Of a DNA stretch of 64,000 nt, positions 1-64,000 are shown piece by piece. Position 1 is the stretch's first letter; each line of letters opens with the position of its first letter. The DNA comes from Xiphophorus maculatus (Eukaryota; Chordata; Actinopteri; Cyprinodontiformes; Poeciliidae): the NCBI RefSeq assembly GCF_002775205.1, contig NC_036450.1, positions 13,597,479 through 13,661,478 on the forward strand. Reading direction: 5' to 3'. The notes beneath the pieces are model-generated. The model was not told where the DNA came from and did not search any database. It saw only the letters and a program-made list of their open reading frames with translations. A program made the position numbers and the translations under genes.

Positions 1-23
1 GGCTCATTTTAACTGTCCTGCAG

Positions 24-11624
<11,601 letters not shown>

Positions 11625-12179
11625 CCGACCCCCCTCGCAGCGTGAAGCGACCCGGCGCTTCACCCGGGTCGAGCTAAGCTACCTGACCTGCACTCTTCAT
11701 ACATTAAACTCTAGAATGTTTACAATTCACGGTGCTCTTCAAATGAAACTGTGTTTATTTTTCTGCCAGTGTGACTTTTTCTCCCCAGTATTTCTGCACG
11801 ACTCCTGCAGCATCCAGTCCCGGCTCGGCTCGGTTCGGGGCGAGGCTTTTTATTTTACACTTTTCTCCTCTCATTTGTCTCATAAGCTTTACCCCATAAC
11901 ACCACTTGTGGTACAAGGAAAAACAAACTCACATGTTCAGCTGCTCAGTCACACTTTAAGATGCCTGAGGTTACTCCCTCTTTGGAGCAGACGAGCGGAA
12001 GGCGGAGCGTTCTCTCCGCTTCCTTCCCTGCGCGAAATAAATCAAACTAGACCGAGATACAAATGGTTAAATCTGGAGTATTCAAGCATCTTCCACCTGT
12101 CCAGGACAGGTCGTGCTGCTTCCTGTTAGTTTATGCAAAGGTTTAACGATGTTCTGCAAAAATTTGCATTAATCATATT

Positions 12180-12235
<56 letters not shown>

Positions 12236-13330
12236 TTTTTTTCCTAACAGTTTGTTTAGGTATTTTCATGCCTATTTGTTCAGATACACTATGTATGGGT
12301 GCGTGTTTTGCATGAATGAGTGTCGGTACCTGATGGTGCGGGAATGTGAGTGCGCTGCCCCCTGCTGGCCGAAAACGGAAGAGAAAGTCAACTCAAAAGC
12401 AATCTTGAGTTTTCAGCTCTGGGGGGGGGAGGCAGTTATTCATTATTTTAAGTGCCAAATTAATTAATTAATGTACGACTGTCTCTGTTTAATCATGAGG
12501 AAGCTGCTATGTGTTAACAAGCAACCGCGAGGAACTTTTCCCCTCTCTTGATGATCATGTTTTGTTGTATTTTCAGTAACATCAAGGCGCCTGCGGCCTC
12601 CTCGCTGGAGCCTCTCTGTCTTTTTCGTTTATTTAGATGAAAGATAAAATACTAAATGCACTCGAGGGCTCGCACCTGCGCCCCTCTCCTTCTCAAAGCC
12701 CTGGAAGACCAAGTCAGTTGTCGCTTTTCATTCACTTGGATTAATAATGCAGGTTTCTGTTTGTTTGTTTTTTCCACCTCTGATGTTCATATTGTATATG
12801 AGAATCTGTACAGAAGATCTAAAACTTTTTTTATCTTCAGAAGTGTAACACTTTTAAGATGCTCCCCCCCCCCCCTTTTTTTTTTTTTTTTTTTTTTAAT
12901 CGAAAGACTGAATATTTAAATATTTTCAGGGATCTGTGAAAGGAGCTGATGGTTAAAAGGTTGTTTATTTAAAAGGTCCGCTGTGTACAGGAAAAGCTTC
13001 CACTTCCCTTTTTGAAAGATTGTTTCTTGTGGAAACGTCTTCGTTTTCTGCCCATTTGCTTTGAGATCCTAAAACGTGTAAGTAGCTTAACTGTGAATAT
13101 GATATAAATATATAAATATATATATATATATTTTTTGTTTCTTGGGATTTGCTACTTGAACACAGCTCGGATGTGTGCGTATCATAAAGGGGGCGAGCGC
13201 TGAGCTCGTCAGCTGGTAGCAGGATATTCAGCTTGTGTCAAGCTCCTGTTATTTTTGTTTTTTTTTTAATTTTGTTGTAAATTCTATGAAAAACTCTTTG
13301 CAGTGTGGAAAATAAAAAAAAAAAGGTGCA
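11625..13330 (+). other. setd1b 3' UTR (probable)
   Basis: GC-rich just after the stop codon, then AT-rich. A (TA)n tract at 12182-12218 runs into a T tract to 12242, and a C tract followed by a T tract lies at 12866-12898. The best polyadenylation signal is AATAAA at 13311-13316, followed by A-rich sequence. Extension to this point is inferred; an earlier AATAAA near 12035 could also be used. Confidence 0.5.
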
Positions 13331-14359
13331 GAAATGGCACCGGGAAGAGGACTGAAGTTTCAGCCCGTTTCTCGTGTCTATTTATTATAAGTGTATGAAA
13401 AAGAAAAAAATAACAAATAAATTTTTGCATACATCCATAAACAGTGGTTGTTTCTTTAATGTAGCAAGGAGTGCCATTCTTATACATTTATAGCATCTTA
13501 ACACAGTTTAGAGAACATTACATGCATAATATAATTTTAATATGAATTTAAGAAAGGAGAGGACAAACGTCACTGAATCTGATTTATTTCTGGGTTTTTA
13601 CAGTCTTGAATTCAAAACTTTATTTCTTATTCTGTTATCTAAAATAAAATCTTAATTTCTGAAGAATAAGCTGCTTCTTATCGATTCTTATATTTAATCT
13701 TTACCCATCATCTCTCAAATGAAACAACTCAAATTTTGGTAAAATGAATCAAGTGGTTTGGTTTTAAAAAACTGGATTTTGTGCCATGTTTTAAAGGGAC
13801 CACTACACTTTTTTGGTGTCTAGTCCTCCAGTGTTTCACTTCCATTAATTCAGTACACAGAATTATTGTTTTATAGTAGAGCTGATCAATCTTACACACA
13901 ATAAAAAAATAAAACGAAATATGTGTGTCTTTTACCACATAACTGGATTGGAAACCAACCTCAGCTTAGTTTTGTTCCCAGACTTACTGAAAAAACAGAA
14001 AATAACCCAACTGTGTTTTTGTTCTCTCAAACAACGTGAAAGATTGTTAAATTTTGAGGAATCTGGTTATTTCTCTATGCAGTCCTGTGAAATCCTGCCC
14101 CATTATAGATAACGAAGTCATCTGGAACGGATCTATATTTATCTGTGGCCAGAAAATGTCCCTGTTCTTCTGATTGGTTCTCAGAAATCAGGTATATAAA
14201 CTTAAGCCTCAAGTAAAATCCGATTGGATGAACATCAGAATTTGTATCGGAAGCAAGGAAGAAGATTTTAAATATGTCTGAATTTTTAGGTATGGATTAT
14301 GTCTGAAAGTCGTGAAATTATTCCACTTGTTCAGAATAACATAGTAGCATTAATCAGGA

Positions 14360-14368
14360 GTGTGTGTG

Positions 14369-14406
<38 letters not shown>
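14360..14406. repeat. (GT)n microsatellite
   Basis: About 23 GT units with one interruption near 14370. Confidence 0.95.
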
Positions 14407-14407
<1 letters not shown>

Positions 14408-15626
14408 CAGGATGGTGTGACCACAAGCGGAGAGGCAGGGCCGAGCGAAGCAGCATGGGAGCCAAACTCACACCCGTCTCCATCTGCTGAGCTCGAACTG
14501 ATTGGTCCGAATCATAAAATGCTGCTCCGTGTTCTCAGATTTATGAAACAAACCCCACATTACGAGCCAGAAGTCACTGCAGTAACATCCTAAAGTTTGG
14601 ACAAAAATGGTCTGAAAATGATTCTCAGAAAAGATGGGAGTAAATATTATCATGTAGGTTAAAAGTAAAGCATTGTTTACAAAGTTTTAGGATATTTTCT
14701 CATATTGACGATGTTTTTTCTGGTATCCTAAGTTGTTTTATTTTGTTTGTATGAAGTGACCTGAAGCTGCACAGGACCTGGTATTTGTCTGATTTATATC
14801 AGAGAAAATTGTAAAGTAATAGGTTTAGCCTCTGTTTCCTTTTAATTAAAACCTGGCATATTTTTCAGTATAACGTTCAATGCTGAATATTCATCAGATC
14901 AAACCAAAGAGTGTGACACAAACGGATTGGATAATCTCTGGCTCTCTTTCATTTAATTGGCTACATTGCCTGAAGGTCCTCTCCTGATTGGCTTGTTCCA
15001 TGTGTGCGTCCATTTAAATTACATTTTGTTTCCTGAGTCCTTTCCACAGTCACCACATGCTTGCTCTTTTCCTTAGATGGAAACTATTTTAACCGATTAG
15101 CATAATAAAATGAAAACTACTGCAACACAAGGATGTTAGTTTGTATCTACTAAGCCTGCTGAGACATTTCAAGGTCAAACTAGATACAGCAAATCTGTAA
15201 GGGAAGAAGATTATATTTGGAAAAGTGTTTCTTCGGTCTTAATTTGTTATATTGTAATTATATATATAATTTTTTCATTTTAGTCTTTAAAGTACCAAAT
15301 TTTTCCACATAACTCTGTTGTTTATGTCTGATTTAATTTATAAATATTAAATCAAATAACTTGAGTAATCTTCTTACCAAACACTTTCTTACTTTTACTT
15401 GAGTAAAAATATGTTGAATTAATGCTAATCTGACTTGACTAAATTGTTGGAATGCATAAGTCATTTAATGTTATTCTGTCCCCATGCTTAGACTAAATAA
15501 CATTTATGTTGTGTTTTGAATTAAAACTTTAGACTTTCTCTAATGTTTTAAAGTCAAATTTTATGTAATTTTTCTTGTTTAAAGTTTAATTTTAAAAGCA
15601 GATGCATCTGTTAAAGAGGTCGGTTG

Positions 15627-15627
<1 letters not shown>

Positions 15628-15657
<30 letters not shown>
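15628..15657. repeat. (TA)n microsatellite
   Basis: About 15 uninterrupted TA units. Confidence 0.95.
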
Positions 15658-15660
<3 letters not shown>

Positions 15661-16578
15661 CAAGATCCAGTTAAAGTGAAACTGTTGTAACATTTAATAT
15701 ACAACAGCTGTTTTATATTTATTGTTGTGACATAACAGAAGCTAAACTGCAAAAATGTTCTCTAAAAATAGACAGGACCAAGATGTTCATGGTTACTGTG
15801 GAGGAGCTGCAGAGACCCACAGCTCAGTTGGGAAAACGATAATTCGCTGTAGGCTCCACACATCTGCCAGTGAAACACAGCTGTGGCAGCATCATGCCGA
15901 GAGGGATGATGGAAGAAAGTTAAATACAGAATAATTATAATTACAAAATAAGTTACAGGCTTCCAAAGTGTGAGGTTCTCTTAACACGCAGCCAGAGTGA
16001 CAACAGAAGAGCCACTCAAGTAATATTTGAATAAAATAAATTGCTTCAGGTTGCAACATTAAAAAAGGAGGCAAAGTTTGAGCATTTTTAGAAGATATTG
16101 GTTGATTTGTTTTTTTTTAATTATCATTTTACACTGTTTCTGGTGAGCTGGACCTCATTCAGAGCAAAGGTTTGGACGTTTATCGTCATAAAATGACGAG
16201 ATTTGGTCTGTAACATTCTGTTTTTGATCTTTAATAAGTTTGGCTATTAAAGAACAAAAACAATATTTTGGGCCAGGTTACAATAATATATTATATTTTC
16301 ATCCATTTCATGGAGGATTTTTCCCAACTTTACCTCCTACTTTAATGAGAAATCTATATAAATAAAGGGAAAGCAACATCAGTTTGATGTTATTAGAACA
16401 CCATTCTACTATGTTAGGCCCCTTTTTTGGCCTAGTTCATGTAAAAATATACAAAATAAGAACCTATCTAGGAATCAGATTTAAAAGAAAACACCAAAAC
16501 AAAGACAAGGGACCCTTTGACACTTTCCAGTGAGGTTTTTATAGAAATCTCAGACATCATTGTGGGAAAACAGGAGCG

Positions 16579-19500
16579 TTAAAGTTTAAAGATGAAACCG
16601 CCCAGGACGATGACCTGCAGCAGATTTGACCAGATCGGTCGACCGGCCGCCCCCCCCAGGAGCCCAGCGTCTCTGGAGGCCGACACGGTGCGGCTGAAGG
16701 TGGGATGGACGTGTCTGAAGTTGTTCTGCAGAGGCGTCACCTGCTCTGCGTCTTCCTCTGTCGAGAAGATCTGTGAGGTAAACTGAGCCAGCTGGGAAAG
16801 AAATTTTATTTATTTTTTAAACAGCCAGGCAGGAATCCTGTGATATTTTTTAGGAATCAGAACCAACCTGGGACCAGGAGATGTAGATGGGGACCTCATA
16901 GAGAGTCCAAACTACGGCCTGAGAACAGGGTGGGGTGGTGAGGCTGCCAGAATAACGGTAATACTGACTCATGTTGTGCTTCGGCAGGAGACTCAGCAGA
17001 GGGAATGGCTTTACTTTAGTCGTCTGGCCTTGAGGAAAAGATGCAGCCATGTTAGAAACCTGCAAAAACAAAGTCTTACCAAGTACTTTGGTTCTAGTTT
17101 CTAGTGAAAATATCTTAATGCACGTGAAATAAGACAAAACAAACCCACAAGTAACTTTTCAGCAAAAATCTTAAGTCAGTGATTCCTAAATATTGACGAA
17201 AAAGTTCTAGCACTGGCAGATTATTTCTCTTATAAGAAGAGAAAAATGTCTTGTTAGAAGTGAAGCTTGTACTTTTATAAAAATGAAATTTAAGGATTTA
17301 TTTACTTAAAATAAGCTCCTGTATCTTGCTGAAAACTTGTTTGGAATTTAGTTTTGTCTTATTTCAAGTGTTTTAAGATGTTTTGCACTGGAAACTAGAC
17401 CAAAAATACTCGGTCAAATTTAGTTTCTTCAGTGCAGCAGCACGTGGTTGTAAGTGGTGAGTCTAACCTCTGTACGCTACAGAAGACAGTTTTTGGGAAA
17501 TGTGTCCAAAATGAACATTGTCTGCATAAACAACCTGCAACAAAACACACAACCTTATGCAAAAAAATTGCAGCCACATTATAACTGAAGCTGTTGTATG
17601 TTTTCATCAACTAACGTCAATGAAGAAGCCGAGAACAGCAAATCCTGTTGGATCGTCCAGAGCTGCAGACTCATTGGGGTGGACGGACTTCATGTTGACT
17701 ACGTGCATCTGTGGACGACATCAAAACCGGCGCAGAGGCGTTAAGGGGCGGCTGCGGCGCGGCAGCCTGCTGAAACAGACGGAGTGGAGCTGCCTACTGA
17801 CCATACTGTACCTCCATCGGATATCTGCGCCCGTCCACCGTGTGCTCAGAGCCGTTCGTCGCCAGGCCTCCCCAGTGGAAGTGCAGCTGGACGGTGTGGT
17901 AAACATCTGGAAGACCTCCGCCGCTCACAGCCATGCCGCTGCCAACCTGTAGCAAAACTGAAGGAGGAGGAGGGGGGAGGAAAGACACAACACGGATGTC
18001 AAATCCAACACTGAACACGACGGGAACTCTCTGTCGGTGAGGAGAATCTGTGGGATGCTCACCAGAGTGTCCGTCGTTCTCAAGCGTCCAGTGGCCTGCT
18101 TGGACCGCGTCGAAACCCTCAAGATGCAACGGCCCCAAGGAGTCGTTTCGGACCAAGTTTTGGTCCAGGTTGATGGGGGAGTGGTGGCGCTCGAGTAAAG
18201 GGTGGCATGAAGGGAAGGAGTCGCCCCATGAATATGGATCTGGTGCAGAGGTAAGGAGAGAATCACTGAGTCCACTGGACTCTCCAGAACAGGATGAAGG
18301 TAAAAGTTAAATATGTGTTTCAAGAAGCAAAAAGAGAGCAAGGAAAGTATCAAAAAATATGTAATTTTCAGGGGATCTTTTTACACATGATTTTCAGGTC
18401 AGATAACCCTGACTCCAGAACTAATTCAAACCCTCCTTCTTGCCAGAATACCTGTGTGGGCCCCATGTGTGGCCCATTGTTTCAATAAATGTTAAAAACA
18501 AAAATATGGTCCACAAGTACCAGCTTAATGCAGGTTTTCTCTGAAATTGAAGGTTACGATTATACCTTTTACACTTTAATAGACATTATACTGTCAGAAA
18601 TATACTATTGATAGCATTGGGATGACGGCTTTTCCATGAAATCAATCTGATTTTTGTCATTGTCATTCTAAAACAGCTTTAGGTGTGTGTTTCGTATCAT
18701 TTCCCACTTAACTGAAATAAGGTTTATTAGGATTCAGCCTTGGTAACCACCAAGGCTAAAGCTGATAACCTGGGAGGTGTGAAGCATCAACACTGACTAA
18801 GACGGCGCCAAATAAGAAAGAAGTGATTTCTCCTAAAATCAACACCTTCAAACTTGCTTGCAAACCTGAGATTATGGGACTAAATTATTTAACTGCACTT
18901 TAAATCAAAATCTTCAAAAGGAAACAGTGGTGACCATATAGGCAGCTGCCCAGGGGGCCATTAGAAAAAGGGGCACATGAGGACCATTTAAAAATATAAA
19001 ACTATAAATACAAACAAAAAACAACTATATGTAAAGCAGGCTTTTAACTCTGGTGCCTCTGTAGCTCTACTGAGCATTTTTTGGATGTACTTGAATAAAC
19101 CTAAGAGATGATAGCAGCAAAAAGTAAATAGTTTCCAGTCACTTAAGGACATTTAACCAAATATTAGTGAGGGTTTATGACTATATTTGAGCCTACATGC
19201 ATTCGTAGGTTTTTATGTTCTTCAGGAACCACAAGGTGGTTTAAGAGAGTAAAAAGAAAATCATAGTTTCAATAATAAAACTTGCTGAAATAAATCTGAA
19301 AGTCTCTGTTAACTGTGAGGAGATAAAACAAAATCTACAGAAGCTGTTTAATAGAAAGCTGAGAGGATCAACAGCTTCAATCTGTAGCATCAGATGCTGC
19401 TGAGCTAACATGGAGGACAGGATCAAATCGGGACGCAAAACAACTTTAGCACAAGAGAAATTTGCATCGAAAGCTTTAAAGTCTACCAAGTTGTTTGGAG

Positions 19501-19835
19501 ATGAAATGTTTTACTATATTTTGGTTCAACAGGCTAATTACTGTCTATAAATTTAGTCCTGAATTAAAAGATTTACAGACATAAAGCTGCTAAAATGATG
19601 GATCCAAATGTAAACCTACCCTCGTCGTCAGTCACCAAACCAATAGTTTGTTTACTTACCACAGTCTGGCTCATCATAGCAATAGTCCTCTGGAAGACAC
19701 AAATAACCAGCACAATCAACCAGATGTTTCCTTAAACCTAACTAACCAGAAGCAAAGCTTTTGATATCAACTTGGACTCTTACGCGAATCAGCGCACAGG
19801 AGCAGGAGCATGAGGAGAGCCGCGCTCCGCTGCAT
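16579..19835 (-). CDS. ca15: Secreted/GPI-anchored alpha-carbonic anhydrase, CA15-like
   Basis: Zinc enzyme interconverting CO2 and bicarbonate at the cell surface. Minus-strand exons in transcript order: 19835-19784, 19689-19660 (30 nt), 18239-18063, 17957-17812, 17708-17616, 17534-17468, 17028-16868 and 16791-16579. Together they make 939 bp, 312 aa, the usual size for membrane CA4/CA15. Residues 1-17 are a signal peptide. Cysteines 21 and 27 (CYDEPDC) are typical of extracellular forms. Zinc ligands are His112 and His114 (HFHW) and His137 (exon 5); the proton-shuttle His is 85 (NDGHS); the active-site Thr lies in GSLTTPPC. The C-terminus ends in a short hydrophobic tail (residues about 298-312) consistent with a GPI signal. 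I chose CA15 over CA4 because mouse Car15 also sits beside Dgcr2-Ess2-Gsc2. Human CA15 copies are pseudogenes. CA4-like remains possible by sequence alone. Confidence 0.9.
17083..17409. mobile_element. MITE with about 57-bp terminal inverted repeats, in ca15 intron 6
   Basis: The left end CTAGTTTCTAGTGAAAATAT and the following GTGAAATAAGACAAAAC are mirrored on the right by GTTTTGTCTTATTTCAAGTG and TGCACTGGAAACTAGACC. It lies 55 bp from exon 7 and has no open frame. A shorter relative occurs at 24868-25090. Confidence 0.75.
18240..19659 (-). other. ca15 intron 2
   Basis: 1.4 kb AT-rich intron. No repeat family or gene is recognised. Confidence 0.6.
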
Positions 19836-22800
19836 GGTGGCTCAGGCAGCCGTCTCAGTGCGTTGAGGTAGAATGAAGACAGATCTGCAGGAACGTCCGG
19901 CTTAAGTAGGGTGGGTGGTGAAAGCTGAGTTTTATTTTCTCTGGGACTGATCAGTGAACTGTGTCATTACCAGTCCAGTGGGCCTTTCTGATCAACAGCC
20001 TCATTGATGTGAGGACGGCTTCACCCCTCCTCCCCGAGGCCATCGGAGATGCTCAGTGACTAGTAACAAGAGCCATTCATGAGAGCCAGAGGATGTGCTT
20101 TTATCTATGCATCAATGTGGGTATAAAGGTATTTTTATGCTCTAAATGTACATAAACACACTGAATTACATTGTTATTTTATGGTCTAATACAAATTATT
20201 TTATTATTTAATCTGATCAATTAAATACTTTTTTTTTTTTTTTTAATGGTCCAAGTTAAGATATAGTCGTAAGACGACATAAATAAATCAAATTAGGTCA
20301 TTTTATGGTGTAAATCTTAAGAAAAAAAACCCCAAAAACATTTTAATTATAGTTTAGTTTTAAAATTATAAGGCAAATTTTATGGCCCAAATCCAAAACA
20401 AAAAAAAAGAAAACAAAGAGAAAAAAATAAAGAAACATTTTAACGCTTTGGTCTAAATTCAATAATTTAAATGTAAGAATAGGTAGTTTTATGGTATAAT
20501 ACTGAAAATAAATTAAAAAAAATCTAATGACTTGAGGATTATAAGGAAATTAAAATAGTTTATTTTGTGGTTTATATCTACGAAAAAGGGGAGGGAAATA
20601 GGCATTTTAATTTTAGTTTAGTTCCAAAGAAGTAAAGATAAATTTAAAAAGCTGATTTTATGGCCCAAATATTAAAAACAAACAAAAAAAAAGTTTATAT
20701 TTATGTTATGGTTTAACTCCATAACATAAATATAAGTAAAAAAAAGTAATCTCATTGCATGATGAAAAAAATTATAACAAATTTTAATTTCATGGCTTGA
20801 ATGCAACAAAATAAATACAGTAAGTCAAAAAGTAATTTTATGATCCATAAATAAAAAAATTTAAAAAATCATTTTTATAGTTTAACTTCATTAAAGTAAA
20901 TATGAATTTAAAAAAGCAAATTTTATGGCCCAAATCTAAAAACGGCATTTTAATGTTATGGCCCAACTCCAATAATATAAAAATAAGTAATTTTATTGTG
21001 GAAGTCTAAATAAAAGCCACAATTTTAATCTCATGGCTTGAATACAATAAAAAAAAAAACATTAAAAAGTTAATTTATAATCCAAGTCTGAAGAAAAATG
21101 TTTTTTTAAATTTTTATTTCTGATCCTTAAAAACAATCCAATGAATGCTCAGCTTTGTAATTTGACTCAATTTTCGTCACAAACCTGTTAAGCTGAATGT
21201 TAAGCGTTGCACTTCAAGTCTCTCTCATCAGGAATAAATTTCCTGATTCTGTCACTCGTTGCTCCGTCGGGGTTTGGGGGCACAAAGCCTCCTTTCATCC
21301 CAGACAACACTCTCCAGCTGGGTATCACTCTCTGCTGCCGTACGAGTCACTCTGAGCTGCATCATATTCGCTTACTTCAAATCATCTGAATCTCCGGGCG
21401 GCCCCCCCCCCCCCCCGTCTCACTGTTTAGGTCGGGGTGGGGAGGGGGATTTCCCTGCATTCCACCTTAAATCTCTCTGACATTTGGTCAGGTGGAGGGA
21501 TTTCCTTGACGGAGAAGGAAAAAAAAAAAAAATTGAAGAGGATGAATGTCACGTCTGAAAAGGCTCCAGCATAAAGTTTGGATCGTGGCCCCGGCTCGGA
21601 TTTCGCAGTGAAGCTTATTAAGATTAGATGTAGATCCACGTCAGAAAAACACAAGCTTTGTTTTTTTCCCCCCCGTTTTTAATTTAAGGGCTGTCAAATA
21701 AGAGACAATGAAATGTAGCATAAGTTGCATTACAATCCCCCCCCACCCCCACCTCGGCTTTCAGTTCATACAAAACGCTGAACTACATGTATGAGCCTTT
21801 AAATCTACTGTACACTGTTGTGCTAAAATTATCTCTCAGCATGCCAACACATAGAAAACATGCACCAAAAGGTACATAAAGCAAGAAGAAACCCAAAACA
21901 AAGAGGGTGCAAACAGAACTGAACACCATCTGTTAAACACACATGCTCACGTTTGGCAGCGTATGAAAACACGACTGTTTGCTGGATAATCCACTGTGGA
22001 TTGTCGACGCAAAAAGTAGAAAATAAAAAAAGAAATTTGTTAAAGATGAGCACAAAAAGTCATGTATTATATATATATATTCAGTACATTCGAACATGAG
22101 ATGCGGAGTCAGACATTTTAAACCATTTTTGGGGGCGGATCATGAGTTTGGACGCTGCTGGTGGTGATGGAGGAAACTCCACAAAAAAAAAACAAAAAAA
22201 AACTCCAACTCCGTCGAATCCATCCTCGAATGTATCCGATTGTCGTCTTACTAGCTCCAAACGTACTTTTTTTTTTTTTAAATACACATTTAATCAAAGA
22301 GAGAAAGTGACAAAACAGGAACAGCAACAGTTTTGCAGAAACCGTCGTGTTCTGCAGAGGTTTCAACGCAGGCATGGGCTGGCCACCCATTTTAATTCCC
22401 TTTAATAAGATGCCAGAGGAAGAGGTAGAGCTGAGGAACTAAACTTGTGCTTGGATTTTAAAGGACAAGAAATCAGGCCGTTCGGAAATATTTTTGATTT
22501 AAAACTAGTTAGCCAGCCTTGTACGTTAAGCAGCGGACTGCAGGCTAGACAGATCTGATAATGATCAGTTTTCTGAGTTTTTAAATTGGGCAAAAAGCTC
22601 AAATATTCTACACTCATGGTTACTACAAAGTTTACACTTCAAAATTATTATTTTTTTCCTGGTAGATTTTATGACAGGCTGAACATTTCAGTAAAAAGAA
22701 CATTGACCAGGTTGAGGTTTATTATTTGGTCGATTTACAATTCAGCAGTGTGTTAAAGGGATAGTTCACTATATTTTTGGAAACTGAACAAACTTATCTC

Positions 22801-24543
22801 CATTTCAAAGTCAAATAAACATGGATTTTTTTTTAATTGAGCATTAATGTGTACAGTAATGAAATAAAGACTCTAAAGCTTTTGATCCATCTCCAGAAAT
22901 CAATGTAATTAATGCTTTTTTGGCATCTAAAGGCAAATTTTAAAAACCACGTTTTAAGAGGGTCCAGAAGCCAAAAAGTACTTCATGTTTTTCATTTATC
23001 CGTGGACCGTTTCATTCATTTGTCCTTGGATTATACAACCAACAAATCAGGTTGTTTGTAAATATTTCTAATTTATTAACTTCAGAATGAGTTTGCTTTT
23101 ATAGCCGGTCAGGTCTTAGAGTGGCAAGTCAATATTTGTCTGCATGCCAATGCAAAAAGTCTTTTTATTTGTTTAGATTATTAAAGTTTGGGGAAACCTC
23201 ACACCTTGATTTGATAATATCATGAAGAATTTTCCATACTCATCCAGAATTACATGATTAAATAGGAACATTGTGAACAATCGACATGTTTGGCTGAAAG
23301 CTGCTACTATATATAGTTTGTGTTTATTCTCTGTTTAATATTTTAGAGTAAAGCCAGTTTAATCTGTGACAATATTATACCTGTAATAACCAATATCTCA
23401 GATTGTTTTAGCAACACAAAGGTATGTTTTTAATTAAACCATTAAGATCACGCTGTACGCTGCCTTTTTGTTTCACAGTTGCATGAAAACATCTTGATAT
23501 ACATGTTTTTACTAAAATTATGTTACCAAGAAAACGTTATGCCAGCCCACGCCTGGTTGGCACATTCTGGGATGGAAAGGAAGCGACAGTCGATGAGCTT
23601 ACCTCACAAATCAATGCGTGAAGACTGTACACAACGGCTCGACCACAAATAGTACAAAATTTGAATGTTAGCACGACTTAATTCATAATTGGAGAAATCT
23701 TTTAAATCAATTTTTTTTCCTTTTATGAAACACCTTCATCTCTAATCTTTACCCATACAGCAACCAGGTCTGTGCCACATCATTGATCAAAATCAGCTTA
23801 CACGTTTCCAACAAGCAACCAAAATTACAGCCTGCAGTCATAAATTAATAAACAAACGTAACACCAAACTGAAAACAACCAGCATCTTCTGACATCTAAA
23901 GCTTTTTGTCAGCGTAACCCGATAAAAACCCAACAATAGTAGACTACCAGACACCTTCTGAGCTATAAAACATCTGCTTCTGCACATCTGCGCTATAAAT
24001 CTGGAAGACGGCTGCTTAGATCGGATTGTAAAAATGAAGGGTTTCATCAGCTCTAGGTCATGCTGCAGCAGACAGTGTGGATGCTATAGTAGTTCGGAGA
24101 TCGGTAAAGACGCTGCCGTTTCAAAGTGTGACGCAACAAAAAGCGTACAAGCAACAAAAGCTGGGTTGGTAGTTTGATGCTGTGCGGGACTGAAACACAC
24201 AGGTATGGAGTCTGAACCTCAGGGAGCATTTACAGCAGACGGGGTTTCACCCAATTAGGCTGCTTCTCAGCAACAAAACAAGGAGTGCAGCCATGTCAAA
24301 TTATTGGGATGTTTTTGGTTTTTTTGTACAGAATCAGTCCTTGCTGCTCCCTCGGATGCCGGTGTCTTCAAAAAGCAAACAAAACCAAACACTTCGTCTT
24401 CAGAAGGAAAAACCCCACTGTAAGAAAACAGTCGCCGCTCCTTCTTATACGTCTGTACAAAATACAAGTCTGTTCCCTGCAGCCGACATCAACAGCCTGC
24501 AGTTCTGACTAGTGAGATCCGGGTGCGGCTCTGTCCTTCGCTC
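19836..24543. other. ca15 upstream region, AT-rich array and probable dgcr2 3' UTR
   Basis: 19836-20100 is the ca15 promoter side. 20170-21100 is a degenerate AT-rich tandem array (separate entry). From about 21200 to 24543 there is mostly unique sequence directly after the dgcr2 stop. Since vertebrate dgcr2 has a long 3' UTR, part of this may be transcribed on the minus strand, but no end point is clear. A (TA)n lies near 22069-22080. Confidence 0.45.
20170..21100. repeat. Degenerate AT-rich tandem array with a TTTTATGGCCCAAAT motif
   Basis: About 16 diverged repeats of TTTTATGGYYYAAAT-like sequence, for example near 20173, 20299, 20377, 20489, 20655, 20703, 20789, 20923, 20953 and 21029. 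They are separated by A-rich linkers of about 30-125 bp and all lie in one orientation. No coding potential is seen. Confidence 0.6.
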
Positions 24544-27500
24544 CTATACCACAGTGCTGAGGGAGGACGTGCAGTCTGCGGGCAGAGGGGCGGGGGCGTG
24601 GCCATCTGTTGGCGTGTCAGGGCCCACCAGGAGGGTGCTGCTGTCTATGGAGTCCTCCCTCTCTTGAGACGATGGCACACAAACGGGCGCTGGAGCGGGG
24701 GAGTTGGGAAGTTCGGCCTCGAGCCCGTTGCCCAGAGAGTTCATCTGGCTCGGCACCACAGAGACTCCGCTGTGTCCTGGAGGCAACGATGGAGAGCGGA
24801 GAGGAGACGATCAGAGGTCAGCCAGGCTCAAACGATTAGACATGCACTGCAGAAACACTAAATCCTACAGGTCTAGTTTCTAGTGCAAATATCTTGTTAT
24901 AGTTGAAATAAGACTAAAATAATGTACAAGTCACCTTTCAGCAAGAAATATGAGTTTATTTTAAGTCAATAATTTCTTAATATTGATGAAAAAATACAAG
25001 TTATTAGTGAAATATTCTGCCAGTGGAACTAGTACTTTTTCATTATATGGAATTATCAACTTAAAACAAGCTCTTGTATAGCAAGATATTTTTATCAGAT
25101 TATTGAAATAATCGTCAACTAATTTAGTAATGGATTAATTGTTAACTGGGCATACAGACTCAAAAACAACATATTCAGAGCAATAATTAAGCCAAAACAG
25201 TTCATAATATACATACTTTTAAGATCAAAAGACTTTTGTCTCTCAGTTTTTTGTTTTTCACCTAAAACTCCTCAAGTGACATAATTTTAGCGTCACCTGG
25301 TTCTAATTCATTAAAAAAAATGCTATATTATGTTTATTTGCACCTTTTAAAGCATTTCTAATATTATGCAAATAAAGCTTAAGTGGTTAAATGAAAGCTT
25401 TGCAGAATGTGACAAATTTTTTAAATCATATTGTCAGCATAAATCGGTAGAATAATCAATAAGATATTCGCTAGCTCTACAGTTCACATGACGGGCTAGC
25501 CGGACAGGAGGAAGGACGTTCCTTACCAAAGTCCACGTAGAGGAAGGTGTCTGGGTTGATGGAGGCTTCGTACGGAGGAGGGGGGTCGTCTGGGTGAAGG
25601 ATGTCGGCATATTTGTAGGCGGCGTACGGCGGAGGCGGCTCCTGGAAATGAAAAGCCCCGCCTTCGCCATCATCAGACAGGTGCAGAGGAGTGAGACCGG
25701 TGCCGAAGGCATCTGGGCCGTAGTCGAAGCCCGGCACTCGTCTTCCGAGGTTGAAGTGGTGCACTGAGGAAAACAAACATAAAAAAACGAGAAATGTGAC
25801 TGCTGTCGTTAGAAAATGCCCACTAATCAAAGCTTAAATAGAGACAACAGCATCATTAAAAGCCGAAGCTGCAAATCAGTCACAGGATTATAAATAGTGT
25901 GTTATTTATCCCAATTCATCCGATTAAACTAAATGACATCATATTGATCGGTTGAGGCTTACAGTTGCCTCCGATCAGAGTCTCGATGCGTTCGCGTCTT
26001 CTCTGACGAAGTCTGTGCACCATGAAGAGCAGCAGCGACAGGATGAGGAAGGACGAGATGCAGCTGACGATCAGCCTCATCCCACTGGCCATCGAGTCAA
26101 ACAGAGTGCTGCCATCTGAGGGGAAAGAAAAAATAAATAAATAAGAATTTCGTTTGTGGATTTAAGCACAATCGGAACCGTACAACTAGTTAATAGTTTA
26201 AATTAATTGCAATGAATCAATTATTGAAATAATCGTTACTAATTTTATAATCAATTAACAGTTAACTGAAGTATATGGACCCAAAAAAGACATTTGCTGA
26301 AAGAACAACATACTGAAAGTAATAATTAAGCCAAAAATGTACCAAAAATATAATCAATGTGTATTTAAAATAAAAAAAACAGCCTTTGTCTGTAAGTATG
26401 TTCTGCCTTAAACCCCCCAAGTGTCGTAGTTTTGGCTTAAACTGGTTCAAATGCTGTTGGAAAAAAGAAAAAAAATTCCTATTCAACACGTTTTTTTCTA
26501 TTCAATTATTAATTGGTTAATCCCCCAAAACAAACAGATCAGCCCTAGACTGTATTAATGTCAAGTCAAGCATAAAGTGCAGAACTTTTCACATGTGGAT
26601 GTTAGAATAATTTTTTTCACTGCACTAGTTGCGGCCCAAGTCTACATTTCTTGTAGTACTTAAGATTCTGCAGTAACAGGTATAAATATTCAGAGTTTCC
26701 TTGTATAAACACACAGCGGCAGAGACCAAAAGATGAACACAAGTACCGGGATCCAGGCAGGTGAACTTGCAGCACTCTTTGGGATCCTTCTGAAAGCGAG
26801 TGCAGCCCTGCGGCCGCTCACACAGCGCCGCCACACACATCTCTGGCTCGCCGTCATGACACGTGCAGCTCAGACACGGGTCGTCCCCCTTCGGGGTGAA
26901 GTAGTAGCCCTCATTTACTACATTGTCTTTTATATCTACACATGTTTGCCCTGTGTAGAAAGTAACCAAAAATGAAGAAATATTAATGAAACAGCTGATT
27001 ATAGACATATCTGGAAGCAAACAGAGTGAGCACATACTCCTCTTGCAGAGGAACGGGAACTTCTTGTAGCAGTTCTCAGCGTCCCAGCTGTGCAGGCCGT
27101 GTTCATTCATGCTCTTGCTCTGGAAGCGCTGCAGCTGGGCGCAGAAGACGTTGTCCTGAGAGGGAGAGGTCTCCCCAAACTTCTCCAGGCCCTCAGGCGG
27201 CCAAATCACCTGCATGGACCCTGTGAGGAAACATCACATCCTTAATGCCCAGCCCAGATCACAGACTATTCAACTCTTCTTCCTTTATTACCTTTCGAAG
27301 CCACTTCCCAACGGCCCTCCAAGGTGTGACTTCGATTGGTGATCACATACTGATAGCCCACCCAAAACCTGGACACGATATATTACATTACTACATGCTG
27401 AGTCCAAGGACTTATTTCTGGGTTCATGAACTGACACATTTTCACCACTAGACGGCAGGCTATCACTCTATCAGCTCTGAGTCCATTTGCTCAAACATTT

Positions 27501-30500
27501 ATGGATCATATAAAGAAATCTGAATCTGTCAGTAATGACAGAGGATTAGGACTGAAACGATTAATCAGGATGAATTGATTACTAAAATAATGGTAAACTA
27601 ATTTAGTAATCAATTAATCGTTAATTAATCACAGTTTGCTGAAAAAACATATTCACAACAGTAATTAAGAGTAAATTAGACAAAATACATCTACATTTTG
27701 TTTTTAAGATACACACAGGTTTGTCTTTGAAACTAAAATTCCTCAAGTTTTAGGTTCAAATTTACTAAATGAACGCTATATTATTGCATTTTAAAAAAGA
27801 AAATGTTTATCTTATGTAAAAAAAAAGACACTGAATTAGTTGTTTGTATCTTTAAAAGTATCTCTAATATTGTATTTAAAAAAAACGTCAAAGTTTCAAT
27901 GAAAAATCTGCCGAATATACCAGTTTTATCCAATTAATTGATTAGCCGTCAGAACAACAGAGTCCTACAGAGCATCAACTTCAGGTAAATGTTCCCGAGG
28001 TAAGAAAGTAAACATCAACTCACGTGCACTGTTCTCTGCGCTCACACACTTTGTCGTCAAAGTCCAGCTCGATCTCCAGTATGAACTGGAGCTCTTCGCT
28101 GGTCACGAACGTAGCCAAGGAGCCATTAACCTTCTGGCACGTATCCACGGCCTTCCAGTAGTTCTCGTTCTTCAGGTAGACTTTGTAGCAGCTGGCCGTC
28201 TTCTCATAGTGATGCCAGCCGTTGGGACACTTCTCTGTAAGTAGGGAGGACAATTTGACAGGTGCAGTGAATAAAGCTACAGGAGCACTGAGATAAAAGT
28301 GAGATGCTTACTGTTGAAGCGAACCGGCTGAGCCACGCCGATGACGTCTTCTACGTTCTCGTATCCATTCTCAAAGCGATACCTCTCCGCCTTTATAACT
28401 GCAAAACATTTTGATTATCAGTCAGTTGCACTTGCAGACCACACATATGATCCCTGGAACAAAGAACAAGATAATTACACAACCCAAACCGATCAACTTT
28501 GAGTCAAAAGATCAAGCAGGAAGACCCAGATCTGGGGACAGGAAAAGTAGCTGGAAAGCTTTGCAGATTTTAGCCTCTTCTAAGTATGATTAGCAGTTTA
28601 ATGAGATTAAGATCTGGACAGACGGAAGAAGCCTGGCATTGTCTACACACAACAAACTCTCCTCCTGCAACAAGGCCATCGAAGTGGTAGCAAATCAGGA
28701 GAAACTGACTATATTTGCCTGTCGATGCAGGCAAATATACATGGACAAAAAATGTCCGTGTAGTAAAAGAATACATTATCTCTTCTTGGAGCCAGAGGCC
28801 GAATGATTACTTTGCAGCATGCTAAAGGTCACTTGTAAAATCACAGGAGCAGAGTTCCTTCAGAAGCACATAATAAAAAAGTTAATGCATCTTAAAGGGG
28901 ATGTTTAATAAGCATGAAGGTAATTTCTACTGACAGGACTTCCTTTGATAGATAAGTTTATACCTGGCACTAAAATCCAATCAAAGATCACCAACTTTCT
29001 ACAGAGGCCATAGCTCCAAACCGCCACAAGTCATGCAGCCTTCAGATTAACTCAAGAACAGCTTCATGGAGAGCTGCATCCAGTCGTTACAATGCAAAGC
29101 TTCAGATGGAGTGAAATAAAGCATGCTGCCACTAAACTCTGGAGCAGTGGGGAAAGTTCTCTGGAAGAATGAGTCATGTCTCTCTAATGTAATAGTCTGG
29201 GTTTAGCAGCTGTGTGGATTACAACGTTAATGTGATAATCCAACTTCTGAGTCTGATAAATCAACTGGAACACTTGCCAAGAATTGAGAATCTTTCAAAC
29301 GCTGACTTCAAGATCCAAAATGCACAAGGTTTCCCCCAGAAAACTTACTAAGCCCGGTGGTTGGGGCAGTCATTTGTCCAGCGGTCCGTCGTGTTTTTGA
29401 TTTAAAAAATGTTTAAAGTTGACAGGAAACTTGAAAATATCACTTTATAATTATGTGTTATTGAAGATGAGAAGATTAATACCTGAGCACCAGCTATAAA
29501 GTCTTAAAAATGCAAACATTAAAAAAACTTTAATAAATAAGCAATGCTTATCCTGGTGGGGGCACAAGTAAAGCCTGGTGGCCTGCCAGGCTTATAATGC
29601 ACTGGGGGAAACCCAGCCGCCGCTCCAAAAACAAAGCCTCCATTAACTGGAATTACACCTGCTAATGAAATCATTTCTTTGGTTACACGAGTATCCGTTA
29701 AGCTTATCTTGTGTTTTCACATCTTCTGCATATTATGACCAAGCAAAAGAAATACTTCTGTTTAAAATTTACTAAAAAAATTAACATTTCTAAATGGTTG
29801 TAAATATTGAATTCCAGGTGGATTGTTAGATGTGAAGATGAAAACGTGATCATATTTTCTTCTACTTCAGGAGTTTGTAGCCTTATTGAAGAATGAAAAA
29901 GGGGCCAGTGTGAAACTGTAATCAGGTGTACCCCACCAGCATTAACGCAAAGCCTGAACAGCTACTCCTTTATGGAGGTCACACGCTGTACTCAATCCTT
30001 CTAATAATTCCTATTATGCAATCAGGGATCCGGGGATAAGACGTCAGGATTTAGGGACAAACAATAGGATTTCGGTCAAAAGGCTTAGCTCTGTAACATC
30101 TATACACTGTGAGGGGATCAACAGAATGGTAAACAAAAACAGAGACTTAAACCCTGTATAATCCTGTTTTTATACCACTAGTCCTGATTTGTTTGTTTAT
30201 TAATATTTATGCTTTTTGGGGAATATGGAGGTTTGTTGATACTAATCACTCACTGCAAAAGTAAACAGTAACTCTAGGGAAGAATACACCAAATGTGCCC
30301 TTATGTATGAAAGATGCACAACACAATACAGATTGATGCAATTTCTCTACATCCCGAAGGGACCATAGGAGCAGTCATATTTCTTTTTTAAAAGCTGTTC
30401 GCCTGTGATTTGATCTTTAATGCCTGAAACATCCTGTGTGCTGCAGGCCCCCAGAGAAATCTAAGCTCCAGAAGCACAGGTGTTAGAATGGCTGTATAAT

Positions 30501-33500
30501 GGGAGTCGAACTTACGGGGACAGTCCATCTCGTCGCTTTTGTCCTCGCATGCTGTCCAGCCGTCACACTGCCAGGACATCGGGATACACTGCATCTTCCC
30601 ACTGCGGCAGGCGAACTGCCCAGTGTTGCAGCGCTGCTCTGAAACACAACAAGATGGGTTGTGTGGTTAAATGTGTGCAACTTGAACACCTTTTGAAACA
30701 AGAAAAAACACAGCAGGGATATAAAATACGCATGAAGAGCTTTAAAGGTAGCAAAATAAGCGTTTAAAATCATAGATGATGGTGGTTGAAATGGCTGCAA
30801 ACAGGTGTCAACTGTGGGGCAAACTATTTTAGAAACTATTCAGCCTTCTTCTCATGTTCTCTACAGATGTTAATCTCCCAAAAGAGTGATAATAAAAGAC
30901 AGATTCATAAATTTGCAGACAAATTTGATCTTGTCTGCACATTTTCAAACAGGCATCTGCTTTGTGTCAAACAGCATGTTAAGGCAATCTGTTTCAAAGA
31001 ATCATTCGTCATACTGCCAAGATCAGGTCACCGAAGTAAAAACAACAATACTGCTCTTATTAAGTTATCAAAAAAAAAAAAAAAAAAGAACAGCCTCAAG
31101 ACTTCAGCTGACCAGAACTTAACCTCTACAGTCGATGACATTCGATAAGGACAAAAGGCACTGAACCGTCAGCTTCATTGCTTCATGTTTTTACTTCAAA
31201 TATGACCTTTAAGTTTCTTCTCAGAAAACTATTTTAGGGATTGGGTAACAGAGGACTTTAGACAAAACTTTCCTAATTGGAAAATATTCTGACAATTTTG
31301 TAAAACAACGTTTTGTGGATGCTGGTCCTTTCTCAGAAAACGATAACTCAACTATACAGAAAAAAAAAAGAAAAAAAAAAAAAACTTTCTTACCTGACAA
31401 TAATCTTGCCAGAGCTAGCCGTGGACCTGAAATAAATACAGACAATAATAATATGACTATCTAGTTAATTACTGTTTCATTTTTTCCTACAATTCAAATA
31501 AGTCACTACATTGCAAGTTTAATGATGGTATGATGTGATAAATCAATGGTTCAAAGCCAAACAAAAAAAAAATGTTTTTACATTTTCATCATCCTAAATA
31601 TCAGTACAGATTATTTTAAATAATTCATATCCTAGTTTCCCAAACCCTTTCTGATCCACATTGTGAATGCATGTCAGCCACATGCAGTGTTACCAAGTTG
31701 AGTCATACGATCATGCTTTGCAAGGTCAATTTTGAAAACTCAGCTCATTTTTATGTGCACAGCTTGCAGAATGCATTTAGGAAGTGCACATTATTGTGTT
31801 GAACAACCTGAATATGTTTTAAAGCCTCGACACCGATATTCACAGTGAAAGAGAGACTGTACTGGCTGTTTCATCTTCACATGTAAAATGACCTCCAATC
31901 CCCGCTGTGCTCACACATGGAACCTCCCTGCAACCTTCTGAGGAAACTCACCAACGGGTAACGTCAAAATGGAAAATAAAAACGCCAGAATTATCCTTGA
32001 AATTCAGCTCAATGCTCCGAACAAAAACAGGAGCAAACACCAGTTTAAAGTAAGCTGTAGAGAAGTGTTGTTAGGACATTGAGTCACTTCCTTAAAGTTA
32101 TTAACTCTGTGTTAGAAGGCTTATCAAGGCTGTCCTTCAGAAACTCACTTTGCGAAAACAAGAGTGAAAAATAAGCAACATTTTAATACCGGTGTTCTTT
32201 CACTTAGAAACATTTTTTTGATGTGTAGACAATTTACAGCCCAGTGTGGCCTGGGGAAAAAAAAAAAACAACAACTAACCAAAGTGAACAGTTTTGACTG
32301 TGTAAAAAATTGCTTGCCACTTCTGCTATTTTAATGGACTAACAAGAAGTTGATAATCACATTTTTTTCCCCAAACTTCAGTTTCAGTTCTGATTTGATG
32401 AATGCAAAAGGTAAGTAGTACCACTGGACTACCTCATTTTATGAGGAAATGTTAACACTGTTCGTGCAGAAGTAGAGGTAGTAACAATTGAAACTTCAAA
32501 AATATATAAAATTATATTCCAGACAGTAGCTGAGATGTTATTCACAGAAATCTCTCTCAAAGAAATCTGTTTTCACCTCGTTTCAGAATGAGTAAACATT
32601 GAATCGCCCAGTCATACAAGTTTTTTTTTTTAAGAAAAGGTCTTAATTTGAGTCAGGAATGTCAAGAGGATCAGGAGTGTTTTCCAGGTTTCTACAGGGG
32701 GGCATAACGCAATCCAAAACCTTTTCCCAACCACACAGAGAACCCCAACAGATAAATATCAAAGTGATCTTTATACACAGTTTAATATTTCCTATGAACA
32801 ATTAATTTGAATGAATTAACAATTAATTAACAGATTTAATTGTTGCAAAATGATGCCAGACAAAAGCTGAAATGAACTTTTTCATGTTTTAAATGAGTAA
32901 ATCACAAATCTTCAGTCTATTTTAAGTCCACAAAAACCTGCAGCAAACGGTTATTTCAAAATATGCTGGCTGTGAGAAGTTTCAGTACGCTATTTTATTT
33001 TATTTTAGTCTCTAACATAACACCCCAGTTGAAGTAGTCAGAACAAACTCTTGTGTGGTATTTCAGCCAGCCACGGTTTAATGCTAAAATCCATTCTCCA
33101 CATTACTGGAGCAAACCAGAGGTCATGAAAATAACCTCAGAAACTCTTGAGAGGCCCATCATGTGTACCAGACCCTACCACAATGTTGCACAAGGTTACG
33201 CCACAGTGTGCAGTGTTATGCACGATGCACACGCAAGAGTTGCTTCCATCGTTCGACCATAAAAAAAGATTGTTTATTGTTTGATTATCTCCTTTTAATT
33301 TATACTTGACTTATAAAAGTCTGTTTCCTTATTTTAAAAATACACTTTGCACTATTAAATATTAAATTAAGCTAAGTAAACATTACAAAATGTAAGCTTA
33401 CACTTCCTTGATGTAAGCTTACATTTTGTAAGACTTTGTGTTGTGAAATACATCTGTTGTGTAAAAATAAGGATGCAACGAGTTTTAAAATTGATGGATG

Positions 33501-34994
33501 CCGAATGGCTGCATGATTGCTAAATAACATCCTGCTAAAATTAAAGCAGGTTCTATTAATACTTTTATTATCCACCTAAATTATATGAGTAGCAATTTTG
33601 TTTCTTTTTCAGTACTTAAAATCCTTGTCAAGTAGCTCTCAAGTAGATAAGACAGTAACAGACTGTGAAAAATATCATCACCCAAACAACCAGCAGACGT
33701 TTCCAAACATGCACTGAGTGAACTCTACACATTGTTCTCAAAAGCGTTAGACATCTTGATGAAATGTGCACACAAATGACCTTCACACTGAGGGCTAAAG
33801 CTATGGAAATACAACAGCAAAGCTCTGACTCATCTTTTAACCCCTCTAAAAACCTAATTTGATTACAAACTGAAAAGAAGCGGTCAAATAAATGCCCACA
33901 ACACAAATATAAACAATGTTGTCCTTTTTCCTTTTAATTTGCTCTCTAGGTAGGAGGTCAGTCCTCTGGTTAGAGCCAAACAATAATGAGTTTATCCTTG
34001 AGCTCCACTGATAACGGTTACTCTAATCCACACAATTGGCGGGATCACGAGACCAAGCTTGAAGGAAACCACAGATGCATTTGTCTTGTGGTGATGCTTA
34101 CAAAACTTTTTACAGAAGATCATTCAAAGCACCAATACATGCTTTTGGTTGAGGAAAATCCACACTTCCTTGATTGATAAAAAAAAAGACATCTAAACAG
34201 ATAATAGAGTAGTATTACAGTAAAGTGGTGCATTATTTAGAGCAAACATATTTTAGAATACTTTTAATGTCTGTGGTTTTACTGTAATGCTTTTTAGGTG
34301 TTGCAACACAGGGTTTTCGCTTAACCAAATCATCTTTATCGACAGCAGTAACAACTGTTAGTATTTTTTCTACCAAGTCTGTTGTGTTTAATGGTGGAGA
34401 TGAATGTGAGCCAGGTTTGGTGATGCAGGGAGATGAATCCCTTTCATGCATTTTAAATTACAGATTAGGTGAAGAAGACCAACCTAAGATTGCAGTGATT
34501 AAATTAACTAATTAAACTAAATTAGGGTGCACCATTTTAATGAGGAATTAAAGTATAATTAACCGAAGTTAGCAGCTTTGATTTAAAAACAATACATAAA
34601 TAATAAAATAAAAACAATGAAGTCCAATATTTTGCATTTAACTAAATGCATATCTGCTTGCTGTTGCAAGTGACCTAGTTTTGGAGTGAAATACAGATAC
34701 TGCGTACACAGCTAGCTGGAGCTGCACCCCGAACTGCAGCAGCAGGGAGACAGGTTGGAAACTACCAGAGTCCCAGGTCTGACCAACAGGCCGCTGCGCC
34801 TGACCTGCAGCTGTAAATCTGTTTCTCCCACCTTTTTTTTTTTTTTAGTCGAGCAAACGGAACAGGAACACATGCCCCCCAAAAAATAAACAAACTTGGG
34901 TTTATTTACCTGTCCGTGGTGGGTCCGTTAGTGTGAGAACGAAGAGAAGAGAGAAGAGGAGGACGAAACTGCTGCTGTCAGCCTTCGGCAACAT
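24544..34994 (-). CDS. dgcr2: DGCR2 integral membrane receptor (LDLa, C-type lectin, VWC, TM)
   Basis: Single-pass surface protein, an adhesion-receptor candidate in the DiGeorge region. Core exons in transcript order: 34994-34910, 30638-30516, 28398-28312, 28234-28024, 27368-27292, 27220-27038, 26950-26747, 26115-25963, 25763-25527 and 24776-24544. They give 1593 bp, 530 aa (human 550). Residues 1-28 hold the signal peptide; the LDLa repeat is 29-69 (CNTGQFAC to SDEMDC); the C-type lectin-like region is about 99-255 ([18 protein letters not shown] to [10 protein letters not shown]); the Cys-rich VWC is about 256-323; the TM helix is about 338-356. The tail has two PPPPY motifs, candidate WW-domain E3 docking sites, and ends SSLSTVV, close to human SSLNTVV. 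A possible extra 33-nt exon lies in intron 1 (separate entry). Confidence 0.95.
24868..25090. mobile_element. Truncated relative of the ca15-intron MITE
   Basis: Shares TCTAGTTTCTAGTGCAAATA, then GTTGAAATAAGAC, with the element at 17083. Its far end is lost where repeat copy C begins. Confidence 0.55.
25085..25480 (-). repeat. AATCGATTAATCG-family repeat, copy C
   Basis: Reverse orientation to copies A and B. It holds the complement of the core (TTTTAGCGTCACCTGG) and the AT-rich ATCGTCAACTAATTTAG end. Confidence 0.6.
26190..26550 (-). repeat. AATCGATTAATCG-family repeat, copy D
   Basis: Contains TTATTGAAATAATCG and GAACAACATACTGAAAGTAA as in copy C. It lies in the dgcr2 intron before the VWC exon. 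Confidence 0.6.
27549..27960 (-). repeat. AATCGATTAATCG-family repeat, copy E
   Basis: Begins GACTGAAACGATTAATC and contains TAATTTAGTAATCAATTAAT. It ends near a dgcr2 acceptor region, within intron 27369-28023. Confidence 0.6.
28399..30515 (-). other. dgcr2 intron with a foldback element
   Basis: 2.1 kb intron. Apart from the MITE-like element at 29328-29613, no gene or repeat is recognised. Confidence 0.6.
29328..29613. mobile_element. MITE-like foldback element
   Basis: Starts GGTTTCCCCCAG and ends CTGGGGGAAACC, a perfect 12-bp inverted repeat. Further inside, TAAGCCCGGTGG and GGCCTGCCAGGCTTATAA continue the pairing imperfectly. Length 286 bp, no open frame. No clear target-site duplication was found. 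Confidence 0.6.
31394..31426 (-). CDS. dgcr2: Candidate 33-nt symmetric microexon of dgcr2
   Basis: In intron 1, a 33-nt open segment is flanked by an acceptor (ATTTATTTCAG) and a strong donor (CAG then GTAAGAAAG). It is phase 1-1, so inclusion keeps frame and inserts 11 residues ([11 protein letters not shown]) between the signal peptide and the LDLa domain. The human protein passes directly from signal peptide to this domain. It may be an optional microexon or a chance pseudo-exon. Confidence 0.35.
31427..34909 (-). other. dgcr2 intron 1 (distal part)
   Basis: 3.5 kb AT-rich intron with no recognised gene. It contains a perfect 20-bp hairpin at 33383-33431 (separate entry). The stretch 30639-31393, between the LDLa exon and the candidate microexon, is likewise featureless apart from A tracts near 31070 and 31360. 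Confidence 0.6.
33383..33431. repeat. Perfect 20-bp inverted repeat with 9-nt loop
   Basis: The left arm TTACAAAATGTAAGCTTACA (33383-33402) is exactly complementary to 33412-33431. Each arm contains the 12-bp palindrome TGTAAGCTTACA. Confidence 0.95.
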
Positions 34995-36935
34995 TTATCC
35001 TCCATTCATAGTAACTCCTCTATCCAGAAATGTAAAAATATACCGAGGTTCAGCAACGCCTTTCCCTTTTCTAAATTATAGCCGCAAAACGTTTAAAACT
35101 ACTTGTGCCCATTTTTGCCCACACAATGCGTCGACTAGAGAGCAGGCGCAAATAAAGCATAGTCGCAATAAGAGGCGAGGTTAATCTCTCCGAGCAGCAG
35201 CTAACGATAGCTAGCTGGCTGCCCCACCGTCACCGTCGACCGTTGGTACTCGGTGCAGAGCGGCGCTCATCCAAGATGGCTGCGGCCTCCCATCACAACA
35301 ATTCCAAACATTCGGCAGCGCACAGGCAGACCGTCAGCTGGAGGTGCTGCCGGGGCGGAGTCTGCCAGATTATACCCAAACAGACACTGTGTATGTGCGG
35401 GCCGGGTGGAGCCACAATGGGAGCAACTTTTTAACGCTGCTTACAGAGGCGGTGGAAGAGAGTTGAACCATTGGGGGCCCGCTGCTGTATTCCATACCGT
35501 TTCAGGAACAGAATTTTGTTATGAGAATTCTTCTGGTTGTAATAACAAGATATAAAACAAATTAGAACAAGCTTTATATTTTTGTTATACTGAGATTTAC
35601 ACCTTATAAAATGTCTGGTTTAAATATTGAAGGTACACAAGAGCAAAACATCAACACTTTGTGGGATATTTGAGTTGTCATTGATGAAATAGAGTGAGAA
35701 CTTGGAGAGTCAGAGGGAGCCCCTTTATATGGAAGCATTTAACAGCCAGAGCTAAGAAATAAACTCAGAAGCAGTTTCTCATAACAAAATTCAAAACTTT
35801 CTTGTTTTAATCAGATGAATGCTACATCTAATGATAACCAGAAACTCAGATTCAGATTCACTTTATTTTGGCAAATTAACAACTTTCTTGCTCTGGCCGC
35901 TAAGCAGTTAAGATACACTGGCCCATTAGCTCTGAGGGCTCACAAGTCTTCCAATGATGTTACTGTAAATCATACTCTACTAGCCTAGATACTATCACTA
36001 TTATATTAGCTAGTTTTAGATTTTTAGATCATTTTAGTTTGTACATGTTTTATTTTCAAACTACATGGTTGTTACTGTAGGTAAAGATGTCCTAACCTAG
36101 AAGCCAATAGTATTTCAGCTAATTTTAGCTTTTTAGCTCATTTTAACAAATACTGTTATGACCTTAGAGTTTAGCTTTGTAAACAGTGTTCTGCACAAAT
36201 TTTTGGATGGGAACTTTGCATTGACTGAAAGTTTTCACTCTTCTACAGGTTTTCTATTTGCATTTTGCAGGCTTTTGCTTTATTCTGCATCTTCTGCCTA
36301 TTTCTTACATTTCTGAAAGTCTTCTGTAGTTGTGCTTCTGCAATTTTCACTAAAATATTTAGCTTACAGCATTCACACTGCATTTTGTGCAGGAAATGCA
36401 AAATTTTCTAGTTTAATATGCATCTTTATTAGGGGTGCCTGTAAAGACGCATAAAGCCAAAGTAAATTTCTTTGGCTTTAAAAAAATAATAATAAAATAC
36501 TACTGTGATGTTACATACTGCGCACTATAAAGCTGATTTAAATCTGTTGATGTAAAAACCGCACCAAAAATGATACTGGACAAAATGACCACATTTATAT
36601 TTTGAATTGTAAAAATCCAAAAGTCGAACATTTTATAACATTTTGAAGTAACAGAAACAAACACTGATATATTGTGCTTGGCTTTATGATCCCATGTGTT
36701 TGTATACGTTTTAAGAACCACACTAGATCGTAATAAATACATAATCACTCAAATTTTCCACTTCAAAAAGGAAATACTGAGAACACTGGACAAGATGCAT
36801 TTCACAGAGACACTAATAATCATATCTGCCATTGAATTAAGCAACAGGACATTAGAAATCCTCTTCTCGTACGTTTTAATAAAGACTTTTTTTTAAACAG
36901 AAGTTTTTAAATGTTTGAACTTAGAGCGGCTTTTC
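34995..36935. other. dgcr2 promoter/5' UTR and spacer to ess2
   Basis: About 35100-35450 is CpG-rich and should hold the dgcr2 transcription start. 35500-36935 is AT-rich spacer including the ess2 3' UTR. No gene is supported; the TSSK2-like gene that lies here in mammals is not seen. Confidence 0.5.
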
Positions 36936-39900
36936 TTAGAAAAAGTCTGAGGCTTTCCGTCTCTTGGGAAGCTGCAGCAGATTGTCCGTGAGTGATGTGA
37001 GGTCCTGCGAGCTCGGCGTCTTAGCTTTGGTGGGCGTTGGCGTTCCTGAAGGAGTGGCTGGTCCAGCGAAGGGAGACTTGCAGGGGGTGACTCTGTGCGA
37101 GGGCGACGGCGTGTAACTCGCCCGTAGCGCTTTGTCTGTGTATTTGCTAGAAGTCCGATTTACAAGCCGCTGCAGGGCGGGCGTCAGGGCCGGGCTCAGA
37201 CCTTTAGGCGTAAGACTGCAAAGTAGAAAACGTGTTCTCTTATTTTTGAGAATTTCTTCATGAGTATATAAATCAGGAAAACATTTAACAAAGATAGTGC
37301 ACTCCTTACCTTGCTAGGTTCTCTGTAACCTTTCTCAATGCCTCCTGTTTCTTTGCACGATTTTTCGCAGCAGCTTCATTTGCCATCTTTATACCCAGCC
37401 TCTCTCTTCGTCCTGGTTCGGGAATCTTTTGAACACAACAATAAGCATCAAAATGTAGCGAGATAAATAATTAGACATTAATAACCCAGACATAAAAAAA
37501 GGATATCTCTCTAACCTTGAATGATGGGCCATGATTTCGCTCAACATATGGCGTATCTGATCCATCCAGACGGAACGGCGTGCTCTCTATCTCTCCCCAG
37601 GTCATCAGAGGTGAATCAGCAACACCTGAAAAAGCCAAAAATGACATTTGCATGAAACTATCCAAAAGAGTGCCTCTGAGAAACCCAAAGAAAGCAATAA
37701 AATATGCTTAATTAAACTAAAGATCAATTTGGAAGAGATGGTTGAGCAAACACAAGTATGAAAGTAGAAAGTCATCAGTTTGGATAATGGATAAAATAAA
37801 TAGAAAAGAGGGAACTTAAAAAGTGAGTGAACCTCAAAGTAGGACGGCAGGTAGTGATTATTTTAGCAATTGATTATTCTCAGATTTTTCATTTAAACAC
37901 TTGAGCTTATTTTATACAATATTAAAAGTATGCAAAAAATGGGGAAAAAAAATTCTAAACAAGAAAATAACATTTTATTGCATTAAAAATGCAATACAAC
38001 GCATCTGCAGCTAAATGGATAATTGATACTTAAATAAGCCCTTTCTGCTTTACTTACCATTAATGCAGTGCAGGGCTGATCTTTTGAATATTTTTTAGAT
38101 GCAACAAATTAATAACTGGACATCAAAAAGTGCTTAATAAGAGAAATTTGCAGAATGTGAACCAGGTGAAGTTTAGGGATTCTGGATAGAACATACTTTT
38201 AAAGAAAGTTTTCATCTAAAATGCAAAATGTGTAATTTTTCACAGTTTTGAGAGTGTTATGCTTTAAGCAAACTGTATATTTTAGGGTCTGTTTACGCCA
38301 ATTAACTTTTAATCAATTACTAGTAAGTTAGATAATTATTTCAATAATCAATTAATCACAATTGTTTCAGCCCTACTTCGTAGGACTGAATAATTTGCAG
38401 GGTCACTCACCAGGGGCAGGTGATGGAGTCCTTTCAAAGCCATATCCATTCACCGTTGGGGATTCATGCGGTATTAGCTCCTTCCCATCAGGGCCCACTT
38501 TACCCTGTTTGAACTGCAAAAAAATTAAAAAATTAATAAACATAATTCATAAGCGACACCATTCAAATAAACATTTCTTTTGGAAAAAAATTTGACTGTT
38601 TGAAGTAAAACAATCAAGTCCTGGAAACCAAAAGAGCAGAGCTCATCCCAAAATAAATGTTACAGTTCCAATTTTTATAACAAATAATATTTCGCAACAC
38701 CTGGAGCAGTATGTGATTTTCTTCTTTGAATAAAAACAATATTATACAAAAAATTCTGGTTTTAAACTAATTTTTACACACGGTTTCTGTGCCATGAAAA
38801 CTTCACCCATTATTGTAGTTACCTGTGCATTGAGGGCTGCAGCCTGTTGAATCTGGCTTTTGTTCAGAGCTTTGCTGAACGGATCTCCAACAAACCGAGT
38901 GTTCCTGTGCACCACTTCTCTGGGCTTCTTAAAGATTGCATCATCATCTTTAACACCTAAGATAAAGGTAAAAAATTACATTTTCTGAGTTAAAAAATCT
39001 TCAAACATTTTATGCCACACTTTAGAAAATGTTGTGTGAGTTAAAGGGAAATTGACTAATTAAAAAATTAAGCAGTTTTCTCAGTTTAACATTCATACCC
39101 TCTGGATAGTACATCAAGGCATTTTTTGCTTTGTACTCCCACGTTTCCAGTCCAGCTTTAACGCATTCAAGAGCAGCTTTCTCCATTGACGGGAGGGCGA
39201 GGTTCTCCTCGTGGCGCTGCAAAAAAGATCACAGATGATTTAAATCTTTCCACTCTTTCTACAGTAAACCACAAATGCACCAAAAAGCAGTCATGTTTTC
39301 TTTTCTGATCTCTAATGTCTAGGAAACATCCAAATGCAGCTACATAGCAGCACTATGTGTCTCAGCACACTGCTAAGCCATTCAGGTGCAGCATACTACA
39401 CATACTTTAACTCAATTCAACTATAATTTTTTTTTTTTTTTCCTGTAGATGATTTAATTACATGGCAGCATCATAAACACGATTAATGTTGCTTTGGAAA
39501 CAAGCAACCCCTACAGGCCTCAGAGTTGTTGTGATGCAACTTTAAGCTAAAACTTGTAAGCCGACAAAAACACCTTATGCTATAATCACACTGGAGGCTG
39601 GTGGCTTAATTTAAGCTGTACCCAAATAACACCTCTGAAGCTACGGTGTAAATGATCTGAAGCAGATAATTTACACCATGTCTCCAGAAAACAAAAACAA
39701 CAACCTTCAATTCAGGCACCTCATTAAATTACTTTGAAAATAACAGCCCAGAATCAATACCAACCTGTTTAAATTCAGCCTCTGCCTCATATAACCAGGC
39801 GTGCTTCAGTTTCTCTTTGTCTTCTGCTAGATCCATTATTTGCTCGAAGGATGCATTATCTTCACTGGTGTTTTTAGCAAGAAAACGATCCAGACTGGGC

Positions 39901-41193
39901 AGCTCTTTTTCTTCTTTGTCATCATCCTTTCGCTCTACAGAAACATGGTCCAACAAATGGATGGGTCAATTACTGTAGTTTACACATATATCTACTGAAT
40001 TTACTTCCACATCAACAGGGTTAAACTAAACTAAGCATATTTGTCTTAACTTACCCAAATCCGAACTTTTACTGCAGTAAGTGGAAGACGGCGATCCTGA
40101 GCGACCAACTGGTGTTTCAAAACTGGCAGGGGTCAAATCTTGCATTTTGCCAAAAAGAGAAATAGAAATAAATCACTAAAAAAAAACTGAACCAAAAAAA
40201 TCATATAGTGTAAAATAAATACTCATTTCATTTGGAAATTCTCTACTTACAAGGTGCAGAGGTTTGTGGTGTGGATTTGTTCAACGATGAGCCGTATCTA
40301 ATGGATATCTCTCTCATCTTCTCAAGGTCTCCACTTTCCTCCGCTTCAAGGTATTCCCTTTGTGCTTGAAGTTTGGTGACATCTGGGAAAAAGTCCCTTT
40401 GGATAATTTTCTCCAAGCTCTGTCAAAAGCAGCCAAGTAAAGAAGACACAAACACTAAGAATACGTATAAAACCAAATTTAAGGCAACATAAAACAGTTC
40501 TGTAGTATTAAGCAGAAATTTACTAATTATGTTTTTCTTGGTTCATACAGTTCTGATTCTGGACCAACTTTGATTAAGAAAAAAACTGTCCAAATTATTT
40601 AAAAGGGGCAGTAGTTGTGAGTGTAGCAGAAAATTGAGTTCAAGAATCATCTCCATTTTATACATCGAAGAATCTCAAACATCTTGATTTCGTTCTAAAG
40701 TCAATCAAAATACCCTGTGGCTCATTAAAAGTAAATTGGTCGAGTCTGATCTCTGCACGACTAATTGCAAAGATCGGTGGAAAAACTGAATCTGTTGCTT
40801 TATTATATTTGGTGTTGCACATGTTCTCCTGAACAAAAATCTTAAGAAAATTGTACAATAGCTGTCCAATATTAAGTAACGATTAGAATATTGTGCAAAC
40901 ATATCCAGTTCCTGCTTCTTATTGGTTTATAACTTTAAGTTTGTACGCCAAAACGTTGGAAATACGTCGACGCTCACAGTGTTCAAGACTATGTTTACAT
41001 CTTAAGATCAAGGTCGTCTCTGAATCCGTGTTTGTCTTGAGTTACTTACCTGAATATAATCCTCTTCATCGAGAACTTTTCTCTTCAGTTTCCCCTCTTC
41101 TTTGTCCTCAGGCTGACACAGAGCCACGGTTGTGACCGCTGACGGAACCAGAGTCCCGGACAAGGCTCTCCGAACACTGGCGCTACCCTCCAT
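36936..41193 (-). CDS. ess2: ESS2 splicing factor homologue (DGCR14)
   Basis: Nuclear protein associated with the spliceosome C complex. Exons in transcript order: 41193-41050, 40419-40251, 40138-40055, 39934-39765, 39216-39099, 38956-38823, 38513-38411, 37625-37516, 37425-37310 and 37215-36936. They give 1428 bp, 475 aa (human 476), and every junction keeps frame. Recognisable blocks are VLDEEDYI at the end of exon 1, SLEKIIQRDFFPDV in exon 2, and then NASFEQIMDLAEDKEKLKHAWLYEAEAEF and ALMYYPEG. Later come VHRNTRFVGDPF, the MTWGEIESTPFRLDGSD block, and a basic C-terminus (LPKRRKASDFF) that may act as a nuclear signal. It lies directly downstream of dgcr2 in the same orientation as in mammals. 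Its own CpG-rich promoter lies at about 41200-41440. Confidence 0.96.
37850..38382 (+). repeat. AATCGATTAATCG-family repeat, copy F
   Basis: Carries the forward core (GGTGAAGTTTAGGGATTCTG, then AGAACATAC) and ends AATCAATTAATCACAATTG. It is antisense to ess2, in the intron before the 38411 exon. Confidence 0.55.
39217..39764 (-). other. ess2 intron
   Basis: AT-rich, no recognised element. The other long ess2 introns (38514-38822 and 40420-41049) are also empty. Confidence 0.6.
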
Positions 41194-41443
41194 TGTAGAG
41201 CCTGTTAGCCTTTTAGCTCAAAGGCTAACGGCGACTCTATTGCGATAGAAAAACCCCGACTTCTAGATGATACCAAAGGGCGAATTTCAGCTCAAAAATA
41301 GCATATGTTTAAAATAAAGTTAAGGAAATAAATATACAAAGACTAAAAGAAGAGTCAGCCTTGCTAAATGTAACGTTTCATCTAACTTTCAGCCATTACG
41401 ACACTGTACGCCACCGTACACGCGACGTAATTACGTAATGTTG

Positions 41444-41489
41444 TCTTCTTCTTCTTCTTCTTCTTCTTCTTCTACTACTACTACTACAG
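41444..41489. repeat. (CTT)n-(CTA)n compound microsatellite
   Basis: About ten CTT units followed by about five CTA units, just upstream of ess2. Confidence 0.9.
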
Positions 41490-41616
41490 TTTAATGGCGG
41501 TTGGCAAACACCAATATGGTGCATTACCGCCACCAAGCAGTAAGGAGTCTGAATCAAAAAAACTAAGCACCACTTATTCCTGCCTGCATATAAGATGATT
41601 CAATAAGGGTTGCCTA

Positions 41617-41723
<107 letters not shown>

Positions 41724-42240
41724 GCCATCATAAAATGCACCAGTACTGATTATACTGATGATGATTGATAATTAATACTTCTACATTGATTGAGAAAGAA
41801 AATAGTCTATTCATGTCAACCTGACAAAAAGTTATATCTGGATTTGAACTGCTAAACAAAGACATAAATTTTATTTAAGATTTTTTCTTAAAAAAAAAAT
41901 GTACAAAAGAAATTTACAGACAACTTTGTTCTGTTGTAGGATAAATCTACATAGGTTATTCACAAACAATAAAGTCATGAAAGTATTTATTAGATCATAA
42001 TCACATAACAAGAAGCCGTTTTACAAAAAGTTACTCCATTCTTGATATATGGAACAACCATCAAATATCAAATGTCAAAAGGTAAGCGTATATCTCTGCA
42101 TGCAGGTTTGTTTGATCAAAATGACACAATTAGATCCATTTTGTTCATAAATTTGGTTATTTATTTGACTCATGAGCAAAAAAAAAATAACTTAAGGTCT
42201 CCATAAATTTTCATGTTGCTGTAAATCTATATGAAGGGAA

Positions 42241-43721
42241 TTAGTTTTCAGTGTTTCCGACTACAAATGACAATCTTTTCTGACGTCTCCATTTTGCTCT
42301 TCGGTTTTTAAACCAAACCTACCAGGAAGAAAAGAGACAGAATTATTATTTAATACCTCCCATTCTTCATATTTGGCAGGGTAGTTCATGTCCACATAAT
42401 CTAAAGAGAGTGAAACCTCTCCATCAAGCATTAGCAACACATGCAGCTGCTGTCTTACTTCTACTCTTTCTTCTCTTAAGTTAGTTTGCTGTGCAAGTTT
42501 CTCTCGCGCGTTTACATCTGGATACTGGTTCTGCAGGAACAGTTCCTCCAGTGCATCCAGCTGTTCTTCGGTGAAAATTGTACGGTGACGCCTGGTTCGC
42601 CTCTGCACCTGGCCGACCTTAGGCTGCTGCTCCTCCCTTTGAGCCTCCCCCAGCCGGCACGTCTCTGAGATCATAGCTGCTCGGTTCCATCCGTACTGAC
42701 AGGCTGCAATAAGATTCACATACGTCATCATAGTTTTAAATGAAAATGACAAATGCACTTTTCTTAAACTGAAAAGATCATGTTGAGTCATACCCACGTA
42801 AACAGGAAAATGCTACCATACATGGATTATTAACTATAATTTGGAATGCCACTGTCTATAAATCAAGACAATCACATAAGGATGTGGTTTTCTGACAAAC
42901 AGCCTTTAGTGAGAGGACTTTAGACAACCTTGCAGTGTTGCTTTGACAGCCAGATTATTCAGTTGTGAACCACGGACAAATAATGTGGATTACTATGAAA
43001 CTTGACCAATGTCTACTAGGCTCAAAATTACAATGGTGGTCAGAACTGGAACAGAAATTGCAATATCTACATTAATGCTGACAGGATTTCTGTTTTGATT
43101 TCCAGTTTCATTCACAGGGGGTCATTTGACATGTGATAATGACAGGCACTGCATCACTGGAGAATGCTTTTAAATCTCTTGGGTGCCAGTTTTTTAAGTC
43201 TTCTGACTTCCTTGTCCTCACTAAATCAATTTGCATATAAGTCTTCATGTCCACATTCTCACTCCTTTGGTGTGGCCTCATGCTTGTGTATGATGAATTT
43301 AAGGATTAGCCTTGGAACTAATTTCATATTGCTTCTTATACTCAGCTAGCAAAACCTATATCAGCTTGAGAATCTATGTACCTTTATGAGCTACAACCCT
43401 GCCTTCACATGGCCGAAGTGTTGCCTTCAGGGTTTCAGAACATAAAACTGAATTTCCATAGTTACTTTATACAAAGACAGACGATGGTACGTTCTTACCG
43501 TCATGGATGAGATCAGAGTGCAGCATGTCAGCGCAGTGGGAACAGAAACAGCAGCACAAGCAGGTGTGATGAACAGGCTCAGGACAAACCATCTTCTCCT
43601 TCAGTCCAAAAACTCTTGTTCCACATGGTTGTTTGTCTCCAATACTGCTAGGATATTTGTTCAGAATGTTCTCAATGGTGAACGGAAACTTTTGTCTTTC
43701 CATCTTGATGTGTCTGTCCAT
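42241..43721 (-). CDS. gsc2: GSC2 goosecoid-type homeobox transcription factor
   Basis: DNA-binding repressor of the goosecoid family. Exons: 43721-43499, 42703-42459 and 42318-42241. They give 546 bp, 181 aa (human about 205). An eh1-like Groucho-binding motif, FPFTIENIL, lies at residues 12-20. The homeodomain spans about 111-170 ([19 protein letters not shown] to [14 protein letters not shown]). Lys160 in WFKNRR is homeodomain position 50, as expected for Gsc/Bicoid-type DNA specificity. The second intron falls between residues 46 and 47 of the homeodomain, ahead of VWFKNRR. A second in-frame Met at residue 7 could also start translation. The C-terminal tail after the homeodomain is short (about 11 residues). 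The order after ess2 matches mammals, where GSC2 also neighbours ESS2. Confidence 0.93.
42704..43498 (-). other. gsc2 intron 1
   Basis: 0.8 kb intron. It includes one arm (43264-43345) of a direct repeat that flanks exon 1. Confidence 0.6.
43264..43345 (+). repeat. Direct repeat flanking gsc2 exon 1, intronic copy
   Basis: 82 bp beginning CCTTTGGTGTGG and ending TATACTCAG. It matches 44141-44221 with about five differences by eye. Confidence 0.85.
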
Positions 43722-46365
43722 TTTTTAAGGAAATTCCTTGAGCTCAAAAGCAGTAGTGATAACCAGATAGAGGCCTGTAACTCTCTGTGATACTTCCCCC
43801 TCAGTGGCTCCTCTGCTTCTACTCCTTCTACAAGAGCAAGTCTGGCCCTTATAGGCAAAAAAAAAAAAAAAAAAAAAAAGAGATGGAAGTAAAACTATAA
43901 TCCCCCTGTGGACCAGACACATAAAACGGTTGAAACTTAATTCTGAGCTAATCTGGGCAGTTTTGTGAAGAGGTTAGGGAGGACGGCAGATTCGGCTAAT
44001 CTCGCCTCATTCCTTTCTTCAAGCGAAATCAGATTTCACTGCATAAAATGAAAAGTGGAGAGCTCCTAAAATCCTCATTGTTGAGGTTTTAGAGAAAAGG
44101 GGATTGCTTGGTATTAGAAACCTGGACTTATAGATGGACACCTTTGGTGTGGTCTCATGCTTGTGTATGATAAATTTAAGGATTAGCCTTTGAATTAATT
44201 TCATATTGCTTCTTATGCTCAGTTTTAATGACAAATGATCTTGTATTCATTTGTCGATTTGCTCTGAAACTCCTAGCTGACATTTAACAACCCATAATGG
44301 ATGAGTGGGTGACATCTGAATAAAGATGCAACAAAGGTGCAGTTTTATGGGAATATATCCATCAATGTGGTTTATAGTCAGAATCATACATCCTGTGTCT
44401 TATCTTTGTGTTGCAGTCTTTTCAGTTTGACTTCGCTGACAATGTGCACAGCGGAGGTAAAGCTATTACTGGTTAAATTCATCTCCCTCCCAGCAAATCC
44501 TGTGATTTCATACAAGGCTATACATCTCCTTTTTTTTTCAGGGAATTAACGGATTTCCACAATCTGTCTTAAGCTCCAACCTGTTATAAGGGCTTTTGAA
44601 AACAGATAACAATAAACACCATTCCCATCCTTTTCACCTGGGTTTAATAGCGTTCAGATGGCTGATGTATAGTATGCGCCGTGTGCGAGATTGTTATCTT
44701 AGGTTATTGTGGTTCTCAAAAGAAGGAATTGCGCCAAAATCCGCGGGTCCACAGGGTTCAAAATTCATTACAGGGGATCAGAATTATCAAGGCTCGTGTT
44801 ATTGTTGTTGTAAGCAATATTTGGTACAACTGGTAAAGTGAAGAGAATTATAATGGCTCAGTTGGAAATAACGTCTTTATGGGGTTTTTTTCAGGTGCAT
44901 TTGAAGAGTAAACTGACTTAGTAGCTGAACTAATTGATTTATCACAAGACAAGAATGACTTGCACCATTTAAAGCAGACAATGTTATTATGTAATGGAAT
45001 GTAGTGCTGCAATTTAACAACTCTTCAAACTTAAAATAGTTAGACCCTCGCTCCCGAGTGGGGAGCAAGTGCAATCGATTTATGAAGTGAACATAAAAGG
45101 CTGTAGGAAATCAATAAAAATGTAGACAACAAACAGTTTATCAGATCATTTTGTGGCTTGCCATCCTTTAGTATTAGTGTATGTCTGCTGAGCAACTATT
45201 AAAACATCAGTCTTCCCTTTGATTGTGTAGCTCCTAGCACTATTCACCCTACATTTCTGTATTTCAGATGCAGCATGGAAATGAACTTTTCAATAAAATT
45301 CTAAAATGTCACATTTTACAGGCCAATGCTCTGAAACTTTTAGGCTTTTTAGTTTTGTATTCAGCAGTTGGAGTTCCCTCAGGCCTGAATAATGCTAAGA
45401 CAAAATAGTGTTCAAGATCACATTTGAGCCACGACACATAGTGAACTGCAGATTACTGCCAAAAATATTTGTCTTAAATATGTAAGAATATGCATCAAAA
45501 TTGACACAGACTAAAGAGAATTGTACCAAAGGTAAGGCCTGCATAAAACAAAGACTGCAAATACAAAAACTGAGATTATTACTTTTAAAAATATATATAT
45601 ATATGTACAATGTCTAATTGTGCATTAAGAGCATTTCAAATAGTCTGAAGCCAGATGAATGTTAGGAAAGAAGCGTTTTTGCAGCTACAGTTTTTGACCC
45701 GCAGAGTATAATCCTACGGTGGCCCTGAGGTGCAAACCACTTCAACAAAATCAAAAACACAACAATAACGAAACACAATTGCAAATTCAAAAATACAACA
45801 ACATTAACGAAGCACTACAACATTAACAAAACGGAAAGGGTATGAAAGTTACGTTTTTTTATTCATATTTTGAAATAGTAAATGCACGTTGAATTCTGGA
45901 ATTGTGTTAATATGTTCATGAATCCATCACTGTAAAGGTGTGTGTGTGTGTGGGCGTGTGTGTGTTCATCAATAAAAGCGATTTATCAGAATCAGTGGTA
46001 TCAAATGTAATTATTGTGCCCCAAAACAATTAAATAATCACATCAAAAGTTCGAAACGTTGTCCTTTGTTTTTTTATTTTTATTTTTCATTCTTATATAT
46101 AATAATGTGTTAGAGATTGTGTCAGTGGCTTTCATTAGTGTGTATTCTGGGTAAAACAGTATTAGATTAAAAGATAATTGACTAATGCGCCCCCTGGTGC
46201 CAGAACACTGTAACGCCCACACGGCAGAGCGACACGGGCGGCACGCAATTCGCCACTCGCGATAACTTGCGTTGGATCAGCTGCAGCAAGGGCGGAAAAG
46301 GCGGGAGGAGCTTGCCGCTTCCGCGTCCGCGCAACAGTAGCAGAAACAGAAAATACAAGGGCAAA
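43722..46365. other. Spacer between gsc2 and the MADF-BESS gene (divergent)
   Basis: 2.6 kb shared upstream region. It contains an A tract at about 43857-43880, the upstream repeat copy at 44141, and an A/C-rich stretch near 45740-45840. The promoter side of the MADF-BESS gene is GC-rich from about 46185. No gene is supported. Confidence 0.55.
44141..44221 (+). repeat. Direct repeat flanking gsc2 exon 1, upstream copy
   Basis: Same sequence and orientation as 43264-43345, about 420 bp upstream of the gsc2 start codon. Confidence 0.85.
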
Positions 46366-48904
46366 ATGGAAGATAAGTTAATTTTAGCTGTATTTAATTA
46401 CCCGGAACTGTACAATGTCACTTTACCGAATTACCGTTGCACGGAAAGTCGGATAAACGCTTGGAGAAACATCAGTATGGCACTTGGTTACCCATGTGAG
46501 TATTTGTTTATCGCAACTTTACTCCCAGTTATTGTTTGCTTAGCCGCATCTGCGTCGGGAGCCTAATCAGGCACGAGTTGTTTACGGGACACAGAAGTAT
46601 TTCACGCTTCTGAACCTGGCGATTTGCTGTGATTCGGGTGTTTATCCCGGTTGCTAGGTCCACTTTGACGCTGATGCAGCCGCGCGCGCCGTGCTAGCGG
46701 TGACGGCCGTTGCTCCACGCCGCAGGCCGCGCTGCGCGGAGCGGAGCGGCGCGGCGTGCCTCTACCGCGGAGCTAGCCGCGGCGCTGAACTTGCTCTGCG
46801 GCATGGACACGCAGCACTCTCCGACCTTCGAGCGACTCTAGGCGCGTTCTTTGCTGAAACTGTGCTAGAAATGCTGGGAGAGCAGAGAATGCTCCTGAAA
46901 AGCCGTAAAAGTTCACAGCAGAGCCTCGGTTCGTTAAACATGCCACAAATGGAGGGCCCCAACCCAGAGTAAGTGCGCAAAGGCAACAGAGTGCAGAACT
47001 GAAATATACTTATAAACCATATACAAAAATGCCTTTAGTAATGTTTGGTCTTATTTATTTTTGAAGATCCAACTTTAGAATATTGTTGATAAATAACTCA
47101 ATTGAAAAACTTTTTACACATCAGTGTAAAGGTTTAAATTATGCAATGACAAATAAAAACACCCAATATAGACTTATCCACTGTGCTGGTTGGAACACAT
47201 GTAATTATTTTTTTAACGTAATTAGCCTTAAAATCTTTGAAAGGAAACTCAGATTGTTCTTGTCAAACAGATGCTTTGCAGATGATTCAGAACTCAAGGT
47301 TTTCTTCACATTATAGCCACAAACCTTAATGTATTTTATTAGAACTTTGTGTGACAAACAACAATTAGTGCATAATTCTAAATGAAAAAAAATATATATG
47401 GTTTTATTATTTTTTCAGCCTTAAACATATTGAGAACAACGCCGATGCTTTTGGAGCCTGTTTTGCACTTGTAGAAATTGATGGGTTTTTTTTTTGTTCA
47501 TTCTTAAGGTTACATTTAGTCAGATTAGGATGGGAAACACATCAACATCAGCTGTCAAGTCTTGCCATATTTTTTTTTCTTTTAAATACAGATCTGAACT
47601 CCAAGGCACTTTCTTACTTTCCAACTTCAAGATGCGTCCTTTCTCCAACACACCTGAATCAAACGAATCTCTGGTTACACGAGCCGATTGACTGCTGAAT
47701 CGAAACATCAGTTTGATTCAGGTGTTTTAGGGCAGTCCTGATCTAAACATTTTAAAAATAATTATGAATAAGAAGTTTGATATTTTCTCTTATTTCAGAA
47801 AGTGAAACTCATTAATTCATTAGAGTTAAATACTTCCAGCCTTTATGGCTTGTGATTTTGAAGATCAAATAAAAAGGGCTAATTTACCCAAAACTGACAG
47901 GCTTCTGTTCATGCAGTTCTCTCGCCAATCAAGCACAGTAACACCAAGGTTGAACCAACTTTTGGTACGTTTGGCAATGTGGCCAGTAAGCAAGTCCTGC
48001 TGGAAGATAGTCAGCATCTAGATAAAGTTTTTCAGCAGAAGGAAGCATAGAGTCCTCTAAAATTTCAGGGTAGACTGTTGCATTAACTGTGAACTTCAGA
48101 AAACTGAGTGGGCCAACACAGTGATCATTGAAAACAATAAAAAGGCTTGAAATATTTCACTATATGTGTTGTAAATCTTTGAAAGTTTTGGTAATGTTCC
48201 AGTTTTACACTCTGAAATCTTGTTTTTCAGCCCATGAATGCAAAAGGAAATGGAAAAATCTAAGAGACCGCTACCTGAAGGAAGTCCGGATGGAGCTCAA
48301 AGGCAAAAAGCAGGGAGAGTTTGTACAAAGCAAATGGAAATACAGACAGCTGATGAACTTTATCGCCCCCTTCACCGGATCCAGAGTGGGAGTGACGGAC
48401 ATTTGTGGCAACTGTGACGACCACAACAACCCTGACCACGAATCCGGGAGTGGTGAGGGAGACACCGCTTCGTCAGAGTCGACCAAGACTTCTCTAAAGG
48501 TTTCTACGAGTCCGTCCGATCAAAAAGCTCCGCTGGCCTTCGTAACGCAGCTTCCCGCGTTGTCTCAGGACACAGAGCTGACTCAGCTGGCCATGGTGGC
48601 CAAGATGTCCCCCGTCTCCCAGATAACCCCCACCAGCAACACTGGACGGAAACGGACTTTGTTGCCGGAGTCGGCGTCTCCTCAAAGTACAGACTTGTCA
48701 AATAAGTGGCTGGTGAAGGAAGGCGGCGGGCCGCTCCCCGCCAGGATGCGGCAGGACGAGGACGAGCTGTTTCTGCTGAGCTTCGTTCCAGCTCTGAAGA
48801 GACTGGCCCCACAGAAAAGGTGCGAGACTAAAATGAAGATCCAGCAGATAATGTACGAAGCAGAATTTAACGTGCAGGAAAAAAAGGCGCCGCAAGACAC
48901 ATAG
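46366..48904 (+). CDS. MADF-BESS domain protein (DNA-binding regulator, unnamed)
   Basis: Two exons, 46366-46495 and 48231-48904, make 804 bp, 267 aa. The N-terminus (DKLILAVFNYPELYNVTLPNYRCTESRINAWRNIS, then HECKRKWKNLRDRYLKEVR) is a MADF/Myb-SANT-like DNA-binding domain, about residues 1-85. A basic linker reads LKGKKQGEFVQSKWKYRQLMNFI. The middle is Ser/Thr-rich and low complexity. The C-terminus (DEDELFLLSFVPALKRLAPQKRCETKMKIQQIMYEAEF, about 219-256) is a BESS protein-interaction motif. This pair of domains marks transcriptional regulators and domesticated PIF/Harbinger-type partner proteins. I do not recognise a vertebrate gene name. AATAAA at 48979-48984 is a good polyadenylation signal. 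The gene converges on rnf185. Confidence 0.85.
46496..48230 (+). other. Intron of the MADF-BESS gene with a CpG-rich start
   Basis: 46630-46980 is strongly GC/CpG-rich and extends the promoter island. The rest is AT-rich. An imperfect 15-bp inverted repeat ACACCTGAATCAAAC / GTTTGATTCAGGTGTT lies at about 47649-47727, probably a decayed DNA element. 47880-48120 also looks like old transposon sequence, unplaced. Confidence 0.5.
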
Positions 48905-49652
48905 AATCGATCAAAATTTAACTTATTTTTCTTTCCAAGCTTCATTAAGACTTTTCTTCAAAATGTCTTTCAATTAAAATAAAGTGTTGCTTTTTGATTT
49001 GCGTGTTTATTTGATGGCTTTTGTAGAGATTAAGTAGTAATAAAACGATACAGAGACAAAGAAAAAGTCATAACTCATTTATAAAGTTTTACTGTCAGAG
49101 GAAATTCAGTTAGAAAAGTTACCCCCATTTTCAACAAGTTTTCATTTATTCTCTAATCTACAATATTTTACATTTAATTACAGTGAAAATCAGAAAAGAA
49201 AAGGTTTGTACAGTTTGGAGCAAAACACTGTTTGAAAAGAAGGTTTTTTATCTGATTACAAGCGAAACAAATTCAGGCTCTGGGTTAATGCATGCTCATC
49301 CGTTTTGTCAAAACCCGACTCCATTATGTAGCAATGCATTTAATCATTGGTTAGCAGTTTCCAGTATTTAGGTTTTTCTGAAGAAACTGCTTGAAATGTC
49401 CCCAAAGAGGATATAAATAGAAGCACAGTCAGTATGAGTATTCAAATATCTATTTAAGGCTTGAATAAAATGTTATGATTACTCAAAAGTCTGATTTGGG
49501 TCAGTAAATTAAGACTAGGACAAAAAAAATCATCAGTATCTTGGTGTGTAAAACATCTGGTTTCAACTGTATTTGAAAGGAGCGACATAAAACATTAAAC
49601 AAAATCTCTGTCCAATCTGAAGTGACGACAACCTGATCAGTTTCCAAAGCTT
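48905..49652. other. Convergent 3' UTRs (MADF-BESS gene and rnf185)
   Basis: The two genes end 748 bp apart and face each other. AATAAA at 48979 serves the plus-strand gene. TTTATT at about 49004 and 49146 could serve rnf185, so the transcripts may overlap. Confidence 0.5.
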
Positions 49653-51975
49653 TTATGCAATCAGCAGCCAAAACATCATCACCAAAGCAACGAACAGGAA
49701 GAGTCGAGAGAGAAAATGCTCGTCGATGTACAGTGGCGTTCCAGGAGCCGCTGCAAAAGGTCAGCAGAGGTTATTTGTGCCGTTGTTTCAAAAGACACAC
49801 AAAACAAAAAGTTCAGGGTGAAATGTGCCGCTACCTGGAGGAGGTCTGCCATCGTTGATGTTAAAAGCTGTGGCAAAAATACCGAACGGAAAGGCGCCGA
49901 TTCCAAATGACATCTGGAAACCACCATCTCCAAAGCCAAAGCCCTGAAAACCCTGTGAGATGTCATTAGAAATGTGTTATAACAGACAGTGAGTGAGATG
50001 TGACGCAATAAGCTGTAAGACTTGTAGGGATTCTCTTGAGAGGAGCTTCAACTCGACTGTTAAAGTGTAATGGATCCCAGTGGGAAGTTTGTCACTGCTA
50101 ATGAATAAAACACAGGTACACCCTGCAGCAGACATATGTAAGGGTTTCATCATGAATGGAAGGATTTCCTTAGCAGCTGACGTGAATTAGGAAATAACGG
50201 CAAAACTATAGTGATTCTAATATAAAATAAGAACACAACATGCTGTGTTTGGCTCATGCAGCTGTGCCTTTTCATTTACTTACACCACGGTTTTCGGGCT
50301 CAGGTCTTTGTCCTTGAGGTCGAGGGGGTGTTCTTTCCCTTTAAAAAAAAAGTTTGAAAGAAAATATACAGTTAAATTTCTGAAAATTGCTTATTTAATC
50401 CTGCACAAGGCCAAGTATCACACCAGATTAAGACTGCCCTACGGTGTCCAGTTTCTCTCCGTCCTGCAGTCTTAATCTGGTGTGACAGAGCCTTACACAA
50501 ACTTAATATGACATTTTTAACCTCCAAGTGTCATAATGTGGATTATTATCAAAAAATATATCAAGTTTTAGACTTTGCTACATCTGTGTCAACAAGTTAC
50601 AGCACCCACCTGGGATCCTGTTGTCCTGTGCTTCCTCTTCCATATAAGGGAATCACTTTTTCTCTGCTGATGCCAGCTTTACAAACTGGACACACTTGTC
50701 TGTTAGGTCTGGTTTCCAGCCACTGCATGAGCAAGAAGTGATGCTACTGAGCTTATTTTATAAACCCTGAGTTTTTTTTTTGGAAGGGGACAAAGAAGAT
50801 CCAGCTTACCTGATGCAAACAAGGCCAGCTACAAAAAGCACAGGAAAGGAAAGAGTGTGAGACGTTTCATCAAATACATGACTTAAAAACGCTAAATAAA
50901 ATTCAAACAAAGCAATCGGAGGCAGAAAGTGTGTCAGCTTAGAAAGGGACTACGGCATAAAAACTGATAATGCTATCATCATTAAAGACTCATGAGTTTA
51001 AGTTGTAGGGCTCCACCACAAAAATAACTTTATACATTTTAGTCAATTGTTTTTAATTCTACAAAAGCAAAAAAAACAAACAAACAAAACATTCGCTTCT
51101 CAACTACATATACCTGACATTTTTGTAGCAAGCTATAAATAAAGTTGTTGCACAAAAAAGGAAGCAAAAAGCCTAAAAAAAAGTCAAAAATATAAAAGTT
51201 GCGTTTGCAACTTAATTTTAGAATTTTTTTTAAACCGATTTACCGGTTCACCAAGATAACTCAACTATAGTAATCAACTTGTGTTCGATGTGCTATTTAG
51301 TATCTGAGAGTTTTTAATTTTATTCTTTGTTTTATGTCACCGCGGTTGGTGAACATTTTGAAGAACTTAAATGTGCTATACAAATAAATGTGACATTGAC
51401 ATAAAAACATTATTAGACAAAATACATTGAATTTAGCTTAAGCTTTAGTGTTTTTATTTAAAAAAAAAATAGCTCTTTGTTTCAGGATGCAGCCACATTC
51501 AATTGGAAGTAAATATAATGTATGATTTTATTAGGATGAAACTTTCAAAAAATATGTTATTCAGTGAGAGGTATATTTTTCTAAAGAGACTGTAAAATAC
51601 AATCCTATATTGCATTTTTGTGAAAATTTACAATGAAAGTCAAGTACAATCTGCATGTCTGAAATTGTTTAACTTCAAAATTGTTGATTCTATTAGATTC
51701 TAAGTAAAAGCAGTCCAGCGTGTTGATGCTCTGCTCTGATTCTAACCATATACAAAAATCCCAGTTGAACCTCACCAGAAAAGATGTCCGCATAGGCTGA
51801 TCACGGCATCCTTGGCGGTGTCCAGACAGATGTTACATTCAAAAGTGCTGTCCTGGTTGCCGCCGTCGGCAGCGGTCGAGCTGCTGGATCCTCCGGGACT
51901 GGAGGTTTCAGCAGCGGCCGCAGCAGAACCAGAGGCTGCTGCTGCCGCCGGAGGAGGAGGAGCAGAGGCGGCCAT
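49653..51975 (-). CDS. rnf185: RNF185 RING E3 ubiquitin ligase of the ER membrane
   Basis: E3 ligase of ER-associated degradation. Exons in transcript order: 51975-51776, 50828-50810 (19 nt), 50722-50610, 50338-50284, 49952-49835 and 49750-49653. They give 603 bp, 200 aa (human 192). The N-terminus is Ala/Pro/Ser-rich and longer than in mammals. The C3HC4 RING starts at Cys47 ([28 protein letters not shown]) and ends with CPVCKAGIS; the 19-nt exon encodes its central CWPCLHQ. Next come the [30 protein letters not shown] linker and [20 protein letters not shown]. Two hydrophobic segments follow, the last being [15 protein letters not shown] at the C-terminus. The exon 4 acceptor at 50338 was chosen because it restores the conserved PRE(R/K)TPP. 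Confidence 0.96.
50418..50485. repeat. Perfect 20-bp inverted repeat in rnf185 intron 3
   Basis: The arms TCACACCAGATTAAGACTGC (50418-50437) and its exact complement (50466-50485) are separated by 28 nt. Confidence 0.95.
50829..51775 (-). other. rnf185 intron 1
   Basis: 0.95 kb AT-rich intron. No recognised element. Confidence 0.6.
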
Positions 51976-52621
51976 TTATCTACTGCAACTGAACTTTCTC
52001 TGCCAACCCCCGGAGTGGACACATAGGGGAGTCCGGCTGAACTGGTGGTCGCTGACAAGCAGCAGAAAACTGAACTGGGAGGATTGATGAAAACAAAAAC
52101 AAAATCAGCAGCTGCTAGCTCAGCTCAGCTGGCGTCCATCTGGAAACGGAAGCTACGCTAACGTTAGTAAGCGAGAAGAACAGCTGTGCGGACTGTTTAA
52201 TAAAAAACAAAACAAAACTGAAAGTAAAATGTAAAACATTAACGAAGCTAAATTCCAATTCAGTTAAGCTGTTTGTAAAATACCAAGTAGTAGCTGAAAA
52301 TCGTAACGCGCTGTAACGAGAAGGGGGAAAAAAAAAAACCTCACAGCTGATTGCGTCACATCCGCATGTTAATCCGGTAGCTTCCTGTGGCGGAACGTTA
52401 GGGGTCGTGTTTATGTAATGAGCTGGACTCTCTCTGACACCATTAACATTGCTTTTACTAATCAGCTTATTGTAATCTATTGATAATATGTGATGCTCTG
52501 CAATCAAATGGATATTACTTTAAAAACTGTACATTTTTTTCGTTTTTACCATTTGACATTCTCATTTCTAAGGACCTAAAAAGTTTAATATATACCTAAT
52601 TCAGTTCAGTTCATAAATATA
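51976..52621. other. rnf185 promoter and 5' UTR region
   Basis: A GC-moderate region up to about 52400 should hold the rnf185 start. GGAAACGGAAGCTACG near 52142 is an ETS-like site. After that comes AT-rich spacer with no gene. Confidence 0.45.
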
Positions 52622-53012
52622 CAGTACAGACCAAAAGTTTGGACACACCTTTTAATTCAATGAGTTTCCTTTATTTTCATGACTATTGACATTGTAGATT
52701 CACACTGAAGGCATCAAAACTATGAATAACACGTGGAAATATGCACTAAACAAAAAAGTGTAAAACAACTGAAAATGCCCCTTTTATTCTAGTTTCTTCA
52801 AAGTAGCAACCTTTTGCTGTGATTACTGCTTTGCACACACTCTGCATTTTCTTGAAGAGCTTCAAGAGGTCGTCACCTGAAATGGTTTTCACTTCATAGG
52901 TCAACCTGCCCTGTCAGGTTAATAAGTGGGATTTCTTACCTTATAAATAGCCATGAAAATAAAGAAAACCCATTTTAATTAGAAGATGTGTCCAAACTTT
53001 TGGTCTGTACTG
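52622..53012. mobile_element. Non-autonomous Tc1/mariner-type element
   Basis: Starts CAGTACAGACCAAAAGTTTG and ends with the inverse, CAAACTTTTGGTCTGTACTG, flanked by TA on both sides (52620-52621 and 53013-53014). Inside are only shreds of transposase-like sequence. At 391 bp it is an internally deleted copy. Confidence 0.85.
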
Positions 53013-53077
53013 TATATATATATATATATATATACTGTATATATTCGGTGTAAATAAAGTATACTTTATACTACTAT

Positions 53078-53640
53078 ATACTTTATTTAAGATAAGATAA
53101 GATAAGATAAATCTTTATTGTCATTGTCACAAGAACAACGAAATTCAAAAGGTGCCATCAGTCAGTGCACATGCCCAAAAACAAAAAATAACTGTCTCAC
53201 AATTCACACACAACGCAAGAATCAACAAACAACTGGCAAAAAAAAAAGAAAAAAAAAAAATAGAAAAATAAGAACAGCCACATTCTCACATACATCATTT
53301 ATGATGATTAATGGTTGTTTTTGATTGCATTTAGTTTTGTTATTGCTGTCGGGTAGAAACTGTCTCTGAGACAGTTGGTTCTTGTTCCGATTGCTCTGTA
53401 TCTTCTGCCTGAAGGCATCAGTGTGAACAGAGAATGTCCGGGGTGAGAAGTGTCCTTTTTTACACCGAAGGGAAATTAAATGTCGTGACTTATATCCTCC
53501 AAATATCTTCATAGAGTTGTCGTGGATGTTGATGATGCGAGCAGGAAGGACTCCAGTAGAGGTCAGTCTTGCAAAGAATTTGAAGAAGCCTCTGACTGAA
53601 GGCTGTTGGTGTTTGACAGTCATGACATGTTAACAGGTCA
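53078..53640 (-). mobile_element. LINE 3' end (CR1/L2/Rex1-like), unit 1
   Basis: The minus strand reads an RRYRAIGTRTSRLRDSFYP-like reverse-transcriptase C-terminal tail, seen clearly in unit 2. It then runs through AATAAAGATTTATC into a (TTATC)n tail. The body of the element is missing. The assignment rests on the motif and tail only. Confidence 0.5.
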
Positions 53641-54519
53641 ACATCAGCAGAGATAAAATTTTACAGTAATGTGTCCTGGACGACACAATCAGTGGTTGAC
53701 AAGCACTACTTATTGACCCAATTTGTCTCTCTAAACCTATGGCTGGCTGTATAACTGAAAGCCTGGCCGTTGGAGTTGGAGATATGATTGTTACCCATAA
53801 TGATAATTTTCATTTGTCTGAGATCTTACGCTTAATTTGATTTGGGGAACATGATTATGCATTCTGACTACTAACCAGACAGCAGTATTATCGTCTCTTT
53901 TATATTGTCCACATTTGCATCCTAGTATTCTGGTATACTTTGATTTAAAGCAAGCTAGTGAGCAAATGCTGAAATATTTTAGCAGTATATTTGATATATT
54001 TTGAAGTAAAACTTTCAGTAACAGCACCAAGCAGGTAGGAGCAGTGGAAATTGACACCCATCTGGGGTAAAACCTGAAGATTACCTACACAAAATTACCC
54101 CTATCAATAAAACTTTCTCAACCAAGTTCTAAGTTATGTTTTGTTTGGAGAATAAAATACTTTAAATAACAAACAAATTTTAAGTGTTTATTCAGTGTGT
54201 CCTTTGCATATTTTGGATTGTCTCAGTAAAATAACCACGAGATTGTTAATTTTTTTGTATGTAAGCAAACAATTTAAATAAATAAAGTGCATGTTGAATT
54301 TTAATAAAATACTTACTTTTTTATTGCATAGAACAACAATTTATTGTAGATAATTTATTTAGTTACAACCACGGCATTTTTGTTTCAGTTACAAAGGATA
54401 GCAAAAGTTATTAAAAGCTATCAAAAAGTTTAAGTACACAATATAGGTTTTGTGTTTTTTACAGCTAAAGATTTAAATGAACTTATAGAAGATCAAAATG
54501 CAATGAGTTTTTTTTATTT
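53641..54519. other. Spacer and 3' UTR of GPCR copy 1
   Basis: AT-rich with several TTTATT (minus-strand AATAAA) signals near 54321, 54338 and 54513. No gene is seen. The counterpart in unit 2 is 61558-62440. Confidence 0.5.
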
Positions 54520-55533
54520 TTAGGAAATAGTGTGAGTTTCAATTATTTCCATTGACTTGGATCTTGACTGATTGAACCCAGTCGTGTGGATATCCTCAGC
54601 CATCGCCTCCTCATACCTTGACATTACAGAGTGCTTCAGAGTTTGCTTGAAGTCATTGCCGACGAACACGTAGAAAATGGGGGAGATTAAGGCATTAGCT
54701 GCTGCCAGGGTGGCCCCCACTTTTAGTCCAACCAGAAGCATCTCTATATTGTGTTCCATAAAGTTAATTTCCATGAGACAAAAGGTATGGTAGGGGACCC
54801 AGCAGAAGAAAAACGACAGGATGAGTGCCACCATGATTTTATAAGGCCTTTTAGATCGAATGGTTGAGCCTCTCAGCTTCAGACCGATCACCGCGCAGCT
54901 GAACACAATAATCAAGAAAGGAACAATAAATCCACAGAAGAACCGACCCAGTACCACAGCCTTATGACTGACATTGGAGCTGTAATTCAACTGGCACTTG
55001 GTGTAGGAGTCTTGGACTGCGGTGGTTCTAAAAATGGCTGAAGGAAGCGTTAGGAGTCCAGCGAGAAGCCACATCACGGCGACTGTTCCGTAGGCTTTGT
55101 GCACCGTTCGGTGGTTGTTTGCCCACACAGGGAACAAAACAAGGACACAACGGTCAGCGCTGATTAAGACCAACAGAAACACACTACTGTACATGTTGAG
55201 AAACAAAGCAGAGGAGATGAACTTGCACAAAAACTGGCCAAAAGGCCAGTTTGAGGTCAGAGAGTAAAAAACTTCAAAGGGCAAAAGGATACAAAAAAAC
55301 AAGTCCGAAAGAGCCAGGCTGATGTACCAGGTGGTGATGACTGTTCTTTTCATTTTACACCCACAGATCCATACCACTACAGCGTTCCCAATCAGACCAA
55401 AAACTGATATGAAGATGTTGACCACAGCAAGAACATGAGTCACGGAGGCCTGGGAGAACTTTGATTGTTGCAGGACGTTTTCAGTTTCATTGATGGGAGT
55501 GTAGTCTTCATATTCAATGTAATCCAATTCCAT
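54520..55533 (-). CDS. Chemerin-receptor-like (CMKLR1-like) GPCR, copy 1
   Basis: Class A receptor of the chemoattractant group, in the plasma membrane; the ligand is inferred to be chemerin-like. The coding part is one exon of 337 aa. A noncoding leader exon ends at 55663 (donor GTGAGTATTT) and the coding exon opens at 55544 after TTTTTTCTTTTAG. The start ATG at 55533 (MELDYIEYEDY) was chosen over an upstream in-frame Met because it follows this acceptor. The N-terminus has acidic/Tyr residues and an NET sequon (N15). Asn50 marks TM1 and Asp77 TM2; the Cys103-Cys180 disulfide pair is present. DRC (127-129) replaces DRY, as in CMKLR1 and FPR. CWVPYH (244-249) marks TM6. NPxxY is changed to SPIFY (284-288). 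Loop 2 has sequons N183 and N187. An AATAAA lies just after the stop. Confidence 0.88.
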   Translation of the reverse strand: MELDYIEYEDYTPINETENVLQQSKFSQASVTHVLAVVNIFISVFGLIGNAVVVWICGCKMKRTVITTWYISLALSDLFFCILLPFEVFYSLTSNWPFGQFLCKFISSALFLNMYSSVFLLVLISADRCVLVLFPVWANNHRTVHKAYGTVAVMWLLAGLLTLPSAIFRTTAVQDSYTKCQLNYSSNVSHKAVVLGRFFCGFIVPFLIIVFSCAVIGLKLRGSTIRSKRPYKIMVALILSFFFCWVPYHTFCLMEINFMEHNIEMLLVGLKVGATLAAANALISPIFYVFVGNDFKQTLKHSVMSRYEEAMAEDIHTTGFNQSRSKSMEIIETHTIS

Positions 55534-56089
55534 TGTTAGTTTTTCTAAAAGAAAAAAATATATATAACATTCCTCAAAAACATGGTCATACATACAACAC
55601 TGAAAATAAAGAGCAACTACAATCTAAAGTGTAGCTCAAAGTAGATAAAGCTAAATACTCACTTCTTGTGTGGATGTAAAAACAGACCGTAACATCTCCC
55701 TTCTGTAGTTCTCTGTGCTGAATATAACTTCTCACTTCTCTTTCTCTGAGCGTGTTGCTTAACAGTTTCAAGAGTACAAGAAACGAGTAGGTTGGAAACA
55801 GTGTGGAGAGGTGTAACGCCCTGTCAGAACGATAAGCATCAGAACGCAGCTTCATTCAGCATGTTACAAAAGTGTTAACACACGGAAACATTTTAACATT
55901 TTGTGATACCGCCACACATGTTAGGAAGTTTCTGAGACAAATTATTGCAGTGTACCAAGTAGTTGAGAAGTAGAAGGGAAATGACACCTGGTTTTGATTG
56001 TTTTTTGTTTTTTACAAAAACTGTTTTGTGAAATAAAAACTATTTAACAAAATATTAAAACACATGGTTTTTAATTTTGTTTACTTTCT
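55534..56089 (-). other. GPCR copy 1 leader exon, intron and promoter region
   Basis: The noncoding leader exon ends at 55663 and the intron runs to 55545. Upstream sequence to about 56089 should contain the promoter. An 89-aa open frame at 55586-55855 spans the leader and part of the intron and is not considered coding. Confidence 0.55.
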
Positions 56090-56420
56090 GATGACCAATG
56101 TCACCACTCGATACCCTACTTCTCGATTTTCTCTTTGACCTTTTGGTATTTCTCAAGCTTTCTATGTTCCTTCTTCCTGAAGTTGCTTGGGATTGCAGTA
56201 TCTACCATGGCTGTTCTCTTTTCTAATTCGTCTACATTCACAATACCCAATTATCAGTGAATCTGCATGTCCCACACAATCTTATTATTCTTAAACACTC
56301 TTGCTGGTCTGTCCCACATTCTTGTCCACTATTTCATCAACTTGGTTGTGGTGTTCCATGTAAGCTTTGCCTGCCAGCATGCTATGGCCTGGTATTATGT
56401 TTTTGACTGTTTCAGGGACA
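56090..56420 (-). mobile_element. Decayed non-LTR retrotransposon fragment (RT C-terminal domain)
   Basis: The minus strand reads KIVWDMQIH, then MVDTAIPSNFRKKEHRKLEKYQKVKEK. This matches the PD-(D/E)XK-like C-terminal part of R2/R4-type LINE proteins (usually WDFQIQTD, then VDVAIPSD, then KKEHEKLEKYQ). In-frame stops break it and only this short piece is present. Confidence 0.45.
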
Positions 56421-57240
56421 TCTTTGCTTGGCCCATGTCCTGGATCTTGTCTGATGTGGTAGACCTGATCCTCTTTAACTCTGTTCCTGTGATTCTATCA
56501 GTTCCTTCCTCTATAGAAATTAAGACTTGTTGGTCTTGGCCACTTCCTCAATCTGACAATGTTTTTGTTGTTTGCATTCTGAGAACACCATAGTTTATTT
56601 ATCTTTACTGAAGCCCACCTTTTGTCAAAGTTTTGCAGATGATGTAATTGGTTGAGATCTCTCAGGGTCCCAGGCCAGCAGGGGTTCTAAGGCTCCCGCA
56701 AGACTCTCAGGTCGGCCCTGGAGGAAGAGTAAAGACTAACCTTGGTATTATCCTAAACTGAATCAAACAAGAGTGACTGCAGGCAACAAGTTATCTTTAC
56801 AGGATGTTATAGGTCTGATATCTTTGAACAAAGACGAACAAACAGAATGGAGCGCGACTGGTTTCTGGTCAGGTGATCACAGAAATGCTGATTTCACAGT
56901 ATAGTAAGAGAATATGTTCAGTATTATCTTAACAAAAATGAGGAAGGAAAAGTCCTAATAATGTCCAGTCAAGAGAAAACGTGATCAAGACAAGCTTGAC
57001 CAAACGTGTAACAAAGTTCTGAAAGCGAAGAAACTAACCAACCAACTTGGGTTTGTTGGAAAAAGAAATCACCTAGTGGACAGAAAAACTATACTTGCAC
57101 CACGTGACAACTATTGGTATATCAAGTATTTGATCAGGCAGTGCTGTGTGTTCTTCTTTAGAGGCTTAAACGTTACCATAGCGACCAGAGTCAGAGGTTA
57201 TGGCAGTGGTCGAGACGAGAGTAGAGTAGAGCTCGTGAGT
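56421..57240. other. Spacer within duplication unit 1
   Basis: No gene is seen. Some of 56420-56740 may continue the LINE fragment. Confidence 0.4.
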
Positions 57241-57249
57241 CTTAAGTTT

Positions 57250-57990
57250 GGTTCACACAGCACGATTTAAGGATTGTCGGCCGATTTTCCAAACCTCTGT
57301 GACCACAGAACTGATAAAAGTCCAACAGGTTCGGTCGGTTCGTGTGTCCAGCCACGCGGCAGGAGCAACACACCACACACGAACCGATTCCACTCACGAA
57401 CATCCCGATTCCAGAAGAAAATCCAGTAAAACCCCCGACATACCGTACGTGAATTTAAAATAATCAAACACGGATCACGATGTAGAAGCAGCAGTGATAG
57501 TTTGTGGTCTCATTTTAAGCGATAAAAGACGTTAAAAGAAAAGCCGTTTCATAAAAGATGGCGGGAGCAGCCGCTCTATTTGCTGCACTATGATTTGGAG
57601 GCGAGTTATGTTTTTTCGTAGTTAACATTTTTAATTGAATAAACATAACCACATATAATAAACATATATAAAAATGACCTTTACATATAGTAATAAACAT
57701 TTCCATATATCACCTCCGATGTCCACCGGACTCGCAGTTGCCATGTCAACTGTTTGGAATTCCCACCCCCGTTCTTACGTCACCGCGCTTCCTGATTGGC
57801 TACCTGTCGCATTCAACAAGGAAAAACCCCACAGGCTGCGATAATCGGGCCAAGACAATGTTGAATATGCCCGATTTTATATCGGGCATATTCAACACAC
57901 CACCACATAACACAGCACTCACTGCAGGACGTTGTAGGATTGTCGTAAAGGGAAAAAAGGGGCAAAAAAAAGGCTTTAGCGGGAACACCA
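57250..57990. mobile_element. Probable non-autonomous DNA element
   Basis: Opens GGTTCACACAGCACGATTTA, a common start of fish MITEs. It carries repeated CCGATT/ATCGGG motifs, including a perfect palindrome at 57859-57897. Its ends are not securely defined. Confidence 0.35.
57859..57897. repeat. Perfect 17-bp inverted repeat with 5-nt loop
   Basis: TGTTGAATATGCCCGAT at 57859-57875 and its exact complement at 57881-57897. Confidence 0.95.
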
Positions 57991-58690
57991 ACATACAGAA
58001 GCATTATCTGCATTTGTTTGCATTTGAAAACTGTTTTTATTTACCCTCTTCACTGTCATCCAAAAACGCTAACATGTCAGGGTCCATGAGCACACCAGTT
58101 CTGTCATGACAATTACAGTACTCTGTCTTTGTCTGAAATTTTGTTTGATAAGCTCAAACATTAAAAAAGATTCAACTGAACAAATCTATATGAAAAAAAC
58201 AAATTGTCACAAAACTGTAACTTCTGACAGTTTCTATGGTAAAGGGATTAGCCAATAACATCACAAACCACTTCTAGGAAACATTTCCTCTTTTAATTTG
58301 AATTGAATGTTGGAATACATAAAATACAGAAATACATTGATACACAGTTAGAAATTATACTGACTTCCAAGCTTGAAAATATCAGTTTTGCAGGTAACAT
58401 TTGTTTTGATTAGAAACTTTGTGACTTTTTGTCTGTTTTTTTCTTGCATTTTTTTTTTTTGCAGTTCAAGAGAAGCTAAACTTGTGATTTTTTACAACAG
58501 TGTCTTAGAAGGTATTTATCTTGGATTTAATAATTTGCTTTACATTTTTAAAACTTTAGAAAACCCCTATATATATTTTTCCTATGATCCTATTACAACA
58601 GAGTATTGTGGCCACATTAATAAAATAAAGATAATAACAACAAGACAATTCTAAAAATATAGTCATAATATTAAAAGAAAAAATTCACTA

Positions 58691-58810
58691 CGACTTTATT
58701 CTCACATTATTATAACTTTATACACACATTATGACTGTATTCTCGTATTATTTCGATTTTATTTTCATACAATTTTATGACTTTATTCTCGTATCATTTT
58801 TATTTTCTTG
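58691..58810. repeat. Degenerate tandem repeat of an ACTTTATTCTCGTATTATT motif
   Basis: About four diverged units of ACTTTATTCTC followed by TATTATT, in a pattern common in fish AT-rich repeats. Confidence 0.6.
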
Positions 58811-59270
58811 GTATGGCCGTATTACTTCGTCGTATGTAATGGCAGTACTTTGTTTCTGTAAACATTGGCACCAACAGGACTCCGTATATATTGTAATGAC
58901 GTCAACACCGGAGATGTAGTCCCGCCAAACAGGGTTTATTAGAAATAGGTACAAGCTGCTATTTCTGAGGCTGCAGCTCACGCCTCTAACAAACGGGCAC
59001 AATCAACCATTAGCTTCATTGCTAACTCCCCTCTGAACTCTCTCCCACATCCGGTCCTGGTACTCCCGCTCCACCGATCCCCCGCCCACATGACAGGCCT
59101 ATCACATGTGAGTGGGAGCCAGCAGAGTCAGACAGGGGAAGCCCATAACTCTCTAACAGAAAGGATCACAATGCAACTTATAACAAATACAAATAACCAT
59201 ATGAACCCCAGCAGAACTAAAACACAGAATCGTTACAATATATATCCTCTGGGTGGTTTACATTAACGGA

Positions 59271-59280
59271 GCATGCGCAG
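59271..59280. promoter_or_regulatory. NRF1-like site in the iscu promoter
   Basis: GCATGCGCAG, 80 bp upstream of the iscu ATG. It matches the core of the nuclear respiratory factor 1 site found in many promoters of nuclear genes for mitochondrial proteins. Confidence 0.5.
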
Positions 59281-59360
59281 TTTGCGTAAGTCCTCCCCGT
59301 TCTACCTCGGTGCCGCTCGTATCTTCTGTCCGGTAACGTTAACTGCGCCATTAGGTCAAC

Positions 59361-59462
59361 ATGGCGGGCTCTGTGGCGAAGAAGTGTCTCAGTCCTCTGT
59401 CTTTGCTCACTCGGAGGCTCTCAGCTCCTGAGTTCATCACTCAGTGCTGCTACCATAAGAAG
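59361..59462 (+). pseudogene. iscu: Orphan first exon of iscu (iron-sulfur cluster scaffold)
   Basis: 34 codons from ATG at 59361 to the GTAAAC donor at 59463 encode MAGSVAKKCLSPLSLLTRRL, then SAPEFITQCCYHKK. This is a mitochondrial presequence ending like human ISCU exon 1 (LSAPARLYHKK), and the phase-0 exon end agrees. ISCU is the mitochondrial scaffold on which [2Fe-2S] clusters are built. No further iscu exon (VVDHYENPRNVGSLDK and onward) occurs before 61037, where the duplicated unit ends and a second GPCR unit starts on the opposite strand. This exon therefore looks separated from the rest of its gene by the tandem duplication. The CpG-rich promoter with an NRF1-like site is retained. 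Read-through past the donor would give an 83-aa product. Confidence 0.8.
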
Positions 59463-59644
59463 GTAAACAGCGTCAAAGCTGCCCTCGAATGTGTCAGGTT
59501 AATGTTTACGATATGTTTACTCTTGCGTTTAGGTATAGCTGTATTGCTAACAAATAGAATGGCGCAAATATGGAACTTTTCTTTGCTCAGAAAATTACTT
59601 GAACGTTGTTAGAAACTCGGGGAGAACCAGAGGAAAGAAGCTTA

Positions 59645-61037
59645 CATACACTCCTGATCAAAATCTTAAGACCAGTCAAAAAATGGCAAGAATTTGCATT
59701 TTGCACTATTGGATCGTAAGAAGGTTCTAAGTAGAGCTTCACAATGTTAAAAGAAGAAATCAGTGCAAGAGACAAGAACATTTGAGCGGGGAATTAATTG
59801 AAAACTGCATTTATACTCAAACATGATTTTTTTCAGCTGATCAAAAGTTTAAGACCATAGCTCAAAAAAACCCGAAAACCCCCCAAAACAGAAACAAAGT
59901 GTCAAAAAAAGGACTCAGTAATGAGTAGCTCCACCATTCTTGTTGATGACTTCAAACAATCGTTTAGGCATGCTTGATGCCAGTGTTTCCAGGAGGCTAG
60001 TGGGAACGTTGCTCCAAGTGTTGAAGATGGCTTCACGAAGGGCATCCACTGTCTGGAACTGATGTCCATTTTTGTAAACTTCCCTTGCCATCCATCCCCA
60101 AATGTTCTCAATTGGGTTTAGATCCGGGGAACATGCAGGATGGTCCAAAAGAGTGATGTTATTCTCTTGGAAGAACTCCTTTGTCAGGCGGGCATTGTGA
60201 ACTGCAGCATTGTCCTGTTGAAAAACCCAATCATTACCACACAGACAAGGGCCCTCAGTCATGAGGGATGCCCGCTGCAACATCTCCACATAGCCAGCTG
60301 CTGTTTGACGCCCCTGCACAACCTGAAGCTCCATTGTTCCATTGAAGGAAAACGCACCCCAAATCATGATGGCGCCCCCACCACTGTGCCGTGTAGAAAA
60401 CATCTCAGGTGGGATCTCCCTGTCATGCCAGTAACGTTGGAAGCCATCAGGACCATCAAGGTTAAATTTTTTCTCATCAGAGAAGACAACTTTCTTCCAC
60501 CTTTCAATGTCCCATGTTTGGTGCACCCTTGCAAAGTCCAAACGGGCAATTCTGTGGCGTTGAAGAAGACGTGGCCTTTGAAGACGTTTTTTGTTTCTGA
60601 AGCCCTTCTCTCGCAGATGCCGTCTGATGGTTATTGGGCTGCAGTCAGCACCAGTAATGGCCTTAATTTGGGTAGAGGATCGTCCCGTGTCTTGACGGAG
60701 AGCCAATCGGATCCTGCGGCTCAGAGCTGGTGAAATTTTTTGGGGTCTACCACTTGACTTTTTTGTTCCATAACCCTCAGGATCGTTTAAAAAATGCAAA
60801 ATGACTGTCTTACTGCGTCCAACCTCAGCAGCGATGGCACGTTGCGAGAGGCCTTGCTTATGCAGCTCAACAATCCTACCACGTTCAAAGTCAGTGAGCT
60901 TTTTTGCTTTTGCCATCAGGAGGTCTTGACAGTGTAAAGACTTCACAGAAAATGACATGGAATCCAGATGTTTGCACAGCTTTTGGCTTTTAAAGACTAT
61001 GGTCTTAAACTTTTGATCAGCTGAAGAAATCATGTTT
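59645..61037 (-). mobile_element. Tc1-like transposon, right end cut at the duplication join
   Basis: The left terminal region shows two direct repeats: an outer TCCTGATCAAAATCTTAAGA near 59652 and an inner CTGATCAAAAGTTTAAGACC near 59837. This is the IR/DR arrangement of Tc1 elements. On the right only the inner repeat (inverted, about 61001-61037) is present; the outer about 180 bp are missing and sequence jumps to the unit 2 LINE tail at 61038. A TA precedes the left end. The transposase inside is open (separate entry). The structure implies that the element was inserted in iscu intron 1 before duplication. Confidence 0.88.
59915..60916 (-). CDS. Tc1-like DD34E transposase, open reading frame
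   Basis: Cut-and-paste transposase of 333 aa from ATG at 60916 ([19 protein letters not shown]); the open frame extends upstream to 61033, but this Met matches the usual family start. An N-terminal paired-like helix-turn-helix DNA-binding region ([18 protein letters not shown]) is followed by an AT-hook-like SSGRPQK. The catalytic triad is Asp147 (SDEKKF), Asp235 (QQDNAAVH) and Glu270 (NPIENIW), with 34 residues between the last two. A Gly-rich [11 protein letters not shown] segment is present. No stop or frameshift is seen, so the element is young. This copy lacks a complete right end and probably cannot move by itself, though its protein could act on other copies. Confidence 0.93.
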
Positions 61038-61557
61038 ATACTTTATTTAAGATAAGATAAATCTTTATTGTCATTGTCACAAGAACAACGAAATTCAAAA
61101 GGTGCCAACAGTCAGTGCACATGCCTAAAAACAAAAAATAACTGTCTCACAATTCACACACAATTCAAGAATCAACAAACAACTGGCAACCCCCCCCCGC
61201 CCCAAAAAAAACACTAAATAAGAACAGCAGCCACATTCTCACATACATCATTTATGATGATTAATGGTTGTTTTTGATTGCATTTAGTTTTGTTATTGCT
61301 GTCGGGTAGAAACTGTCTCTGAGACGGCTGGTTCTTGTTCCGATTGCTCTGTATCTTCTGCCTGAAGGCATCAGTGTGAACCGAAGGGAAATTAAATGTC
61401 GTGACTTATATCCTCCAAATATCTTCATAGAGTTGTCGTGGATGTTGATGATGCGAGCAGGAAGGACTCCAGTAGAGGTCAGTCTTGCAAAGAATTTGAA
61501 GAAACCTCTGACTGAAGGCTGTTGGTGTTTGACAGTCATGACATGTTAACAGGTCAA
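61038..61557 (-). mobile_element. LINE 3' end, unit 2 copy
   Basis: Duplicate of the LINE tail at 53078. It has two GATAA tail units instead of four and lacks about 40 bp near 61380. Confidence 0.5.
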
Positions 61558-62440
61558 CATCAGCAGAGATAAAATTTCACAGTAATGTGTCCTGGACGAC
61601 ACAATCAGTGGTTGACAAGCACTACTTATTGACCCAATTTGTCTCTCTAAACCTATTGCTGGCTGTATAACTGAAAGCCTGGCCGTTGGAGTTGGAGATA
61701 TGATTGTTACCCATAATGATAATTTTCATTTGTCTGAGACCTTACGCTTAATTTGATTTGGGGAACATGATTATGCATTCTGACTACTAACCAGACAGCA
61801 GTATTATCGTCTCTTTTATATTGTCCACATTTTGCATCCTAGTATTCTGGTATACTTTGGTTTAAAGCAAGCTAATGAGCAAATGCTGAAATATTTTAGT
61901 AGTATATTTGATATATTTTGAAGTAAAACTTTCAGTAACAGCACCAAGCAGGTAGGAGCAGTGGAAATTGACACCCATCTGGGGTAAAACCTGAAGATTA
62001 CCTACACAAAATTACCCCTATCAATAAAACTTTCTCAACCAAGTTCTAAGTTATGTTTTGTTTGGAGAATAAAATACTTTAAATAACAAACAAATTTTAA
62101 GTGTTTATTCAGTGTGTCCTTTGCATATTTTGGATTGTCTCAGTAAAACAACCACGAGATTGTTAATTTTTTTTTACAGTATGTAAGCAAACAATTTAAA
62201 TAAATAAAGTGCATGTTGAATTTTAATAAAATACTTACTTTTTATTGCATAGAACAACAATTTATTGTAGATAATTCATTTAGTTACAACCACGGCATTT
62301 TTGTTTCAGTTACAAAGGATAGCAAAAGTTATTAAAAGCTATCAAAAAGTTTAAGTACACAATATAAGTTTTGTGTTTTTTACAGCTAAAGATTTAAATT
62401 AACTTAAAGAAGATCAAAATGCAATGAGTTTTTTTTATTT

Positions 62441-63454
62441 TTAGGAAATAGTGTGAGTTTCAATTATTTCCATTGACTTGGATCTTGACTGATTGAACCC
62501 AGTCGTGTGGATATCCTCAGCCATCGCCTCCTCATACCTTGACATTACAGAGTGCTTCAGAGTTTGCTTGAAGTCATTGCCAACGAACACGTAGAGAATG
62601 GGGGAGATTAAGGCATTAGCTGCTGCCAGGGTGGCCCCCACTTTTAGTCCAACCAGAAGCATCTCTATATTGTGTTCCATAAAGTTAATTTCCATGAGAC
62701 AAAAGGTATGGTAGGGGACCCAGCAGAAGAAAAACGACAGGATGAGTGCCACCATGATTTTATAAGGCCTTTTAGATCGAATGGTTGAGCCTCTCAGCTT
62801 CAGACCGATCACCGCGCAGCTGAACACAATAATCAAGAAAGGAACAAGAAATCCACAGAAGAACCGACCCAGTACCACAGCCTCATGACTGACATTGGAG
62901 CTGTAAATCAACCGGCACTTGGTGAAGGAGTCTTGAACTGCGGTGGTTCTAAAAATGGCTGAAGGAAGCGTTAGGAGTCCAGCAAGAAGCCACATCAGGG
63001 CGACTGTTCCATAGGCTTTGTGCACCGTTCGGTGGTTGTTTGCCCACACAGGGAACAAAACAAGGACACAACGGTCAGCGCTGATTAAGACCAACAGAAA
63101 CACACTACTGTACATGTTGAGAAACAAAGCAGAGGAGATGAACTTGCACAAAAACTGGCCAAAAGGCCAGTTTGAGGTCAGAGAGTAAAAAACGTCAAAG
63201 GGCAACAGGATACAAAAAAACAAGTCCGAAAGAGCCAGGCTGATGTACCAGGTGGTGATGACTGTTCTTTTCATTTTACACCCACAGATCCATACCACTA
63301 CAGCGTTCCCAATCAGACCAAAAACTGATATGAAGATGTTGACCACAGCAAGAACATGAGTCACAGAGGCCTGGGAGAACTTTGATTGTTGCAGGACGTT
63401 TTCAGTTTCATTGATGGGAGTGTAGTCTTCATATTCAATGTAATCCAATTCCAT
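62441..63454 (-). CDS. Chemerin-receptor-like (CMKLR1-like) GPCR, copy 2
   Basis: Duplicate of the gene at 54520, same 337-aa length, fully open, with the same leader exon (donor at 63585/63584, coding exon from 63465). It differs from copy 1 by eight residues: E87D, V153L, Y177F, Q181R, N183I, K191E, I203L and F287L. There are also six silent changes. N183I removes an NxS glycosylation sequon in extracellular loop 2. The DRC and SPxxY variants are shared, so they predate the duplication. The leader, intron and upstream sequence are duplicated too, so both genes could be expressed from similar promoters. Assignment to a CMKLR1-like subgroup is by remembered similarity; the true ligand is unknown. 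Confidence 0.88.
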   Translation of the reverse strand: MELDYIEYEDYTPINETENVLQQSKFSQASVTHVLAVVNIFISVFGLIGNAVVVWICGCKMKRTVITTWYISLALSDLFFCILLPFDVFYSLTSNWPFGQFLCKFISSALFLNMYSSVFLLVLISADRCVLVLFPVWANNHRTVHKAYGTVALMWLLAGLLTLPSAIFRTTAVQDSFTKCRLIYSSNVSHEAVVLGRFFCGFLVPFLIIVFSCAVIGLKLRGSTIRSKRPYKIMVALILSFFFCWVPYHTFCLMEINFMEHNIEMLLVGLKVGATLAAANALISPILYVFVGNDFKQTLKHSVMSRYEEAMAEDIHTTGFNQSRSKSMEIIETHTIS

Positions 63455-64000
63455 TGTTAGTTTTTCTAAAAGAAAAAAAATATATATAACATTCCTCAAA
63501 AACATGGTCATACATACAACACTGAAAATAAAGAGCAACTACAATCTAAAGTGTAGCTCAAAGTAGATAAAGCTAAATACTCACTTCTTGTGTGGATGTA
63601 AAAACAGACCGTAACATCTCCCTTCTGTAGTTCTCTGTGCTGAATATAACTTCTCACTTCTCTTTCTCTGAGCGTGTTGCTTAACAGTTTCAGGATTACA
63701 AGAAACGAGTAGGTTGGAAACAGTGTGGAGAGGTGTAACGCCCTGTCAGAACGATAAGCATCAGAACGCAGCTTCATTCAGCATGTTACAAAAGTGTTAA
63801 CACACGGAAACATTTTAACATTTTGTGATACCGCCACACATGTTAGGAAGTTTCTGAGACAAATTATTGCAGTGTACCAAGTAGTTGAGAAGTAGAAGGG
63901 AAATGACACCTGGTTTTGATTGTTTTTTGTTTTTTACAAAAACTGTTTTGTAAAATAAAAACAATTTAACAAAATATTAAAACACATGGTTTTTAATTTT
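63455..64000 (-). other. GPCR copy 2 leader exon, intron and promoter region
   Basis: Nearly identical to 55534-56080. Leader exon donor at 63585/63584 and coding-exon acceptor at 63465. Confidence 0.55.

Follow-up and report, generated by a model that had tools for sequence, protein, structure and literature searches.

A probable recent tandem duplication of a gene related to chemerin-like/formyl peptide receptors in Xiphophorus maculatus, joined without homology inside a Tc1 element

Introduction

Two nearly identical G protein-coupled receptor genes lie in the same orientation towards one end of a 64,000-base stretch of Xiphophorus maculatus DNA (hereafter the window). Does this pair record a real and recent tandem duplication, by what route was it made, and have the two receptors begun to diverge? 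Several sets of fish receptors near GPR33/CMKLR1, some with internal duplications, have been described (PMC6504862). A CMKLR1 duplicate of the three-spined stickleback, ENSGACG00000007491, is reported as lineage-specific and variable in copy number (PMC4256280). A literature search for tandem duplication of the chemerin receptor in teleosts found no paper.

Results

Two copies of the receptor locus in direct orientation

Self-BLAST of the window and a global alignment delimited the repeat as follows.

53078..56078, + strand: copy 1, the part also visible in copy 2 (self-BLAST and global alignment)
61038..64000, + strand: copy 2, in direct orientation and cut by the window end (self-BLAST and global alignment)
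53427..53463, no strand: 37-bp sequence of copy 1 that is absent from copy 2, the largest of seven indels (global alignment)
53078..61037, + strand: duplicated unit of 7,960 bp predicted by a simple tandem duplication (boundaries from the alignment and Tc1 symmetry; full length of copy 2 inferred)

Self-BLAST gave 98.55% identity between 53464-56078 and 61380-64000 (2,622 columns) and 92.2% between 53098-53428 and 61048-61381 (335 columns). The 98-99% identity put forward in the preliminary description therefore holds over most of the repeat but not over its first ~390 bases, which contain a poly-A/poly-C tract and the 37-bp loss in copy 2. In the global alignment, 55 of 2,953 aligned pairs are mismatched (27 transitions and 28 transversions) and seven indels separate the copies. 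The poly-A/poly-C tract at 53240-53274 carries 19 of the 55 mismatches, and four more lie upstream of it. This tract is poly-A in copy 1 and has become largely poly-C, with a run of nine C, at 61190-61227 in copy 2, a difference that may reflect either true microsatellite turnover or local sequence error.

The 23 mismatches before position 53279 were left out of the rate comparison. From 53279 onward 32 of 2,763 bases differ, with 14 differences in 1,014 coding bases and 18 in 1,749 non-coding bases (Fisher P=0.46). The alignment thereby reproduced exactly the 14 coding differences counted earlier, and the proposal that coding and non-coding sequence have diverged at about the same rate was borne out. 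Self-BLAST, the alignment, the coding/non-coding comparison and the join described below all support the earlier claim of a recent direct duplication. A tandem arrangement explains it best, although just 3,001 of the 7,960 unit bases (38%) can be seen to be duplicated; the unit length is a prediction of the tandem model because copy 2 is truncated where the window stops.

The mean mutation rate of fishes is given as 5.97e-9 per site per generation (PMC9995274) and that of the herring as 2.0e-9 (PMC5524536). Computed at 6e-9, the 18 differences in 1,749 non-coding bases correspond to about 0.9 million generations (0.5-1.4), and the herring rate yields 2.6 million generations (1.5-4.1). Either figure would be an underestimate if gene conversion had acted between the copies.

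A base-level join inside a Tc1 element

The two ends of the unit meet in the following features.

61037..61038, no strand: join of the unit end, inside a Tc1 element, to the unit start, with 1 bp of microhomology, no filler and no N (alignment and Tc1 symmetry)
59647..61037, - strand: Tc1-type element whose transposase frame (59915-60916, 333 aa) is open and whose right end is cut by the join (domain matches and inverted arms)
53051..53089, no strand: perfect 13-bp inverted repeat (53051-53063/53077-53089) with a 13-bp loop, the unit starting at its 3' arm (sequence)

The join is placed at 61037|61038 independently by homology to the unit start and by the end of the Tc1 mirror symmetry: the symmetry stops at 61037, exactly where copy 2 starts, and the unit end runs directly into the unit start. 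A single T is common to the bases left of 53078 and of 61038. The join with at most one base of microhomology proposed from the first inspection thus proved exact to one base. Homologous recombination between repeats was considered as the source of the join, and the sharing of just 1 bp speaks against it.

Blunt joins, with less than 2 bp of homology, are reported to make up 35% of fly and 11-19% of human copy-number variation (CNV) breakpoints, and non-B DNA is enriched at CNV breakpoints (PMC4056370). The present join resembles the non-homologous class in being simple, in having less than 2 bp of homology and in having a hairpin on one side, whereas the published sets come from fly and human and ours is one single event (PMC4056370). 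As for the hairpin itself, 0.2% of all positions in the window are no more than one base from the start of such a 3' arm and 0.6% fall within such a repeat; restricting the count to positions of equal or higher AT content (within 3 points) raises these figures to 3.8% and 8.1%. The inverted repeat at 53077/53078 is thus a weak hint, not proof, of a fragile hairpin.

The 333-aa frame of the Tc1-type element matches DDE_3 (PF13358) and HTH_Tnp_Tc3_2 (PF01498), both above their cut-offs. Its inner inverted arms (59819-59832 and 61024-61037) are 93% complementary. Outside them, the left side continues for 172 bases to the outer end at 59647, and 172 bp of terminal repeat are missing at the right. 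The element therefore combines a Tc1-type transposase with a DDE domain and terminal inverted repeats, short of its right outer end. The open transposase frame suggests that it is probably young. Searches for relatives of the transposase in microbial genome contigs and in viral contigs, where little was expected, found 55 and 40 stretches, respectively, that fit a pattern, with none confirmed in either set.

Two open receptor genes related to CMKLR1 and FPR2

Each copy contains one receptor gene on the minus strand.

54520..55533, - strand: 337-aa coding sequence of the copy 1 receptor, a 7tm_1 protein related to chemerin-like/formyl peptide receptors (open frame, Pfam and structure relatives)
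62441..63454, - strand: copy 2 receptor coding sequence, 337 aa, with eight amino-acid changes relative to copy 1 and loss of the N183 sequon (open frame and comparison)
55545..55662, - strand: predicted 5'-UTR intron of copy 1, donor GTGAGT, acceptor TTTTAG (consensus motifs)
63466..63584, - strand: predicted 5'-UTR intron in copy 2, with its splice sites preserved (consensus motifs)

The copy 1 receptor contains a full-length rhodopsin-like GPCR domain (7tm_1, PF00001; 144.3 bits against a curated cut-off of 30.5; profile positions 1-260 of 260). The Pfam scan was made on copy 1, to which the copy 2 protein is 97.6% identical. Compared with solved structures, copy 1 aligned over nearly the full receptor with human CMKLR1 (E 5.7e-63) and FPR2 (E 3.1e-57) among the best 60 of 217 matches. 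Among solved structures these two are the best relatives of both copies, yet they are remote from them. Judged from these sequence matches, both receptors are open relatives of the chemerin-like/formyl peptide receptors. In both copies the usual NPxxY motif of helix 7 reads SPxxY, a change that must be older than the duplication as both receptors carry it. Neither receptor matched NCBIfam, a prokaryote library, and in viral contigs, where little was expected, four stretches fit a receptor pattern and none was confirmed. Downstream of the receptor, six AATAAA/ATTAAA-type motifs are present in copy 1 and five in copy 2, the one at 54354-54359 having been lost.

Divergence between the two receptors

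The 14 coding differences comprise six synonymous and eight non-synonymous changes (dS 0.027, dN 0.010). The resulting ratio of about 0.39 makes some constraint on the receptor frames likely, on small numbers. The differences are unevenly spread: nine of the 14 fall within 165 bases (post hoc scan P 0.0026 for coding differences and 0.0066 for all 32 differences), and 90-base windows hold a cluster of six (P 0.036 and 0.063, respectively, also post hoc). Among the replacements, four of eight occur at codons 177-191 around Cys180, the counterpart of the CMKLR1 loop-2 cysteine in the alignment (post hoc scan P 0.012, 0.0057 and 0.0058 for windows of 15, 27 and 51 codons, respectively). Codons 169-192, a loop region fixed after looking, contain four of the eight replacements and one of the six synonymous changes (binomial P 0.0014); for codons 173-191, a region likewise fixed after looking, the binomial P for replacements is 0.0006. 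All of these clustering tests were framed after the data had been seen and covered a range of window widths. Gene conversion from another paralogue would leave a similar-looking cluster. A literature search for positive selection on loop 2 in duplicated formyl peptide receptors found no paper.

In copy 2 the NYS sequon at 183 has disappeared and the NVS sequon at 187 is retained. As aligned, Asn183 of copy 1 and Leu287 of copy 2 are each common to CMKLR1 and FPR2. Leu203 of copy 2 is common to CMKLR1 and one of two FPR2 constructs, the other (8y62) having serine, and Val153 of copy 1 is common to CMKLR1, FPR2 having glycine. The alignment with CMKLR1 and FPR2 gives no polarity for the changes at 87, 177, 181 and 191. 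On this thin and remote evidence, both copies seem to have changed since the duplication.

A candidate exon within the unit and the surrounding genes

The predicted unit would also contain a possible piece of a neighbouring gene.

59361..59462, + strand: candidate first coding exon of a neighbour gene, 34 aa, followed by a GTAAAC donor (inferred)

The candidate exon has a mitochondrial-targeting-like start, and upstream of it lies the sequence GCATGCGCAG, which we take to resemble an NRF-1 site. It had no match in NCBIfam or the PDB. Under a tandem duplication, the copy 1 exon would be severed from the rest of its gene and transcribed antisense into the copy 2 receptor.

Further away in the window, pieces at 7847-9028, 17794-18156, 26625-27215 and 42261-42797 correspond, as listed, to the N-SET domain of SET1-type proteins, a carbonic anhydrase, a C-type lectin fragment (below cut-off) and a homeodomain. 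This order presumably recalls the DGCR2/GSC2 region of human 22q11. An open frame at 48128-48904 (+ strand) carries MADF and BESS domains above cut-off; MADF/BESS proteins in fish are often transposon-derived. Three of the ten frames scanned (4343-5131, 25477-25830 and 53222-53623) gave no family.

Discussion

The two copies, the join between them and both open receptor frames can be read directly from the window. We consider it probable that the duplication is real and recent, with about 8 kb copied in direct tandem orientation. A break or stalled fork at the AT-rich hairpin (53077/53078) and another inside the Tc1 element (61037) would have supplied two ends that were presumably joined without homology, through either non-homologous end joining or template switching during replication. 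The product would be two complete receptor genes with their upstream DNA and predicted intron. Copy 2 would extend over the whole unit and end in the original uncut Tc1 element, the predicted sibling of the one interrupted at the join.

Against this tandem duplication, the foremost alternative is an assembly artefact, in which the assembler or a gap filler placed two haplotypes of one locus one after the other. We regard it as unlikely. Non-coding divergence of about 1% together with seven small indels is possible between haplotypes of an outbred fish, and a transposon end and an AT-rich hairpin could be natural contig ends. The N count is zero at the join and throughout the 64,000 bases, even across a 102-bp (TA) array and homopolymers of up to 25 bp, which we read as a sign of long-read contiguity. 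False duplications are described as recognizable by halved read depth, an intervening gap, discordant read pairs and single-copy k-mers; the gap is the most frequent pattern, but in some cases unsupported filled sequence links the two copies instead (PMC9516828). The lack of Ns in the window thus makes the commonest form of artefact less likely, and the single base in common at the join would have left an overlap-based assembler nothing to merge on.

We think it very unlikely that a real duplication took a form other than a simple tandem. In that case template switching, for example, would have placed a shorter piece of at least 3 kb in the Tc1 element some 8 kb from its source, and copy 2 would stop short of the full unit. 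Nothing seen contradicts such a copy, the far end of copy 2 lying beyond the window, and template-switching repair that captures neighbouring DNA has been reported at DNA transposons (PMC8277862). It would, however, need a second junction, whereas a simple tandem duplication gives the same-orientation adjacency directly. A retrocopy or transposase-carried copy of the receptor has a negligible chance of being correct, despite the Tc1 element at the unit end and a unit start that we take to resemble a LINE-like tail: a predicted intron, by consensus motifs, is present in both copies rather than absent from one, upstream DNA and 1.4 kb of 3' DNA were copied with the gene, and the join interrupts the Tc1 element 172 bp short of its terminus. 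The copying of the predicted intron and flanks indicates that the copy arose at the DNA level.

Returning to the tandem duplication, the closest parallel is the stickleback duplicate, likewise a CMKLR1-type receptor duplicate in a teleost, likened here by receptor type and not by orthology; it is listed as lineage-specific and shows very high copy-number differentiation in one lake-river pair (PMC4256280). The stickleback evidence is copy number from read depth, whereas ours is one base-level join in one assembly (PMC4256280). A more specific reading takes several claims together, namely that the duplication is real and segregating or species-specific, that the receptors are already splitting in ligand recognition, as the loop-2 changes and the sequon loss may suggest, and that along with the receptor the unit brought a second promoter and first exon from a neighbour gene, positioned for antisense transcription across copy 2. 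As a whole we think this combination quite unlikely to hold.

Nothing at this locus is outside the frame of known fish receptor duplications and low-homology CNV joins, and its general interest is limited because gene duplication of this kind is common. Both receptor copies may be expressed, and by their relatives the receptor would sense chemerin- or formyl-peptide-like chemoattractants. The duplication would then probably raise the dosage of a leukocyte chemoattractant receptor, and the ligand-facing loop 2 may have begun to diverge. If real, the duplication provides a freshly made immune-type receptor pair whose join is known to the base, and therefore a single PCR can score it in populations. 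It would also make it possible to ask cleanly whether loop 2 is where new chemoattractant receptors first diverge.
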